Origin: Acidobacteriota bacterium
GTDB lineage: Bacteria > Aquificota > Aquificia > Aquificales > Aquificaceae
Direction of reading: 5' to 3'
NCBI GenBank assembly: GCA_003696155.1
Contig: RFFP01000015.1
Span: forward strand, 1-64,000
DNA: 64,000 nt
The position numbers and the translations under genes were made by a program. The notes below the pieces were generated by a model. That model was not told the origin of the DNA and ran no database searches. It saw nothing but the letters and a program-made list of their open reading frames with translations. Positions within the stretch are counted from its first letter, which is position 1; every line of letters begins with the position of its first letter. Shown here in pieces: positions 1 through 64,000 of this stretch.

Positions 1-129
1 GCCCTGTAAGACCCCTGCACCAAGCACGCAGGTTATGGCAGAGGTGAGGGTGGATTTGCCATGGTCAACGTGCCCTATGGTCCCTACGTTTACGTGTTCC
101 TTCTCTCTTACAAACTTCTCCTTTGCCAT
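1..129 (-). CDS. tuf: Translation elongation factor Tu, N-terminal part (cut by window edge)
   Basis: The first 43 codons of EF-Tu, the GTPase that brings aminoacyl-tRNA to the ribosome. The reading begins MAKEKF and contains the G1 P-loop GHVDHGKST at residues 19-27, which is diagnostic of the EF-Tu/SelB/IF2 class; the exact EF-Tu-type context ([16 protein letters not shown]) leaves little doubt. A strong ribosome binding site (AGGAGGT) lies seven bases before the ATG. The gene follows four tRNA genes on the same strand, the arrangement known from thrU-tyrU-glyT-thrT-tufB of E. coli. The rest of the gene lies beyond base 1. Confidence 0.96.
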
Positions 130-147
130 AAGTTTACCTCCTGTTTA

Positions 148-220
148 AGCCCAGGACCGGACTTGAACCGGCGACCTCACCCTTACCAAGGGTGTGCTCT
201 GCCTACTGAGCTACCTGGGC
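148..220 (-). tRNA. tRNA-Thr (anticodon GGT)
   Basis: A full cloverleaf reads on the minus strand: acceptor GCCCAGG pairs with CCTGGGC, D stem GCTC, anticodon stem CACCC/GGGTG with loop TTGGTAA, and T loop GTTCAAG. The anticodon GGT gives threonine. No CCA is encoded. It is the last tRNA before tuf. Confidence 0.95.
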
Positions 221-230
221 TATTTTTAAA

Positions 231-302
231 AGCGGGCGATGGGACTCGAACCCACGACCTGCTGCTTGGAAGGCAGCTGCTCTACCACTGAGCTACGCCC
301 GC
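231..302 (-). tRNA. tRNA-Gly (anticodon TCC)
   Basis: Minus-strand cloverleaf with acceptor GCGGGCG/CGCCCGC, anticodon stem GCTGC/GCAGC and loop CTTCCAA. The anticodon TCC reads GGA and GGG. It sits third in the four-tRNA array. Confidence 0.95.
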
Positions 303-305
303 TGG

Positions 306-389
306 TGGAGGGGGCAGGATTCGAACCTGCGTAGGGCGAAGCCCGGGGGATTTACAGTCCCCTGCCTTTGGCCGCTCGGCCACCCCTCC
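306..389 (-). tRNA. tRNA-Tyr (anticodon GTA), long variable arm
   Basis: Minus-strand cloverleaf of 84 nt with acceptor GGAGGGG/CCCCTCC, anticodon loop CTGTAAA (GTA, tyrosine) and a long variable arm (GGGCTTCGCCC), as expected for a class II bacterial tRNA-Tyr. Confidence 0.95.
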
Positions 390-400
390 TAAAGCCCTTA

Positions 401-472
401 AGCTGGCGGTGGGGGTCGAACCCACGACCGCGGGATTACAAATCCCGCGCTCTACCACTGAGCTACGCCAGC
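401..472 (-). tRNA. tRNA-Thr (anticodon TGT)
   Basis: Minus-strand cloverleaf with acceptor GCTGGCG/CGCCAGC, anticodon stem CGGGA/TCCCG and loop TTTGTAA; the anticodon TGT gives threonine. It is the first gene of the tRNA-tuf operon. Confidence 0.95.
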
Positions 473-485
473 TATAGAAGATAGT

Positions 486-518
486 ATTATATCATAAATT
501 TATCCACCTTACGGTCAA
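486..518 (-). promoter_or_regulatory. Promoter of the tRNA-tuf operon
   Basis: On the minus strand a TTGACC -35 box (513-518) is followed after 16 bp by TATGAT (491-496), with a perfect TATAAT a few bases further on (486-491, 21 bp spacing). It lies just upstream of the first tRNA, back to back with the galE promoter. Which of the two -10 hexamers is used cannot be told by eye. Confidence 0.7.
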
Positions 519-529
519 ACATCCACCTC

Positions 530-542
530 TATAATATTCAGC
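530..542 (+). promoter_or_regulatory. -10 element of galE, leaderless type
   Basis: TATAAT at 530-535 ends seven bases before the galE ATG, and no Shine-Dalgarno sequence is present. Transcription about seven bases after the hexamer would start at the A of the ATG. No good -35 box is visible. Confidence 0.6.
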
Positions 543-1517
543 ATGAGACTGCTTATAACAGGAGGGGCAGGATATATAGGCTCGCATATGGTCAAACTGC
601 TGGGAGAGGGTGGGCATAAGGTTCTAACTATTGATAACCTGTCCAACGGACACCCTCAAGCTGTTCTCTACGGTGAGCTGGAGATTGTTGACCTTCTCAA
701 CTACAAGGCTCTGGAGGAGGTTCTCTTAGATTTTAAACCTGAGGCCGTTATACACTTTGCTGCAAAGGTTGTCGTGCCCGAAAGCGTACAAAAGCCACTG
801 CTCTACTATGAAAACAACTTCCAGGGCACGATAAACCTGCTTCAGGCTATGAAGAGGTCTGGGGTAAAGTATCTCATATTTTCCTCCACCGCCGCAGTAT
901 ATGGCATACCAAAAAGCGTGCCCGTAAAAGAAGAAGACCCAAAGGAGCCCATAAACCCCTACGGCTGGAGCAAGCTCTTTTCAGAGCAAGCTATAAAGGA
1001 TTTTTCCTACGCAGAAGGCTTAAAGTACGCTGTCCTCCGCTACTTCAACGTGGCGGGTGCAGACCCAGAGGGTAAGATAGGGCAGATAACAAAGAACCCG
1101 ACCCATCTAATACTAAGAGCCTGCAAGGTTGCCATGGGAAAACTGCCTTACATAGAGGTCTTTGGAACAGACTATAACACACCCGACGGCACATGTATAA
1201 GGGATTACATACATGTCGTGGATCTGTGCCAGGCTCATCTAAGAGCATTGGAGTACCTTCTTGAAGGCGGTGAAAGCCATGTGTTCAACGTGGGCTACGG
1301 AAGGGGCTATTCAGTGCTCGAGGTAATAGAAAGGGTTAAAAAGGTTTCCGGCGTAGACTTTGAGGTGAGGTATGGACCAAGAAGAGAGGGAGACCCACCC
1401 ATCATAGTTGCGGATAACACAAAGGTAAAGAGTTCCTTAGGATGGGCACCAAGATACGATGACCTTGACTTTATAATAAAAACCGCTTTGAGCTGGGAAA
1501 GGAGTTATAATTTATAA
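543..1517 (+). CDS. galE: UDP-glucose 4-epimerase
   Basis: Interconverts UDP-glucose and UDP-galactose with a tightly bound NAD, in the cytoplasm. This short-chain dehydrogenase fold has the nucleotide motif TGGAGYIGSH at residues 6-15, the Ser-Thr pair near 115 and the catalytic Tyr140-x3-Lys144 (YGWSK). At 324 aa it has family length. It probably supplies sugar nucleotides for envelope polysaccharide together with galU further along. The start is fixed by the TATAAT seven bases upstream. Its last codons contain a TATAAT that may serve the tRNA-Val gene. Confidence 0.95.
   Translation: MRLLITGGAGYIGSHMVKLLGEGGHKVLTIDNLSNGHPQAVLYGELEIVDLLNYKALEEVLLDFKPEAVIHFAAKVVVPESVQKPLLYYENNFQGTINLLQAMKRSGVKYLIFSSTAAVYGIPKSVPVKEEDPKEPINPYGWSKLFSEQAIKDFSYAEGLKYAVLRYFNVAGADPEGKIGQITKNPTHLILRACKVAMGKLPYIEVFGTDYNTPDGTCIRDYIHVVDLCQAHLRALEYLLEGGESHVFNVGYGRGYSVLEVIERVKKVSGVDFEVRYGPRREGDPPIIVADNTKVKSSLGWAPRYDDLDFIIKTALSWERSYNL
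1506..1511 (+). promoter_or_regulatory. Putative -10 box for tRNA-Val inside the galE 3' end
   Basis: A perfect TATAAT formed by codons of galE lies 11 bases before the mature 5' end of tRNA-Val, which would give a precursor leader of about five bases. Co-transcription with galE is the alternative. Confidence 0.45.
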
Positions 1518-1522
1518 ACTTA

Positions 1523-1595
1523 AGGCGCGTAGCTCAGTAGGCAGAGCGCCGCCCTTACAAGGCGGAGGTCGGCGGTTCGAGTCCGCCCGTGCCTA
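1523..1595 (+). tRNA. tRNA-Val (anticodon TAC)
   Basis: Cloverleaf with acceptor AGGCGCG/CGTGCCT (one G-U pair), D stem GCTC, anticodon stem CCGCC/GGCGG with loop CTTACAA, and T arm GGCGG-TTCGAGT-CCGCC. The anticodon TAC gives valine. It starts six bases after the galE stop codon. No CCA is encoded. Confidence 0.94.
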
Positions 1596-1611
1596 TTTAT
1601 AAAAGGATTTC

Positions 1612-1914
1612 TCATTTCCCCAATATAAAACGTTTTATATATCCTTCGCTGAGTTTACACTCTTTTGCACCCTGATAGACTATGTTCCTGTGGCTCTCGT
1701 GTGGTCTACCAACCTCCTGACCTTCACGATAGTACACAAGAGCTTCGTATATCTGAACACTTTCGCCAACTACAGACACGAATTTCTTTTGGTAAACTTT
1801 GGGATTACCCTCATAGCGGTCAAGATTTTTCTCATCCTCAAACTTTGAGTCTGGGCATCTTTCCTTCATTTGATTGTTGTTCATATTCGAGCCGTAGGCA
1901 AAGTAGTACTTCAT
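1612..1914 (-). CDS. Shortened gamma-glutamylcyclotransferase-like protein (internal deletion)
   Basis: A 100-aa protein that begins with the family signature FAYGSNM (residues 5-11) and continues to the LDRYEG motif that carries the acidic catalytic residue in this family (GGCT/AIG2-like). In ordinary members these two motifs are separated by roughly 60-70 residues; here only about 20 intervene, so the central beta strands appear to have been lost without breaking the frame. It may be a decaying gene or a miniature protein. A TACAAT hexamer seven bases upstream of the ATG and no Shine-Dalgarno sequence suggest a leaderless transcript, divergent from the radical SAM gene. Confidence 0.7.
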   Translation of the reverse strand: MKYYFAYGSNMNNNQMKERCPDSKFEDEKNLDRYEGNPKVYQKKFVSVVGESVQIYEALVYYREGQEVGRPHESHRNIVYQGAKECKLSEGYIKRFILGK

Positions 1915-1952
1915 GCCTGCTATTGTACAATGGATGCATATATTTTATCCTT
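1915..1952. promoter_or_regulatory. 38-bp divergent promoter region
   Basis: Holds TACAAT on the minus strand (1922-1927), seven bases from the ATG at 1914, and TATATT on the plus strand (1939-1944), eight bases from the ATG at 1953. Neither gene has a ribosome binding site. Confidence 0.5.
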
Positions 1953-2894
1953 ATGCCCGTGGCAGAAAAAACATCATACTACTCTCTTAGGGATTATCTA
2001 AAGGAACGCTATGGCAGGCGTGTTCAGAAGATAACCCTTGCACTACCCTTTACCTGTCCAAACATAGACGGTACAAAGGCAAGGGGTGGATGCACTTACT
2101 GCTTTTCGGGCACAAGGCCGGCTCACTTAGAGCCCTACACACCCCTACGTCAACAAATAGAAGAAGGTATAAAAAGAGCAAAGGAAAGATACGGTAAAAA
2201 CATCCTCTTTTTTCTTTACTACCAGTCCTATTCCAATACTTACGGAGATTATGACTTCCTAAAGTCTGCCTACGATACAGCCCTTGAATTTGATGAGGTA
2301 GTAGGCATAGATGTGGGCACAAGGCCCGACTGCGCCCCCGAGTGGGTCCTTGACCTTCTTGAGAGCTATACACAGAAGGGTCTTGAAGTATGGGTAGAGT
2401 ATGGGCTTCAGAGCGCCAACTTCAAAACCTTGAGGGCTATAAACAGGGCACATGGGATTTCGGACTTCGTGGACGCCGTCTTAAGGACGAAGAGGAGAGA
2501 GCTCAAAGTATGTGCTCATGTTATACTTGGGCTTCCTGGAGAGGATAAGGAAGACATGTTGGAAACAGGAAAGCTTCTCGCAAGCCTTCCCGTAGATGGG
2601 GTAAAGATTCATCCTCTGCATGTTATAAAGAACACAAAACTGGCAGAGCAGTATTTGGCTGGGGAGTTTAAGGTTCTGTCTCTGGAAGAGTACGCACAAA
2701 GGGCTGTGGACCTTCTTGAGGTGCTCCCCTCTCATGTTGTAGTTCACAGACTGACGGGGGAGGTAGAACCAGAAAGGCTTATAGCACCCGACTATTGCAC
2801 CTACGCCAGAAAGCACGATGTTGTTTCCGCCATAGTTAAGGAACTCCAAAGCCGCGGAAGCTACCAAGGCTGTAAAGTACCTTTTAACCGATGA
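1953..2894 (+). CDS. YhcC/TIGR01212-type radical SAM protein
   Basis: A 313-aa radical SAM enzyme of the family known as TIGR01212 (E. coli YhcC), whose substrate is unknown. The iron-sulfur cysteines are C35, C47 and C50 in a C-x11-C-x2-C arrangement (CPN...GGCTYC). The ORF track begins at 1665, but the extra 96 residues are antisense to the neighbouring gene and unlike the family; the start at MPVAEK is preferred because a TATATT hexamer lies eight bases upstream. The stop overlaps the next gene as ATGA. Confidence 0.88.
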   Translation: MPVAEKTSYYSLRDYLKERYGRRVQKITLALPFTCPNIDGTKARGGCTYCFSGTRPAHLEPYTPLRQQIEEGIKRAKERYGKNILFFLYYQSYSNTYGDYDFLKSAYDTALEFDEVVGIDVGTRPDCAPEWVLDLLESYTQKGLEVWVEYGLQSANFKTLRAINRAHGISDFVDAVLRTKRRELKVCAHVILGLPGEDKEDMLETGKLLASLPVDGVKIHPLHVIKNTKLAEQYLAGEFKVLSLEEYAQRAVDLLEVLPSHVVVHRLTGEVEPERLIAPDYCTYARKHDVVSAIVKELQSRGSYQGCKVPFNR

Positions 2895-4087
2895 GTAAGG
2901 CACACTGGGCCCTTGTTTCTCTTGGCGTTAACCTTCTTCAATCCCTTCTGAAGTTTTTAGCGGGAGCTCTTACAGGAAGCCTCTCCATGCTTGGCGAGGC
3001 GGTTCATTCTCTTTCAGACAGCTTTGCATCCTTTGTTGCCTTTGCAACCATTAAGTTTTCCGATAAGAAAACTAAGAAGTTTCCTTATGGTCTATACAGG
3101 CTTGAGAACTTCGGCTCCATAGTTATAGCCTTTTTTTTACTCTTGGCTGCCTATGAGATGGCAAAGCGAGCTCTTAGCAAGCCAGTGGAACTCAAAGAAG
3201 AATACCTGGGCATAGGTCTTGGTGTGGTCCTCTTTTCCTTGCTTAGCTCCCTAACCCTTTCCCTTCTTGAAAGAAGAGCGGGTAAAAAGCTTAACTCTCC
3301 AACCTTGGTGGCAGACTCCTATCATACACTGACCGATGCCTTTGGTTCTTCCCTTGTGCTTATAAGCCTTATAGGTGCCTATATGGGTTATCAGGTGGAC
3401 AGATACTTTGCCCTCGGAGTAGCCATGCTTATCACCTACACGGCGGTAAGCATACTTTGGAAGGAGGTTTCCGTTCTTTTGGATGTGAGCGTTGATGAGG
3501 AAGTTTTGCAAAAAGTAAGGGAAGTTATTCTGTCCTTCCCCGAGGTTAGGGAGATAAGGGGTCTTTTTATAAGGAGCTCTGGGGGTAAAATGTTTGCGGA
3601 TATGGTACTTGCCTTAGAGGGTAGGGACTTTGTGCAGATACACCGCCTAGTGGACATTATGGAAGATACCCTCAAGAAAGAGGTGCCCGGCTTAGACCTT
3701 GTGTTCATACACTACGAACCGGTGGATGGCTACAGGCAAAAGGTGGGTGTTCTGATAGACAGTGATGGAAACGTGAGCCCAACCTTTGGGGGAGCAAAAG
3801 AGCTTTTGGTATTTGGTGGAAAGGAGCCAGAGAGGACCATAATGCCCCACTGTAAGGAAGAGGAGATTTCAAAGCTTATAAGCGAAAAGAACCTATGCGT
3901 TATAATCTGCGGACATCATCCCCTTTCCCGAGATGCAAAGGGTATGCTAAGTCAAAAGGGTGTTTTTGTATGGGAAACGGAAGAGAAGAACCCGTACATA
4001 GCTCTTAAAGAGGTAGTTTATAATCTTCAGAATGTCGAAGCTGCTTATAAGAAGGGCGAGGATAATAGATCCCTCTCAAAATCTTGA
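2891..4087 (+). CDS. Cation diffusion facilitator with C-terminal NifX-like domain
   Basis: A metal/proton antiporter of the CDF family in the inner membrane. Residues 1-200 hold about six membrane segments with the two metal-site motifs H39-x3-D43 (TM2) and H145-x3-D149 (TM5), plus FPYG at 64-67. A cytoplasmic ferredoxin-like CDF domain follows to about residue 280. Residues 284-378 form an extra domain beginning VGVLIDSDGNVSPTFGGA, which looks like the dinitrogenase iron-molybdenum cofactor (NifX/NifY-like) fold. The domain identity is from reading, not a search. The substrate metal (Zn, Fe or Mn) cannot be told. The 3' end overlaps pyrC by 56 bp. Confidence 0.85.
   Translation: MSKAHWALVSLGVNLLQSLLKFLAGALTGSLSMLGEAVHSLSDSFASFVAFATIKFSDKKTKKFPYGLYRLENFGSIVIAFFLLLAAYEMAKRALSKPVELKEEYLGIGLGVVLFSLLSSLTLSLLERRAGKKLNSPTLVADSYHTLTDAFGSSLVLISLIGAYMGYQVDRYFALGVAMLITYTAVSILWKEVSVLLDVSVDEEVLQKVREVILSFPEVREIRGLFIRSSGGKMFADMVLALEGRDFVQIHRLVDIMEDTLKKEVPGLDLVFIHYEPVDGYRQKVGVLIDSDGNVSPTFGGAKELLVFGGKEPERTIMPHCKEEEISKLISEKNLCVIICGHHPLSRDAKGMLSQKGVFVWETEEKNPYIALKEVVYNLQNVEAAYKKGEDNRSLSKS
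4019..4024 (+). promoter_or_regulatory. -10 element of pyrC inside the CDF gene
   Basis: TATAAT ends seven bases before the pyrC ATG, lying in codons for Val-Tyr-Asn of the upstream gene. It supports both the pyrC start and the long overlap. Confidence 0.55.
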
Positions 4088-5306
4088 CAAGGTTGGAGAT
4101 GTCCTAATAGAAAAGGGAAGGATAAAAGCCATAGGAGAGGAGCTCTTTGAGTTAGAAGCTCAGGTAATAGACGCGGAGGGAACTATCCTTTGTCCATCTT
4201 TTGTGGATATGCACGTTCATACCAGAGACCCAGGGCAGGAATACAAGGAGGATATGAAGAGCGTAAGCAAAGCAGCGACCGCAGGGGGTTTTACCACCTT
4301 AGTTTGCATGCCAAACACCAATCCACCCATAGACTCCCCAGAAGTTGCACAGTACATAGTGCAGAAAGCAGAGCAGATAGGTATCTGCAGGGCCATACCC
4401 GCAGGTGCCCTAACGAAAGGGAGAAAGGGAAAAGAGCTTACAGACTTTTACAGGCTAAAGGAAGCAGGATGTATAGCCCTTACTGACGACGGCTCTCCCC
4501 TTATGGACTCTCTCCTGATGGAAAGGGCTCTTAAACTTGCAAAACAGCTTGGCATGCTTGTCATGAACCACTGTGAGGATGACAGGTTAGCTTACGGACA
4601 TATAAACGAGGGCTATGTGAGTTCCCTACTTGGCATAAGCTCCCGGCCACCCTCTGCAGAGGAAGTGCTGGTTGCCAGAGACTGCATACTCTCTTACCGC
4701 ACAGGGGGAAGGCTTCATGTACAGCATGTTAGCACAGCCCTAAGCCTTGAGATGATTAGGTTCTTCAAGGAAAAGGGAGCTCCAATTTCCTGCGAGGTAA
4801 ACCCCTATCATCTTCTATTTACTGAGGAAGAGCTTCTTAGTTCGGGCTCTAACGCCAAGGTAAACCCGCCCTTCAGAAAGGAAGAGGACAGAAGAGCTTT
4901 AATAGAGGGCTTAAAGGATGGTACCATAGACTGCATTGCCACAGACCACGCACCCCACGCACCCTGGGAGAAGGGACTTTTAGAGAGCTCCATGCCGGGC
5001 ATGATAGGATTGCAGACAGCCCTGCCCATGGCTTTGGAGCTTATAAGAGAGGGACATATAAGCTATATGAGGATGATAGAGCTCATGTCCTGCAGACCAG
5101 CTAAGCTTTTGGGCTTGGAGGACTGTGGAAATCTAAAGGTGGGATCTAAGGCAAACCTGGTCCTTTTTGACCCAGATAGGGAATGGTATCTAAAAGAAGA
5201 TACTAACCTTTCCAAGTCAAGGAACACACCCCTATGGAACAAAAAGCTAAGGGGTAAAGTCTTATACACCATATACGAAGGAAGGATAGTCTATAGGGAT
5301 GTTTGA
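4032..5306 (+). CDS. pyrC: Dihydroorotase, class I
   Basis: Closes carbamoyl-aspartate to dihydroorotate, the third step of pyrimidine synthesis, in the cytoplasm. Zinc ligands of the amidohydrolase fold are visible: H61 and H63 in DMHVHTRDPGQ, D152/D153 (TDDG), H180 (NHCED), H232 (QHVS) and D305 (ATDHAPH). Its 424 aa and sequence style match the Aquifex-type enzyme that associates with aspartate carbamoyltransferase. The N terminus MSKLLIRRARIIDP is typical of the family, so the 56-bp overlap with the CDF gene looks real. It overlaps tyrA by 8 bp. Confidence 0.96.
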   Translation: MSKLLIRRARIIDPSQNLDKVGDVLIEKGRIKAIGEELFELEAQVIDAEGTILCPSFVDMHVHTRDPGQEYKEDMKSVSKAATAGGFTTLVCMPNTNPPIDSPEVAQYIVQKAEQIGICRAIPAGALTKGRKGKELTDFYRLKEAGCIALTDDGSPLMDSLLMERALKLAKQLGMLVMNHCEDDRLAYGHINEGYVSSLLGISSRPPSAEEVLVARDCILSYRTGGRLHVQHVSTALSLEMIRFFKEKGAPISCEVNPYHLLFTEEELLSSGSNAKVNPPFRKEEDRRALIEGLKDGTIDCIATDHAPHAPWEKGLLESSMPGMIGLQTALPMALELIREGHISYMRMIELMSCRPAKLLGLEDCGNLKVGSKANLVLFDPDREWYLKEDTNLSKSRNTPLWNKKLRGKVLYTIYEGRIVYRDV

Positions 5307-6138
5307 AAGGGTTGGAGTTATCGGTGTGGGTTTTATGGGAGGCTCCTTTGCCCTGGCATGTAAAGAGTCTGCCTTTTGCAAGGTCTTTGGCGTGGACATA
5401 AACCCAGAGGCTATAAGAAAGGGAAAGGAGCTTGGTGTGATAGATGAGGGGTCCACAAGGATTGAAGACCTTAAAGAATTTGACACTCAGCTTGTGGTCA
5501 TAGCCACACCCGTCAGGACCTTCTACAGCATAGGCAAAGCTCTTAGGGAAATCCTTGACGAGAGCTGTGTGGTCTCCGACATTGGAAGCGTAAAGGGACA
5601 CCTTGTCTATGCCCTCGAGGATTTTCTGGGTCCTAGGTTTGTAGGAGCCCACCCTATAGCGGGTACGGAAAAAGCGGGTGTAGAAAATGTCCTAAAGGGT
5701 CTTTACAGAGGCAAGAAATGCATTATCACACCCACGGAGAGAACAGATAGGGAAGCAAAGAAAAAAGTAGTCCAGCTATGGGAGAGCTTTGGGTCCCTCG
5801 TGGAGGAGATGGACCCTTACCTTCACGACCATGTCTTTGGTGCAGTTTCCCATCTTCCCCACGCAGTGGCCTTTGCCCTTATGGAAACTATAGAAGCACT
5901 AAGTCAAAATAGTGTGGACCTGTTTAAGTATCCCGGTGCTGGCTTTAAGGACTTCACACGCATAGCAGCTTCAGACCCGGTGATGTGGAGGGACATATTT
6001 TTGGAAAACTCTAATAACTTAGACATAGCTATAGAAGCCTTTATAAATGCCTTCAGTAGGTTAAGAAGGCTTATAAAAGAAAAAAGGGAGGATGAGCTAA
6101 CTCAGTATCTAAGAAGTGCAAGCTACAAGAGAAAAAGT

Positions 6139-6147
<9 letters not shown>
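5299..6147 (+). CDS. tyrA: Prephenate dehydrogenase
   Basis: NAD(P)-dependent conversion of prephenate (or arogenate) to the tyrosine precursor. The Rossmann motif GVGFMG is at residues 9-14 and an acidic residue at the end of beta-2 (GVDIN, D34) favours NAD. GAHPIAGTEKAG near residue 117 and SHLPHAVAFAL further on are conserved in TyrA. The protein is 282 aa with no chorismate mutase or ACT domain. Its end overlaps the convergent cupin gene by 9 bp. Confidence 0.93.
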
Positions 6148-7701
<1,554 letters not shown>

Positions 7702-7709
7702 AATTCCTC

Positions 7710-10475
7710 ATGCGAAACTACACAGAAACCTTGAACCTTCCCAAGACCGACTTTCCTATGAAGGCAGACCTTCCAAGCAAGGAGCCCCTTATATTAAAAA
7801 GATGGGAAAAGCTCTATAAAAAGGTAAAAGAAAACAGAAAGGGCAAACCACTCTTTGTGCTACACGATGGACCACCCTATGCCAACGGGCACATACACAT
7901 AGGACACGCCCTTAACAAGGTCCTCAAAGACGTTATAGTTAAGTACAAACTACTTTCTGGCTTTGATGTAGACTTTATTCCAGGTTGGGACTGTCATGGA
8001 CTTCCTATAGAACAGCAGGTGGAGAAGGAGCTCAAGGCAAAAAAGCTGACAAAGGAGCAGGTGGGGAAGGTGGAGTTCAGAAGACTTTGTAGGGATTACG
8101 CCCAGAGGTTTGTCCATGTTCAAAGGGAGGAGTTTATAAGACTTGGCGTGCTCGCAGATTGGGAAAATCCTTACCTAACTATGGACCCAGCCTACCAAGC
8201 TCAGGAGATAAGGGAGCTGGGAAGGATATTTAAGAAGGGTCTTGTGGTAAGAAGTAAAAAGCCCGTCTATTGGTGTATCTATGACAAAACTGCCGAGGCA
8301 GAGGCGGAAGTAGAGTACTACGAAAAGGAGGACCCAAGCGTATACGTGAAGTTTCCTCTCAAGGACCAGCAGAGAGTTTACCTGATCATATGGACTACCA
8401 CACCTTGGACCCTTCCTGCAAACCTTGGCCTTATGGTGGGCAAAGACTACGAGTACGTATTCTTAAGGGTAGGGGAAGATACATACATACTCGCCAAGCT
8501 CACTCTTGATAACTTCAAAAAGGACACGGGTATTGATGGAGAGGTAGTCAAGGAGGTAAAAGGTGAAGAGCTTGTAGGACTTGAGTATATAGCACCTTAC
8601 GGTAATAGGGTTTGCAAAGTTTACCCATCGGAGTTTGTAGAAACGTCAACGGGTACAGGACTTGTCCATATGGCACCAGGGCATGGTAGGGAGGACTATA
8701 TAGTAGGGCTGAGATATGGGCTTGAGCCCTTTGCACCCGTCAACGACGAGGGCAGGTTTATGGAAGAAGCTCCAGAGTTTCTAAGAGGTCTACGGGTCTT
8801 TGAGGCCAACCCCTTAATATTGGAAGATCTGAGGAGTAGGAATCTTCTCCTTTGGGAGGGGAAGCTAAGGCACTCTTACCCACACTGCTGGAGATGTAAG
8901 AACCCCGTTATATTCAGGGCTACACCTCAGTGGTTTATAAGCATGGAGGGGCTAAGGGAACGAAGCCTTGAGGAGATAGAAAAGGTAAGATGGATACCAC
9001 CCCACGGTAAGAACCGCATAGGCTCTATGGTGGAAAACAGACCAGACTGGTGCATATCAAGGCAGAGGTACTGGGGTGTGCCCATAACCGTCTTCTACTG
9101 CAAAAACTGCGGTCATACTACGGCGGATGAAGAGCTCTTTGAAAGGATAGCCCATATGGTAGAGAGCTCTAAAGAGGGTGCAGACCTTTGGTTTGAGCTT
9201 ACAGAAAAGGAGCTTCTGCCCGAGGGCTACACCTGTCCCAAGTGCGGATCTGAGGAATTTAGAAAAGAGGAGGACATACTGGACGTGTGGTTTGACTCAG
9301 GCTCTTCCCATGCCCACGTGCTGAGGAAGAGAGGTATACAGAGGGCAGACCTCTACCTTGAGGGCTCTGACCAGCATAGGGGATGGTTTCAGGCATCCCT
9401 TCTTGAGTCTGTTGCAAGCTACGGGCATGCACCTTATGACTCAGTCCTTACCCATGGCTTTACGGTGGATGAAAAGGGCAGGAAGATGTCCAAGTCCTTA
9501 GGCAACGTGGTATCACCCCAAGAGGTCATATCCCAGTACGGAGCGGACCTTCTAAGGCTTTGGGTGGTATCTGAGGACTACACAGAGGATGTAAAGCTTG
9601 GCAAAGGCATACTCCACAGGCTTGTGGAGGACTACAAGAAGATACGCAACACCGTAAGGTTTATCCTTGGAAACCTTTACGATTTTAGCCTCGAAAAAAG
9701 TTTACCCACTAAGGAGCTTCACCATTTTGACCGTTGGATGTTGTCCTACCTTCAGGATATTCTTTCGGAGCTCCACAGGCACTACGAAAACTATGCCTTC
9801 CACAGGGTATATCATCTCTTGAGAAACTTCTGCTCGGCAGAGCTCTCAAGTCTTTACCTTGACGTTCTCAAGGACAGGCTCTACGTATACGCACCAGACA
9901 GCTATGAGAGAAGGTCAGCCCAGACTGTCCTTTACGAAATAGCTATAGCTCTCATAACTGGCATAGCACCCTTTTTAAGCTACACCGCAGAGGAAGCCTG
10001 GGAGCACTTAAGGTGCATAGACCCTTCCCTTCCAGAGAGCGTATTTTTGTATGAGATACCCAAACCAGACCTAGGAAAGAGAGATGAAGAGCTCCTAAAG
10101 GACTACGAAAGGCTCATAAAGGTCAGGGATGATGTGCTCAAGACTATAGAGCTTGCAAGAAAGGACAAGGTAATAAGCCATCCCTACGAGGCGCAGGTGT
10201 TTCTCTGGGGACAGTTGCCTACAGAAAGGCTGAAGGATTATGAGGACTATCTAAAGTACTTCTTCACAGTCAGCTTGGTTGTCTTTCAGGAAGGGGGAGA
10301 CTATAGACTGCCATCGGAAAGTTGGGAGGGCCTTTATGTGGGTGTGTCCAAAGTGGAAGGTCTAAAGTGTCCACGATGCTGGCTTTACTATCCCCAAAAG
10401 GACTTTGAGGGAGAGGTATGTGGCAGGTGTGCAAAGGTGCTGGAAGCCATGAAATCAGGGGAATATATTAAATAG
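7710..10475 (+). CDS. ileS: Isoleucyl-tRNA synthetase
   Basis: Class I synthetase of 921 aa, the usual length. HIGH is at residues 63-66 ([11 protein letters not shown]) and KMSKS appears as [10 protein letters not shown] in the C-terminal half. The editing (CP1) domain lies between, with the [11 protein letters not shown] motif that begins the editing pocket. A C-terminal zinc finger CPRCW...CGRC is present, which places it with the bacterial zinc-containing type. Confidence 0.97.
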
Positions 10476-10491
10476 GCTTAGGAGGTATAGC

Positions 10492-11493
10492 ATGGTAGAG
10501 GAATCCATACCTATCATAGAACTACTTAGGAAGGAAGAAGGTCCCATACTTATAGCGAGTCATGAAAACCCAGATGCTGACACCTTAGGCAGTGCCCTCG
10601 CCCTATATCTCTTCTTAAAGAAAAAAGGAAAAAGGGTCTGTGTTGGCTGTAAAGATGAGGTGCCCCATTTTCTTGACTTTTTACCTGGTGCAGGAGAGGT
10701 TATAAGGCTTCCCACCGATCAAGTCTTCAGCCTTTCCATAGTTGTGGATGCAAGCGGTTTTCACAGGATAGGAGCGGAGGTAAAGACCTTTAAGAGGGCT
10801 AGGATAGACCACCATATAGGTGGTGAGTTTTACGATATAACCGACTATATAGACCCCTCTGCACCCTCTACCACCGCCCTTGTATACAAACTCCTCTGCA
10901 GCTGGGATAGGTCTGCTATAGACAAGGATATAGCCCAGAACCTCTACGCAGGGCTTGCCACGGATACGGGCTTTTTCAAATACTCCAACACGGATGCCCG
11001 CACCTTTGAGCTAGCCAAAGAACTTGTTGAGTTTGGTGCGGAGCCTCATTGGACCTTTGTTATGTTCGCAGAGAGGGAGTCCATAAACAAGCTCAGGCTA
11101 CTTTCAAAGGTTCTGGACACCCTGCAGGTTTACCATGATGGTCTGGTGGCCGGCATAACCATATTTGACCGGTTTTTCAAAGAAACTGGCTGTAAGTACG
11201 CAGATAGCGAGGGGCTTGTGAACTATCCAAGGTCCCTAGAGGGTGTGGAGGTAGCCTACGCCCTTATAGAAAAACCCGACGAAGGGCTGTGGAAAGTATC
11301 CCTGCGCTCTAAAGGAACGGTTGATGTTGCAAAGATAGCGGAGTCTCTGGGCGGTGGGGGGCACAAGCACGCCTCGGGCTGTAAGATAAAGGCAAGAAGC
11401 TATGAAGAGGCAGTGGACAGGTTAATAACCGCTATAAGAGAGGGGCTTGAGAAGAATGGTTTAGTAAAGCAAGCTGTAGGCCAAGCTACCTAA
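10492..11493 (+). CDS. DHH-family phosphoesterase, NrnA-like (nanoRNase/pAp phosphatase)
   Basis: A 333-aa two-domain DHH/DHHA1 phosphoesterase. The DHH domain has NPDADTLGSA near residue 27, VVDAS near 83 and the signature DHH (RIDHHIGG), all manganese ligands; the C-terminal DHHA1 domain has GGGGHKHASG. Family members degrade short RNA oligomers, pAp or cyclic dinucleotides; which applies here cannot be told. A clear AGGAGGT lies five bases before the ATG. The last 33 bp overlap the convergent ElyC-like gene. Confidence 0.88.
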   Translation: MVEESIPIIELLRKEEGPILIASHENPDADTLGSALALYLFLKKKGKRVCVGCKDEVPHFLDFLPGAGEVIRLPTDQVFSLSIVVDASGFHRIGAEVKTFKRARIDHHIGGEFYDITDYIDPSAPSTTALVYKLLCSWDRSAIDKDIAQNLYAGLATDTGFFKYSNTDARTFELAKELVEFGAEPHWTFVMFAERESINKLRLLSKVLDTLQVYHDGLVAGITIFDRFFKETGCKYADSEGLVNYPRSLEGVEVAYALIEKPDEGLWKVSLRSKGTVDVAKIAESLGGGGHKHASGCKIKARSYEEAVDRLITAIREGLEKNGLVKQAVGQAT

Positions 11494-12183
11494 GTGCTCC
11501 CTTAAAGCTTTGTAGCTATCGTTTAAAACAGACATACGGGGCATATAGCTAAATAGGTTGTACCTTTTATCCTGTTTAAAGTCCGTGGGATAGGGCACCA
11601 CATCCACGCCCAACCTTTTGAAGGCTTCCATCGCCCTGGGCATATGGTAGGCAGATGTTATCAGAGCAATCCTTTTAAAACCCCTTTTTTCGCAGAGCTC
11701 TTTTACGTAGAAGGCATTTTCTAACGTGTTCCTGCTCCTGACCTCGGATATTACCGCAGACTTCTCTATACCAAGCTCTTGGAGCATAGCCTTCATTATC
11801 TCAGCCTCTGGAAGGTTACCAACCGCAGATCCACCGGAGAGCACTATAGGCAGGCCGGTCTTTTTATGTAAGACGAAGGCTGTGAGCAGTCTTTTCATAG
11901 AGTCCTCCTTGAGTATGCCCGTGCTGTAGGCACCACCACCTAAAACCACAAGGGCGTCAACCTTTAGCTCCTTGGGAACTGGGTAGGCTTCCTCCAATGG
12001 TCTGTAAAGAAGGTCTTTGACAGGCTCTATGGATAGCAGGTACAGACTGAGGGCTGACATGATAGAGAGGGTTTTAGCAAGGGTTCTCCTATGGGAAAAG
12101 ATCCCTATTAGCAAAAAGGCCAGTATAAACAGGGTAGGGGGAAGGATAAGGGGCAAAACAAGCTTTTTTAAAAAAAAGCTCAT
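11461..12183 (-). CDS. ElyC/YdcF-like membrane protein (DUF218)
   Basis: A 240-aa protein with two N-terminal membrane segments (about residues 7-28 and 35-52) and a DUF218 domain: ALVVLGGG near 76, LSGGS, the SRNTLENA motif and TSAYHMPRAMEA. E. coli ElyC of this type affects peptidoglycan and lipid-carrier metabolism. It is the last gene of a seven-gene minus-strand chain and overlaps exbD by 4 bp, so an envelope function fits. Confidence 0.85.
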   Translation of the reverse strand: MSFFLKKLVLPLILPPTLFILAFLLIGIFSHRRTLAKTLSIMSALSLYLLSIEPVKDLLYRPLEEAYPVPKELKVDALVVLGGGAYSTGILKEDSMKRLLTAFVLHKKTGLPIVLSGGSAVGNLPEAEIMKAMLQELGIEKSAVISEVRSRNTLENAFYVKELCEKRGFKRIALITSAYHMPRAMEAFKRLGVDVVPYPTDFKQDKRYNLFSYMPRMSVLNDSYKALREHLGSLAYSLLY

Positions 12184-12575
12184 CTCCTCTTTCTTACGCC
12201 TATGAGCACATCCTCAACCCTGTTCCTTTTAGCCAAATCCATCAGAGCGACCACAAACTTATGAGGGGCATCCTCATCAGCCTCTATCAGAATAATCTTA
12301 GGTGGATTTTCCCTTATCCTTGATTCTATATCTTGCAGGCTAATGTCCTTACCTTCCAGACCGTACCTTCCATCGGGGAAAACCTGAACTCTAAAGATGG
12401 AAAGACTTGACCTTTCGCCCTCTTTGGCGAAGGGGAGCTTTACAGCCAAGAAGGTTATGGGAGATTGGAAAGCTAGAACCGCAAGGAAGAGAAAGACTGC
12501 TAGCAGGGTGTCCACCAGCGGAACCACATCTATGTAAGCCCTCTCGTCGTAGCTCAGCCTTCTGCGTCTTCTCAT
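12180..12575 (-). CDS. exbD: ExbD/TolR-family proton-channel subunit
   Basis: A 131-aa protein with a short basic N terminus, one membrane segment (about residues 16-38) carrying the essential Asp in YIDVVPLVDTLL, and a periplasmic domain. With ExbB it would convert proton motive force into mechanical work on a periplasmic partner. It overlaps exbB by 4 bp. It cannot be separated from TolR by sequence alone; the neighbouring TPR gene replaces the expected tonB, tolA or tolB. Confidence 0.88.
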   Translation of the reverse strand: MRRRRRLSYDERAYIDVVPLVDTLLAVFLFLAVLAFQSPITFLAVKLPFAKEGERSSLSIFRVQVFPDGRYGLEGKDISLQDIESRIRENPPKIILIEADEDAPHKFVVALMDLAKRNRVEDVLIGVRKRR

Positions 12576-13183
12576 AGCAGTCTCAGAAGGTCAAAAACCT
12601 CCTCCTCGATCTTTGCCATTATGCTGTTGCCCCATATCTTGAAGAGCCAGTAAGCCAAAAGAGCCGGTATGGCTACTGCAAGACCCACGGCGGCAGCCAC
12701 AAGGGCCTCACCTATACCCATGGAGAGCATGCTCATTGCCTCCTCTGGGTTTGCTATGGCAAAGGCTGAGAAGACCTTTATAAGCCCCGTAATCGTACCG
12801 AAGAGGCCTATTAGGGGTGCGGTGCTAGCTACGGTCGAAAGAAGGGCTAGGTTCTTCTCAAGCTTGGGAAGCATAAGGGAGAGCTCTAGGTCCACCTCCC
12901 TAAGCAAGTCTGCCCTCGTTAACTTTCCTTCTTTATAGCTCTGAATAAGCACCTTAAGCATATTTCCTACTGGGGAGCTGTCAACAGATAGGAGTTTTAT
13001 GGCTCCGTCTATGTCTTTGCTTGCAAGCAGAGCCTTTGCATCCTTGACCGCCTTCCCAGTAAAGTTAGAAGCTCTCATGCTAAACAACCTCTCCACTATC
13101 ACCGCCCAAGAGAGAAGGGACAAGAAAAACAGGGGATAGATGGCCAACCCTCCCTTTTGAAGCAGTTCAAATATACCTTCCAT
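12572..13183 (-). CDS. exbB: ExbB/TolQ-family proton-channel subunit
   Basis: A 203-aa inner membrane protein of the MotA/TolQ/ExbB family: one N-terminal segment (about 12-30) and two more near 110-135 and 155-180, with the family block TASTAPLIGLFGTITGLIKVF. A ribosome binding site (GAGGTGAG) overlaps the end of the TPR gene. It pairs with exbD directly downstream. Confidence 0.92.
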   Translation of the reverse strand: MEGIFELLQKGGLAIYPLFFLSLLSWAVIVERLFSMRASNFTGKAVKDAKALLASKDIDGAIKLLSVDSSPVGNMLKVLIQSYKEGKLTRADLLREVDLELSLMLPKLEKNLALLSTVASTAPLIGLFGTITGLIKVFSAFAIANPEEAMSMLSMGIGEALVAAAVGLAVAIPALLAYWLFKIWGNSIMAKIEEEVFDLLRLL

Positions 13184-13184
13184 G

Positions 13185-15722
13185 CTATCTCACCTCACAC
13201 TTAGGTAGTTCTTGTTTAAACCTTCTGTAAAGGCTTAACTCCTCGGGTTTTGCTCTCTTCTCATCGAAGCGCTCCAAGAAACAGCTCGCATCCTTTCTTG
13301 CTTTCCTTTCCACAAGGAGCCTCGTTCCTTCAAGTATAGCTTGGTTATAACGCTCATAATCCCTATGGTTTACCGATATGTCTACAAGCTCCTCCAAAGC
13401 CTTGGACTTATCACCTCTGCGCATGTGGTCAAGGGCAGAAAGGTAAAGGGCCTCTGCTCTTGTATTCTTCTCTGGGCTGTCTTTCAAATAGTCAAGGTAC
13501 AACCTGTTGTTGGTACCCTTATAGAGTTCCAATAGGTATCTTTCAAATTCTTGACTTCTGTATCCTACGGACATGAGTTCCTGAGCCAAGGACTGGGAAG
13601 CCCCCAGCTCCTTTATTCCTAGATAGATTCCCATAGCCTTCACCTTATCCTCCCTCGAGCCTTCACTTAGCAGACCCGCAAGGCTCTTCGCATCTCCTGC
13701 CTGAGTGTAGAGTTTAACAAGCTCCTCCCTTGCAAGCCTGCTCTCCTCAGGACCTCCCTCCTTATAGACCTTATACAGCAGAACAGCCTTCTTAGGAGGC
13801 TCCTTTTCAATCTCCGCAAGCTTAAGTATGGCTTTAAACCTTAGGGGCGTTTCTAAAAGCTCTAAGAGCTCCCTTTCTGCTTCCCTCGTTCTACCATCCT
13901 TTATGTAAAGAAGGGCGAGCTGATATCTTAGCTCGTTGGAAATGGGAGAGCTCTTACCTTCCTTTGAAAGGTAGTCTTTTATAAGCCCTTCCATCTCCTT
14001 GTCGCTGAGCTCCTTCTCTCCGATCTCAAGCAGTGCAAGGGTTGCGGACCTTGCCTCTTTGCTGTCTGGAAACCTCCTAAGAACCTGGTAATACCTGTCC
14101 TTTGCGGACTGTATGTCTCCCATGTTGTAGAGACTGTCTCCAGCTTTAATAAGAGCTTTAGGTTTCATGGGGCTCTGGTCCGAAACCTTGTCAAAGTATA
14201 ACAAAGCTTTTGTGTAGTTTCCCTCAAGAAAGTAGGATAGACCTAAGAGATAGCTCTCTTCATCGCTCTTGTCAGTTAGAAAGGTTCTTGCAAGCCTTTG
14301 GTCCCCCATCATAAGGGCAGCGCGTGCTTGAAGGAGGCGACTGCCGTGGTCTGCTCTGCCACGCAGTATGTTAAGAACTTCGCCGTACCTCTTTAAGTTG
14401 TAGAGAGCTAAGGCTCTATGGTATGGGTCTTCAAAAAAGCTAAGAGCTCCAAGCCAATCTCCCCTTCTAAACCTTTCCCATCCAGAGTATTCCTTGTACA
14501 GGTCAAGGTAAGAGCGTGATACCTCATTTAGGGCTTCCGTCATATCTCTTCCACTCCAGTAGAGAGCTTCTAAAAGCCAGAGGTAGTCCTCCCTGCTCTT
14601 TTCCCTTTTATCCTTTATTATTCCGTAAACCTTATCGTAGTTTCCCAACCTAATGGCGGAGTAGACCGCATATCTGGAGCTTCCCGCCTGAAGGAAGTTA
14701 TAAAGAGCCAGACTGTAGTCTCCAGAGTTGTAAGCTATTATGCCCGCCTTCTCAAGAAATCTAGGATTTCTTGTAAGGGAATAAACATAACGTGATAGGA
14801 CCACATCCTTGGAGGACAGTATGCCATATAGGTTATCCGCAAGCCTTCGGTTTACAGTTTCAAGCAGTCCAGCAAGCCTAAGAGCTTCCTCCACTTTGCC
14901 TTCCTTAATATCCGTAAGAGCCATGTAGTACAGAGCTATATCCCTGTAAGGTCTAGCCGGTTTTGAGTAGTCAGATAGTATAGGTTTAGCTTCTCTGAGG
15001 TTCCCTTCCCTGTATAACCTCAGAGCCCTAGCGAGCCTTGTGCTATCCCTGTATTGGGAGTTTTCCTTACCCATTAAAAAGTCTTTTATATATCCACAGT
15101 ACTGGATGAAAACAGCTTCTTCACATTCAGGGCTTGTTAACACCCCCCTCTTTATGTTAAACACCGCCCTCCACATGGGGTCCTGGTTTTCGGGAACTGA
15201 GTTTCTAATCCTAAAGTTCAAGGCGTAGTATGCCTCACAGGAAGCCTTTTGATACATATGGGTTGTACCGCAGGAAGTCTTAAAGAGCTCAAGAGCACTT
15301 TCTTGCTGTCCTCGGGAGTAGGATATGACTCCGAGCACGTACTCGGCCATGGGCTTGAAGGGGGAGTTCATGACAATAACCTTTTTTAGTTCCTCCTCCG
15401 CCAGGTCGTACTTTCCCCTCAGGTAGTAATCTACACCAAGCCTATAAGAGATAGCATCCTTCGGCTCCCCACAGCTCACCCCTGTGTTCCTCTCAATGGG
15501 CTTTATCTGAGTAAACTCCATTAACTTTGGAGCTTCCAAAAGCTCGCCCAAGAGGTCAAGCTCTCTATCCTCCTGCATCTCCAACCTTGCGGGAGCATAG
15601 AGTTTGGGCTTTTCTTCTAAGAGCTTGCCTGTGAGCTCCACATCAACGTCAAACTCCCTTCTTATCTGCTGAGCAAAGGATAAAAAAAGGAACAGGCTAA
15701 AGAGCCCTATGAGCTTCCACAT
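13185..15722 (-). CDS. Large secreted tetratricopeptide-repeat protein
   Basis: An 845-aa protein with a signal peptide (about residues 1-17, WKLIGLFSLFLFLSFA) and repeated helix-turn-helix units such as AEYVLGVISYSRGQQESALELF and ALIKAGDSLYNMGDIQSAKDRYY, typical of TPRs, throughout the length. It is predicted to be periplasmic or outer-membrane associated. It lies two bases upstream of exbB and overlaps pspA by 26 bp. The steady pairing with ExbB-ExbD suggests it is a partner of that motor or an envelope scaffold. No enzymatic motif was seen. Confidence 0.85.
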   Translation of the reverse strand: MWKLIGLFSLFLFLSFAQQIRREFDVDVELTGKLLEEKPKLYAPARLEMQEDRELDLLGELLEAPKLMEFTQIKPIERNTGVSCGEPKDAISYRLGVDYYLRGKYDLAEEELKKVIVMNSPFKPMAEYVLGVISYSRGQQESALELFKTSCGTTHMYQKASCEAYYALNFRIRNSVPENQDPMWRAVFNIKRGVLTSPECEEAVFIQYCGYIKDFLMGKENSQYRDSTRLARALRLYREGNLREAKPILSDYSKPARPYRDIALYYMALTDIKEGKVEEALRLAGLLETVNRRLADNLYGILSSKDVVLSRYVYSLTRNPRFLEKAGIIAYNSGDYSLALYNFLQAGSSRYAVYSAIRLGNYDKVYGIIKDKREKSREDYLWLLEALYWSGRDMTEALNEVSRSYLDLYKEYSGWERFRRGDWLGALSFFEDPYHRALALYNLKRYGEVLNILRGRADHGSRLLQARAALMMGDQRLARTFLTDKSDEESYLLGLSYFLEGNYTKALLYFDKVSDQSPMKPKALIKAGDSLYNMGDIQSAKDRYYQVLRRFPDSKEARSATLALLEIGEKELSDKEMEGLIKDYLSKEGKSSPISNELRYQLALLYIKDGRTREAERELLELLETPLRFKAILKLAEIEKEPPKKAVLLYKVYKEGGPEESRLAREELVKLYTQAGDAKSLAGLLSEGSREDKVKAMGIYLGIKELGASQSLAQELMSVGYRSQEFERYLLELYKGTNNRLYLDYLKDSPEKNTRAEALYLSALDHMRRGDKSKALEELVDISVNHRDYERYNQAILEGTRLLVERKARKDASCFLERFDEKRAKPEELSLYRRFKQELPKCEVR

Positions 15723-16332
15723 AAAATTCCCCCAGGTGGCATGTTATGTTCAGCCTAATTATAACATTTCTGTCCCCTTCCATATGGACAAGGGAAAAGC
15801 TGGCATTATCGCAACCGAAGGACCAAAACTTAGAAAGGTCAACCTTTAGAAGGGCACAGTACATAGCTCTTATGGGCACCGTGTGGGAAACCACAACTAG
15901 GGATTGACCCCAATGCTTTTCTTTTATCTCCTCAAGAAAGCTCTTTACCCTAAGGTAAACGTCCTGAAGGCTCTCCCCACCTTCAAAGCTGACCTTATGA
16001 GGCTCTTCAAGCCAGAGCCTAAACTCCTCAGGATACAGTCTCTGCACCTCATTCACGAGAAGACCGGACCACTTACCGTGGTCTATCTCTATTACCCTCC
16101 TTTCCTCCATCACAGGAAGCCCCTTAACCCTCCCAATTTCAAGGGCTGTTTGATAGGTTCTCTTAAGTGGGGAGGAGTAAACAACGTCTATATGCACATC
16201 TCTGAAGAAGTCCCCAAGTCTTGTAGCTTGCATCCTTCCGAGCTCTGAAAGCTCTGGGTCAAGTAAACCCTGGTATCTACCGATGGGGTTCCACTCGCTT
16301 TCTGCGTGTCTTACTATGTATAGCTTTACCAT
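15697..16332 (-). CDS. pspA: Metal-independent phosphoserine phosphatase (histidine phosphatase family)
   Basis: Releases phosphate from L-phosphoserine, the last step of serine synthesis. The histidine-phosphatase motif RHAESEWN has the catalytic H9, with E82 and the second catalytic H150 (VVVSHTVP). The sequence closely follows, from memory, the PspA enzyme described from Hydrogenobacter thermophilus, including EIDHGKWSG (H85) and the C-terminal NITCHLGEFYVEAH. It overlaps the upstream class V aminotransferase by 7 bp, which supports a shared pathway. Ordinary phosphoglycerate mutase is the alternative and less likely. Confidence 0.88.
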   Translation of the reverse strand: MVKLYIVRHAESEWNPIGRYQGLLDPELSELGRMQATRLGDFFRDVHIDVVYSSPLKRTYQTALEIGRVKGLPVMEERRVIEIDHGKWSGLLVNEVQRLYPEEFRLWLEEPHKVSFEGGESLQDVYLRVKSFLEEIKEKHWGQSLVVVSHTVPIRAMYCALLKVDLSKFWSFGCDNASFSLVHMEGDRNVIIRLNITCHLGEFYVEAHRAL

Positions 16333-17450
16333 ATGCCGTGTTCCATTAGGGTCTGTGTGTATGACCTCACCGCCTGCCCCATTTCAACGGGAAGACCAAG
16401 CCTCTTAAGAGCCACCTCAAGCATGCCGACGAGCATAAGTCCATCCTTCGGGTCCACACCCATATGGGATATGCGGAATATCTTACCCTTTAACTCATCC
16501 TGCCCACCTGCTACCCTTATGCCCAACCTTAAGAGTTCCTTTCTTATCTCCTCTGCTCTGCTACTGCTTATGGCACTTACCGAAAGGGATGGAATTTTTG
16601 CAAACTTTTCAAGACCTAAGGCTTGAACAGCTTTCAACGTTCCCTCCGAGAGGGCCCTGTGCCTTTTCTCCACCCTCTCCATACCCTCTTCCAAAAGTAT
16701 TTCCAAGGACTCTTTTAGTGCCAGTATGAGGCTTATGGCAGGGGTCCAAGCGGTTTGCCCTTCCCTTTGCTTTGAAAGCTCCCTTTTGATGCTGAAGTAA
16801 AAGGCTCTTTCTTTTAAACTCCTTTCAGCCTTCTGGGAAAACCAGAGTATGGAAAGACCTGGTGGCAACAGAAAACCCTTCTGAGAGCCTCCTATGAGCA
16901 CATCTACAGCCCACTCTGAGGGCTTTATGTTGTAAACACCTAGGGCAGTTATGGCATCTGCCACGCAGAGCACATCTCTATCTTGGCATAGCTTACCTAT
17001 CTCCGGCGTAGGGTGGTAAGCACCCGTGGAGGTCTCAGAAACCTGAAGGAGCACACCCCTGCAGTCTGGGTTTTCCTTCAGAAGCCTCTCTACTGCCTCT
17101 GGGTCTGCAGACTCACCCCAGGGCACCTTGTACTCTACAGGTCTTAACCCCCAATGCTGGGAGAGTTTGAGCCAGCGCTCCCCAAACTTGCCACCGTTTA
17201 TAACCAGGACCTTGTCACCTTCCTCAAAAAAGCTGAGCACCGCAGACTCCATGGCACCCGTGCCTGAGGAGGCAAAGAAGACAAAGCTATCTGAAGGCTC
17301 ATCCAAGAACCTTTTGAAGAGCTCTCTGACCTCCAAAAAAGCAGTCCTGAACTCCTCTGTCCTATGGTGTATTATCTGTTTTCCTAGGACCTGCCTTACC
17401 CTTTCGGGAAGTTCCACGGGTCCCGGCGTGAATATCCTCTCCTGAGCCAT
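16326..17450 (-). CDS. Class V aminotransferase, probable phosphoserine aminotransferase
   Basis: A 374-aa PLP enzyme of the serine-pyruvate/alanine-glyoxylate group (fold type I). The start FTPGPVELPERV is typical, SSGTGAMESAV binds the cofactor phosphate, VADAITALG holds the PLP Asp and GGSQKGFLLPPG the PLP lysine. In this lineage such enzymes can replace SerC. The 7-bp overlap with pspA implies that it makes phosphoserine from 3-phosphohydroxypyruvate, which is an inference from context; glyoxylate or pyruvate transamination remains possible. Confidence 0.8.
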   Translation of the reverse strand: MAQERIFTPGPVELPERVRQVLGKQIIHHRTEEFRTAFLEVRELFKRFLDEPSDSFVFFASSGTGAMESAVLSFFEEGDKVLVINGGKFGERWLKLSQHWGLRPVEYKVPWGESADPEAVERLLKENPDCRGVLLQVSETSTGAYHPTPEIGKLCQDRDVLCVADAITALGVYNIKPSEWAVDVLIGGSQKGFLLPPGLSILWFSQKAERSLKERAFYFSIKRELSKQREGQTAWTPAISLILALKESLEILLEEGMERVEKRHRALSEGTLKAVQALGLEKFAKIPSLSVSAISSSRAEEIRKELLRLGIRVAGGQDELKGKIFRISHMGVDPKDGLMLVGMLEVALKRLGLPVEMGQAVRSYTQTLMEHGIW

Positions 17451-17461
17451 GGTAGACTATT

Positions 17462-17998
17462 TTACCCTATGCTCGGCCCTTTCCCTTGGCTGAGGTATAG
17501 GTTCTTATAGGCTATATAATTCTGGGCAGAGTTTTTTATGAGCTCTATCTCCTCCTCTTTTAGCTCCCTTACCACCTTGGCGGGAAAGCCTGCCACCAAA
17601 ACCCCTGAAGGAAACCTTTTACCGGGTGTGAGCAGAGCCCCCGCACCCACCAGAACGAAATCCTCAATCTCCACGCCGTCCATGACTACCGCACCCATGC
17701 CCACAAGAACGTAGTTTCCTATCTTACAGCCGTGCAGGATTACCCTATGGCCCACGGTAACGTAATCGCCTATAAGCGTAGGATGGGTACGGTGGGTGAC
17801 GTGGATAACAGAGCAGTCCTGTATGTTGGTACCCTTGCCCATACGTATAAAGTTCACATCTCCCCTCACCACAGTACCAAACCATAGAGATGAGTCCTCA
17901 CCTATCTCTACATCACCTATTACCACAACATTTTCTGCGAGGAAAACGGAGGTGTGTATATGGGGTCTTTTCTCGCCATAGGGTAGTATCAGGGCCAT
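17462..17998 (-). CDS. Gamma-carbonic-anhydrase-like hexapeptide-repeat protein
   Basis: A 178-aa left-handed beta-helix protein of the YrdA/PaaY/CamH group, with repeated hexapeptides such as VVVIGDVEIGEDS and YVLVGMGAVVMDGVEIEDFVLVGAGALLTPG. Metal-site histidines occur in VIHVTHRTHP and TVGHRVILHGC, the arrangement of gamma carbonic anhydrases. Many such homologues have no measured activity. It heads the serine/ExbBD chain, 11 bp before the aminotransferase. Confidence 0.85.
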   Translation of the reverse strand: MALILPYGEKRPHIHTSVFLAENVVVIGDVEIGEDSSLWFGTVVRGDVNFIRMGKGTNIQDCSVIHVTHRTHPTLIGDYVTVGHRVILHGCKIGNYVLVGMGAVVMDGVEIEDFVLVGAGALLTPGKRFPSGVLVAGFPAKVVRELKEEEIELIKNSAQNYIAYKNLYLSQGKGPSIG

Positions 17999-18045
17999 GT
18001 TTTCCCTCTATTTTAACCTAAAGATGGTTTAAATTATATAGACCC

Positions 18046-18651
18046 ATGTATGGTGAGATTTCCGAGCTTATAAACATAGGAAGGGAGCTCCACCTTAGGG
18101 GGTGGCTTCCTGCCACGGGTGGGAACCTCTCTGCAAGGCTCAAGGAGGAACTTATATGCATAACTGCCTCTGGGAGCCACAAGGGACATCTTACCATGGA
18201 AGACTTTGTCTTTGTGGACCTGCGGGGCAATGTGCTAGAAGGAAGAGGAAAGCCCTCTGCGGAGACGGAGCTTCATCTTCTGGTGTACAGACTCTTTCCA
18301 GAGGTGAGGTCTGTACTGCACGTGCATTCACTAAACTCTACACTTATATCACGGCTTTCTGGGGATAAGGTGGTTCTTGAGGGATACGAGCTTCTCAAGG
18401 CTTTCAACGGTATAAGGACCCACCAAACCACCATAGAGGTGCCCGTGCTGGAAAACTCCCAGGATATGCGGGAGCTTTCCAAGAAAGTTGAAGAAGCTCT
18501 AAGGGAAGGTCCGGGAACTTATGGCTTTCTCCTTAGATCTCACGGTCTTTACACCTGGGGTGGGAGCATAAGGGAAGCCTACATAAGACTTGAAGCCTTT
18601 GACTTTCTCTTTGAATGTGAGCTAAAACTTCTGCTAGGAGGTAAGAGATGA
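18046..18651 (+). CDS. mtnB: Methylthioribulose-1-phosphate dehydratase
   Basis: Dehydrates 5-methylthioribulose-1-phosphate to diketo-5-methylthiopentyl-1-phosphate in methionine salvage. It is a class II aldolase/adducin fold of 201 aa; zinc ligands are seen in LHVHSLNST and RSHGLYTWG, and the N-terminal GWLPATGGNLSAR and ITASGSHKG motifs match MtnB. It overlaps mtnD by 4 bp, in the order B-D-C. TATATA/TTATAT lies 5-6 bases before the ATG with no ribosome binding site. Confidence 0.93.
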   Translation: MYGEISELINIGRELHLRGWLPATGGNLSARLKEELICITASGSHKGHLTMEDFVFVDLRGNVLEGRGKPSAETELHLLVYRLFPEVRSVLHVHSLNSTLISRLSGDKVVLEGYELLKAFNGIRTHQTTIEVPVLENSQDMRELSKKVEEALREGPGTYGFLLRSHGLYTWGGSIREAYIRLEAFDFLFECELKLLLGGKR

Positions 18652-19202
18652 GCCTTTTGCTGGTCTACAAAGAAGATGGAGAGCTCTTAGAAAGGGTTGA
18701 AGACCACAAGCAGATAGCCAAAAGGCTTGACAGCATAGGTGTGCGCTTTGAAAGGTGGAAAACAGACAGGGAACTTCCCTTCTCCGCAACGCAGGAGGAG
18801 GTGCTCCAGGTCTACAGGGAAGAGGTGGATAGGATAGTTGAGGAGTTTGACTTCAAATCCATAGATGTGGTGAGCTTAACTCCAGAGCATCCCAAAAGGG
18901 AGGAGCTCCGCGGTATGTTCCTCTCCGAGCACACCCATTCGGACTTTGAGGTTAGGTTCTTTGTTGATGGTCGTGGCACCTTTTACCTTCATCCCGATGA
19001 CAAGGTCTACGTAGTCCTCTGCGAGAAAGGAGACTTCATAAGCGTGCCTGCCCACACAAAACACTGGTTTGACATGGGCTCCAAGCCCTTCTTCAAAGCC
19101 ATAAGGTTCTTCTCCATACCCGAGGGCTGGGTTGGAAACTTCACAGGATCGGACATATCCAAGAGGTTCCCAGAACACGACGCCCTTCTCCAGATGCTAT
19201 GA
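18648..19202 (+). CDS. mtnD: Acireductone dioxygenase
   Basis: Oxidises acireductone to 2-keto-4-methylthiobutyrate and formate when iron-loaded, or to an off-pathway set with CO when nickel-loaded. It is a 184-aa cupin with the metal motif HTHSDFEVRFFVDGRG and the second histidine in PAHTKHWFDMG. It lies between mtnB and mtnC with 4-bp overlaps on both sides, so the three are one operon. Confidence 0.95.
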   Translation: MSLLLVYKEDGELLERVEDHKQIAKRLDSIGVRFERWKTDRELPFSATQEEVLQVYREEVDRIVEEFDFKSIDVVSLTPEHPKREELRGMFLSEHTHSDFEVRFFVDGRGTFYLHPDDKVYVVLCEKGDFISVPAHTKHWFDMGSKPFFKAIRFFSIPEGWVGNFTGSDISKRFPEHDALLQML

Positions 19203-19867
19203 TAAGGACTATACTGACGGACATAGAGGGGACAACTTCATCCCTCTCCTACGTAAAAGAGGTTATGTTCCCCTACTCAAGGAAGAGGTTAAGGGGATTT
19301 CTACAGGAGCATTGGGAAGAGGAGAGGGTAAAGTCCATAGTGGAGAGGCTTTCAGAAAGGCTCGGAAGGAAGGTGGACTTAGAGTTAGCTACAAAAACCT
19401 TTGAGGAATGGATAGATAAGGACCTAAAGGAGGGGCTCCTCAAGGAGCTCCAGGGGCACATATGGGAAGAGGGCTTTCTCTCGGGTGAGTTGAAGGGGCA
19501 CGTCTATGAAGACGCCTACGTAAAGCTAAAAGAATGGAAAGAGAAGGGCTACAGGCTATATGTGTACTCCTCGGGTTCTGTGAAGGCTCAAAGGCTCTTC
19601 TTCGGGCACACAGACTACGGCGATATAACACCGCTCTTTGACGGCCTTTTTGACACCTCAATAGGCAGCAAAAGGAGCCCAGAATCCTACAGAAGGATAG
19701 CTGAGACCATTGGCGTTCCACCTCAAGAGATATTATTTCTCTCTGACCTTGAAGAGGAGCTGGATAGCGCAAAGTCCATATGTATTGAGGTAGTCAGAGT
19801 CTGCAGGGAGGACCATTGCAACTCAAGGCATAGGGTTATAAGTAGCTTCTACGAGCTTGACCTTTGA
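19199..19867 (+). CDS. mtnC: Enolase-phosphatase E1
   Basis: A HAD-superfamily enzyme that enolises and then dephosphorylates the diketo intermediate of methionine salvage. The nucleophile motif appears as LTDIEGTTSS near residue 6, the second motif as VYSSGSVKAQ and the Mg-binding loop as LFLSDLEEELDSA. At 222 aa it matches bacterial MtnC. Its 3' end overlaps the convergent oxidase-like gene by 19 bp. Confidence 0.93.
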   Translation: MIRTILTDIEGTTSSLSYVKEVMFPYSRKRLRGFLQEHWEEERVKSIVERLSERLGRKVDLELATKTFEEWIDKDLKEGLLKELQGHIWEEGFLSGELKGHVYEDAYVKLKEWKEKGYRLYVYSSGSVKAQRLFFGHTDYGDITPLFDGLFDTSIGSKRSPESYRRIAETIGVPPQEILFLSDLEEELDSAKSICIEVVRVCREDHCNSRHRVISSFYELDL

Positions 19868-21171
19868 AGGGTAAGGGCTCTCAAAGAGTAAAGGACGAAG
19901 AGTATACCACCAAACACCGCAAGGAGGGTTCCCAAGAGCATAAGCCCTAGGGAGAGCAGGACGGTGGGGTCGTCGGTGTAGGCTGTGCCGTAGGTCTTTC
20001 TGGGTGCGTTTCTCAAACCCGCAAAGAAAAGACCAAGCACAAATAGGACCATACCCACACCGTACATATAAACCTGGGAAAGGGGAAGTAGACTAAGCCT
20101 TTTTGTATAACCGAGCTCCTTAAGTAGGCTGTAGCCCAAAGCCATAAAGGCGAGGGTCTGGCTTGTTATAACGCCATGGTAATGGGCTGGTATGCTCAGG
20201 GTTGAGCTCATACCCTTGTAGCCAGTAGTAGGGTCCAAAAAATACTCCACAAAGGAAGGAAGGAGCCCCGCGTAGGCTATGCCCACACCAAGAAGGTACA
20301 AAACCACGGAGAGCACCAGAGCTATAAAATAAATGCCTCTCTGAGCTTGCCTCATGTTTTTGAGTATCACGTAAAGGTGGAAGAAGATGGGTAAACCAAG
20401 ACCTAAGGCATAGCCCACGTCTGTGATGGTCCTCGCAGAGCGTGAAACGGGGTCTTCAAAGACCACGGGCAGTAGCACATAGAGGGAGCAAAAAAGTAGG
20501 GAGGCGGAGCTGAGGTATCTAAGCCTGTCCAGGTAGACCTTTACACCGCTCAGCTTCAGAAGAGAGTACCAGGCAAAGAGGAGCATGGTGCCGTTTATAA
20601 ACTGGTGCACATGCCCGGGAGCCCAATAAAGCCTTTCGTAGAAAAGGTAGAGCTCCTCTCTTGAGCCAGCCTTTGGTAAGGAGGTAAAGGTCGCCAGAAG
20701 CATAAGGAGCGATAGGAAAACCGCCAAACTAACAAGGTGCTCCTCAAAGTTCTTAGATGTCAACCCTCTGAGGGCGTGCCTCCAAAGACTAAAGCCGCCC
20801 ACCCAAAAACCCAAGAAAAAGAGGATGGCTCCAAGCCAAAAAAGGGGGTGGTCAATGGTGGGAAGGTAGTTGTTGGAAACAGCCTTGCCAAGACCAGAGA
20901 GAGAAAGGAAGGCAATAAGAAGGATACCCGTAAGGGAAAGGTAGAAGGGTGTTTTTAGCTCTACTTTAAAGGTCCTGCTCCAGAGTAGTAGGGTAAAGGT
21001 CAGGAAGAAGCCCACTATGGCAAGGTCCACATGGCCTATTATGGCATGGTAGAAGTATTCGGGGGGAACGAGCTTGTAGACCATGGGAGCCCTTGCCACC
21101 GCAGCAACCAGAGCCAGAAAACCACCAAGACCCAAGGAAACAACAGAAAGGGTAAGCCAGGACCTCTGCAT
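19849..21171 (-). CDS. Heme-copper oxidase subunit I-like membrane protein lacking the TM7 His pair
   Basis: A 440-aa polytopic protein (about 12 membrane segments). It keeps a His in TM2 (GHVD, H47), a TM6-like WAPGHVHQ (H187, H189) and an H-x-H (AHYHG, H330/H332) like the two heme ligands of TM10. No His-His pair typical of TM7 is present; the only His between is H265 (FFHLY). This suggests heme binding with an incomplete CuB site. It is the last gene after ctaA and ctaB, so a role in heme insertion, sensing or an unusual terminal oxidase is possible. The family was assigned by reading only. Confidence 0.7.
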   Translation of the reverse strand: MQRSWLTLSVVSLGLGGFLALVAAVARAPMVYKLVPPEYFYHAIIGHVDLAIVGFFLTFTLLLWSRTFKVELKTPFYLSLTGILLIAFLSLSGLGKAVSNNYLPTIDHPLFWLGAILFFLGFWVGGFSLWRHALRGLTSKNFEEHLVSLAVFLSLLMLLATFTSLPKAGSREELYLFYERLYWAPGHVHQFINGTMLLFAWYSLLKLSGVKVYLDRLRYLSSASLLFCSLYVLLPVVFEDPVSRSARTITDVGYALGLGLPIFFHLYVILKNMRQAQRGIYFIALVLSVVLYLLGVGIAYAGLLPSFVEYFLDPTTGYKGMSSTLSIPAHYHGVITSQTLAFMALGYSLLKELGYTKRLSLLPLSQVYMYGVGMVLFVLGLFFAGLRNAPRKTYGTAYTDDPTVLLSLGLMLLGTLLAVFGGILFVLYSLRALTLQRSSS

Positions 21172-21176
21172 TCTCT

Positions 21177-22055
21177 TTACCTCACCATGTCAAAGACCAT
21201 TATGGAAAAGAGGAGAGCTATGTAGAGCACGGAGTAGAAAAAGAGAAACATGCCGTTGGGCTTTCTTGAGAAGACAAACCTCAGAGTTAGAAGGAGGTAA
21301 ACGCCACTCAGAACCAAGGCGGAAAAGAAGTAAAGGCTTCCAGCAAGCCCGTAGAGTGAAGGAAGGAGGCTAAGAGGTAGAAGGCTAGCAGTGTATATGA
21401 GAGTTTTTATCTTCGTATGATCTATGCCCTTGGAGACGGGAAGGGTAGGCACGCCTGCCCTCTTGTAGTCCTCCACGTACTTTATGGCCAAGACCCAAAA
21501 GTGGGGAGGTTGCCATAGGAACATGATGATAAAGAGTATGAGAGCCTCAGGATTTACCTCTCCTTTTACAGAGGCGTAGCCTATAACCGGTGGAAGGGCA
21601 CCGGACACACCACCTATCTCCGTTGCTATGGGACTGACCCTCTTCAGTGCAAGGGTGTACACCACCACATAAAAAAGGGATGCAAGGAGCACCAAAGAGG
21701 TAGCCAAGAGGTTCACTTTTAAGAGCAAAATAAGAAGAGAGAGCAAGAGAAGAAAAACGCCAAAAAAAAGAGCATTCCTTGGACCTATTGAACCACTGGG
21801 CAAGGGTCTTTCCCTTGTCCTACCCATGAGAGCATCTATGTCCCTGTCAAAAAACTGGTTCAGAACTGCAGAGCCGGCGGAGGCTAAACCCGTACCCAAC
21901 AAGGTCCAGAAGACGAGCCAAGGTTCAGGAAAGCCCCTCTGGGCGAAGTACATACCAGTAAGGGTGGTTATAAGAACCAAGAGGACAATACCGGGCTTGG
22001 TAAGAATTATGTAATCCTTTATAAGGTTTCTGTATGCCACAGCCCTATCTACCAT
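21177..22055 (-). CDS. ctaB: Protoheme IX farnesyltransferase (heme O synthase)
   Basis: Adds a farnesyl group to heme B to form heme O, in the inner membrane. A UbiA-family prenyltransferase of 292 aa with about nine membrane segments; the first Asp-rich motif is NQFFDRDIDALMGRTRERPLPSG and the second DYKRAGVPTLPV. The 5' end overlaps ctaA by 7 bp. Confidence 0.95.
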   Translation of the reverse strand: MVDRAVAYRNLIKDYIILTKPGIVLLVLITTLTGMYFAQRGFPEPWLVFWTLLGTGLASAGSAVLNQFFDRDIDALMGRTRERPLPSGSIGPRNALFFGVFLLLLSLLILLLKVNLLATSLVLLASLFYVVVYTLALKRVSPIATEIGGVSGALPPVIGYASVKGEVNPEALILFIIMFLWQPPHFWVLAIKYVEDYKRAGVPTLPVSKGIDHTKIKTLIYTASLLPLSLLPSLYGLAGSLYFFSALVLSGVYLLLTLRFVFSRKPNGMFLFFYSVLYIALLFSIMVFDMVR

Positions 22056-22912
22056 GCGGGTTTTAGTTTTGCCTCTGGAGTGCCTTTGAGCTGAAGGTTA
22101 TAGGTAAGCCATGCAAAGAGGAAGAAGCCAGAGGCGGTATCAAGAAATACAATGGGAAGGAAAAAGCCCGTCAGCACCATGGATATGGCAAAGAGAAACT
22201 GAAGGTTTATAAAGAGGAAGGTGGCTAGCGTGGTCCTATTGAAGTTGGACAAAAGTACAAGTAAAAAGGCTAGCCAGGTAACATAGGATATGTTCCTATG
22301 AGCAAACTGAAGGGCAACCTGCCAGTTGGATAGGTCTGGAAGGAGGGTTCCGTTGCAGGTGGGCCACTCATGCCCGCAGGCCTCTCCAGAACCCGTATAC
22401 CTCACAAGCACACCGGTGACCATGGTAATGAGGGCAAAGAGGTATGCCCACCAGGGAATGCTACCCTCAAGCCTATGGCTTAAAAACCTGTAGGTCAGTA
22501 CAAGCGCTCCCATTATAGCCATAGACTCGTATATGTGGAAGGACTCCAAGAACATGTGGGAGACATACTTGAGGTTTGGAGCCTCGGAGGTTATCATCTT
22601 CATACCTGTAAGAGCAGCAGAAAGGGTAAAAAGGAGGGCAACTGCAGAGGTTATCTTTGCAGACTTTGGGAAAGCCCTGTATTTAAACCATAGAAGAAAG
22701 AAGGTAACAAAGACAAAGATGCCCGCAAGACCGCTCACCGTCCTATGTCCCATCTCCAGCTTTGCAGATGTGTCTTTGGGAAGCTGAAAGTCTCCGTAAC
22801 AGAGGGGCCATTGGGGACAGGCAAGACCCGACTCTGTTGACCTTACCGCACCCCCCCAAATCATCACTATGTAGGTAAATACTATGGCAAGCCCAATAGA
22901 AAGCCTAAGCAT
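22049..22912 (-). CDS. ctaA: Heme A synthase, with one expected His missing
   Basis: A COX15/CtaA-family eight-helix membrane protein of 287 aa that oxidises the heme O methyl group to formyl. The two extracellular Cys pairs are present (C32/C38 in ACPQWPLC, C179/C186 in ACGHEWPTC). Histidines are seen at H56 (EMGHR), H119/H126 and H205 (AHRN). The last helix reads FLDTASGFFLFAWL with Asp258 where the fourth heme-ligand His would be expected, by eye. A TATAAT overlapping the galU stop lies eight bases before the ATG. Confidence 0.9.
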   Translation of the reverse strand: MLRLSIGLAIVFTYIVMIWGGAVRSTESGLACPQWPLCYGDFQLPKDTSAKLEMGHRTVSGLAGIFVFVTFFLLWFKYRAFPKSAKITSAVALLFTLSAALTGMKMITSEAPNLKYVSHMFLESFHIYESMAIMGALVLTYRFLSHRLEGSIPWWAYLFALITMVTGVLVRYTGSGEACGHEWPTCNGTLLPDLSNWQVALQFAHRNISYVTWLAFLLVLLSNFNRTTLATFLFINLQFLFAISMVLTGFFLPIVFLDTASGFFLFAWLTYNLQLKGTPEAKLKPAW

Positions 22913-22920
22913 AAGGTTAG

Positions 22921-22926
22921 ATTATA
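22921..22926 (-). promoter_or_regulatory. -10 element of ctaA built on the galU stop codon
   Basis: On the minus strand GTATAAT ends galU (GAA GTA TAA) and gives a perfect TATAAT eight bases before the ctaA ATG, with no Shine-Dalgarno sequence between. Confidence 0.55.
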
Positions 22927-23800
22927 CTTCAGAGAGTTCAATTTTCAAACCCCTAAGAAACCTCATCATCCCATCACGGGTGTCCTCCCTCTGAAGGGCA
23001 AACTCTATTAGGGTCTGAAGGTATCCTATGGGCGTGCCCGTGTCGTAAACCCTTGCATCTATCTTTATGGCATAGACCGCCTCATCTTCAAGTAAAAGCT
23101 TTATAGCATCGGTGAGCTGCACCTCCCCACCCTTTCCCGGTGGTGTCACCTTTAGCTTATCAAATATCCTGGGTGTAAAGAGGTACCTACCCACTATGGC
23201 AAGCCTGGATGGGGCTTCTTCGGGTTTTGGCTTTTCTATCAGATCATCTATTATGTATATGTCCTTCTCTATATGTCTTCCATCTATTACACCGTACTTG
23301 GAAACCTCTTTCTGCTCCACTTCAAAGACCGCTATAACACTCTTCCCAAACCTCTGATATACCTCTATCATCCTGGATATAACATTCTGCTCGTTTCTTA
23401 TTATTACGTCACCAAGACAGACTACAAAGGGCTCATAACCGACCACAGGCTCTGCAACCAGAACTGCGTGACCAAGACCCAGCTGTTCCTTCTGCCTTAT
23501 GTATATGGGATTTACTAGCCTGCTTATCTCCATTATATTCTTTAGAAGCTCGGTTTTCCCACAGTTTTCAAGATGCTTTTCAAGGTCCGTGTTTATGTCA
23601 AAGTGGTGCTCTATGGGCCTTTTGTGCCTTCCTGTGACAAAGACCATATTTTCAATGCCAGCATCTAAACACTCTTCCACTATGAACTGTATGACAGGCT
23701 TGTCGATAATGGGAAACATCTCCTTGGGCATGGCCTTTGTCGCTGGCAAAAAGCGTGTACCCCATCCTGCTACTGGAAAGACTGCCTTTCTTACCTCCAT
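22922..23800 (-). CDS. galU: UTP-glucose-1-phosphate uridylyltransferase
   Basis: Makes UDP-glucose for envelope glycans; with galE it links glucose and galactose nucleotide pools. The nucleotidyltransferase signature GWGTRFLPATKAMPKEMFPI lies at the N terminus and EKPKPEEAPS in the middle. It is 292 aa, normal length. A strong ribosome binding site (AAAGGAGGG) lies four bases before the ATG, unlike most first genes in this window, which suggests that it is translated from the murG transcript. Confidence 0.95.
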   Translation of the reverse strand: MEVRKAVFPVAGWGTRFLPATKAMPKEMFPIIDKPVIQFIVEECLDAGIENMVFVTGRHKRPIEHHFDINTDLEKHLENCGKTELLKNIMEISRLVNPIYIRQKEQLGLGHAVLVAEPVVGYEPFVVCLGDVIIRNEQNVISRMIEVYQRFGKSVIAVFEVEQKEVSKYGVIDGRHIEKDIYIIDDLIEKPKPEEAPSRLAIVGRYLFTPRIFDKLKVTPPGKGGEVQLTDAIKLLLEDEAVYAIKIDARVYDTGTPIGYLQTLIEFALQREDTRDGMMRFLRGLKIELSEV

Positions 23801-23819
23801 GGAACCCTCCTTTATGCTT

Positions 23820-24875
23820 TCATTCTTTTAAAAGGTATTTTACTATGTCTTGACAGGCAAGAGGGTTAGCGAAGGTTGAAATGCTCTTTGAATATCCATC
23901 TCTGTCTGAAATCATCTTCTCCAAGTTTTCTAGGACCCTCTCAAGGCTTGCATCCCCTTGTCTAAGGGTTATACCACCCCCAAGCTCCTCTATCTCCTTT
24001 GCGTTGTAATACTGATGGTCATGGATTGCATAGGGGAAGGGTATAAAAAGAGTGGGTATGCCGTAGAGGGAGAGCTCGGTGATGGAGCTTGCACCCGCCC
24101 TGCTTATAGCTAAGTCGCTGGCTTTATAGATAAGTTCCATCCTATCACTAAAGGGAAGGGTGTACACCCTCAAAGCCTTCTCTCTGTAAAAGGAGCTTAC
24201 CTTCTCAAAGTCCCTCTCGCCAGTTATGTGAATGCCCTGCCAGCCCGTTTTGTAAAAGACCTCCATAGCCAAGGAGTTTAGAAAGCTTGCTCCTTGACTT
24301 CCACCCATTATAAGTAGAGTAAAATTCTCATCAAGCCCTAGAATTCTACTTGCCTCCACTTTGGAAATTCTAAGACCTTCAATTAGGCTTTTCCTTATGG
24401 GAAGTCCAGTTTTTATAGTCCTTTCCTTATGGAAAAACCCCCTTGAGTGTTCAAAGGTTATGAAGACCATCCTTGCAAACCTGCCAAGGAGTCTATTTGT
24501 CTGACTGGGCACCGAGTTCTGTTCATGCACAAAGAGGGGTAACCTACCAAATAAGCAGGCGAGCCCCAAGGGTAGTGTGGTGTATCCGCCGAAAACTATT
24601 CCCACATCACCCGAGCGCAGTCTGCCCCTTAGCTTCATAGCACCGGAAAGGGCTCCATAGATAGCCCTTAGCTTGTCCCAAAGACCTCTTCCCATGAAGG
24701 GATGGGATGGGAGAAACAGACTTTCCGTTGGTATTCTGTCCCTGAGTTTGAACTCTATGCCTCTCTCCGAACCCACAAAGAGGGTAGAAAAACCCCTCTC
24801 CAAGAGACACTCGAGGAGGGCAAGGGCTGGGAAGAAGTGCCCACCTGTACCACCGCCGGATATAAAAAAATTCAT
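23820..24875 (-). CDS. murG: UDP-GlcNAc:lipid II precursor N-acetylglucosaminyltransferase
   Basis: Converts lipid I to lipid II on the inner face of the cytoplasmic membrane. The GT-B fold protein of 351 aa has the G-loop SGGGTGGHFFPA at residue 6, a second Gly-rich loop MGGSQGASFLN and the donor-binding block SRAGASSITELSLYGIPTLFIPFP. It is divergent from mtaB across a 24-bp gap. Confidence 0.95.
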   Translation of the reverse strand: MNFFISGGGTGGHFFPALALLECLLERGFSTLFVGSERGIEFKLRDRIPTESLFLPSHPFMGRGLWDKLRAIYGALSGAMKLRGRLRSGDVGIVFGGYTTLPLGLACLFGRLPLFVHEQNSVPSQTNRLLGRFARMVFITFEHSRGFFHKERTIKTGLPIRKSLIEGLRISKVEASRILGLDENFTLLIMGGSQGASFLNSLAMEVFYKTGWQGIHITGERDFEKVSSFYREKALRVYTLPFSDRMELIYKASDLAISRAGASSITELSLYGIPTLFIPFPYAIHDHQYYNAKEIEELGGGITLRQGDASLERVLENLEKMISDRDGYSKSISTFANPLACQDIVKYLLKE

Positions 24876-24899
24876 GCTGATCTATACTATAGTAATACA
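24876..24899. promoter_or_regulatory. 24-bp divergent promoter murG/mtaB
   Basis: The gap gctgatctatactatagtaataca carries TATACT (24883-24888) and TATAGT (24888-24893, six bases before the mtaB ATG) on the plus strand, and TATAGT on the minus strand (24886-24891), ten bases from the murG start. There is no ribosome binding site for either gene. Confidence 0.5.
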
Positions 24900-26132
24900 A
24901 TGAAGGTATCCGTACTCACCTTAGGCTGTAGGAGTAACTTTTTTGATACGGAGCTAATAGCCCAGAGCTTTAGACAGGAAGGTTATGAGATAGTTTCCTT
25001 TGATGATGTGGCGGATGTCTATATAGTCAACACGTGCACCGTCACTGCAGGTGCGGACCGCTCCTCAAGACAGGCTATACACAGGGCAAAGAGGAAAAAC
25101 CCCAATGCCCTCGTGGTTGCCACAGGCTGTTACGCTCAGGTCAATCCACAAACTCTTGCAAGCATGGAGGAAGTGGACCTTGTGGTTGGCAACACACACA
25201 AACGAAGAATACTGGAGCTGGTAAAAGAGTTCTTAGAGAGTAAGAGGGAAAAAGTTTACGTAGGCAACGTATTTAAGCAGTCGGAGCTCCAAAACTTTGA
25301 CATAGTAACCTATTTTGAAAAGGCAAGACCTTTCGTAAAGGTTCAAGAAGGGTGCAACCGCTTCTGCACCTTCTGCGTCATACCCTTTGCCAGGGGTAAG
25401 GTAAGGAGCGTTCCTGAGGATAGGGTCCTTAGGGAGATAGAGCTTCTAGCAGATAGGGGCTTTCAAGAAGTGGTGCTTACGGGCACACAGCTAAGCCAGT
25501 ACGGATGGGATTTGGGAAGTAGCCTTTACAAACTTCTGAAAAGGCTCTTAGAGATCAAGGGTATAGAGCTCATAAGGCTCTCTTCCCTCTATCCCTCCGA
25601 GATAGATGGGGGGCTCTTAGAGCTCATATGCTCAGAAGATAGGATAGCGCCCCATTTTCACCTCTCCTTACAGAGTGGATCTGACCGTATTTTAGAGCTT
25701 ATGGGACGGGACTACAGGGTAGAAAATTACGTAAAGCTAGTGGAGTTTATACTAAGTAGAAGACCCCATTCCTCTATAGGCACCGACATAATAGTGGGCT
25801 TCCCTTCAGAAAGCGAAGAGGACTTTTTACAAACCCGCAGACTCCTTGAAGAGCTTCCTATAGCTTACATGCACCCTTTCCCATACTCTGATAGACCCTT
25901 TACAAAGGCAAGCCGGATGAAGGAGAAGGTACACCCAGGTGTAAAGGAGGAGAGGGTAAGGGCTCTCAAGGAGCTTGATGAGAAAAAAAGGGAAGAGTTC
26001 TTAGAGAGAAACAGAGGCAAAAGCCTTAGGGCTGTTGTCCTGGAGAAAGGTATACTTCTAACCGAAAACTACATCCACATAGAAAGGGAGGTAAACGAAA
26101 GCATAGGCAAGGTTGTCAGGATCGTGCTTTAA
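24900..26132 (+). CDS. mtaB: tRNA t6A37 methylthiotransferase (MtaB type)
   Basis: Adds a methylthio group to N6-threonylcarbamoyladenosine at position 37 of ANN-decoding tRNAs. It has an N-terminal UPF0004 domain with Cys in LTLGCRSN, NTCTVTAGADRSSRQ and ATGCYAQ, a radical SAM core with CNRFCTFC, and a C-terminal TRAM-like tail. NTCTVTAxADxxxR points to MtaB rather than MiaB or RimO. The ORF track start (24702) adds 66 residues antisense to murG; MKVSVLTLGCRSN at 24900 is the natural start. Confidence 0.93.
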   Translation: MKVSVLTLGCRSNFFDTELIAQSFRQEGYEIVSFDDVADVYIVNTCTVTAGADRSSRQAIHRAKRKNPNALVVATGCYAQVNPQTLASMEEVDLVVGNTHKRRILELVKEFLESKREKVYVGNVFKQSELQNFDIVTYFEKARPFVKVQEGCNRFCTFCVIPFARGKVRSVPEDRVLREIELLADRGFQEVVLTGTQLSQYGWDLGSSLYKLLKRLLEIKGIELIRLSSLYPSEIDGGLLELICSEDRIAPHFHLSLQSGSDRILELMGRDYRVENYVKLVEFILSRRPHSSIGTDIIVGFPSESEEDFLQTRRLLEELPIAYMHPFPYSDRPFTKASRMKEKVHPGVKEERVRALKELDEKKREEFLERNRGKSLRAVVLEKGILLTENYIHIEREVNESIGKVVRIVL

Positions 26133-26178
26133 GGGAGTTTTATAATAATAAAAGAGTAAAATAAAGGAGGTTATTGGG

Positions 26179-26961
26179 ATGAAGAGAGGAGTGTTTATCC
26201 TTCTTGCCCTTTCCCCTATTCTGTATGCACAGGAGAGCGGGACAAAAGTGGAGGAAAGGCAAATACCAGTGGTTAAATGTTCAGAACCCACCCACTCTGT
26301 CATGGTCATGGAGTTGGATTGCAAGGCAAACGCCTGCCAGCAGGCAAACCCGGGAACCCCCCACATTGCTTACCTCTACGAGGTCCTATCAGGTTCGGGC
26401 GGTGTAAGGGGTATAGGTTCTGGAATTACAACCATGCTCGTAAGTGCACTAAAGGCTACGAACTGCTTTAGAATAGTGGACTTAGAACAGTTCGAAAAGA
26501 TGAAAAGGCTTCTGGCTGCTACGGGACAGCAGGTACAACCACCAAAGGTTGATTACGTGATAAGCGGTTCTATAACTGCCCTTGAACTGGAGAGAAGCGG
26601 TGGAGCTCTGGGGGGTGGTTTTATACCCATTCTTGGAGCTATAAACGTAAGGAAGGATAGGGCAAAGTTGGGTGCGGATATAAACGTAATAAACCCCCAG
26701 ACCCTTGAGGTTGCCTTCTCTAAATCTTTTAACGCAGACTCTGAAAGATCATCCTGGGGGCTTTTCGGTGCAGGATGGGGTGGCAGTGGTGCCGGTGGGG
26801 GTGGTTGGAGTGTGAGTAAGAACCTTTCCCTAGATATGGTAGCAAGGGATGTAGTGGTTCAAGTCGCTAACTCTATAGCTGAAAAGCTGGCTTCGGGGAA
26901 AATAGTAGAGCGTCCAGCTCCACCACAAAAGGAAAAGAGGGAAGAAGGCGCCTCCAACTAG
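26179..26961 (+). CDS. CsgG/HfaB-like secreted protein
   Basis: A 260-aa protein with a Sec signal peptide (residues 1-17, ending LYA before QES). The CsgG-like region includes GIGSGITTMLVSALKATNCFRIVD, a VDYVISGSITALE strand and LGADINVINPQTLEVAFSKSF. CsgG proteins form outer membrane secretion pores and are lipoproteins; no lipobox Cys is seen here, although several internal Cys occur. There is a strong AGGAGGT before the ATG. It might act in surface fibre export or envelope stress. No curli subunit gene lies near. Confidence 0.75.
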   Translation: MKRGVFILLALSPILYAQESGTKVEERQIPVVKCSEPTHSVMVMELDCKANACQQANPGTPHIAYLYEVLSGSGGVRGIGSGITTMLVSALKATNCFRIVDLEQFEKMKRLLAATGQQVQPPKVDYVISGSITALELERSGGALGGGFIPILGAINVRKDRAKLGADINVINPQTLEVAFSKSFNADSERSSWGLFGAGWGGSGAGGGGWSVSKNLSLDMVARDVVVQVANSIAEKLASGKIVERPAPPQKEKREEGASN

Positions 26962-27383
26962 AGGGAGGGCCTCTCTTTTTCTATAATATCTGCAACGGAA
27001 GCTAACTCTTTACCCAGAAGGTAGAGCATATCGTCAAGGGAAAGAAAACCTGTAAGCTTACCACTAGAGTCAACTACGGGATACCTCCTAACGCCTTCCT
27101 CCCTCATAAAACTCAAAGCTTCAAAGAGTCCCATACCCTCTTCCAACACTGAGAGCCCCCTTGTCATAACCTTATTCAAAGCGGTTGCCTTTGGATCGAG
27201 CCCCTCATAGACAACTCTCAAGACCACATCTCTGTCGGTTATTATACCCACAGGACGATTTTCATCATCTACGATTACCACAGAGCCTATGTTTTTCTCC
27301 TTCATGAGCTTAACGGCATCAAAAACGCTGTCAGAAGGTTTAAGTGTAATTACCTCCTTTCTTGCCAAGCTCTCTACGCTCAT
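26958..27383 (-). CDS. Tandem CBS-domain protein
   Basis: A 141-aa stand-alone protein of two CBS domains: residues 6-60 with NIGSVVIVDDENRPVGIITDRDVV and 70-125 with GVRRYPVVDSSGKLTGFLSLDDML. Such pairs bind adenine nucleotides and sense energy state; the partner is unknown. AAAGGAGGT lies eight bases before the ATG. The stop shares a CTAG palindrome with the convergent CsgG-like gene. Confidence 0.88.
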   Translation of the reverse strand: MSVESLARKEVITLKPSDSVFDAVKLMKEKNIGSVVIVDDENRPVGIITDRDVVLRVVYEGLDPKATALNKVMTRGLSVLEEGMGLFEALSFMREEGVRRYPVVDSSGKLTGFLSLDDMLYLLGKELASVADIIEKERPSL

Positions 27384-27450
27384 TTTTCTCCACCTCCTTT
27401 TTTCTAAAATTTATACCTCTTTCACGTTATAACAATAAAATTGAAAGATT

Positions 27451-28059
27451 ATGAGGCACCTATACCTCTTAAGACACGCTCAGAGCGAGTACAATGAAAA
27501 GGGTATATTTCAAGGCAGGCTGGACAGTGACCTAACACCCCTAGGGTTTGTGCAAGCAAGATTATCAGCCCAGGAACTTCAAAACAAGGGCATAGAGGTT
27601 ATCTACTCATCACCACAGAGGAGGGCCTACAAAACTGCCCTAGTAATTGCTGATGTTCTCGGTCTTGATGTCCATGTGGATGAGCGCATAAGGGAGATGT
27701 CCTTTGGGGATTACGAAGGTAGACGCTTTTGGGCCATAATGGAGGAAGAGGGGGAGAGATTGAGAGCTTGGCTTTCCAACCCTGTAAAAAACCCATTACC
27801 TACACAGGAGGACATGGGCAAGTTTGAGGAGAGGGTGAGGAGCTTTCTCAGAGATGTAATAGACACCCCTCATCAAAATCTTCTAATAGTGGCTCACGGT
27901 GGTACACTACACGCTATTGTATGCCTCTCCCTTGGGTTGGGACTTGAAAACCTATGGAACGTACACATGGATAATACGGGTCTTACCGTGCTTAAGTACA
28001 ATGATGGAAGGTTTGAGCTTAAAAACCTCAACAAGCTGTGCCATATGACAGTTTCTTAG
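27451..28059 (+). CDS. Second histidine-phosphatase family protein (PspB-like candidate)
   Basis: A 202-aa phosphatase with RHAQSEYN (H9), E82 (REMSFGDYEG) and the second His149 (VAHGGTLHAIV). It is a close relative of pspA in this window but lacks its IDHGKWSG and C-terminal NITCHLGEFY blocks. H. thermophilus is known to have a PspA homologue, PspB, that joins PspA in a heteromer; this gene might be that homologue, but cobalamin-pathway or broad-range phosphatases look similar. TAAAAT lies nine bases before the ATG. Its end overlaps tsaE by 32 bp. Confidence 0.75.
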   Translation: MRHLYLLRHAQSEYNEKGIFQGRLDSDLTPLGFVQARLSAQELQNKGIEVIYSSPQRRAYKTALVIADVLGLDVHVDERIREMSFGDYEGRRFWAIMEEEGERLRAWLSNPVKNPLPTQEDMGKFEERVRSFLRDVIDTPHQNLLIVAHGGTLHAIVCLSLGLGLENLWNVHMDNTGLTVLKYNDGRFELKNLNKLCHMTVS

Positions 28060-28453
28060 CTATATCCTCACAGCCTTGGAGGCTGATGACCCTTCGGTCC
28101 TTATCGAAATCTATTCTTATGGTGCATGTGCAGAAGCTTAGCTCCTCTGCCCACTCTACTACTAAGACACCCTTACCTACAAACTCTTCAAGGTTTAGTT
28201 CTCTTACCCTGTAGAGGTCGCCGTGGATAAGCTTGCCTTTTTTTGTTGGATACTCGTTAAGCAGGGTAAAAGTTGGACTTCTAACCTGATAACCTTCAAA
28301 AATTCCCATACCCTTAGCTATACCCTTTATTAGAGTTGTCTTGCCCGCCCCCAGATCACCACAAAGACATATCACCTCCTTACCCTCTAAGACTTTACCT
28401 ATCTCCTCTCCAAGCCTTAAAGTTTCTTCTTCAGAGCTGGAAATTATCTTCAC
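28028..28453 (-). CDS. tsaE: tRNA threonylcarbamoyladenosine biosynthesis ATPase TsaE
   Basis: A 141-aa ATPase that assists TsaB-TsaD in t6A37 formation, feeding the substrate of MtaB encoded nearby. Walker A is GDLGAGKTTLIKGI near residue 33; the family block SPTFTLLNEY follows, then HGDLYRV and VVEWAEE. The start is GTG. It is divergent from the next gene across 21 bp. Confidence 0.93.
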   Translation of the reverse strand: MKIISSSEEETLRLGEEIGKVLEGKEVICLCGDLGAGKTTLIKGIAKGMGIFEGYQVRSPTFTLLNEYPTKKGKLIHGDLYRVRELNLEEFVGKGVLVVEWAEELSFCTCTIRIDFDKDRRVISLQGCEDIAKKLSYGTAC

Positions 28454-28474
28454 AGCTGTTATATTATAAAGACC
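28454..28474. promoter_or_regulatory. 21-bp divergent promoter with overlapping -10 boxes
   Basis: TATTAT (28462-28467) is seven bases before the plus-strand ATG, and TATAAT on the minus strand (28463-28468) is nine bases before the tsaE GTG. The two hexamers overlap by five bases. Confidence 0.55.
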
Positions 28475-28942
28475 ATGGAGTTTTACTTTTTTCCAGATGT
28501 CTACGCGGACAGGTTTTTAGTGGATTACTACATAGTAGCCTTTAAGCTTAAAGATAAGGGCTGTGTAGAGACAAGAGAATGGGAAGGCAGGGAGTACATA
28601 ACTAGAGTTCTGGATTGGGAGTGCTTTAAAAGGAGTGCTTACGACATAGTTATTTACGAGTTTGGTGATGAATTGGCAAGGTTTTCAGACATAGAAACAG
28701 CCCTATCAGATGCCTACAAGATGGCATGTTTAGAGGCTTCAAGACGTGTGCCCAGCAGTATTGTGCCCGCAACGGGTATAGGAAGCCCTCCCGTTGAAGT
28801 CATCAAGAAGGTTTTCCCCATGCCCTTTGATTTTGAACCCTTCCCAGAGGATGTGGATAGCTTCCTCGACCAACTGGTTAAAAAGGTTGAGGTTCAAACC
28901 ATAGAAAAAGAGCATACCGATGATGACGAAATACCTTTCTGA
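28475..28942 (+). CDS. Uncharacterised protein upstream of hslU
   Basis: A 155-aa soluble, acidic protein that I do not recognise. It begins [14 protein letters not shown] and has a middle region rich in aromatic and acidic residues, then a [19 protein letters not shown] stretch and an acidic tail (HTDDDEIPF). There is no signal peptide or membrane segment. Its last 23 bp overlap hslU in another frame, so the two are probably co-translated. The context suggests a link to protein quality control, which is only a guess. Confidence 0.7.
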
Positions 28943-30269
28943 ACTGCTAGAAGACCTCACACCAAGGCGCATAGTTGAGGAGCTTGACAAGTATATAGTT
29001 GGCCAAGAGGAGGCAAAAAGAGCGGTTGCCATAGCACTTAGGAACCGCTGGAGAAGACAAAACCTGCCCGAAAGCATAAAGGATGAGGTAGCCCCAAAGA
29101 ACCTTCTCATGATAGGCCCCACGGGTGTGGGCAAGACGGAGATAGCCAGGAGGATAGCCCAGCTGATAAAAGCCCCCTTTGTAAAGGTGGAGGCAACCAA
29201 GTACACGGAGATAGGTTATGTGGGAAGAGATGTGGAGTCCATGATAAGGGAGCTCGTGGAGGTTTCCTACCAGATGGTAAAGAGCGAAAAGATGCAGGAG
29301 GTAAGGGAGAGGGCAAAGAGGCTTGCCGAAGAGAAACTCCTTGATTACCTGGTACCTCAACAGCTCAGCTTTGGAATGAGAGGAGCACAGGATACGTCCA
29401 AAAGAGAAGAGTACAAGGAGAAGCTCAGAAGGGGGGAGTTGGATGACAAGGTCATAGAGGTAGAAGTTCAAGAAAAGCTCACTCCCGTAATTGGTATAGC
29501 TGGTCCACCGGGATTTGAAGAACTGGAAGAGCAGATAAGAAACATGCTGGGTGGACTCGGTACTGGGAGAAGGAGAAGGAAACTGAAGGTCAAGGAAGCA
29601 CTGTATGCTTTTGAATTGGAGGAGGCGGAAAAGCTCATAGACCAGGAAGAGGTTGCCCGGGAAGCCATACAGAGAGCGGAAAACTTTGGAATCGTGTTCA
29701 TAGACGAAGTAGACAAGATAGCGGTAAAAACGCCGGGAGTGGGTCCGGGCGTTTCGAGGGAGGGCGTACAGAGGGACCTTCTGCCCATAGTGGAGGGTAC
29801 GGTGGTAAAGACAAAGTATGGACCAGTAAGGACAGACCACATTCTATTCATAGCTGCGGGTGCCTTTCATATCTCTAAACCCTCAGACCTTATGCCCGAG
29901 TTGCAGGGAAGGTTCCCCATAAGGGTGGAGCTCCATCCACTTACCAAAGAAGACTTTGTGAGGATACTCAAAGAGCCTAAAAATGCACTTACAGTTCAAT
30001 ACATAGAGCTCCTTAAGAGTGAAGGCGTGGAGCTTGAATTTACAGAGGATTCTCTGGAGGAGATAGCTCGCATAGCAGAAGAGGCAAACAACAGGACGGA
30101 GAACATAGGTGCCAGAAGGCTTCACACCGTTATGGAAAAGCTTCTTGAAGATATATCCTTTAACGCACCAGAGCTTTCAGGGCAGAGGATAATAATAGAT
30201 GCCAGGTTTGTTAAAGCGAAGCTCGAAGGAATTGTAAAGGATGTGGAGGTAGCCAAGTACATACTATGA
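28920..30269 (+). CDS. hslU: ATP-dependent protease ATPase subunit HslU
   Basis: The AAA+ unfoldase that feeds substrates to the HslV peptidase. It has the N-terminal [34 protein letters not shown] block, Walker [14 protein letters not shown] near residue 60, an I domain of about 120 residues and Walker [11 protein letters not shown]. The C terminus ends YIL, as required for docking to HslV. At 449 aa it is normal. hslV is not in the window. Confidence 0.96.
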
Positions 30270-30721
30270 AAGAGTTTGTTGAAAGAATAGAAGAGCTCCT
30301 TCTTCTTCAAGAAAAGCTAGTAAACCTGATGCTCCTTTCGGGCACTAGGAAGTTTAGCTTTAGCGTGAGCTCCGCTTTTGATGTACTTTACTATAACGTG
30401 GAGCTCTTAGACTTGATAGGAGAGGTGCTAAGCGCCTACGAAAGATATCAGGAGGAGTATGGAAAGGAGTATCTACTCAATCTCAGCGCAGAAGCTCTAT
30501 CCTGGATGGGTATTCTACTTCCAGCCATAGAAGACGTTTGTCCCATATTTTTCAAAGAGGAACCGATAAGGGACATTATGAACCTACTACAGGCTTTAGA
30601 AAGGCTTTTAAGAGGTGAGCCTTATCCCATAAGCCCCATAGCCCAGGGTGTGCAGAATCTCTCTAATTTCCTAAAGCATCAGATATACCTAGCACGTAGG
30701 TCCTACCTAAACCTTGCCTGA
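30266..30721 (+). CDS. Uncharacterised mostly helical protein
   Basis: A 151-aa protein that I do not recognise, rich in Leu and Glu and probably helical. It overlaps hslU by 4 bp (ATGA), so it is translationally coupled. There are no Cys-rich motifs, signal peptide or clear membrane segments. The 3' end overlaps the convergent FlhB-like gene by 15 bp. Confidence 0.65.
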
Positions 30722-30970
30722 TGTTTTAATAGACCTTATAAAGAGGAGCACTTTGGCAACTGCCCTGTAAAGTTCTGGTGGTATCTCCTCGTAAACTTCA
30801 ACCCTCATGAGTGCAGATATCAGGTCCTTATCCTCCACAATTGGTACTCCGTATCTTTTTGCAATGTCTATTATCCTCTGCGCAAGCTCGCCCGTGCCCT
30901 TAGCTACCACCACAGGAGCTTTATCCTTACCCTCGTACCTTAAAGCTAAGGCCTTCTTCTTTTCTTCCAT
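30707..30970 (-). CDS. FlhB C-terminal-domain-like protein
   Basis: An 87-aa homologue of the cytoplasmic tail of FlhB, the flagellar export switch, downstream of the cleavage site: LRYEGKDKAPVVVAKGTGELAQRIIDIAKRYGVPIVED is characteristic. The membrane domain is missing. Similar stand-alone genes (B. subtilis YlqH) lie beside a FliK-like gene, as here (two bases apart). A role in export control or hook length is inferred. Confidence 0.85.
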   Translation of the reverse strand: MEEKKKALALRYEGKDKAPVVVAKGTGELAQRIIDIAKRYGVPIVEDKDLISALMRVEVYEEIPPELYRAVAKVLLFIRSIKTSGKV

Positions 30971-30972
30971 GG

Positions 30973-32412
30973 CTAAGCTATGAGGGAAAAGCCCTCTCTC
31001 AGTATTTCTATGGTTACCTCTTCCTTTGCCTCTTCTATTTTCTTTAGCTCAACCCTAAACTTCCCAAGCTTCAAACCTTCCTCCTCTATCATCCTTACCA
31101 TACTATCCCTATGAATACCGATAGCCTGCGCCAATTCTCTAATGTCTGTAAGTATGCTTATATCTAGAGCTTTGCCAGCCTTCGGCAATCTTAATATACC
31201 TATAACAAAGCCCTCACTGTATTGAAGCTTTAGTACCACCAAATATTCCTTTCCAAGTTTAAAGAGCAAAGACCCCTTCCCCCCATCTAGGTACACAGGT
31301 ATATACAGAAGATTGTCGTATCTTAGCATAGTGTACTGAAGAGCCGTTATGAAATCAAGCCTACTCAGGAGTTGCTCTGTTCTGTGTCCGTACCGCTGAA
31401 AAAAGTCATGGAGCGCCTTTCCCCTTTCCATAAACCCTTCTAACTCCTTGTAGGCTTCCTTTATGGACTCTTCACTTCCCCCTTTGAGAGCATCTAAAAA
31501 GTTTCTCACCAAAAGACCTACATCCCCCTCTTCAACTGCTATCTCTTTTAACCTGACAAAAGCGCGCGCAAAGTTTTCCAAGGTTGGATTGTTCTGAGGT
31601 CCCTTTTCTACGATAGTCCACAGTTTTCCGGCAAACATATGCAGCTTCTTTTCCTCCAGAAACTTTAAGGCTTGCATGTCACCCCTTGATTCAAAAAACC
31701 TAACCAAGCCTGCATATTCCTCATGACCTAAACCTTCCAACTTTATGACCTTAAACAACTCCCACAGTCTTTTGTAATCTTGAACAAGTTGCTTGGCGGT
31801 TTCGAATAACCCCTTCATGTTCCCAAGGTCTGAACTGTAGACCACTCCCAACTTTGCCGAAAGGTCTTTCATAATTGGTATGAGCTCCTTTAAAACCTGA
31901 GCCTTAACGTCCTCCATAAGCTCCTCAGGCCTGAGCTTTCCAATGAAAAGCTCAAAAAGCTTCCTTTCATAAAAAATCCCAGAGTTGCGCACCGTTTCCC
32001 AGAGCCCCTTTTGAGATAATGGAAGGTAATAGTATCCCTCTGGTTCAAAGACCATGTTTATAATCTCCTCCGAAACAACCCTCCTATATACACCTACCAC
32101 CTTTAAAGTGAGAGGTGATGTGTTCTCCACTTTAAGTTCTATCATGTCACCTGCCTTCAGTATAAGGGATGACCTATTTTCCGCATTTATCTCTGTGCCA
32201 TCTTCTAGCATAAGACCTAACTTACCACCTTCCGAATGGCTAACCCTTGCCCTTATGGGTCCCTCTTTGTTTAGAGACGCTTCCAAAAGAATCTGAGGAA
32301 CGGTGGATAGAAGTCTAACTTTAAGATTCTCGTGGGTTCTCTGGGTTCTGTTAGATTGGGATTGTTCAGTGGCATGCTGTAAGAGGACGCCTTCAATCCT
32401 CCTTATCTCCAT
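30973..32412 (-). CDS. FliK-like hook-length-control candidate
   Basis: A 479-aa protein; the N terminus (about 1-30) is polar, then a beta-rich region (GPIRARVSHSEGGKLGLMLEDG), then helical segments. The C terminus (about 370-470) has a compact alpha/beta region ending KKIEEAKEEVTIEI. The placement before an FlhB-tail gene resembles the ylqG-ylqH pair, where the first is FliK-like. Sequence evidence alone is weak; the call rests mainly on context. Confidence 0.5.
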   Translation of the reverse strand: MEIRRIEGVLLQHATEQSQSNRTQRTHENLKVRLLSTVPQILLEASLNKEGPIRARVSHSEGGKLGLMLEDGTEINAENRSSLILKAGDMIELKVENTSPLTLKVVGVYRRVVSEEIINMVFEPEGYYYLPLSQKGLWETVRNSGIFYERKLFELFIGKLRPEELMEDVKAQVLKELIPIMKDLSAKLGVVYSSDLGNMKGLFETAKQLVQDYKRLWELFKVIKLEGLGHEEYAGLVRFFESRGDMQALKFLEEKKLHMFAGKLWTIVEKGPQNNPTLENFARAFVRLKEIAVEEGDVGLLVRNFLDALKGGSEESIKEAYKELEGFMERGKALHDFFQRYGHRTEQLLSRLDFITALQYTMLRYDNLLYIPVYLDGGKGSLLFKLGKEYLVVLKLQYSEGFVIGILRLPKAGKALDISILTDIRELAQAIGIHRDSMVRMIEEEGLKLGKFRVELKKIEEAKEEVTIEILREGFSLIA

Positions 32413-32416
32413 ATGT

Positions 32417-33274
32417 TTAAATATCGTCCTCTAACACCATAGCTAAAGCTCCTCTCGCCATGCAGTATTCGGCACAATCGGAAAGATGAACGCCTAGGCA
32501 CTCTGCAGGAAGCTTCTCACAAACAGCCTTTAGCCTTGCCTCAATATCCCCAAGCATACCTTTCAAAGCATCTATAAGCCCACCGCCTAAAACAACCCTA
32601 TCTGGGTTAAAAAGGTGCACCATATTCATCAGCCCAAGGAGAAGGTAGCTTTTAAACTCTTCCACAGACCTTAAAGCCACACCATCGCCCTCATAGGCTC
32701 TTTTCACTATTTCAAAGTCGCTTAGCCTTTGCTCTGAGAGTCTATGGTAAAGCCTCTCAAGACCGTAAGAGGAGCAGTAAGCCTCCCAACATCCGCACCT
32801 TCCACAACTGCAGAGCTCACCCCCTTTCACTATAGTATGATGTCCCGCCTCTAAACTGCTACCGCACGCTCCGAGAAAGGGTTTGCCCCCTATTACAAGA
32901 CCTGCACCAAGTCCTGTGCCAACGGCGATAAATAGAAGTACTCTACTTTCTCTGTGGCTATAGAACCACTCACCGTAGGCTCCTGCGGAAACATCGTTAA
33001 CAATCTTAGCTCTCACATCTGTCAATAATTCAGAGAGGTTTACACTATCCAGGGCTCTTATGTTAGGAGACTTGTAAACCACCCCATCAAGGGATGTGAA
33101 ACCCGCTACAGCCACTCCAACCTGGGATGGATCTCCGTCCAGTACTATCTCCCTCACCTTATTGAGGAAGAGCTCCTTGTGCTCTACTATGTGCCTTATG
33201 TAGTGCTTTTCTGTCCTTCCATCTTCCCAGTATACCTTTATAAAGCTTCCTCCTATGTCAACTCCCTTTTTCAT
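32417..33274 (-). CDS. ROK-family sugar kinase
   Basis: A 285-aa protein from the ATG at 33274. The ASKHA phosphate loop is GVDIGGSFIKV at residue 4, the second phosphate motif AVGTGLGAGLVIGG and the adenosine motif VVLGGGLID. The ROK zinc knuckle appears as LEAGHHT...CSCGRCGCWEAYCS. It is probably a glucokinase or other hexose kinase; specificity is not readable. The ORF track starts three codons earlier at a GTG; neither start has a convincing ribosome binding site. It overlaps the preceding gene by 17 bp. Confidence 0.88.
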   Translation of the reverse strand: MKKGVDIGGSFIKVYWEDGRTEKHYIRHIVEHKELFLNKVREIVLDGDPSQVGVAVAGFTSLDGVVYKSPNIRALDSVNLSELLTDVRAKIVNDVSAGAYGEWFYSHRESRVLLFIAVGTGLGAGLVIGGKPFLGACGSSLEAGHHTIVKGGELCSCGRCGCWEAYCSSYGLERLYHRLSEQRLSDFEIVKRAYEGDGVALRSVEEFKSYLLLGLMNMVHLFNPDRVVLGGGLIDALKGMLGDIEARLKAVCEKLPAECLGVHLSDCAEYCMARGALAMVLEDDI

Positions 33275-33710
33275 ACTCCACACGAGTTATCTTTAAACCT
33301 CCGTCCTCCTTATGGTAGCTTAGGCTAATAGAGAGCAACCTCTGGGTCATACCCTTTTCCTTCTTAACAAGGTCTACCACCAGATAACCATTCCTTACCA
33401 CCCTCTCCTCCGCCCTTGCTGGTGCATAGGTCCTTCTGTTGAGCTGACAAGTGCTGACCATTCCCTCCACATCCTTCATCTCCCTTAGCAAGTTCTCGCT
33501 CAGCATATGCGCAAGCTCCTGTGCCCTTTCTCTTTTGCACTCCTCAAGACCAAGGATAAAGCTATAAAAGGACCTAACCTGAGACATCTCGCTTCTCTTC
33601 TCTTTGACATCCTCGAAGAATATGATAAGAGCGATTATAAGGGGGTAGGATATGCCAAAGACAACAAAGAAACCAAGAAGGACATCTTCCTTGTTAAGCC
33701 TCACAGCCAA
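33258..33710 (-). CDS. Uncharacterised single-pass membrane protein
   Basis: A 150-aa protein with one N-terminal membrane segment (about residues 10-32, LLGFFVVFGISYPLIIALIIFF) and a charged domain containing a CKRE...CQLNRRTY pair of cysteines. I do not recognise a family. It overlaps corA by 10 bp and the ROK kinase by 17 bp, so it is an operon member. Confidence 0.65.
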   Translation of the reverse strand: MAVRLNKEDVLLGFFVVFGISYPLIIALIIFFEDVKEKRSEMSQVRSFYSFILGLEECKRERAQELAHMLSENLLREMKDVEGMVSTCQLNRRTYAPARAEERVVRNGYLVVDLVKKEKGMTQRLLSISLSYHKEDGGLKITRVEYEKGS

Positions 33711-34642
33711 CCTTTCCTCTTTACCCAGTATATTAGCACCAAGGTGGTGGAAACCATAAGGAGTAAGGAGTAAGGATATCCGTATTTCCAGTGGAGCTCG
33801 GGCATGAACTCGAAGTTCATACCGAAGATGCTAGCAATAAGGGTTGCAGGCAAGAAGATGGTTGCCAGTACGGTAAATACCTTAACAGCCTCGTTCTGTC
33901 TTATGGATATGAGTCCAAGCAAACTGTTCTGTATGCTGTCTATCTTGTCCATGTAAAAACTCGTGTAGTCAAGGAGGGTATAAAGGTCATCAAGGGCAAC
34001 CTTTATATCCCTCTTTGTCTGTGCATTTACCTTAGGACTCTTTATAAAGTGGCTAAGAATCCTCAGCTTTTCGTTTACACTCTCCCTTAAGGTTATGTTA
34101 AGCTCATCGTAGTAGGATATCTCCTTTATGATTTCCTCCGACTGCTCTACAAACACCTCCTTTCGTAGGTTTCTTATACGCCTACCAAGTATTTCCAACC
34201 TATCACCTATCCTATCTACCTCAATGTTCACAATCTGGGCAAATATGGCCTCAGGGAATTGAAAACCCACTGGGGACCTCTCCATCCTCTTCTGGAATAT
34301 CATTATGGTTGGTATGTCTCTGTATCTTATGCTCACCATGAACCTCCCCTTTATAAAGAAGAGCACAGGTTCAACGCTTATGTCTTCCTTTTGTTGTATT
34401 ACAAAGGATAGGTTCATGTATATGGCTTCCCCCTCTTCCTTATACTTACTGCTTATCTCTATATCACCAAAAACCTCACGGGGTGGCATTTCAAATCCAA
34501 CGGCGCTTTTTAACCAATCTATCTCCGCATCGCTGGGTTTTTCTACGTCAAGCCATACTACAGACTCTCTCTTTATTTCACCAAAATGGTCAAGCCCGTA
34601 CTTGCTAAGCCCCCTATCAAGGCTTGCATAGACATGTATCAT
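33701..34642 (-). CDS. corA: CorA-family magnesium/divalent cation channel
   Basis: A 313-aa pentameric inner-membrane Mg2+ channel subunit. The signature is GMNFEFMPELHWKYGYPY, with the GMN filter between two C-terminal membrane segments (about 250-272 and 288-308). The long N-terminal alpha/beta domain (about 1-240) forms the cytoplasmic funnel. TAAAAT, made in part by the stop of the DUF3501 gene, is eight bases before the ATG, so it may have its own promoter. Confidence 0.93.
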   Translation of the reverse strand: MIHVYASLDRGLSKYGLDHFGEIKRESVVWLDVEKPSDAEIDWLKSAVGFEMPPREVFGDIEISSKYKEEGEAIYMNLSFVIQQKEDISVEPVLFFIKGRFMVSIRYRDIPTIMIFQKRMERSPVGFQFPEAIFAQIVNIEVDRIGDRLEILGRRIRNLRKEVFVEQSEEIIKEISYYDELNITLRESVNEKLRILSHFIKSPKVNAQTKRDIKVALDDLYTLLDYTSFYMDKIDSIQNSLLGLISIRQNEAVKVFTVLATIFLPATLIASIFGMNFEFMPELHWKYGYPYSLLLMVSTTLVLIYWVKRKGWL

Positions 34643-34650
34643 AAAGGAGT

Positions 34651-34656
34651 ATTTTA
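34651..34656 (-). promoter_or_regulatory. -10-like element of corA built on the upstream stop codon
   Basis: Minus-strand TAAAAT contains the DUF3501 stop TAA and ends eight bases before the corA ATG. This is one mismatch from TATAAT. Confidence 0.4.
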
Positions 34657-35241
34657 ATCTGAAGTAAGGTCCCTTATGAGCTGCTCTCTTACCTCCTCTG
34701 GGATGGTTGTAATTGCCCTGTAATTGGGATGGTTTATCTCCACCTTTATAGGCTCCCTCTTGAAATCCTCCACCTGCTCATCGCTGAGCTTAACCTTCAA
34801 AAAGTGAACCACAGCTGCCTTACCGTATTCATAATCCTCTTTGCTTCTCTCGTCAGCAACTGCTCTCACCGTATGCTTGTTGCCTATATGAAAGTAAAGG
34901 TGATCATGTATGCCTACAAGTTGGGGAAGAAGTTTCTTTCTTTCGCTAGCCTCTGGTATTTCTATAAACATAGTTATTGAAATTTCCCCTCTTTCTGGGA
35001 TGAGCTCATTGTAAACATCTATCTCCTGCTGCACTTCCTCTTCTCTTACCATCCTCTCTGACCTTATCATCTCCTGTATTTGAAACCATACGGTATCCCT
35101 GTTTTCAAAAACAAGATGGACCCATGGTTCTATGAAAACCCTTCTGTTTTTCTTCAGCTGTATTATCTCCTGAACCTTTTGAGGTCTTACCTTTTCGTAC
35201 TCGTAGATGTTTAGTATCTCATCCCTTGTTATCTTTCTCAT
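34654..35241 (-). CDS. DUF3501 family protein
   Basis: A 195-aa soluble protein of the DUF3501 family: KITRDEILNIYEYEKVRPQKVQ, RRVFIEPWVHLVFENRDTVWFQIQEMIRSE and LVGIHDHLYFHIGN follow the family pattern. The function is unknown. In other bacteria such genes often lie near rubrerythrin or electron-transfer genes, so a redox role is suspected. AGAGGAGGT lies six bases before the ATG and a perfect consensus sigma-70 promoter is directly upstream, which implies strong expression. Confidence 0.85.
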   Translation of the reverse strand: MRKITRDEILNIYEYEKVRPQKVQEIIQLKKNRRVFIEPWVHLVFENRDTVWFQIQEMIRSERMVREEEVQQEIDVYNELIPERGEISITMFIEIPEASERKKLLPQLVGIHDHLYFHIGNKHTVRAVADERSKEDYEYGKAAVVHFLKVKLSDEQVEDFKREPIKVEINHPNYRAITTIPEEVREQLIRDLTSD

Positions 35242-35271
35242 GTTGGCACCTCCTCTTTTTATTATATGTTT

Positions 35272-35300
35272 ATTATATGCAAACTGTTCTCATTTGTCAA
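35272..35300 (-). promoter_or_regulatory. Perfect consensus sigma-70 promoter of the DUF3501 gene
   Basis: On the minus strand TTGACA (35295-35300), 17 bp, TATAAT (35272-35277). The -35 box overlaps the hisC stop codon (35297-35299). A second TATAAT follows within a duplicated TTTATTATATG-like stretch. The expected leader of about 25 bases contains a strong Shine-Dalgarno sequence. Confidence 0.85.
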
Positions 35301-36352
35301 GCCATCTCCTTAAGCACTCCCTCAAGAGCCTCAAGAAAGGCATCGTTCTCCTCAGGCTTGCCTATACTAACCCTGAGACATCCTTCGAGCCCCTCCATAT
35401 AGGAGAAGTTCCTTACTAAAACACCCTTTTCAATCAGCTTTTTATGCAGAAGGTCGGCTGGAATGTAAGTTCTGAAAAGTATGAAGTTGGCAGAGGATGG
35501 GAAGGGCTCTACCCCTTCCATACTCAGGAGCGCGGAGTATACTCTTTCCCTCTCCCTTATGACCCTTTCCACCTCCTCCTCGATTAGAGGGTAAAATTCT
35601 GTCAGCATGAGCCTGGCTATTACCTGGGATGGGTAAGTTATATTAAAGGGAAGCCTTATCTTCTCTATATCCTTTATGACCTCCTCCTTACCTATCATTA
35701 TCCCAACCCTTAGGCCTGCCATACCTATCTTGGATAGGGTACGCAGGACTACCGTATCCTCTCTTTCTAGGGCGTCTTTTAGAAAGGTTCTCTTAGAATA
35801 GTGAAAGTAAGCCTCGTCCAGCACAGTAAAGACACCCTGCGACCTTATGGAAACTATACTCTTCTCGCTGAAGAGGTTACCCGTTGGGTTGTTGGGGTAA
35901 GAAAAGTAAGCAAGAGCAGGTTTTTTTTCTTGTACAAGCCTTAGACTTTCTTCAAGGTCTATGTCAAAGAAGCTATTCAGCCTTATTTCAACCCTTTCCC
36001 TTCCAAAGACCTGGGCAGATATACCGTACATGGAAAAGGTGGGCACCGGATAGAAAATCCCCCTGTTTTGGTCTCCTATGGCTACGGATAGATAGTATAT
36101 GAGTTCATCAGAGCCATTCCCAAGCATGAGGTTTTCCGTTCTTACTCCGAACCTCTGCGCTACGACCTCCTTTAGCTCCTGTACCTGCGGGTCTGGATAT
36201 CTGTTAAATGGGAGCTCGGATAAAACCTCGGCTATTCTCTTTCTTACATCCCCGGGGAATTCTATGGAGAGCTCGTTGGAGGAGAGCTTTACCCTTGCAG
36301 AAGTCCTTTCTGTCTTATAGGCAGAAAGGGACTTTATCCTCGGGTTTACCAT
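35297..36352 (-). CDS. hisC: Histidinol-phosphate aminotransferase
   Basis: PLP enzyme of histidine synthesis, converting imidazole-acetol phosphate to histidinol phosphate. It has 351 aa and the class I/II aminotransferase fold: SSNEL near residue 24, NGSDELIYY for the phosphate, SYPNNPTGN, VLDEAYFHYS and the PLP lysine in RTLSKIGMAGLRVG. It follows a small gene with a one-base gap. Confidence 0.94.
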   Translation of the reverse strand: MVNPRIKSLSAYKTERTSARVKLSSNELSIEFPGDVRKRIAEVLSELPFNRYPDPQVQELKEVVAQRFGVRTENLMLGNGSDELIYYLSVAIGDQNRGIFYPVPTFSMYGISAQVFGRERVEIRLNSFFDIDLEESLRLVQEKKPALAYFSYPNNPTGNLFSEKSIVSIRSQGVFTVLDEAYFHYSKRTFLKDALEREDTVVLRTLSKIGMAGLRVGIMIGKEEVIKDIEKIRLPFNITYPSQVIARLMLTEFYPLIEEEVERVIRERERVYSALLSMEGVEPFPSSANFILFRTYIPADLLHKKLIEKGVLVRNFSYMEGLEGCLRVSIGKPEENDAFLEALEGVLKEMA

Positions 36353-36353
36353 A

Positions 36354-36593
36354 CTATCCCTGTGGGCTCTCTTCCTCTACTTCTTCCTCCTCCTCACCCC
36401 TGCCAAGGTAGAGCTCCAGCTCCGCAACGGTGGACTCCATAAGTTTGTCTTCTAGTATGCCCTTTATGAGTCTGTTAAGCTTCCTTTCATCCCCCATAGC
36501 TATACCATTCAGAACGTAGTATAGCCTTTTGGGTAGTGAAAGAGCCACTCTTTTATATCTTGGACCACCCTTTTTTCTTGCCTTTCTTGCCAT
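36354..36593 (-). CDS. Small basic-then-acidic protein upstream of hisC
   Basis: A 79-aa protein that I do not recognise: a strongly basic head (ARKARKKGGPRYKR), a helical middle (LPKRLYYVLNGIAMGDERKLNRLIKGILEDKL) resembling ribbon-helix-helix or RNA-binding regulators, and a Glu-rich tail. The start is set at the second ATG (36593), because AGGAGGT lies directly against the first ATG but seven bases before the second. It may be a DNA-binding regulator; this is unproven. Confidence 0.65.
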   Translation of the reverse strand: MARKARKKGGPRYKRVALSLPKRLYYVLNGIAMGDERKLNRLIKGILEDKLMESTVAELELYLGRGEEEEEVEEESPQG

Positions 36594-36633
36594 TTTCATA
36601 CCTCCTCTTTTATATGTTCTTTAAAATTATATC

Positions 36634-37344
36634 ATGCTTATCGCTATGCTATTAGTTATCTTAATGACTTCAATCATAGAAGGCAAAAACTTATTTCCAC
36701 AGGATGCTGATGTTTTATTTATTACGGAAGAGCATACGAGTAAAGAAGACCATAGGTTCCAACTTGAGATGATTAAACTCCTTTATGAAAAGCATAAAAG
36801 GGTTGTGATAGCTATGGAGATGTTTCAGCAAAGCTTTCAAGGAGTTTTAGACAAATATGTAAGCTGTGAAATAGAAGAGGAGGAAATGTTAAGAAGGACA
36901 GAATATAGTAAGAGATGGGGCTATGATCCAGAACTCTACAGAGATATATGGAGGTTTGCAAAGGAAAAGGGTATAAGAATCTTCGCCATAAACTTGCCAT
37001 CGGAACTGTTGCAGGCCATAAGGTCCAACGGCCTGAAAGACACCAAAAGTCCAATGATTCCACAACCAATAATATCACAGACAGAAAAAGAGAGGGAAAG
37101 ACTGCGACAGGTGCTCAAGAATCATCCAAAGGTTGATGAGGAACGTTTCTTTGATGTGCAGAATGCTTGGGATAACGGCATGGCCCTGGCCATCGCAAGG
37201 ATTTTAGAAAGTTATCCTGAGTACAAGGTGGTGGTTTTACTCGGAAGGGGCCATGCGGAGGATTACGATGAAGGGGTGCCAAGAAGGTTGAGAGCTTTAA
37301 GGCCCAACGTGAGGATGGTAATACTGCGGAGGGAAGGCTCCTAG
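36634..37344 (+). CDS. ChaN/DUF399-like protein
   Basis: A 236-aa protein with an N-terminal hydrophobic segment (MLIAMLLVILMTSII) that is a signal peptide or anchor. The ChaN pattern is seen in FITEEHTSKEDHRFQLEMIK, VVIAMEMFQQSFQGVLDKYV and the C-terminal VVLLGRGHAEDYDEGVPRRL. ChaN-type proteins bind heme and are linked to iron uptake. The usual GE-x-H is EEH here. TAAAAT is six bases before the ATG. The stop shares CTAG with the convergent recR. Confidence 0.8.
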   Translation: MLIAMLLVILMTSIIEGKNLFPQDADVLFITEEHTSKEDHRFQLEMIKLLYEKHKRVVIAMEMFQQSFQGVLDKYVSCEIEEEEMLRRTEYSKRWGYDPELYRDIWRFAKEKGIRIFAINLPSELLQAIRSNGLKDTKSPMIPQPIISQTEKERERLRQVLKNHPKVDEERFFDVQNAWDNGMALAIARILESYPEYKVVVLLGRGHAEDYDEGVPRRLRALRPNVRMVILRREGS

Positions 37345-37955
37345 AGGGATTTCCTATTTTCAATGGATTTTTCAAGGGACAGTTCATCCGCAAGCTCAAT
37401 CATGGAGCCAAACTGAAGGCCATAAGATATGCGGGTTATCTTTACATTGGGAAAGCGTTTTCTTATGAGCTTTGCAAGATAGTTGGCGGTAGCCTCACCC
37501 TCAAGGTTGGGATTGGTTGCCAGTATAACTTCCTTTACCGTGTACCTCTCAATTCTATCCATAAGGGGTTCTATGTTTAAGTCTTTGGGGGACACGCCTT
37601 CGAGGGGTGCAATCCTACCACCGAGCACATGGTATACGCCCGTATACCTCTCAAGCCTCTCTATGGCAAAAGCATCTTGAGATTCCTCCACCACACATAT
37701 GAATCTTCTGTTTCTCTTGGAGTCTGCGCACACTTTACACAGCTCCTCCTCCGTGTAAAGCCCGCACTCGGAGCACGGTCTTATCTTCTGGCTCACAACT
37801 CGGAGGGCATCCACGAGGGATAGCCTATCCTCCTGTTTAAGTTTAAGGAGGTTGTAAAGAAACCTCATAGCCCCTCTCTCACCGTATGTTGGTATCTGGG
37901 TAAGCCTCTGAAGGGACTCTTTTATGGATGGTGGGACAACCTCTTCGAAGGACAT
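37341..37955 (-). CDS. recR: Recombination mediator RecR
   Basis: Works with RecF/RecO to load RecA on gapped DNA. The 204-aa protein has an N-terminal helix-hairpin-helix (IPTYGERGAMRF), a Cys4 zinc finger (CSECGLYTEEELCKVC) and a Toprim domain (VVEESQDAFAIERL, VILATNPNLEGEATANYLA). It follows gcvPA by seven bases. Confidence 0.95.
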   Translation of the reverse strand: MSFEEVVPPSIKESLQRLTQIPTYGERGAMRFLYNLLKLKQEDRLSLVDALRVVSQKIRPCSECGLYTEEELCKVCADSKRNRRFICVVEESQDAFAIERLERYTGVYHVLGGRIAPLEGVSPKDLNIEPLMDRIERYTVKEVILATNPNLEGEATANYLAKLIRKRFPNVKITRISYGLQFGSMIELADELSLEKSIENRKSL

Positions 37956-37962
37956 TGTATTA

Positions 37963-39288
37963 TTATGCCACCTTAAGGGAAGCTATTTTCTTTAAAAGAC
38001 CGTCCAGCTCATCCCTGGTTCTCTTTTCGGTAACCGCAAGCAGGGTTGTATCCTTATATCCGAAGTTCTTTAGCAAGACCCCAAAGAGTATGCCCTCCCT
38101 AAGAAGGGTTTTGTGTAAATCCTCCATGTTGGGGTGTTTTACGGGAAACTCCCACAGATGCTTACCTGCAAAAACCTCAGAGAAGCCCATTCTTAGCAGC
38201 TCTCTTTTCATATACATGGCCTTGGAAAGGCTATGCAGAGCAACCTCCCTTAAGCCTTCTTTACCAAGCAGAACCATGTAAAGGAGGTTAGCAAGTGCAG
38301 TAAGGTTTTGATTGGTGCATATGTTAGAGGTAGCCCTCTCCCTTCTGATGTGCTGCTCCCTTGCCTGAAGTATGAGCGTAAAGGCCCTTTTCCCCTCTAT
38401 ATCCTCACCAAGCCCCACAATCCTTCCTGGCATCTTCCTAACATACCTCTCTCTTGTGGCAAAGAAGCCAGCGTACGGACCCCCAAAGTTGAGGGGAAGG
38501 CCCATCTGCTGACCCTCGCCAACCACCACATCAGCATCAAAATCCCCCGGCGGCTTTAGGACCGAAAGCGCTATAGGGTCCGCAACCACCACAAGGGGCA
38601 CCTCGTACATGTTCTTTAGCTTTGCTATATCCTCCAGGGGTTCTAGATAACCCAAAAAGTTGGGATACTGAACCCCAATAGCGTGCGTCTGTCCGTCCTT
38701 TAAAAGCTCCTCAAGGCGGTTCAGGTCTGTGTGCCCATCTTGGTCAATGGGACAGTAAACTATCTCATCGCCATAACCTAATAGATAGGTTTCTACCACC
38801 CGTGCGTAAAGTGGGTTTACACCCCTTGAAAGCACTACCCTTTTACCTTTATCCTTTATGGCCCTTGCCATGAGAATACCTTCTGCAAGGGCACTCGCCC
38901 CATCGTATAGACTTGCGTTAGCAACTTCCATACCAGTAAGCTCACATATAAGGCTCTGATATTCAAAGAGGGCCTGTAGAGTCCCCTGGGAAGCCTCCGG
39001 TTGATAGGGAGTATAGGCTGTTAGGAACTCCCCTCTGTTTAATAATTGCCATAAGGCCGACGGTATTATCCTGTCATAAGCACCAAAACCGGCAAGACAT
39101 AAGAGTTCCCTATTTACCCTGCTTGCCTTGCCAAAGTATCTCCTTAATTCTTCCTCGCTCTTTGGCTCCGGGAGTTTAGGTTTTGAAAGGAGAGATGGGT
39201 CTATATGAGAAAAGAGATCCTCTAAAGTCTCGAGCCCCAAAAAGCTGAGTATGTCTCTCCTTTCTTCCTCTGAATGGGGTATGTACAT
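37963..39288 (-). CDS. gcvPA: Glycine dehydrogenase (decarboxylating) subunit 1
   Basis: The N-terminal half of the split P-protein, which decarboxylates glycine and moves the aminomethyl group onto lipoyl GcvH, or runs in reverse to make glycine. It has 441 aa; YTPYQPEASQGTLQALFEYQS and NASLYDGASALAEG are typical. The PLP lysine resides on the partner subunit GcvPB, which is not in the window. The start overlaps the gcvH stop (TAATG). Confidence 0.95.
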   Translation of the reverse strand: MYIPHSEEERRDILSFLGLETLEDLFSHIDPSLLSKPKLPEPKSEEELRRYFGKASRVNRELLCLAGFGAYDRIIPSALWQLLNRGEFLTAYTPYQPEASQGTLQALFEYQSLICELTGMEVANASLYDGASALAEGILMARAIKDKGKRVVLSRGVNPLYARVVETYLLGYGDEIVYCPIDQDGHTDLNRLEELLKDGQTHAIGVQYPNFLGYLEPLEDIAKLKNMYEVPLVVVADPIALSVLKPPGDFDADVVVGEGQQMGLPLNFGGPYAGFFATRERYVRKMPGRIVGLGEDIEGKRAFTLILQAREQHIRRERATSNICTNQNLTALANLLYMVLLGKEGLREVALHSLSKAMYMKRELLRMGFSEVFAGKHLWEFPVKHPNMEDLHKTLLREGILFGVLLKNFGYKDTTLLAVTEKRTRDELDGLLKKIASLKVA

Positions 39289-39818
39289 TAACGTTCCCTT
39301 TCCTCGTAGCCCAGCTCCTCCTCCGGAAGGGCTTCTAGGGACTCTTCCACACCTTCGCTAAGCTCTTCCTCTGGAAGGTTTAGCCTAACAGTTTCTCCTT
39401 TCTCGTCTTTTATGACTTCCACAAGCAATTGGGCGTAGTCCTGGGCAGGCATGAGGTCTTCCACTTCCATGGGGTCGGAGAGCTCTATCACCGCAATCCA
39501 ACCATCTTCGTAAGGTGATTCATTTACAAGGTGGGGCTCGTCGTTTAGAACCTCGTTAACCTCAACCACAACACCCGATAGAGGTGCGTATATGGGCGAC
39601 ACGCTCTTGACCGATTCTATGTTCGCCACAGCATCACCGCTTTCATAGCTTTCCCCCACCGATGGTAGGTCCACATAAACCACATCACCTAGCTCCTTTT
39701 GAGCATAGTCTGTTATGCCTATCCAAGCTTTGTTCCCCCTTATAAGAGCCCATTCATGCTCCTTTGTGTAGTACCTATCCCCTTTGACTATGTACTTACC
39801 AACCATTATGTCTTCCAT
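39288..39818 (-). CDS. gcvH: Glycine cleavage system H protein with acidic tail
   Basis: The lipoyl carrier of the glycine cleavage system. The core has KEHEWALIRGNKAWIGITDYAQKELGDVVYVDLP and the lipoylation site NIESVKSVSPIYAP (K71). At 176 aa it is longer than the usual 125-135 because of a C-terminal tail of about 30 residues that is mostly Glu and Leu. AGGAGG lies six bases before the ATG. It directly precedes gcvPA. Confidence 0.94.
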   Translation of the reverse strand: MEDIMVGKYIVKGDRYYTKEHEWALIRGNKAWIGITDYAQKELGDVVYVDLPSVGESYESGDAVANIESVKSVSPIYAPLSGVVVEVNEVLNDEPHLVNESPYEDGWIAVIELSDPMEVEDLMPAQDYAQLLVEVIKDEKGETVRLNLPEEELSEGVEESLEALPEEELGYEERER

Positions 39819-39829
39819 AGCATGCCTCC

Positions 39830-40312
39830 TTATAACGTTTCATACTCTATCCCATAGTCTCCCTTTAATCTTTCTATGACATTCAAAAAATCCACCTCTT
39901 CACCGATGTAGCCCTCAATGGTTCTTATAAGATAATCAAGGTCCACCAGCCTGAAAAGTGCCACTCCTTTCCACTTACTGTTAATAGCGTATATGATATT
40001 CTTTCTTCTCTTACTTATAAACTCCTTTAACTTATCGTTGCTTAACTCCTCTGCTGCATTTAACACCAAAACATCGTTGCCCCTAAGCTTTCTAAGACCT
40101 TTGTATATGCCGTAAAGTAGCGTTCCTTTGTCATTCCTTATAAAAACAAGGTCCGGGAAAAGGTCAATGAGGTTCTTCATCTCCGAGGTTATAACCGCAT
40201 AGATACTGTCTGGCCCTATAAGCCTCTTTAAGGTGCTTACCTTATTAGAGAGCTTTTGCACCCAGTCTTTTTCCTGTATTAGTTTGGAATGAAGCACAAG
40301 AAGCGCCTTCAT
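39830..40312 (-). CDS. Uncharacterised protein upstream of gcvH
   Basis: A 160-aa basic protein that I do not recognise. It starts with a beta strand MKALLVLHSK, and the middle NDKGTLLYGIYKGLRKLRGNDVLVLNAAEEL recalls GT-A nucleotidyltransferases of the MobA kind, but the usual N-terminal LAGGxxxR loop is missing. The resemblance may be accidental. TATTAT lies six bases before the ATG. Confidence 0.6.
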   Translation of the reverse strand: MKALLVLHSKLIQEKDWVQKLSNKVSTLKRLIGPDSIYAVITSEMKNLIDLFPDLVFIRNDKGTLLYGIYKGLRKLRGNDVLVLNAAEELSNDKLKEFISKRRKNIIYAINSKWKGVALFRLVDLDYLIRTIEGYIGEEVDFLNVIERLKGDYGIEYETL

Positions 40313-40348
40313 ACTGCTATAATATTATAAGCTTCTTCGGAGGTTAAA

Positions 40349-41449
40349 ATGTCAAAGATAAGATTGGCAATAGCGGGCGTTGGAAACTGTGCAAGTAGTC
40401 TAATCCAAGGGATTTATTACTATGCGAGGAAGAGAGAAGAGGTTAGCGGTTTGATGTTTGAAGACGTGGGCGGCTACAAGCCGTGGGATATTGAAGTTGT
40501 GGCAGCCTGGGACATAGACGAGAGGAAGGTTGGGAAAGATGTAGCTGAAGCTATATTTTCAGAGCCAAACTGTACGGCGGTCTTTGAGCCTAGCGTTCCA
40601 AAGACGGGTGTTAGGGTAAGGATGGGCAAGGTTCTTGACGGCTATGCAAGCCATATGGCCAATTACCCACCGGAGAGAAGCTTTGTTCTGGCAAGAGAAA
40701 AAGAGGACGAGCTTGAGGACGTGGTCAGGGTTTTAAAGGAATCAGGGGCAGAGGTTCTGATAAACTACGTTCCCGTTGGTTCTGAAGAGGCAGCAAGGTT
40801 TTATGCGGAAGCATGCCTAAGGGCTGGCGTGTCCTTTATAAACGGCATGCCCACCTTCATAGTCTCCGACCCACAGTGGGCAAAGAGGTTTGAAGAGGAG
40901 GGTATACCTGCTGTAGGAGACGATATAAAGTCTCAGGTTGGAGCGACCATAGTTCACAGGACTTTGGTACAACTTTTCCTCGAGAGGGGCGTAAAGATAG
41001 ACAGGACCTACCAACTGAACTTCGGCGGTAACACAGACTTTCTTAACATGTTAGAAAGGGATAGACTAAGAACAAAGAAGATATCAAAGACACAGGCCGT
41101 CTCTTCCCTTATACCTTATCAGATGGACCCCTTTAGCATACACATAGGACCTTCCGACTGGGTTCCGTGGCTAAAGGATAGGAAGATAGCCTACATCAGG
41201 ATAGAAGGTAGGCTTTTCGGCGATGTACCCATGTACGTGGAACTAAAGCTTGACGTGGAGGATTCTCCCAACAGCGCAGGTTCTATGATAGATGCTATAA
41301 GGTGTTGCAAGCTTGCCAGGGATAGGGGTATAGCAGGACCTCTCTACTCCATAAGCGCTTACACCATGAAACACCCACCTGTCCAGTATCCCGACTGGCA
41401 GGCGAGGAAAATGGTAGAAGAGTTCATAAGTGGAGAGCGCGAAAGGTAG
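40349..41449 (+). CDS. ino1: myo-Inositol-1-phosphate synthase
   Basis: Cyclises glucose-6-phosphate to inositol-1-phosphate with NAD; the product can serve inositol phospholipids or osmolytes (di-myo-inositol phosphate) in thermophiles. Family marks are [17 protein letters not shown] at the start (dinucleotide loop), [27 protein letters not shown] and [12 protein letters not shown] length of 366 aa fits the prokaryotic form. TATAAT and a clear GGAGG lie upstream. It overlaps waaA by 20 bp. Confidence 0.92.
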
Positions 41450-42479
41450 CCTGTGGTTTCATGTTGCAAGCGTAGGGGAATTTAACACTGCCAAACCCAT
41501 ACTTAAATGGCTCCAGAAAAGATACAAGATAGTCTTAACTTACTTCTCCCCGAGGGCAAAGGAGTACATAAGCAAACAGGAGGGTTATTACCATAGTTTA
41601 GAGAGGCTCCCTCTGGACCTTCCTACTACAATTAGGTCCTTTGAAAGAAGGATAGAACCGCTTGCCATAATGGTTATGGAAAGGGAACTTTGGCCATCAC
41701 TGCTACTTTTTACACGTTCTCCAAAGGTTTGGCTCAACGCCTACTCCAGGGGAGGCTTAAGGGAGAGGCTCCTAAGTAAAAGGTTTGAGCTGATACTCAC
41801 AAAAGGGCAGAAGGATAGGGAAAGGCTCCTATCCTACGGTTGCAGGCATGTTGCAGTATGTGGAAATCTCAAGTTTGTCCTTGAGGAACCCCCACCAACA
41901 GGCTTGAGGTTAAGTCCTTCTAAAGTTATCCTTGCAGGTAGCACCCATCCTGGGGAAGAGGAGCTCCTTAGATGGGTATTTACAAGGCTTAGAGAAGAGT
42001 TCAAAGACCTAAGGCTTATAGTAGCACCTAGGCATACGGCAAGGGCTATGGAAGTCTTCCAGATCTTTGAGGGCTTCAGAAGGTCATTAAGAAGCAAAGA
42101 GGAAGAAGACTGGGACATTCTCGTGGTTGACACCTTAGGAGAGCTCTTCTCCATATACCGACATGCCACGGTGGCCTTCGTGGGGGGCACCTTTGTACCC
42201 GTTGGTGGGCATAACATCTTAGAACCTGCCTACTTTGGCAAGCCTGTAGTCTATGGACCTTACACCCAAAAGGTGGAAGACATGAGAGAGTTTCTCGAAG
42301 ATGCAAACCTTGGCTTTCAGGTGAAGGATGGAGAAGAGCTTTACAGAACTTTAAAAGCACTGCTAAAAGAAAAAAAATCGTGCATAAGTCACAACCTAAA
42401 GGAGTACTCTGAAAGGATAATGTCCTGCTATCTTGCCCATCTAGAAGGATTTCTTGAGAGATATAATACTAAGGAATGA
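41430..42479 (+). CDS. waaA: 3-deoxy-D-manno-octulosonic acid transferase
   Basis: Transfers Kdo from CMP-Kdo to lipid A precursor; a GT30 enzyme at the inner membrane. [17 protein letters not shown] (catalytic Glu17), [25 protein letters not shown] and [10 protein letters not shown] are the hallmarks and resemble Aquifex WaaA. The start is GTG, overlapping ino1 by 20 bp; about 16 N-terminal residues of the Aquifex protein have no counterpart. It indicates a Kdo-containing outer membrane lipid. Confidence 0.93.
42462..42467 (+). promoter_or_regulatory. -10 element of secD inside waaA
   Basis: TATAAT in the last codons of waaA ends eight bases before the secD ATG, which itself overlaps the waaA stop (ATGA). 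An AAGGA lies close to the ATG, so ribosome coupling is an alternative. Confidence 0.45.
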
Positions 42480-43969
42480 AAGACTTGAGACTTAACCTTT
42501 TTCTACTTGTAGCTCTTGTGGCTCTGTGTATAGGTGCGGTGGCTCTAAGACCTATAAACCTGGGACTGGACCTAAGGGGTGGCATGTCTATGGTTATCGA
42601 GCCAGACATGAACTATGCCCTAAAGCAGGAGTACGAGAGATACGCAAAAGATATAGAGCTCAAGCTAAGGGAGTCGGGAATAAGAATCCTTGACACCTTA
42701 GGTGAAGAGAGGGGTATATGGATAGAGCTCTTAGAGGTGTCCGACTATGAAAAGCTCCTTAAGGTTATTGAAAAGGACTTTCCGCGCTTTGAAATAGGAG
42801 AAAGGGAAAAGGAAAGGGTGCTTATAAAACTGAAAGAGGTTGAACTCCAGCAGCTAAGGGAGGGGACCCTAACTCAGACCATGGAGGTCTTGCGCAAGAG
42901 GGTAGACGAGCTTGGCGTAGTCCAGCCCGTCATAACCAAGATAGGTGCGGACAGGATACTGGTTGAACTGCCAGGTGTGTTGGACATACAAAGGGCAAAG
43001 TCCATAGTTGGAAGGACAGCACTCTTGGAGCTAAAGCTGGTTGTGGAAAGCGGACCTAGGGAAGCCCTTGAGGGCAAACTTTCAAAGGATACAGAACTGC
43101 TACCGAGCATGGACAACTCCGAATGGTTCTTACTTGAGAAGCTGCCCGTCATAACGGGAGCAGACCTAAAGACTGCTTACACATCCACCGACGAGTTTGG
43201 TATGCCGGCGGTCACTTTTGAGCTTACAGACATAGGCTCCAAGAAGTTTGGGGAGGCAACGGAGAAAAACATTGGCAGAAGGTTGGCCATAGTTTTAGAC
43301 AAAAGGGTGATGTCCGCACCTGTCATAAGGAGTAGGATAACGGATAGGGGGCAGATAAGTGGGAACTTTAAGCCAGAGGAGGCAAAGGAACTGGCTATAG
43401 TCCTAAGGGCTGGAGCCTTACCCACAAAGGTTGAGTTTCTTCAGGAGACGGTAGTAGGTCCCGCTCTAGGAAAGGACGCCATACAGCAGGGCATAAAAGC
43501 TGGTATTTTAGGTTTCTTGCTTCTGGTAATGCTGTTAGTTGTAAGGTACAAGTTTGCAGGGGTGACCGCAACCTTCTCAATCCTTTTAAACGCCCTAATG
43601 CTTTGGGCTGGACTCGTTCTGCTTGGTGGAACCCTCACCCTCCCCGGTATAGCCGGCATAATACTTAACATGGGCATAGCGGTGGACTCAAACGTGCTCA
43701 TATTTGAAAGGGTAAGGGAGGAGCTAAGACTGGGAAACAGCATAAGAAAATCTATAGAGCTGGGCTACAGGAGGACACTGAGCGCTGTATGGGACACCCA
43801 CATAACCTTGTTGGTTGCTGCGCTTATCCTCTTTCAGTTTGGTAGCGGTCCAGTGAAAGGCTTTGCCACAACCCTAACCATAGGCACTATTGCATCCTTT
43901 ATATCCAACGTCTACTTTGCTAAGCAACTATTGGATACTCTCGCTAGGGTTAGGCTTTTCAAAGTCTAG
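42476..43969 (+). CDS. secD: Protein translocase subunit SecD
   Basis: Helps pull exported proteins across the inner membrane using proton motive force. The 497-aa protein has one N-terminal membrane segment (about 8-26) followed by NLGLDLRGGMSMVIE, a large periplasmic region with RRVDELGVVQPVITKIGADRILVELPG, and five C-terminal segments including GMAVDSNVLIFER-like GIAVDSNVLIFERVREELR. No secF follows; the next gene is convergent and shares CTAG. Confidence 0.95.
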   Translation: MKDLRLNLFLLVALVALCIGAVALRPINLGLDLRGGMSMVIEPDMNYALKQEYERYAKDIELKLRESGIRILDTLGEERGIWIELLEVSDYEKLLKVIEKDFPRFEIGEREKERVLIKLKEVELQQLREGTLTQTMEVLRKRVDELGVVQPVITKIGADRILVELPGVLDIQRAKSIVGRTALLELKLVVESGPREALEGKLSKDTELLPSMDNSEWFLLEKLPVITGADLKTAYTSTDEFGMPAVTFELTDIGSKKFGEATEKNIGRRLAIVLDKRVMSAPVIRSRITDRGQISGNFKPEEAKELAIVLRAGALPTKVEFLQETVVGPALGKDAIQQGIKAGILGFLLLVMLLVVRYKFAGVTATFSILLNALMLWAGLVLLGGTLTLPGIAGIILNMGIAVDSNVLIFERVREELRLGNSIRKSIELGYRRTLSAVWDTHITLLVAALILFQFGSGPVKGFATTLTIGTIASFISNVYFAKQLLDTLARVRLFKV

Positions 43970-45180
43970 AGGTAAAGGGTAAAAGGTTTATGCGTATATT
44001 CTATATCCTCCACAAATCTTAGGAAATCTTGCTTACCATCCCTTTGTTCCTTTTTGCTGTTTTGCCTCTGGTCAAAACTGTAAAGGTTGCTGCCGTTCAT
44101 CATCAGAACCTCTATATTGTATCCCAGACTTTGCAAAGAATGTACCAACCTCTGAACCTCGAGAGGTGTGGGTTGTCTGTAGAGTTCTTCGTTTATCTCC
44201 AGAGAGAGCCACAACCTGTTCTTTAAGAAGGACAGCCTAACCTGTGCATCCTCAAGTTTTACATTCAAAATCCTCCGCTCGTTGAAAACCTGCCTTTTCC
44301 CGACTCCGCTTACCTCATAAACCATTTCCTCCTGCCCATCGTGGAAGGTAATCCCAGCTGGGTTTTCACCCCTTCTCAGCTCTTGTCCCTCATAAGAGGT
44401 AGAATTCTTATCTGAGGTATCTACCTCCTGCAGCTCTAACGGATGGCTATGTAAGCTTTCTCCATGTTCTTCTTTACCTTTCCACCTTCCCCATAGGGGA
44501 CCTTTTACTTTGTCTTCACCTGTAAAATCGTAGAGAACAGGCTTTTCAGGAATAAATCTATCCTCAATGTCCTCCCCTTTACCTTTCAGAGCCTTAGGTG
44601 TAGAATCCTTGGCTCTGTTAATTAGAAAATCACCGTTTTCTAAAGAATCTCCAATGGAACCCCTTATTAAATAGGCTTTGTAGTCACTTAAGGGTTCTCG
44701 CAAACTACCAGTCTCATCTCTGCTGAAAAAACTGTTTAAACTTCTATCAGTGTTTAGCTTGGTGGAAGCTTCATGCTCCATAAGATTTTTGTGTTCGTAG
44801 AGGTTATGGAAAGTTCCCTTTTCTGCATCGTTATGGGAGGTTTCTGTTTTCTGTACTTCAGCGTATCCTTCCGGATAATTTTCTCCATCAATAGGAGAAA
44901 CTATCTGCGATTTAACATTTATGAGGTGAACTAGGTGGGCTTGGGGGTTGAGTTCATAACCCAGCATGGGCATATTAGGGGAAATGGTGGACATAAAAAC
45001 ATCCTGCTCGATGGAGTCATTTTCATTAATCGTGTTTAATCCTTCGAGATTTTCGGGTGTGCCTAAGACGATGGATGTAAGAACATCTTCAAAACTTTCA
45101 TTAACCTTATCAATCCTTACCAATGGAGAATAGTTAGCAATGCATATGCCTTGACATAGGTTTAGGAGTTTTTGTTCCAT
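43966..45180 (-). CDS. Probable FliK-like hook-length protein, mostly disordered
   Basis: A 404-aa hydrophilic protein with a long low-complexity, Glu/Ser/Asn-rich N-terminal part (about 1-290). The compact C terminus (about 300-370) reads RILNVKLEDAQVRLSFLKNRLWLSLEINEELYRQ and then an EVQRLVHSLQSLGYN segment, resembling the FliK C-terminal domain in shape. Hook-length proteins typically combine a variable disordered ruler and such a domain. This is moderate evidence only. AAGGGG lies upstream of the ATG. Confidence 0.5.
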   Translation of the reverse strand: MEQKLLNLCQGICIANYSPLVRIDKVNESFEDVLTSIVLGTPENLEGLNTINENDSIEQDVFMSTISPNMPMLGYELNPQAHLVHLINVKSQIVSPIDGENYPEGYAEVQKTETSHNDAEKGTFHNLYEHKNLMEHEASTKLNTDRSLNSFFSRDETGSLREPLSDYKAYLIRGSIGDSLENGDFLINRAKDSTPKALKGKGEDIEDRFIPEKPVLYDFTGEDKVKGPLWGRWKGKEEHGESLHSHPLELQEVDTSDKNSTSYEGQELRRGENPAGITFHDGQEEMVYEVSGVGKRQVFNERRILNVKLEDAQVRLSFLKNRLWLSLEINEELYRQPTPLEVQRLVHSLQSLGYNIEVLMMNGSNLYSFDQRQNSKKEQRDGKQDFLRFVEDIEYTHKPFTLYL

Positions 45181-45266
45181 CCCTATCCCCTTTCTATAAT
45201 TTTAGAAACTTTTTTCAATTTTGCAATAGTCCAACATACGCGTGGTTTAGCTTTATACTAATGTTC

Positions 45267-46253
45267 ATGGAAGTAAGGGCCTTTAAATGGCTAGGCTCCC
45301 ACCTACAGTTACTAGACCAGCGCGAGCTTCCGGAAAGAGAGGTGTGGCTAGATTTAAAGGACTACAGAAAAGTGGCTGAGGCTATAAAGAACATGGCGGT
45401 CAGAGGAGCTCCGGCCATAGGGTGCGTTGCCGCTTACGGCTTTGTACTGGGCATAAAGCAAGGACACGAGCCCACTGAGGTATACAGAACCCTGAGGGAG
45501 ACCAGGCCAACCGCCTATAACCTGTTCTGGGCGCTGGACAGAGTTATGAAGGCTCTAAAAGAAGGCGGAGACGTTGAAGGGGAAGCGGTAAAAATAGAAG
45601 AAGAGGACTACAGGGCTAACAGAAGAATGGGAGAGATTGGAAAGGAGCTTATACCTAAGGGTGCAAGGGTGCTCACCCATTGCAATACGGGAGCCTTAGC
45701 CACCGCAGGATGGGGTACAGCCCTTGGTATTGTGAGGTCTGCTCACTACTCTGGCAAGGACATATTTGTCTGGGTTGATGAGACGAGACCCTTTCTTCAG
45801 GGGTCTAGGCTTACCGCGTGGGAGCTCTCCAAGGAAGGTATACCCCATAGGATAATAACAGATTCAACCGCGGGCTTCCTCATGAAGAAAGGACTGGTAG
45901 ACTGTGTGGTGGTGGGTGCGGATAGGATAACCAGGGACTATTACGTAGCCAACAAGATAGGAACCTACTCCCTATCGGTCCTGACAAAGGTACATGGCAT
46001 ACCCTTCTATGTGGTTGCACCCACGTCCACCTTTGACCATGAATGTATGGGAGAGGAGGGTATAAGGATTGAGGAAAGGTCTGAAGATGAGATAAAGAGC
46101 ATAAAGGGGGTAAGGATTGCACCTTCCGATTCTCCAGCTCTTCACCTTGCCTTTGATGTGACACCACCAGAGAATATAACAGCCATAATAACAGAGGAGG
46201 GTATAATAAAAATTAATGCTGGAGGACTTGTTGAAAGAATTAAAAAGGGATGA
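45267..46253 (+). CDS. mtnA: Methylthioribose-1-phosphate isomerase
   Basis: Converts methylthioribose-1-phosphate to methylthioribulose-1-phosphate, the substrate of mtnB encoded 27 kb away. The eIF2B-like fold is shown by MAVRGAPAIGCVAAYG, RPTAYNLFWALDR, LTHCNTGALATAGWGTALGI (catalytic Cys), VVVGADRITRDYYVANKIGTYSL and HGIPFYVVAPTSTFD. The ORF track begins at 45261, but TATACT (45254-45259) is seven bases before the second ATG, so 45267 is preferred. It overlaps the PilZ gene by 38 bp. Confidence 0.95.
   Translation: MEVRAFKWLGSHLQLLDQRELPEREVWLDLKDYRKVAEAIKNMAVRGAPAIGCVAAYGFVLGIKQGHEPTEVYRTLRETRPTAYNLFWALDRVMKALKEGGDVEGEAVKIEEEDYRANRRMGEIGKELIPKGARVLTHCNTGALATAGWGTALGIVRSAHYSGKDIFVWVDETRPFLQGSRLTAWELSKEGIPHRIITDSTAGFLMKKGLVDCVVVGADRITRDYYVANKIGTYSLSVLTKVHGIPFYVVAPTSTFDHECMGEEGIRIEERSEDEIKSIKGVRIAPSDSPALHLAFDVTPPENITAIITEEGIIKINAGGLVERIKKG
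46202..46207 (+). promoter_or_regulatory. -10 element of the PilZ gene inside mtnA
   Basis: TATAAT in the last codons of mtnA ends eight bases before the PilZ-gene ATG at 46216. No Shine-Dalgarno sequence is visible. Confidence 0.5.
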
Positions 46254-46902
46254 CCATTGTGAAATACTGACATCTTGGAAGGAAATACCCATAAGGGTAA
46301 GTCTGCCCATAAGGTGGGTATCTCCGCAGGAAAGGTTTGTAAGTTTCGACTTTAAGGAGTGTAAGCTAAAGAGCGTATTCGGTAATGCCCCTATATATCT
46401 GAAGTTTAACGAACTGTTTATACTTTGCAGGCTTTTTAGCAATGTAAGGGATGAGCTTGTGCTCGAGGTTGAGGCACCCGTACCGGCTCCATCCATAGTT
46501 CTTAGAGAGTTCATAAGGGTTGAACCCACTGAAAAGGAGCCCGTCTATGTATCCTTTCGCATGGATGAAGGGTTTTCCATTAGAACAAAAGCGGCAGATG
46601 TAAGTGAATCTGGTATAGGGCTTTACCTTTCTAAAGATGATGCTAAAGCGCTTCTCGATACGATTGTAGGCATTCCAGAATATGGGGAAAAAATACATAT
46701 GCCCTTTGAGCTAGAGATAGAACTCCCCCAAGAGGGTTTAATAAGAGCGGAAGGAGAATTAAAGAACGTGCTGAGCAAAGAAGATGAACTTTATGTTAGG
46801 TTTGGCTTCAAGATAAGGTTGGATGAGAACCAAGCTAAGAAAATAAGAAGGTACGTTATGAAAAGGCAGAGGGAGATACTGGAGCAGCTAAAATCTTTAT
46901 GA
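46216..46902 (+). CDS. PilZ-domain protein, putative c-di-GMP receptor
   Basis: A 228-aa protein whose C-terminal half carries the PilZ c-di-GMP motifs: R97-x3-R101 (REFIRVEP) and D128-V-S-E-S-G (AADVSESGIGLYL). The N-terminal 90 residues may be a YcgR-like domain. It would tie second-messenger signalling to motility or surface behaviour; two FliK-like genes in the window fit a motile cell. It is followed by a four-base overlap with the LolC-like gene. Confidence 0.8.
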   Translation: MLEDLLKELKRDDHCEILTSWKEIPIRVSLPIRWVSPQERFVSFDFKECKLKSVFGNAPIYLKFNELFILCRLFSNVRDELVLEVEAPVPAPSIVLREFIRVEPTEKEPVYVSFRMDEGFSIRTKAADVSESGIGLYLSKDDAKALLDTIVGIPEYGEKIHMPFELEIELPQEGLIRAEGELKNVLSKEDELYVRFGFKIRLDENQAKKIRRYVMKRQREILEQLKSL

Positions 46903-48062
46903 GGCTTTTGTTCAACATAGCCTTAAGGTACCTTTTATCGAGTAAAGGCTCCACACTGCTTGTATCCCTTATAGCCCTATGTGGGGTTGCCCTCAGTGTG
47001 GTTGCAGTGCTTTTGACCATGGGTGTCTTTGCAGGCTTTCAGAAGGCCCTAAAAGAGAAGATACTGTCCTCCTCCCCACATATCATAGTCAGTCTTTTAA
47101 ACCCACAAGAGGAAAACTCACACAACCTCCTAAGCTTTCAAAGGGACATAGAAAGGATATACTTCGTGGTTTTGTATCAGGGTCTATTGTCCAAGGAGGG
47201 AAAGCTATCGAGCGTAAGTGTGAGGGGTATGAAAGTAAGGGATATAAAAGATAACTACGCAGTAAGAGTAGAAGAGGGAGTAGCTCTAGGGGCTGGACTT
47301 GCAGATATAATGGGAGTTAAGGTGGGTGACGAGGTTGTGCTTCTGTCGCCCATGGGCATAAAAACACCCTTTGGCTTTATACCGAAGGCTCAAAGCTTTA
47401 AGGTTGAAGGTGTATTCCAAAAGGGCGTCTTCGATCAGGACTATGCCACAGTGATTATGAGAAGGGAGAGAGCGGAAGAGCTCTTTGGCAACACCTACCA
47501 AGTGGTGGGCTACGAGGTATATCTAAAGGACCCCTATAAGGCGCAGGAGGTCAGAAGCAGTATGGAAAAGAGCTTAGGCTACAGCGCCATAGTCAGGTCA
47601 TGGATAGACCTGAACAAACCCCTCTTTAACGCTCTACAGCTTGAAAAGGTGGGTATATTTTTCGTACTGCTACTGATGGTGCTTATAGCCTCCTTCAACA
47701 TAACTAGCCTACTCTTCATGAAGGTCAAGGAGAAGACAAAGGATATAGCCATACTGAGAACCTACGGGCTCAAAAGAGGGGGTGTGCTATTGATCTTTCT
47801 TTTACAGGGCACTATATTAGGGCTAACAGGAACCTTGCTGGGACTATTCCTTTCCCTTATCGGTGGATATCTCATAAACACCTACAAACTGGTAAGAGTG
47901 CCCGCCGACGTGTACCTTATGGACCATATTCCAGTGCATTTTGAAACTGGGGACCTAATTTTTACGTTGGTTGGTGCACTGCTCCTTTCCCTTCTTGCAG
48001 GACTCCTTCCAGCTTACAAAGCAAGCAAGGAAAGCATTGTAAGGGTTCTAAGAAATGAGTGA
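46899..48062 (+). CDS. LolC/LolE-like lipoprotein-releasing ABC permease
   Basis: A 387-aa membrane subunit with an N-terminal segment (about 20-45), a large periplasmic domain and three C-terminal segments (about 250-275, 295-325, 350-372), the FtsX/MacB/LolC topology. The start NIALRYLLSSKGSTLLVSLIALCGVALSVVAVLLTMGVF matches LolC/E. It overlaps the ATPase gene by 8 bp. With lolD it would release lipoproteins from the inner membrane. Only one permease is present, as in LolF-type systems. Confidence 0.88.
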   Translation: MRLLFNIALRYLLSSKGSTLLVSLIALCGVALSVVAVLLTMGVFAGFQKALKEKILSSSPHIIVSLLNPQEENSHNLLSFQRDIERIYFVVLYQGLLSKEGKLSSVSVRGMKVRDIKDNYAVRVEEGVALGAGLADIMGVKVGDEVVLLSPMGIKTPFGFIPKAQSFKVEGVFQKGVFDQDYATVIMRRERAEELFGNTYQVVGYEVYLKDPYKAQEVRSSMEKSLGYSAIVRSWIDLNKPLFNALQLEKVGIFFVLLLMVLIASFNITSLLFMKVKEKTKDIAILRTYGLKRGGVLLIFLLQGTILGLTGTLLGLFLSLIGGYLINTYKLVRVPADVYLMDHIPVHFETGDLIFTLVGALLLSLLAGLLPAYKASKESIVRVLRNE

Positions 48063-48714
48063 AGTTCTGAAAACGGAGAATCTATGGAAGGTTTACCCAA
48101 ATGGCGTGGAGGCCCTCAAGGGTGTTAACCTTGAGCTCTACGAGGGTGAGATGGTTGGCCTCATGGGTCCATCGGGCTCGGGCAAAAGCACCCTTCTTCA
48201 TATGGTTGCTGGGCTTGAAAAGCCCACCAAAGGAAAGATATACCTATTCGGTCAGGATATAGGTGATTTTGATGAGGACCGTCTGTCGGAGATAAGACAG
48301 AAATACATAGGTTTTATATTCCAGTTTTACTATCTTCTTGAAGACTTTACCGTTTTTGAAAATCTTACCCTCATAGGCAGGATGGCTGGACAAAGGGAAC
48401 CGGAGAAGAAAGCTCTGGATATACTTAACTATCTGAGGCTTAGCCACAGGCTAAAACACAGACCATCAGAGCTTTCCGGTGGCGAACAGCAAAGGGTTGC
48501 CATAGGAAGGGCTCTTATACTTGAGCCAAGGCTACTGCTTGCGGATGAGCCTACTGGGAATTTAGACATTGAAGAGGGCAAGAGGATATTTGAACTCTTT
48601 TTACGTTTGAAAGAAGAAAAGGGGCTTAGTTTGTTAGTTGCCACGCATAACGAGGAACTTAGGACATACTTTGACCGTATATACAGGCTAAGGGACGGTG
48701 TCCTCGATGTATAA
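48055..48714 (+). CDS. lolD: LolD-like ABC transporter ATPase
   Basis: A 219-aa ATPase with Walker A GPSGSGKSTLLHMVAG, Q-loop IFQFYYLL, signature LSGGEQQRVAIGRAL and Walker B LLLADEPTGNLD, in the MacB/LolD branch. It powers the adjacent permease. The stop TAA is part of the TATAAT preceding secG. Confidence 0.9.
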   Translation: MSEVLKTENLWKVYPNGVEALKGVNLELYEGEMVGLMGPSGSGKSTLLHMVAGLEKPTKGKIYLFGQDIGDFDEDRLSEIRQKYIGFIFQFYYLLEDFTVFENLTLIGRMAGQREPEKKALDILNYLRLSHRLKHRPSELSGGEQQRVAIGRALILEPRLLLADEPTGNLDIEEGKRIFELFLRLKEEKGLSLLVATHNEELRTYFDRIYRLRDGVLDV

Positions 48715-48715
48715 T
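48710..48715 (+). promoter_or_regulatory. -10 element of secG built on the lolD stop codon
   Basis: GAT GTA TAA TT at the lolD end gives TATAAT (48710-48715), seven bases before the secG ATG at 48723. Confidence 0.55.
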
Positions 48716-48722
48716 TTTGAGC

Positions 48723-49058
48723 ATGTATTACTTCTTTCTTATATTGTTTATAACAGTTGCCTTGCTTTTGATAGTGGTAGTTCTTATGCAGAGGAGCAGG
48801 GGGGATGTGGGAAGTGCCTTCGGTGGTATGGGTCAGGGTGTATTCGGTCCTGGTGGAGTGGACACTATACTTACCAAGTTTACCTACTGGCTTGGCTTTT
48901 CTCTCATGATTGTGGCTATTATTTTGGCTCTAACCCATCCCTCGAAAAGGGGCTCCTTAATAGAAGATGAAGGTAAAACAGCTCCTCCAAAGACCCAGCA
49001 GGGTCTCCCTCAGGGACAGAGTGCTCCTGCTAGCACACCTACTCAAAAGGGACCATAA
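48723..49058 (+). CDS. secG: Preprotein translocase subunit SecG
   Basis: A 111-aa SecYEG component with two membrane segments (about 3-25 and 53-75) joined by the conserved QRSRGDVGSAFGGMGQGVFG loop. The ORF track starts two codons earlier at a TTG; the ATG is preferred because of the TATAAT seven bases upstream. The tail (about 81-111) is rich in Pro, Gln, Thr and Ser and is encoded by DNA that also encodes the prmC N terminus, with 92 bp of overlap. Confidence 0.92.
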   Translation: MYYFFLILFITVALLLIVVVLMQRSRGDVGSAFGGMGQGVFGPGGVDTILTKFTYWLGFSLMIVAIILALTHPSKRGSLIEDEGKTAPPKTQQGLPQGQSAPASTPTQKGP

Positions 49059-49782
49059 GGAGCTCCTTCTTAGGTTGGAAGAGGAGATTCCTAAGGAGTG
49101 TGAGAAGCTTTACCTTTCTTCCCTTAGGAAGCTCGAGGAGGGCTATCCCCTACAGTACCTAATAGGTGAATGGGATTTCTACGGCAGGAGTTTCTATGTG
49201 GAAGAGGGTGTACTCATACCCAGGCCGGAGACAGAGCTCTTGGTGGAGGAGGTTCTTAAAAGGGTTCACAAAGAAAAGCCTGTAGTAGGTCTAGAGATCG
49301 GTGTGGGGAGTGGATGTATAAGCATTACCCTTCTCCTCGAAAGAGAAAGGTTAAAGATGTTCGCCAATGACATAAACCTAAAGGCTCTTAAGCTGGCAAA
49401 GAATAATGCTCTCAGATACGGTGTGGAAGGCAGACTCTTACTTTTTGCCTCTGACCTCTTTTCTAGCATAAGACCCTTTCCCTTTGATTTTATAGTCTCC
49501 AATCCACCATACATACCTGAAGAATACTGGGATAGGCTTTCTACGGGTGTAAAGCTCGAAGGTTATCCTTCTCTTATAGCCGGTAAAAAGGGCTACGAGC
49601 TTTTTGAGAGGCTCTCAGAGGAGATTGGGGTATATCTGAGTAGGGGTGGCTTTTTCGCCCTTGAGATAGGGCATGACCAAGGCCAAGTGGTGAAGGATAT
49701 ATTTCATAAAAGGGGTTTTCATGCACAGGTTTATAAGGACTACTCAGGTCAGGACAGGGTGGTAGTGGGATGGAAATCATAG
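48967..49782 (+). CDS. prmC: Peptide chain release factor N5-glutamine methyltransferase
   Basis: Methylates the GGQ glutamine of release factors. The N-terminal helical domain includes LLAHLLKRDHKELLLRLEEEIP and LQYLIGEWDFYG, and the Rossmann methyltransferase has GLEIGVGSGCISITL and the substrate motif SNPPYIPEE. The length of 271 aa is normal, and starting later would cut into the N-terminal domain, so the 92-bp overlap with secG appears genuine. It overlaps the next gene by 13 bp. Confidence 0.94.
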   Translation: MKVKQLLQRPSRVSLRDRVLLLAHLLKRDHKELLLRLEEEIPKECEKLYLSSLRKLEEGYPLQYLIGEWDFYGRSFYVEEGVLIPRPETELLVEEVLKRVHKEKPVVGLEIGVGSGCISITLLLERERLKMFANDINLKALKLAKNNALRYGVEGRLLLFASDLFSSIRPFPFDFIVSNPPYIPEEYWDRLSTGVKLEGYPSLIAGKKGYELFERLSEEIGVYLSRGGFFALEIGHDQGQVVKDIFHKRGFHAQVYKDYSGQDRVVVGWKS

Positions 49783-50999
49783 GCTTTCTTCTCGGGACCT
49801 TGTTTTTTATACTACTAGAGGCCTTCTTTGCAGGCTCTGAGATAGCGCTTGTTAGCACTGACAGAAGTAGAATCTCCATACTCCATAGAAGGACGGGTTA
49901 CGGCTTTTTAAGGGACTTCTACGAAAATCCAGAAGAGTACATAACCCTTACCATGCTTGGATACACCATAAGCATAGTTCTCGCCTCTACCTTTTACACC
50001 CTTGCAGTGCTTAAACTCGGTGAGTACTTACCCCTCCTAAGAGGTGCGGAGGTCCTTTTTTCCGCAACCCTTGTGATATTCACCCTTATGCTAGGAGAGA
50101 TAGTACCAAAAAGTCTCTTTCAGAAACACAAGGAAAGGCTCATAGTCCCCTCCCTGTGGTTTCTTAGCAAGATGAAAATTCCAGCCAAGCCTCTCTTGGT
50201 TGCATCAAGGAAGATGAGCAGAGTAATCACAGAAAACCTAAGGTCTAAGCATAGGGAAGATGTGGAAAAGGAAAGCCTTCTAAAGTTTATGGAAGAGCTA
50301 TCTCAAAGGGAAGAGAAGCTCAAGCTTGCCCTTAGGATACTTAGCATGAAGGACCTTCTTGCAACCGAGGAGATAAAACCCATCACAGAGGTGGTAATGG
50401 CTGAGGAGAAAGCCACCATAGAGCAGGTGATGTCCATAATGAAGGAAAGCGGGTACAGAAGACTTCCTGTTTACAGGAGGAGGGTCGACCAGATAGTGGG
50501 CTACGTCGACCTTTTCGACCTTATATCCAACAGACATGCAAGGTTCATAAGGGAGCTCATAAGACCAGTTCACTACTTTTCAGAGTTTACAACCTTAGAA
50601 AGGGTATTTGAGGCTTTCACAAATGGCAAGGAGCAGATGGGTGTGGTGGTGGATGAAAGGGGGAACATCATAGGTATAATCACGTGGGATGATTTGCAGA
50701 GTTACGTGCTTGGTCTTTCTGAGGGGCACGGTATAGAGGAAGAAGAGCTCTTAGAAGTGGAGAAGGATAAATGGATAGTAGACGGGGGCTTGGAAAGAGA
50801 GAGGTTTGAAAAAATTCTAGGCATTGACCTTCCCGATGGTCCTTACACAACGGTAGGGGGTTTTCTCTCCTTTTACATGAAAAGGATACCCAACAAGGGG
50901 GAGGTAATAGAATACATGGGATACCGCTTCAAGGTAATCCAGAGGGACGAAAGAAGGATAACAAAGGTACTGGTGGAGAAAAATGTACAGGAGCAGTAA
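49770..50999 (+). CDS. CNNM/CorB-like protein with CBS pair and CorC_HlyC domain
   Basis: A 409-aa membrane protein with a DUF21/CNNM transmembrane domain (about residues 1-140, EAFFAGSEIALVSTDRSR and LGEIVPKSLFQKH), two CBS domains (about 195-310, containing RRLPVYRRRVDQIVGYVDLFDL and IIGIITWDDLQ) and a C-terminal CorC_HlyC domain (GGLERERFEKILGIDLP). Such proteins are linked to Mg2+ export or ion homeostasis. It overlaps prmC by 13 bp and radC by 17 bp. Confidence 0.9.
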   Translation: MEIIGFLLGTLFFILLEAFFAGSEIALVSTDRSRISILHRRTGYGFLRDFYENPEEYITLTMLGYTISIVLASTFYTLAVLKLGEYLPLLRGAEVLFSATLVIFTLMLGEIVPKSLFQKHKERLIVPSLWFLSKMKIPAKPLLVASRKMSRVITENLRSKHREDVEKESLLKFMEELSQREEKLKLALRILSMKDLLATEEIKPITEVVMAEEKATIEQVMSIMKESGYRRLPVYRRRVDQIVGYVDLFDLISNRHARFIRELIRPVHYFSEFTTLERVFEAFTNGKEQMGVVVDERGNIIGIITWDDLQSYVLGLSEGHGIEEEELLEVEKDKWIVDGGLERERFEKILGIDLPDGPYTTVGGFLSFYMKRIPNKGEVIEYMGYRFKVIQRDERRITKVLVEKNVQEQ

Positions 51000-51663
51000 A
51001 AAACTGAAGGACATACCACAGGAACTGAGGCCTAGAGAGAAGCTCCAGAGGCTGGGTGCGGAAAACCTCTCCGAAGAGGAGCTCCTTGCGGTGATCTTGG
51101 GTTCTGGTACCAAGGAGATGGATGTGCTGAGCCTTGCCAAAGCTCTCACAGAAGTTGGTTGGAAAAGGCTTCAGAGTATGACGATAGAGGAGGTAGAAAA
51201 AACCTTCAAAGGCATAGGTAAGGTAAAGGCATGCCAGATAAGGGCCATGATAGAGCTCTCAAGAAGGTTAAGAGACCCATACGGTGGCATAAGCATATTA
51301 AGTCCTGAGGATGCATATAGGTTTCTGAGGGATAAGGTGGACAACAGAAGGGAGTATTTGATAGCCCTCTATCTGAGCCCCCTTGGGAAGCTCCTAGAGT
51401 ATCAGGTAATAGCCATAGGTAGAATGAACGCCCTCTTTGCAGAGCCCAGAGAGATACTTTACCATGCCATAAACCTAGCTTGTCATTCAATACTGGTAGC
51501 CCACAACCATCCGAAGGGTCAGCTTAAACCTTCAAAGGAGGACTTAGAGTTTACCCAAAGGCTAAAAGTAGCCTGCGAAATTATGGGTTTTGAGCTCCTC
51601 GACCACATAATAGTAAACAGTGAGGGCTTTGTTTCTCTCAGAAGGGAGGGCTATATGGGATAG
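50983..51663 (+). CDS. radC: RadC-family JAMM/MPN protein
   Basis: A 226-aa protein with an N-terminal helix-hairpin-helix-like region (PREKLQRLGAENLSEEELLAVILGSG) and a JAMM domain with HNHPKGQLKPSKED supplying the zinc ligands. The role in cells is unsettled despite the name. The stop (TAG at 51661-51663) lies just before the comF zinc-finger coding region. Confidence 0.93.
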   Translation: MYRSSKKLKDIPQELRPREKLQRLGAENLSEEELLAVILGSGTKEMDVLSLAKALTEVGWKRLQSMTIEEVEKTFKGIGKVKACQIRAMIELSRRLRDPYGGISILSPEDAYRFLRDKVDNRREYLIALYLSPLGKLLEYQVIAIGRMNALFAEPREILYHAINLACHSILVAHNHPKGQLKPSKEDLEFTQRLKVACEIMGFELLDHIIVNSEGFVSLRREGYMG

Positions 51664-51785
51664 GCATCTTACAGCTTTTTGGCATCGCAGAAGACATATG
51701 CAAATCCTGTGGTGAGAAGTTTAGAGGCAGTGATCAGGGCTTTCTTTGTGAGAGATGTCTAAACTCCATAAAACCCTATCATCCC

Positions 51786-52298
51786 ATGGACTACTCCAAA
51801 AGGATAGACTTTGTCCTCTCTTATCGTATCTTTGGACTCTACGAGGGGGCTCTAAGAGATTGCCTCCTTGCCATAAAGTTCCACAACTCTAAAGGGCTTG
51901 CTCTTAGGCTCGGCGGCATATTAAAGAGGCATCTTACCCAATACGTAGAGGAGCTCTCCCCAGACCTTATAACCTTCCCCGCCCTTAATCTGAGACGCTA
52001 TTGGTCAAGGGGGTTTAACCATATGGAGTACGTATTAAAGGGTGCAGGACTTCCTCACTTGCAGGTCTTTGAAAGGAAGGACCTTAGCCCACCTCTAGCA
52101 AGGTTGAAAGGCAGGAGAAGGGAAAAGGCGGTGATGGGGTATAGCCTAAGGAAGGAGTTCATAGACTTTCTACATGGTAAAAGGGTCCTCATAGTGGATG
52201 ATGTTCTTACAACGGGCTCAACCCTCTCAAGGCTTGCAAGCTTGTTGCTTTCAGTGGGTGTAAAGGAGGTTCACGTCTACCTTATCGCTAAAGACTAA
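51786..52298 (+). CDS. comF: ComF-family phosphoribosyltransferase-like protein
   Basis: A phosphoribosyltransferase fold protein with [19 protein letters not shown] and the PRPP loop [18 protein letters not shown]; relatives aid DNA uptake. The first ATG is at 51786 (170 aa), yet the same frame upstream encodes a typical ComF zinc finger (CKSCGEKFRGSDQGFLCERC, 51699-51761). No ATG, GTG or TTG precedes it after the in-frame stop at 51621, so the true start may be a rare codon (ATA at 51660) or the protein may arise by a frameshift from radC. The shorter limits are given. Confidence 0.8.
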
Positions 52299-53506
52299 AC
52301 CCTTTGGGCAAGGCTTTCAAAAGCCTTCTTTATGCCCCTAACCGCCTGCCTTATGCGGTGTTCATTCTCCACAAGGGCAAACCTCACATAACCCTCTCCG
52401 TATTCTCCAAAACCTATGCCAGGGGAGACAGCAACCTTAGCCTCCCTTAGGAGAAATAGGGAAAAGTCCAAGGAGTTCATACCTACCCATGAGGGTATCT
52501 TTGCCCATAGAAACATGCTCCCCTTGGGCTTCTCTACTTGCCAGCCTACACGGTTTAGACCGTCAACTAGAACATCCCTGCGTCTTTGATAAATCTCTCT
52601 GTTTCTTTCCACGATTTCATAAGGGCTATCTAGGGCTATTATAGAGGCAACCTGAATAGGTGTAAAAACACCGTAGTCTAGGTAGCTCTTTAGGTGGGCA
52701 AGGTTCTTTATGAGTAGCTCGTTGCCCACAAGGAAGGCAACCCTCCAGCCTGCCATAGAAAAGCCCTTGGACATGGAATAGAGCTCTACAGCCACATCCT
52801 TTGCACCCTCGACCTGAAGGATGCTGGGGGGTGTATAACCGTCAAATCCAAGGTCCGCATAGGCAAAGTCGTGCACAACCCATATGTTTTCCCTCTTTGC
52901 CAACTTTATAACTTCTTTGAAGAAGTCTATAGAAACGCAGAGGGTGGTAGGATTATGGGGAAAGCTGATAACAAGGGCCTTGGGCTTTCTAAAGGTCCCC
53001 TTGAGAATATCATAAACTCTTCTTAGAAAGCTATCCTCAAAGTCCTCTCCATAGTCTGGAATTATAGGTACGGGTATGGCATCGCCACCGGCTATTATGG
53101 GGGCGTAGTAGTGGATGGGATAGGTTGGGTTGGAGACCAGCACCGTATCACCAGGCTCAAGCATGGCAAGCATAAGGTGGGAATAACCTTCCTTTGCCCC
53201 TATGGTGAGTATGGCTTCCCTTTCGGGGTCAAGCTCAACATCATAACGTCTTCTGTAAAAGTCGCATATGGCCTTCCTCAACCTTGGTATACCCTTGGAA
53301 GCGGAGTATCCGTGCACGTTCTGACGCTTTGCCACCTCGCATAGTTTGTCCACTATATGGTCCGCGGGGGGGAGGTCTGGGTTGCCCATACCTAGGTCTA
53401 CTATATCCTCACCATCACGCCTGAGCTTGTACTTGAGCTCGTTTACCATGGCAAAAACGTACTTGGGTAGCCTGCTTACTCTTGGAAACATCCAGCTCTC
53501 AGCCAT
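52295..53506 (-). CDS. alaC: AlaC-type alanine aminotransferase
   Basis: A class I PLP aminotransferase that closely follows E. coli Ala[81 protein letters not shown] and the PLP lysine in [16 protein letters not shown]. The length from the ATG at 53506 is 403 aa; the ORF track TTG start is disfavoured because GGAAGGAG lies three bases before the ATG. It makes alanine from pyruvate. The first 8 bp overlap dksA. Confidence 0.92.
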
Positions 53507-53864
53507 TTTCTCCTTCCTCTTCAACCTCTTTGCAGTTTATACACATGGTAGTTACAGGTCTTGCCTTTAGCCTCTCAAAGGGGATAGGGGCACCACAGCT
53601 TTCGCATATGCCGTAAGTGTCCTGATCCATCTTCGTGAGGGCATACTCTATCTTTCTGAGGAGCTTTAACTCCCTAGTCTTCAGCCTCTGAAGGTTTATA
53701 TACCTTTCCGTTTCTATGTTTGCCCTGTCTATTTCATCTCCACCTTCAAAGGCTACGTTTGATGGGTCCCTTATTTGTTCACCCGCAGACCTTAGCACTC
53801 TATCCCTCATTTTTAGGAGCTCATCTCTGAGCTCGGCTATCTGTTTTTCTGTTAGATGATGCAT
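53499..53864 (-). CDS. dksA: DksA/TraR-type zinc-finger regulator
   Basis: A 121-aa coiled-coil protein that binds RNA polymerase with ppGpp in other bacteria. It has an N-terminal helical hairpin ([50 protein letters not shown]) and a C4 zinc finger (CESCGAPI...CINC). The ORF track start adds 38 residues that are antisense to the divergent gene; the ATG at 53864 is preceded by TATAAT nine bases upstream. Confidence 0.9.
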
Positions 53865-53883
53865 AATCTTAAAATTATAAGCC
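53865..53883. promoter_or_regulatory. 19-bp divergent promoter with overlapping -10 boxes
   Basis: The gap aatcttaaaattataagcc carries TAAAAT on the plus strand (53870-53875), eight bases before the ATG at 53884, and TATAAT on the minus strand (53874-53879), nine bases before the dksA ATG. The core TAAAATTATA is identical to that between serS and its divergent cupin gene. Confidence 0.6.
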
Positions 53884-54312
53884 ATGGATAGGGAAGGTTT
53901 TAAGAGGGAGCTCGGCGAGCACTTTGACCTCCTTAAGGTAGAGGGTGGGAGGTTTGTAGAAGAGGAGAACATAACCATTGGAAGGGGTGGGAAGAAACTC
54001 CTGTATATAAAGGCCTTCTACGGTAGGAGACCGTACTGGAAAGAGTGGGTTGAACTCTTTCACATAGAACCCTACTTTTTCAACTCTGAAGAGGAGGATA
54101 CTCTTTACTCCATACTTGCCAAACACTTTAGAAGGTTGTTCGTAGAGTACTACGAAGACAGTGAGACGCTCAGGGAGCTAAAGTTGGGTAAAAGTCCCGA
54201 GAATACAAGGATAGGCTCAAAGCTAAGAGGTCTGGGGTATAACTACTTTAGAGACTGGTACTATCCCGAGGGCTGGATGGAAGGTGGCTACAAACTACAA
54301 GCTGAAAAGTAG
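53884..54312 (+). CDS. Uncharacterised protein, divergent from dksA
   Basis: A 142-aa soluble protein rich in aromatic residues (YYFRDWYYPEGWMEGGYKL at the end) and Arg/Lys/Glu. I do not recognise a family with confidence; it faintly recalls small conserved DUFs of archaea and Aquificales. It precedes rplM by 49 bp, which hold a separate promoter. Confidence 0.65.
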   Translation: MDREGFKRELGEHFDLLKVEGGRFVEEENITIGRGGKKLLYIKAFYGRRPYWKEWVELFHIEPYFFNSEEEDTLYSILAKHFRRLFVEYYEDSETLRELKLGKSPENTRIGSKLRGLGYNYFRDWYYPEGWMEGGYKLQAEK

Positions 54313-54323
54313 CCCCTGTATGA

Positions 54324-54355
54324 TATAATAAATACTTTCAAATCTGGAAAAGGAG
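54324..54355 (+). promoter_or_regulatory. Promoter and ribosome binding site of rplM-rpsI
   Basis: TATAAT at 54324-54329 and AGGAG at 54351-54355, six bases before the rplM ATG. The transcript would have a leader of about 25 bases, in contrast to the leaderless genes nearby. Confidence 0.6.
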
Positions 54356-54361
54356 TTTGGC

Positions 54362-54796
54362 ATGAAGACTTATCACCTTAGAAAGGAGGATGTGGTAAGG
54401 AACTGGTGGGTTGTGAATGCAGAGGGTAAGACCTTAGGAAGGCTTGCATCACAGATAGCCAAGGTTCTTATGGGCAAGCACAAACCCTACTACCAACCGG
54501 ACGTAGACTGTGGAGACTTTATTATAGTCTTGAACGCGGATAAGGTGCATTTCACCGGTAAGAAGGGTGAGCAAAAGAGATATAGCTTCCACACCAACTA
54601 CCCCGGTGGCTTGAAGAATCGTACCCTTAATTGGATGATGGAGCACAAGCCAGAAGAGGTTATAAGGCTTGCAGTAAAGAGGATGCTACCTAAGAACAGG
54701 TTAGGTCATAGAATGATCAAAAGGCTGAAGATATACAGGGGCAATGAGCACCCCCATGTAGCACAGCAACCAAAGCCCATGGAGGTTAAGGCATGA
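54362..54796 (+). CDS. rplM: 50S ribosomal protein L13
   Basis: A 144-aa large-subunit protein: RNWWVVNAEGKTLGRLASQIAKVLMGKHKP, HTNYPGGLKNRT and MLPKNRLGHRMIKRLKIYRGNEHPH follow the family closely. It forms the conserved L13-S9 operon with a 4-bp overlap (ATGA) to rpsI. Confidence 0.98.
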   Translation: MKTYHLRKEDVVRNWWVVNAEGKTLGRLASQIAKVLMGKHKPYYQPDVDCGDFIIVLNADKVHFTGKKGEQKRYSFHTNYPGGLKNRTLNWMMEHKPEEVIRLAVKRMLPKNRLGHRMIKRLKIYRGNEHPHVAQQPKPMEVKA

Positions 54797-55233
54797 TTAT
54801 AAAGCTTAAGGATTTCAAACTAGGCTTTGATAACTCCTACTATGGTACGGGAAGAAGAAAGGAGAGCGTGGCGAGGGTGTGGCTTGTAAGAAATACGGAT
54901 AAGCAGGTGATCAAGGTTAAGGAAAGCGGAAAAGAGTATGACTTGAAGGGCTACCTTCAGAGGGAAACACTTTACAACAAGGCTCTATATCCTATAAGGC
55001 TTACAGGTCTTGAGGGAAGGTTTGGAGTATATGCAACCGTTGAAGGAGGAGGGATAAGTGGTCAGGCAGAGGCCATAATGTACGGGGTGGCGAGGGCTCT
55101 ACTAAAGTACAATCCCGAACTGAGAACTCAGCTTAAAAAGGCCGGGCTACTCAAGAGGGATGCAAGGGAGAAGGAAAGAAAGAAGTACGGACTCATGAAG
55201 GCAAGAAAAGCATACAGATGGAGCAAGAGGTAA
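54793..55233 (+). CDS. rpsI: 30S ribosomal protein S9
   Basis: A 146-aa small-subunit protein with YYGTGRRKESVARVWLV, GGGISGQAEAIMYGVARALLKYNPELR and the C-terminal RRAYRWSKR-like tail (ARKAYRWSKR) that reaches the P-site tRNA. An N-terminal extension of about 15 residues is present. It overlaps argC by 16 bp, unusual for a ribosomal protein operon. Confidence 0.97.
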   Translation: MIIKLKDFKLGFDNSYYGTGRRKESVARVWLVRNTDKQVIKVKESGKEYDLKGYLQRETLYNKALYPIRLTGLEGRFGVYATVEGGGISGQAEAIMYGVARALLKYNPELRTQLKKAGLLKRDAREKERKKYGLMKARKAYRWSKR

Positions 55234-56240
55234 GGGTCTGTGTATTCGGTGCGACTGGATACACAGGTGCAGAGCTCCTAAGGGTTCTTGTCAACCATCC
55301 CCATGTCAGAATAGCCTCTCTTCTATCCAAGTCTCACTTTGGAAAGAAGCTTAAGGAGATTTTACCAAGCTTCTACGGCTTTCCATTGGGAGATATTAAG
55401 CTTTCATGGGAACCTGAGGAAGATTTTGACCTTGCCTTTTTGTGCCTTCCCCATGAGACATCCTTGGAGCTTGTACCAGAGCTAATAAAACTGGGCAAAA
55501 GGGTTATAGACCTTTCAGGAGCTTACAGGATAGGGAAACCAGATGTATATCTGGAGTTCTACGGCTTTGAGCATAAGCACTCGGACCTTTTGGAGGAAGC
55601 TGTCTACGGCCTTCCGGAGATATTTAGAGAGCATATAAAGGGAGCAAGGCTTGTTGCCAATCCTGGATGCTATCCCACAGCCACCCTTTTGGCTCTTTAT
55701 CCCTTACTTAAGGAAAGAATGGAGATAGAAAGCCCTATAGTGGACGCCCTATCCGGAGTTTCTGGTGCAGGCAGGAAAACCACGCAGAAGTTCCACTATC
55801 CAGAAATGGAAGGTAACGCTTTTGCTTACTCTGTAGAAAAGCACAGACATGTTCCGGAGATAGAGCATATAGTCCAAAAGGTGTACGGAAAAGAGGTAAA
55901 AGTGAGGTTCACGCCCCAGGTCATACCACTAGCAAGGGGTATGATGGTAAAGCTTTATGTGAAGTGTAAGGAGCACGACTTTAAAGAGCTCTACAGGGAG
56001 ACCTACAAGGATGAGCCCTTTGTAGTTCTCTTGGATGAACCACCTTCTATAAAGCAAGTTCTCGGTAGCAACCTGTGCCTTTTATATCCTTATTATGATA
56101 AGGAACGGTCTCTTTTGCAGGTCATAGGCGTTATAGACAACCTTGGCAAGGGTGCATCCACGCAAGCAGTTCAGAACTTTAACCTGATGATGGGTTTTGA
56201 CGAAGGTCTTTCTATAAGGATGCTCCCTATCTTCCCTTAA
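55218..56240 (+). CDS. argC: N-acetyl-gamma-glutamyl-phosphate reductase
   Basis: NADPH-dependent third step of arginine synthesis. The Rossmann motif FGATGYTGAELLRVL lies at residue 9, the catalytic Cys in VANPGCYPTATLLAL near 150 and the substrate block SGVSGAGRKT follows. The length of 340 aa is normal. Its stop shares TTAA with the convergent GTPase gene. Confidence 0.96.
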   Translation: MEQEVRVCVFGATGYTGAELLRVLVNHPHVRIASLLSKSHFGKKLKEILPSFYGFPLGDIKLSWEPEEDFDLAFLCLPHETSLELVPELIKLGKRVIDLSGAYRIGKPDVYLEFYGFEHKHSDLLEEAVYGLPEIFREHIKGARLVANPGCYPTATLLALYPLLKERMEIESPIVDALSGVSGAGRKTTQKFHYPEMEGNAFAYSVEKHRHVPEIEHIVQKVYGKEVKVRFTPQVIPLARGMMVKLYVKCKEHDFKELYRETYKDEPFVVLLDEPPSIKQVLGSNLCLLYPYYDKERSLLQVIGVIDNLGKGASTQAVQNFNLMMGFDEGLSIRMLPIFP

Positions 56241-56785
56241 CCCGTTAGCTCCTTCTTTACCAGCTCTAGCAGGGTAAGAAGTACCCTCTTTACATCCTCT
56301 TTGTTAAGGGCTGAAAGACCGAGCACAGGTATGTCCTCATCTTCGCCTATGTCTAAGGCGGTAGAAACATCCTCTGGTGGCCATGCGTTGGGAAGGTCCT
56401 GCTTGTTCACACCAACTACCATAGAAACGGGAAATCTTGACTGAAAGAAGTTTATTATCCGTCTTGCCTCGTGGAAGGTGGAGGGGTCTGTGCTATCAAC
56501 TAGGATTATTATTCCGAGGGCGCCCTCACCTAGTATCTCCCACATAAAATCAAACCTCGACTGTCCAGGTGTGCCAAAAAGGTAAAGCTCATGCTCATCA
56601 TCTATCCTTATCTTACCAAAATCCATGGCAACGGTAGTGTATTCTTTCACATTCTTTTCACCCTCTGCGGTTATCTTCCTTTCCGTCTTGACCGTTTTTA
56701 TATCGCTTACAGTGTTTATAAACTGCGTCTTTCCCGCGGCAAAGGGCCCGGCCACTACCACCTTTATCTTCTTTATAGGCTTCAT
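56237..56785 (-). CDS. MglA-like small GTPase
   Basis: A 182-aa Ras-fold GTPase. The P-loop is AGPFAAGKTQFI at residue 12, the G3 region reads LFGTPGQSRFDFMW (TPGQ in place of DTAGQ), and G4 is VNKQDLP. This resembles the group of bacterial GTPases found beside roadblock proteins, including MglA, which sets cell polarity and gliding in Myxococcus. The start overlaps the DUF4388 gene's stop by one base. The regulators are probably the two upstream genes. Confidence 0.85.
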   Translation of the reverse strand: MKPIKKIKVVVAGPFAAGKTQFINTVSDIKTVKTERKITAEGEKNVKEYTTVAMDFGKIRIDDEHELYLFGTPGQSRFDFMWEILGEGALGIIILVDSTDPSTFHEARRIINFFQSRFPVSMVVGVNKQDLPNAWPPEDVSTALDIGEDEDIPVLGLSALNKEDVKRVLLTLLELVKKELTG

Positions 56786-57477
56786 TATTTCTCCCTTATC
56801 CTTTCAATTATCTTCATGAGAAGGTCCAAGGCAATGGATGGTTTCTGCTTTTTTTCCCTTTTCTTCCTCTTTATGATACCAAGAGCAAGGAAGCCGTAAA
56901 GAGTTCTATCGACGGTAAGGTTATCCATTTTGGCCTCTCTCCTTATATCCGCAACCGTTTTATCCCCGTTTACTAAAGAGAATATCCTTCTTTCAGCCTC
57001 GTTTGTATCCGCCTTGTCTAAAATTTCCAGGCCGTTAGGAGAAGGCTCAAAAACCAAAAGCTCATCGGATATCTTTCTTTCTACCTCTTCCTTTGTTAGA
57101 TTTCTCGATGCTAGCATTATGAGCTTTTCTACCGGGTGGACGACCGGATAGCTCGAGCCGTACCTTATAAAACCAGGAGTAAAGGAAAAAACACCCTCCC
57201 TGTCGTCTAACCTCTCTATTAAAAACCTCTCTACTGTCTTGTGAAGCTTTTCCCCAGGTATTCTTAGCTTTTCTATAAGGGTGTCAAAATCCCTGTCCGA
57301 ATACACCCTAAAAACTCTATCCACTGGGCGGGCAAAGATTACCTCACCTTCTTTCACATAGTAGGCAACGGTAAGGTCTTTCCACTCAACAAGAAGTATA
57401 CCACTTTTCCTATCTTTTGCTATTACCTGCAGGATATCAACCAAATTAAGAGTTTTTAGGTCTCCTATGAGGGTCAT
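56785..57477 (-). CDS. DUF4388 (PATAN) domain protein
   Basis: A 230-aa protein whose N terminus (LIGDLKTLNLVDILQVIAKDRKSGILLVEW) is the DUF4388/PATAN pattern, a domain common in bacterial response regulators and polarity systems. A winged-helix-like region (about 160-210, FSLVNGDKTVADIRREAKMDNLTVDRTLYGFLALGII) and a Lys-rich stretch follow. It sits between a roadblock protein and a small GTPase; a signalling adaptor role is inferred. Confidence 0.8.
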   Translation of the reverse strand: MTLIGDLKTLNLVDILQVIAKDRKSGILLVEWKDLTVAYYVKEGEVIFARPVDRVFRVYSDRDFDTLIEKLRIPGEKLHKTVERFLIERLDDREGVFSFTPGFIRYGSSYPVVHPVEKLIMLASRNLTKEEVERKISDELLVFEPSPNGLEILDKADTNEAERRIFSLVNGDKTVADIRREAKMDNLTVDRTLYGFLALGIIKRKKREKKQKPSIALDLLMKIIERIREK

Positions 57478-57483
57478 ATGGCC

Positions 57484-57837
57484 TTACATCATACCCTTAA
57501 GTTTCTCCTGAGCCTTTCTTATCTCCATAAGCAAGAGCCCGAGCTTAGCATTATTATCTGCAAGCACCACCATAACCGCATCCCTCCCTACACCTGTAAG
57601 TACAACATAACCATTATGTCCCTTTACCGTTATCTGTTCCAAAGTGCCTTTTGCCAGCTCCTCGGAAACCCTCTCACCAAGGGACAGTATGGCAGCGCTC
57701 ATGGCGGCTATCCTATCCTCTTCCATACCCGGTTTTAACACAGAGGATATGGGCAGGCCGTCTGCCGAGACAAGAGTAGCACCCTCAAGCCCCGTGTTTC
57801 TAATAAGCTCCTGTAGTACCTGAGTGTACCTATCCAT
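57484..57837 (-). CDS. Roadblock/LC7-family protein (MglB-like)
   Basis: A 117-aa roadblock fold: LIRNTGLEGATLVSADGLPISSVL, an AALSLGERVSEEL-like helix and NGYVVLTGVGRDAVMVVLADNNAKLGLLLMEIRKA. Such proteins dimerise and act as GTPase-activating partners of MglA-like GTPases. Promoter TATAAT and a strong AGGAGGG (five bases before the ATG) precede it, so it is the first gene of a leadered three-gene operon. Confidence 0.88.
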   Translation of the reverse strand: MDRYTQVLQELIRNTGLEGATLVSADGLPISSVLKPGMEEDRIAAMSAAILSLGERVSEELAKGTLEQITVKGHNGYVVLTGVGRDAVMVVLADNNAKLGLLLMEIRKAQEKLKGMM

Positions 57838-57870
57838 GTTTCCCTCCTGAGTTCAATTATACAACACCTC

Positions 57871-58749
57871 TTACCACATAAACCTATCGTACAGGAATCC
57901 AATAAAGGTAGAGAAGACAAACCAAGCTAACAGGTAAAGTAAAACGAGGTTTTTTGGAAGGAATTTAAAGGTGGCAAAAACTGTGGGTAGACATATACCA
58001 GTGCTTGCAAGCATAAAGGTTAGAGAGTTACCGCCTGTAAAACCGATTTCGGAAAGAGCACGAGCTACGGGTACCTCCTCACCAGAACATACGTACATGG
58101 GTATGGCTACTAAGGATATGAATGGATAGGAAAGGGGAGTACCAGATAGGGGAGCGATCAAGCCAGGTGGTACAAAGGTTTTAACCAGGGATGCTATAAA
58201 TATGCCTATAAGTAAGTATCTTCCCACACCAAGAAGTTGGTCCTTTATAGCCTTTTTAAAATCCGCCCACCTATTTCTTCTATGTTTTGCGCCGCCGATG
58301 GCAAAGGGAAGGCCTTTGGGCTTTTTAAAGAGGAGCTCTGCAAGTAAGGCAAGCAGAAGGGCAAAAAGAAAGGTCCCTAGCAGTCTAAAAAGTGTCATGG
58401 GAAGTCCAAAGAAGCCATAGGTTAGAATTAGATTGATGGGTGAAATAACGGGTGCAACCATAAGGAAGGAAACTACGGGAGCATAGCTTCTTGACAAACT
58501 GTTTATGAAGTTTGCAACGGGCAACATGGAACAGGAACATAGGGGCAAAAGGCCAGCCAAGAAGGCAGTGTTCATGGGTGCTATGTAAGGGTTTTTAAGG
58601 AGCTTGGTAAACCAGCTAAGACTTGTGTAAGCTTGCAGCAGTGAGGTTATGAACACGGCCAGGATAAAGAAAGGAAGTATCTCAACGGAGTATTCATAGA
58701 AGCTTTGGGTAAACTTGTACAGTAGTTGCACCTGGTTAAATCTATCCAA
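57871..58749 (-). CDS. YraQ/ArsP-like permease (DUF318)
   Basis: A 292-aa membrane protein with about eight segments: PLCSCSMLPVANFINSLSRSYAPVVSFLMVAPVISPINL near the start and MYVCSGEEVPVARALSEIGFTGGNSLTFMLASTGICLP later, the two family repeats of the permease that includes ArsP (organoarsenical efflux). The CSC motif is present. Substrate unknown. It overlaps pgpA by 8 bp. Confidence 0.85.
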   Translation of the reverse strand: MDRFNQVQLLYKFTQSFYEYSVEILPFFILAVFITSLLQAYTSLSWFTKLLKNPYIAPMNTAFLAGLLPLCSCSMLPVANFINSLSRSYAPVVSFLMVAPVISPINLILTYGFFGLPMTLFRLLGTFLFALLLALLAELLFKKPKGLPFAIGGAKHRRNRWADFKKAIKDQLLGVGRYLLIGIFIASLVKTFVPPGLIAPLSGTPLSYPFISLVAIPMYVCSGEEVPVARALSEIGFTGGNSLTFMLASTGICLPTVFATFKFLPKNLVLLYLLAWFVFSTFIGFLYDRFMW

Positions 58750-59170
58750 AAAGGAAATAGAGAACCATGGCGTTTATCAGACCAGCAACTACATCGTCCG
58801 CTACCACGCCGTGCCCCTTGGGCAGTTCCTGGAAAAGGTTTATAGGATAGGGCTTTACTATATCTAATAGTCTAAAGGTGATAAACCCTACCAACATGAC
58901 CTTGAAAGTGGTTTCAACAAAGAGAAAGGAGACGAAGTACCCTAAGACTTCATCTATAACTACCATCTCTGGGTCCTTATCACCCGTTAGCTCTACCATA
59001 TAGTCCGATACCCAGACCGCGAGGATGTATAGCAATATAGCAATAAAGAGGGTAAACCACCATTTGTGAACAAGTAGATAAACAAGGGGTATGCCCCAGA
59101 GGGTTCCCAGGGTACCGGGTGCATACCTGGACCTACCAACATAGAAACCCGTGGCTAGGAGCTCCCTCAT
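58742..59170 (-). CDS. pgpA: Phosphatidylglycerophosphatase A
   Basis: A 142-aa membrane enzyme dephosphorylating phosphatidylglycerophosphate. Conserved marks are GRSRYAPGTLGTLWGIPL at residue 12, DPEMVVIDEVLGYFVSF and FRLLDIVKPYPINLFQELPKGHGVVADDVVAG. The first 4 bp overlap fumarase beta. Confidence 0.93.
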   Translation of the reverse strand: MRELLATGFYVGRSRYAPGTLGTLWGIPLVYLLVHKWWFTLFIAILLYILAVWVSDYMVELTGDKDPEMVVIDEVLGYFVSFLFVETTFKVMLVGFITFRLLDIVKPYPINLFQELPKGHGVVADDVVAGLINAMVLYFLFG

Positions 59171-59724
59171 ATATCTATCCTTGCGAACCTCTTTCTGCCC
59201 TCTTCAAATATATCCCCACCGTATATATCGTTGGCAACTATCACAGGAAAGTCCTCCACGTAAAGCCGCCTTATGGCTTCCGTGCCGAGGTCTTCATAAG
59301 CAACGACCTCCGAGGATTTTATACACCTTGACAGCAATACAGCTACGCCGCCAACTGCGGCAAAGTAGACAGCCTTGTACTTTTTGAGGAGCTCCCTCAC
59401 TTGAGGGCTCCTGTATCCCTTACCTATCATCCCCTTAAGCCCGAGCTTTAAGAGATCCTCCACGTACTTGTCCATCCTTATGGAGGTTGTTGGCCCTGCA
59501 GAGCCTATAACCTGACCAGGCTTTGGGGGAGTGGGACCTACGTAGTATATGACCTGACCCTTCACATCTATGGGCAGGGGCTCACCCCTTTTTAGGGCTT
59601 CAACCATCCTCTTGTGGGCTGCATCCCTTGCGGTGTATACGTAGCCCGTGAGAAGAACCTTATCTCCGGCCCTTAGCTTTTCTATTACATCATCTGTCAA
59701 AGGCGTACTTATCCTCTTCTCCAT
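59167..59724 (-). CDS. fumB: Fumarate hydratase class I, beta (C-terminal) subunit
   Basis: The smaller subunit of the two-subunit, iron-sulfur fumarase: LRAGDKVLLTGYVYTARDAAHKRM, VGPTPPKPGQVIGSAGPTTSIRMDKYVE and MIGKGYRSPQVRELLKKYKAVYFAAVGG are typical. In Aquificaceae it serves the reductive TCA cycle. The alpha subunit with the cluster Cys is not in the window. TATAAT lies nine bases before the ATG with no ribosome binding site. Confidence 0.93.
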   Translation of the reverse strand: MEKRISTPLTDDVIEKLRAGDKVLLTGYVYTARDAAHKRMVEALKRGEPLPIDVKGQVIYYVGPTPPKPGQVIGSAGPTTSIRMDKYVEDLLKLGLKGMIGKGYRSPQVRELLKKYKAVYFAAVGGVAVLLSRCIKSSEVVAYEDLGTEAIRRLYVEDFPVIVANDIYGGDIFEEGRKRFARIDI

Positions 59725-59733
59725 GATAGGAAA

Positions 59734-59739
59734 ATTATA
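59734..59739 (-). promoter_or_regulatory. -10 element of the fumarase beta gene
   Basis: Minus-strand TATAAT ends nine bases before the ATG at 59724, in the 23-bp gap after the UPF0104 gene. It suggests a promoter of its own within the chain. Confidence 0.5.
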
Positions 59740-59747
59740 ACCTGTCC

Positions 59748-60596
59748 CTATCGTCTACTCAGAAGCAACACGGAAGGGATTCCCCAGAGCAGGGAAGAAA
59801 AGAGTAAAAAGCTGTGAAAGACAAAGCCAAGCTTTAGCCACTCCTTTAGACTCTCTCCAAGAAGCTTAAGTGGTAGGCCGAAGGCAAACTCGTAGGTCCC
59901 CAATCCCATAAAACTGTGGATGGGCAATACAGAACTCAGCTCACCCCCAGAAAAGGCAAGGAAAGTTCTGTAAAGGTCCTCGTGCCAAAGGTTTAAAAGA
60001 ATCAGAAAGCTAAGAAACTTAGAAATTTGAGAAAGAAGGGACAAAAGGAGAAGGTTAAGGCTCAAACCTAGGGTTAGCTCCCTCTTTAGAAAGCTTTTCA
60101 GCTCTCCTAGCTTTCCCGCCTTTGGAAGGAATTTGTGTGCACCGTGCATTAAGGGTAGTGTAAGAAAGAGGGCAAGGGTGGGCATAAAAAAAGAGAGCTC
60201 GACCAGAGACAGACTAAAAAGCAGTAGAAAAAGAAGGGAAAGAAGGTCATAAAGCCTACCTAAAAGGAAATACCACATGGAAAGCTTGAAGTTTACACCA
60301 AGCCTTTTTGCGTAATAAAACCAGCTGAGTTCACCGGTCCTTGCAGGAAATATATTGTTTAGCATAATGTGGGCTGAGTTTATCAAAAACACCTGCACAA
60401 AGCCTAGCCCTTTCAGAAGGAGCTTCCAGCGGTATGCCCTAACGACTTGGCTTAAGCTGTAAAGGAGGAAGGCAAGAAGGAGACTGCTAGGAGCTATACC
60501 TCTAAAGAGGATTATCAACTCTCTGAAGGGAACAAGGTAAAGGATTAAGCCCAAAAGTAAAAGGGTAAAAGAGAGGGAGAGAAGGTATGTTTTCAA
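59748..60596 (-). CDS. UPF0104 / lysylphosphatidylglycerol-synthase-type membrane protein
   Basis: A 282-aa membrane protein with seven or eight segments; SQVVRAYRWKLLLKGLG near residue 50 and NNIFPARTGELSWFYYAKRLG near 83 match the flippase-like domain shared with MprF (YbhN family). It may move or modify lipids. The start is TTG, sharing TTGA with the stop of the preceding gene. Confidence 0.85.
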   Translation of the reverse strand: MKTYLLSLSFTLLLLGLILYLVPFRELIILFRGIAPSSLLLAFLLYSLSQVVRAYRWKLLLKGLGFVQVFLINSAHIMLNNIFPARTGELSWFYYAKRLGVNFKLSMWYFLLGRLYDLLSLLFLLLFSLSLVELSFFMPTLALFLTLPLMHGAHKFLPKAGKLGELKSFLKRELTLGLSLNLLLLSLLSQISKFLSFLILLNLWHEDLYRTFLAFSGGELSSVLPIHSFMGLGTYEFAFGLPLKLLGESLKEWLKLGFVFHSFLLFSSLLWGIPSVLLLSRR

Positions 60597-61195
60597 TCTT
60601 CTGGTGGCACGTCGTGAATAACTACGGGCTTGCCAGCCATACGAGAAAGTATGACGGCAGCTACCTCTACACCAGAGCCAGCGCAGGATGTAAAGTGGGA
60701 AGAAAGACCGGCAAGGGTACCAACAACAAAGAGGTTTTTCTCAACTTGGTAGTCTTCATGCCTTATCATAACCCTTCCAGGCTTGGGAGACTTGGGGTTA
60801 TCTATAACTTGAACCTCTATCCCCTTTATGTCAAACCTGTGAAAACCACTTGCAAGCACCACGTACTCCGCCTCAAAGAGTCTACCCTGCACCGTTTCCA
60901 GCTCAAAAAGCTCTCCTCTCCTTTCTACCTTTAGGACCTCCTCTTCTACAAAGTCTACACCACCCCAGTCTTCAATCTGCCTTCTTATATTCTGCAGGAG
61001 CTCCACACCCGTCATGGGTTCAATACCTGGCACGTTTTTCAAATAGGCTCTGTGGAGGTCTGACCTGCCTGTGTCAAAAAGGATATACCTTCTACCTTCC
61101 GCCCATTCCCAGCCCCTACCCTTTGAAGAGGCTAGGGTCAAAGCACAGGAAAGACCACTAGCACCACCACCAACTATAGCAACGTCGTACCTCAT
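60593..61195 (-). CDS. Short thioredoxin-reductase-like flavoprotein lacking the NAD(P) domain
   Basis: A 200-aa FAD protein: the FAD Rossmann motif VAIVGGGASGLSCAL lies at the N terminus, VLASGFHRFD in the middle and the C-terminal FAD site LFVVGTLAGLSSHFTSCAGSGVEVAA. It resembles thioredoxin reductase but has no second Rossmann domain and no CxxC active site. It is about 200 aa against about 310. It may use another electron donor. It is next to a degenerate E3-like protein. Confidence 0.8.
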   Translation of the reverse strand: MRYDVAIVGGGASGLSCALTLASSKGRGWEWAEGRRYILFDTGRSDLHRAYLKNVPGIEPMTGVELLQNIRRQIEDWGGVDFVEEEVLKVERRGELFELETVQGRLFEAEYVVLASGFHRFDIKGIEVQVIDNPKSPKPGRVMIRHEDYQVEKNLFVVGTLAGLSSHFTSCAGSGVEVAAVILSRMAGKPVVIHDVPPED

Positions 61196-61204
61196 GGTTA
61201 TATG

Positions 61205-61210
61205 ATTATA
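61205..61210 (-). promoter_or_regulatory. -10 element of the TrxR-like gene built on the upstream stop codon
   Basis: Minus-strand TATAAT contains the TAA stop of the E3-like gene and ends nine bases before the ATG at 61195. Confidence 0.5.
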
Positions 61211-62432
61211 ACCTTAAGAATGGCAGTTCTGATAGGGTTGGGTGGGGTAGGGGAGCCCTGCTCATAAACTCAAGGGTTAGCTCTCCGTGGAGGCTTAGGA
61301 CCAGGCCAGATAGGACCTCTTGGGCGTCCCTGCAGAAAACCTCACCACCCAAGAAAAAACCCTTCTTGTCAAAGTATAAAAAGAGCATACCCTCTTCCGT
61401 ATGGTACATGCTACCTACCGCAAAGGGTCTTAGTGGCAGGCTCCTCTCGCTATGTTCTATTCCCTTCTCCTCAAGTTCTATCTTTGTAAAGCCTACCTTT
61501 GCATAGGAAAGGGGCTGTGTATATAGCACGTAAGGCACTTTATGTGGGCTTAAGTAAAAACCCTTACCCTGGGTTATCCTTCTGGCTACGGAAAGGGCCT
61601 GAAGTCTTGCCGCTTGGGCCGTCTCCGAAAGTCCGTTTACATCACCCACTGCATAGTGGTCTTTTACGGAGGTCTCATAGTTCTTGTCCACAAGTATATG
61701 ACCCTTCTCGTCAAGGGAAAGCTCCACATTTATGCATTGGCTGTTAGGCTTCCTCCTGTAAAGAAAGTAGGCATCACCGCCTTTGAAGTCCCTAAGGTCT
61801 AGAAGGCTAATACCCAAACCCTTTAAGACCTTCAATAGCCTCTCTCTTATGGATGGGTTTACAAAGCCCAGGACTTTAAAATCAAAGCAGAGCTCCACAG
61901 GTGTACCTAGAAGGGCAAAAAGGGTGGCAAACTCAAGGGCTATGGGGTCATCACCCACAAGGATGAGCTTCTGGGGTAGCTCCTGAAGCTGAAGAAGGTC
62001 ATCGCCGTTAGGCTTCTGAGGGTAAGACTTACCTGTGTTTATGATAATGTACTTCCCGCTTATCCTTTTCCCTTCCACCTGCACCACATTGGGCTCCACG
62101 AGCTCCCCATAGCCGTATATAAAGTCCACACCTTTTAGCAGTCTTTCTATATCGTCCCTAAGTCTCTTTGTGAGTTTATCTTTTTTCTCCTTCAGCGCTC
62201 TTAGGTTGAGCTTTGGCTTGCACTCTATCAGGGGAGAGTTATTCAGGTCAAAGAGCTTTCTTACCTCAAAAAGGTAAAGCTTGGTAGGTATACAGCCCTC
62301 GTGAAGACAAACACCACCTAGATGCCCGCTTTCCCTTTCCACTATGGCAACTTTAAGGCCTGCCCTCCTTAAGAGCTCTACCCCCGTATAGGCAAGTCCA
62401 CCACCCAGCACCACCACATGGTAGTCAAACAT
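61206..62432 (-). CDS. Divergent dihydrolipoamide-dehydrogenase-like protein (E3-like)
   Basis: A 408-aa flavoprotein with the redox disulfide GGVCLHEGCIPTK near residue 40 and the C-terminal His-Glu dyad PHPTLSE, as in E3. It is about 60 residues shorter than usual. The FAD loop reads GGGLAYTG and the NAD loop has decayed to VGDDPIALEF in place of GxGxxG. It follows the E2 gene with an 8-bp overlap, so it was probably the complex's E3; NAD use is in doubt. Confidence 0.82.
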   Translation of the reverse strand: MFDYHVVVLGGGLAYTGVELLRRAGLKVAIVERESGHLGGVCLHEGCIPTKLYLFEVRKLFDLNNSPLIECKPKLNLRALKEKKDKLTKRLRDDIERLLKGVDFIYGYGELVEPNVVQVEGKRISGKYIIINTGKSYPQKPNGDDLLQLQELPQKLILVGDDPIALEFATLFALLGTPVELCFDFKVLGFVNPSIRERLLKVLKGLGISLLDLRDFKGGDAYFLYRRKPNSQCINVELSLDEKGHILVDKNYETSVKDHYAVGDVNGLSETAQAARLQALSVARRITQGKGFYLSPHKVPYVLYTQPLSYAKVGFTKIELEEKGIEHSERSLPLRPFAVGSMYHTEEGMLFLYFDKKGFFLGGEVFCRDAQEVLSGLVLSLHGELTLEFMSRAPLPHPTLSELPFLRL

Positions 62433-63657
62433 GGGTAGACCTCTTTAGAAACTTTATATATTCCCTGTCAAGTACCTTCTCTTTAAGGTGCTTCACAAAT
62501 AGGGCTCCATGGAGCCCGTTCACAACCCTATGGTCAAAGGTGAAGGTTATATGGGTTTTTCCGTCTTCTTCTTGCATACCGACTGCTATGATGCACACAT
62601 GTCCATAAGGAAGGATTGCATCAAAGGACCTTATGCCAAACATGCCAAGGTTTGAGATGGTAAGGGTTCCCCCCTGCATATCATCAAGGCTTAACCTTCC
62701 CTCTTCCGCCTTCTTCCTTAGACTTCTCACCTCCTCCCTTATCTCCTTCAGGCTTTTTTTGTTTACCCCCTTTATAACCGGGTTGTAGAGCTCCTCACCC
62801 ACTGCCATGGCTATGCCCACGTTGGAGTCTGGAAAGACAAGGTAATGGTCCTCTCTGTATACTGCCCTTAACCTTTCAAAGTGTTGCATGGCATCCCCCA
62901 CCACCTTTATAAGCCAGTGGGTAAGGGTAAAGTCCTTGTCCCAAGGTACAAGGGAGAGGTCAAAGACCTCGTATATGTGGTAGTGGGGCAGGGGAAAGCT
63001 TTTAGACAGGTTTGCTATCAGAGTCTTCTGTACTTGGCTTATGGGTAGCCTTTTGGGAATGCCCCTCTTTTCCACAAAGGCAAGGAGCATATCCTCATCC
63101 ACCTTCTGAGAGGGAAACTCCTCAAGGATTTCCCTAAGGTCAATCTCGTACTCCTTCAGAAGCTCTAAAGCCTTTGGTGTGAACTGTCTTTCAAGTAGAA
63201 GCTCCTCTACGTCCCTTGCATGGGTTGGTGAGGGTAGCCTCTCTTCCCTCTGGAGCTCTTCCAGGTTTAGACCGTAGTCCTTTGCAAGTATCCTTGCGTA
63301 GGGTGAGGCAAAACCCGGTGGGAGCCCTACCCTTTCCACCTTGACCTCAGGCTTGGGCAGGGGTTGAGGTTTTAACTCCTCCTTAGGCTTAGGTGGTGGA
63401 GGCTTTACCTCCCTTACCTCTCCTAGTTCTAAAAGGGCTATGGGTTTTCCTACTGGCACCTCTTCCCCTTCCTTTACTAGTATCCTTTTGAGAACACCGC
63501 GCTTAAAACTCTGGAGTTCCATAACCGCCTTCTCTGCCTCTATCTCGGCGATGACCTCCCCCTTCTCAACCATGTCCCCCTCCTTCTTGAGCCAGCGAAC
63601 AATCTTGCCCCTCTCCATGGTGTCGGAAAACTGGGGCATGCTTATCTCATAGTCCAT
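62425..63657 (-). CDS. 2-oxoacid dehydrogenase E2 (dihydrolipoyl acyltransferase)
   Basis: A 410-aa E2 with a lipoyl domain (residues 1-80, lipoyl Lys43 in IEAEKAVMEL), a Pro/Lys linker, a peripheral-subunit-binding domain (about 114-150, FASPYARILAKDYGLNLEEL), a less ordinary helical region and the catalytic domain. The active site reads DHRVVNG, with Asn where the HxxxDG motif has Asp. The ORF track start at 63756 adds 33 residues read through the E1 gene; MDYEISMPQFSDTME at 63657 is the natural start. It overlaps E1-beta by 11 bp. Confidence 0.9.
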   Translation of the reverse strand: MDYEISMPQFSDTMERGKIVRWLKKEGDMVEKGEVIAEIEAEKAVMELQSFKRGVLKRILVKEGEEVPVGKPIALLELGEVREVKPPPPKPKEELKPQPLPKPEVKVERVGLPPGFASPYARILAKDYGLNLEELQREERLPSPTHARDVEELLLERQFTPKALELLKEYEIDLREILEEFPSQKVDEDMLLAFVEKRGIPKRLPISQVQKTLIANLSKSFPLPHYHIYEVFDLSLVPWDKDFTLTHWLIKVVGDAMQHFERLRAVYREDHYLVFPDSNVGIAMAVGEELYNPVIKGVNKKSLKEIREEVRSLRKKAEEGRLSLDDMQGGTLTISNLGMFGIRSFDAILPYGHVCIIAVGMQEEDGKTHITFTFDHRVVNGLHGALFVKHLKEKVLDREYIKFLKRSTHV

Positions 63658-64000
63658 GGCTCTTGCTCCAGCTGAGTATCTGGGAGTATATCCTCTCGGG
63701 TGTGGGTATGGCCAGGAGTTCCAGCCTTCTGTTGTAAGGTATGGGAACCTCCCCACCCGCTATCCTCAGAGGTGGTGCATCCAAAAAGTAAAAGAGCTCC
63801 TCACAAACCCTTGCAGAAACCTCAGCACCAAGCCCAAAGCTCTTTGGTGCCTCGTAAACAACCACAAGCCTTTTGGTCTTTTTCACTGAGCTGTATATGG
63901 TCTCAAAGTCTATAGGTCTGAGGGAAACCAAATCTATGACCTCGCAATAAAGCCCCTCCTCTTCAAGCCATTGGCAAGCCTTTAGAACATCGTGAACCAT
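63647..64000 (-). CDS. 2-oxoacid dehydrogenase E1 beta subunit, C-terminal part (cut by window edge)
   Basis: The last 117 residues of a transketolase-like E1-beta: LEEEGLYCEVIDLVSLRPIDFETIYSSVKKTKRLVVVYEAPKSFGLGAEVSA and then LRIAGGEVPIPYNRRLE. The upstream end lies outside the window, so it is partial; the ATG at the edge is internal. Together with E2 and the E3-like gene it forms a pyruvate or branched-chain 2-oxoacid dehydrogenase cluster. Confidence 0.9.
   Translation of the reverse strand: MVHDVLKACQWLEEEGLYCEVIDLVSLRPIDFETIYSSVKKTKRLVVVYEAPKSFGLGAEVSARVCEELFYFLDAPPLRIAGGEVPIPYNRRLELLAIPTPERIYSQILSWSKSHGL

Follow-up and report, generated by a model that had tools for sequence, protein, structure and literature searches.

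To our knowledge, every 2-oxoacid dehydrogenase complex of the textbook kind has an NAD-linked E3 as its last component. In sulfide:quinone oxidoreductase and flavocytochrome c sulfide dehydrogenase, a second dinucleotide domain no longer binds NAD and electrons pass to quinone or cytochrome c; these enzymes act on another substrate and have no E2 partner, and we liken them to the E3-like protein reported here by description only. The ferredoxin-dependent flavin thioredoxin reductase (FFTR) reduces disulfides but works without NADPH (PMC12796991). By analogy we regard it as the closest precedent in principle, since this member of the pyridine-nucleotide disulfide reductases trades electrons with a different carrier. 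The precedent is one of principle only, as FFTR belongs to the low-molecular-weight thioredoxin reductase family and reduces thioredoxin, whereas the E3-like protein has the architecture of an E3. Yeast Irc15p is reported to be an E3 paralogue without redox cysteines; half of the E3 reaction is thereby lost, the opposite half to that missing here (PMC6296175). Within the Aquificae, lipoyl-linked redox chemistry outside 2-oxoacid complexes is represented by LbpA and Hdr-like sulfur oxidation; in contrast to the present locus, that system relies on the GcvH-like LbpA, has no E1-E2 operon, and is proposed to work with an E3 of the ordinary, NAD-linked kind (PMC6067878). A search of the open-licence literature returned nothing specific on an NAD-less E3 or on an Aquificaceae pyruvate dehydrogenase (PDH).

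The window, meaning the whole stretch of 64,000 nucleotides that was analyzed, comes from a hot-spring autotroph and ends within a minus-strand cluster of four overlapping genes that spans contig positions 61206-65579 in the order E1alpha-E1beta-E2-E3-like. The overlaps are 14 nt (E1alpha/E1beta), 11 nt (E1beta/E2) and 8 nt (E2/E3-like). The features discussed below are as follows.

61206..62432, minus strand: E3-like putative flavoprotein, 408 aa, with a degenerate NAD domain; its start overlaps the E2 stop
62292..62309, minus strand: predicted C42-L-H-E-G-C47 redox disulfide in the E3-like protein; both Cys are invariant
61947..61955, minus strand: G160-D161-D162 in place of GGG in the NAD-binding GxGxxG of the E3-like protein, invariant in 13 sequences
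61227..61244, minus strand: predicted active-site H397-P-T-x-x-E402 of the E3-like protein, kept and invariant
62425..63657, minus strand: E2, 410 aa, comprising a single lipoyl domain, an E3-binding domain that is divergent, an extra helical stretch and an acyltransferase domain
62518..62532, minus strand: E2 motif HRVVNG, His376 to Asn380 (Asp-to-Asn), where the sequence reads FDHRVVNG
63647..64000, minus strand: C-terminal third of E1beta; the whole gene is contig 63647-64621, 324 aa
contig 64608-65579, beyond the window end, minus strand: E1alpha, 323 aa, the gene directly upstream of E1beta
60593..61195, minus strand: TrxR-like protein, 200 aa, with FAD-domain matches only, starting ten bases after the E3-like gene

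E1beta matches the NCBIfam model for PDH E1 component subunit beta (PRK09212, 344 bits against a cut-off of 321), and E1alpha scores 375.3 bits against TIGR03182, slightly under the cut-off of 393.9. The top PDB match of E1alpha is human PDH E1alpha at 244 bits, compared with 150 bits for branched-chain E1alpha, and the thiamine-enzyme (TPP) motif of E1 is intact. Judged by sequence, both subunits are of the pyruvate dehydrogenase type, and pyruvate would be the substrate of the complex.

The E3-like protein has E3 architecture in its profile matches, including the dimerisation domain, and its predicted structure adopts the lipoamide dehydrogenase fold (pLDDT 83; TM 0.86-0.90 to solved E3s). 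The disulfide and His-Glu loops are weak in this model (pLDDT <50), as one would expect when a monomer is modeled for an active site that is dimeric. Its score against the lipoamide_DH profile is 183 bits versus a cut-off of 408.8, and on this score and its altered NAD domain we classify it as a homologue of E3 but, strictly speaking, no E3 itself. The protein shares with the Thermus thermophilus E3 (2EQ6) the fold, the redox disulfide, the flavin-side Lys, the His-Glu pair and a position after E2 in the operon. At 29% identity, it differs from 2EQ6 in its GDD loop, its shortened NAD domain, the absence of the vGR glycine, an FAD loop shorter by one residue and a missing C-terminal helix, the chain stopping shortly after HPTxxE. 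Glu32, C42, C47, K51, E167, Asp264, H397 and E402 are invariant across 13 sequences, where Lys51 and Glu167 are residues that we take to flank the flavin in the E3 fold. The FAD glycine loop is altered to GGGL-AY, one residue short, which leaves FAD binding no more than probable; Glu32 and the FAD-domain Asp264 are both invariant.

In the NAD half, the loop reads VGDDPIALE versus VGGGAVGVE in canonical E3 (GGGAVG to GDDPIA), the acidic residue closing the second NAD-domain strand is absent, about 30 residues have been deleted before the vGR site, and the glycine of 'vGRkPN' is gone. The canonical E3s of Aquificaceae and Hydrogenothermaceae that were aligned all carry GGG or GAG and keep vGR. 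The sequence-only reading had described an E3-like protein lacking the NAD-binding GxGxxG, and we found the GDD loop in 13 of 13 sequences together with the further losses just listed. Very probably the E3-like protein no longer binds NAD and retains the disulfide, flavin and His-Glu chemistry.

Of 136 Aquificota genomes searched at a threshold of E 1e-40, 13 encode an orthologue of the E3-like protein, and every one of these belongs to the Aquificaceae; the 12 further carriers show 55-70% identity and fall in three genera. A scan of named genomes added one locus in an Aquificaceae MAG that is apparently G048 itself. The gene adjoins E2 in 11 of the 13 carriers, and E2 and E1alpha are present in 12 of 13 carriers versus 1 of 51 Aquificaceae non-carriers, the sole exception (G049) having an E2 that is built differently. 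In G057, where some 290 kb separate the E3-like gene from E1-E2, the genome has kept both. Within genus g1 and genus g4, in a small sample, the presence and absence of the E3-like gene and of E1/E2 covary, indicating that the co-occurrence is not one clade repeatedly counted.

The dN/dS of the E3-like gene is about 0.07-0.11 overall. This comprises 0.113 for G036/G037, the only pair with unsaturated silent sites; two more distant pairs for which the estimate is finite, and G046/G036, give 0.07-0.11. The remnant of the NAD domain gives 0.11-0.16. The invariance of GDD in 13 sequences together with these ratios excludes chance or decay for the E3-like protein, which by this measure is under purifying selection and is not a relic.

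We interpret the locus as a PDH of a type specific to the Aquificales in which, in some Aquificaceae, the complex's own flavoprotein replaces or supplements the NAD-linked E3 and passes electrons to a non-NAD acceptor, a proposal to which we give an even chance. E1 would decarboxylate pyruvate and acetylate the lipoyl domain of E2, and E2 would transfer the acetyl group to CoA, leaving a dihydrolipoyl group. The dihydrolipoyl group would then reduce C42-C47 of the E3-like protein with the help of His397 and Glu402, and electrons would move from the disulfide to FAD. Because the NAD pocket appears to be gone (GDD loop, vGR glycine, about 30 residues), FAD would need another acceptor, candidates being quinones, small redox proteins, a second disulfide or some further partner. 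An earlier suggestion that the complex may use another acceptor is thus the best-supported reading, given the loss of the NAD site with the redox residues kept. If true, electrons would leave this 2-oxoacid dehydrogenase by a route other than the usual one, and the finding would bear on why some autotrophs with a reductive TCA cycle retain PDH beside pyruvate:ferredoxin oxidoreductase.

With a midpoint potential of about -0.29 V, dihydrolipoamide would pass electrons readily to quinones, thioredoxin-like disulfides and cytochromes, but only uphill to ferredoxin. We found no acceptor gene linked to the E3-like gene, whose downstream neighbors vary between carrier genomes. We consider it very improbable that reduced ferredoxin is linked to the E3-like protein in place of NAD, and nothing in the operon or genome evidence here points to ferredoxin. 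Were such a link real, the lipoyl groups would be kept strongly reduced, and the complex could in principle run reductively, as a pyruvate synthase that is oxygen-robust and complements the oxygen-sensitive ferredoxin oxidoreductase. Decarboxylation by E1 is usually held to be irreversible.

The main rival to a non-NAD terminal oxidant is that a canonical E3 reoxidises E2 to yield NADH and that the E3-like protein has a structural or regulatory role or serves as a thiol relay, which we regard as rather unlikely. All 13 carriers also encode a canonical E3 elsewhere, and that of the source genome is intact (464 aa, GGGAVG, HPSLSE). In at least 18 Hydrogenothermaceae genomes (L069-L087), the same E1alpha-E1beta-E2 operon occurs without an adjacent E3, with 61-72% identity in E1 and 42-48% in E2, and every loop-covering E3 of the eight Hydrogenothermaceae genomes examined has an ordinary NAD loop. 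Since the operon has no adjacent E3, the Hydrogenothermaceae complex must use an E3 encoded elsewhere, and an ordinary E3 could therefore also serve the source complex. However, C42, C47, K51, E167, H397 and E402 are all invariant; a role in structure alone would not call for this, although a relay would still allow it. In addition, canonical E3 occurs in PDH-less Aquificaceae too and must serve another process there, presumably glycine cleavage.

An alternative that we consider improbable is that the E3-like protein has an unusual mode of NAD(P) binding and that the complex is an ordinary NAD-linked PDH. The overall fold is retained and a PF00070 match of 23.7 bits persists over the first NAD beta-alpha unit, but the losses are several and independent (the GDDPxx loop, the strand-2 acidic residue, the vGR glycine and the deleted residues), and the two Asp of the loop would meet the NAD pyrophosphate. 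It is quite improbable, in turn, that the main work of the E3-like protein lies outside PDH, on another lipoyl protein or disulfide substrate, with the operon link secondary. Such a role would fit G057, where the genes are unlinked, and G040, the one carrier that has the E3-like gene with no E1/E2 found and no E2 remnant upstream; however, G040 is 94% complete in about 80 contigs and its E1/E2 may simply be missing from the assembly, and the 12 of 13 versus 1 of 51 co-occurrence argues against it. That all three parts are decaying in a dying complex is hardly credible, as the motif losses alone speak for it, whereas the low dN/dS, E1 subunits that are 79-90% identical among carriers of the E3-like gene and an E2 Asn that is natural in an active E2p (see below) all speak against it.

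The Aquificaceae group uses the reductive TCA cycle (PMC10052474), and Aquifex has been described as using lipoate for glycine metabolism and not for oxidative 2-oxoacid metabolism (PMC3917532). POR_N (PF01855) matches were found in 64 of 64 Aquificaceae genomes, compared with E2 in 13 and a full-length E1alpha in 13. This agrees with the reductive TCA cycle and with the premise of the sequence-only reading that Aquificaceae generally use ferredoxin oxidoreductases for 2-oxoacids, and PDH is accessory in the family. Replacement of pyruvate:ferredoxin oxidoreductase by PDH is ruled out by the presence of POR_N in every genome.

E2 matches the Biotin_lipoyl (1.1e-20) and 2-oxoacid_dh (7.5e-41) profiles. 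Lipoyl Lys43, Ser335, His376 and Asn380 are invariant in 12 Aquificaceae sequences, the motif in G057 being HVVLNG. The Asn in place of the Asp of HxxxDG was thus read correctly at the outset as Asn380 in FDHRVVNG, but its description as a sign of degeneracy does not survive comparison. HRxxNG occurs in 18 of 18 Hydrogenothermaceae E2s read, and the Azotobacter vinelandii E2p (1EAA and five more entries) reads sydHRVING; the fragment of this E2p that served solely as a probe matches the PDB record over 88 residues save the first. Three more A. vinelandii E2p entries, including 1DPB, are titled for the part that Ser558, His610 and Asn614 play in the mechanism. The A. vinelandii PDH E2p has HxxxNG with a natural Asn and keeps the Ser and His, as in the Aquificales E2, from which it differs in that the Aquificales catalytic domain is shorter and the E3-binding domain divergent. 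We conclude that Asn is the natural residue of a studied E2p enzyme, and a degenerate E2 is ruled out. Ordinary homologues with the same residues were therefore found for E2 and not for the E3-like protein. Because the Hydrogenothermaceae E2s share the Asn without an adjacent E3-like gene and with ordinary E3s, the Asn is, by its distribution, older than the E3-like protein and independent of it.

The E3_binding profile aligns to E2 over positions 2-22 of 36 only and scores 21-23 bits where the cut-off is 23.7. Within residues of about 108-200, every Aquificales E2 read has other sequence in place of GxGxxGR, the second half of the E3-binding domain, and a conserved extra helical stretch ahead of the catalytic domain. 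Co-adaptation of this region to the E3-like protein was rejected, since the same divergence occurs in Hydrogenothermaceae without the E3-like gene. A second E3-binding-like helical domain at about 157-200 is plausible by eye and was set aside with no Pfam support, and the predicted E2 structure (pLDDT 66) is too poor to judge it.

Other arrangements of E2 were also observed. A second E1alpha-E1beta-E2 cluster is present in G042 (L063) and G044 (L064); in G042 no E3-like gene follows its E2, and in G044 the contig ends within E2. The E2 of G049 (genus g7; L062:4404-5936), known from a single incomplete MAG, carries a Thioredoxin_4/DsbA-like domain (PF13462, 8e-18, motif CSIC) between its lipoyl and acyltransferase domains and reads HRLIQG instead of HxxxDG, which would make it a lipoyl arm fused to a thiol-redox domain.

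The cluster had also been said to continue into a TrxR-like protein without an NAD(P) domain. This protein is present as described, with neither CxxC nor an NADPH domain, and is not a thioredoxin reductase by those features. The gene occurs in 54 of 64 Aquificaceae, mostly in genomes without E1/E2, and is located elsewhere in G039, G040, G044, G048, G028, G029 and G057. On this distribution and shifting position we rejected it as a part of the system, and it is a PDH-independent core gene of the Aquificaceae and not a degenerate part of the cluster; here it is probably a neighbor outside the complex. One of the three claimed oddities stands, namely a conserved, selected, operon-encoded E3 homologue without its NAD half. 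The top PDB match of the TrxR-like protein is 2CVJ, a Thermus 'thioredoxin reductase related protein' (E 1.9e-06), which is distantly related and likewise small, with only the FAD domain of a thioredoxin reductase. Where the TrxR-like gene is syntenic in other genomes, the gap is about 250-275 nt, compared with ten here.
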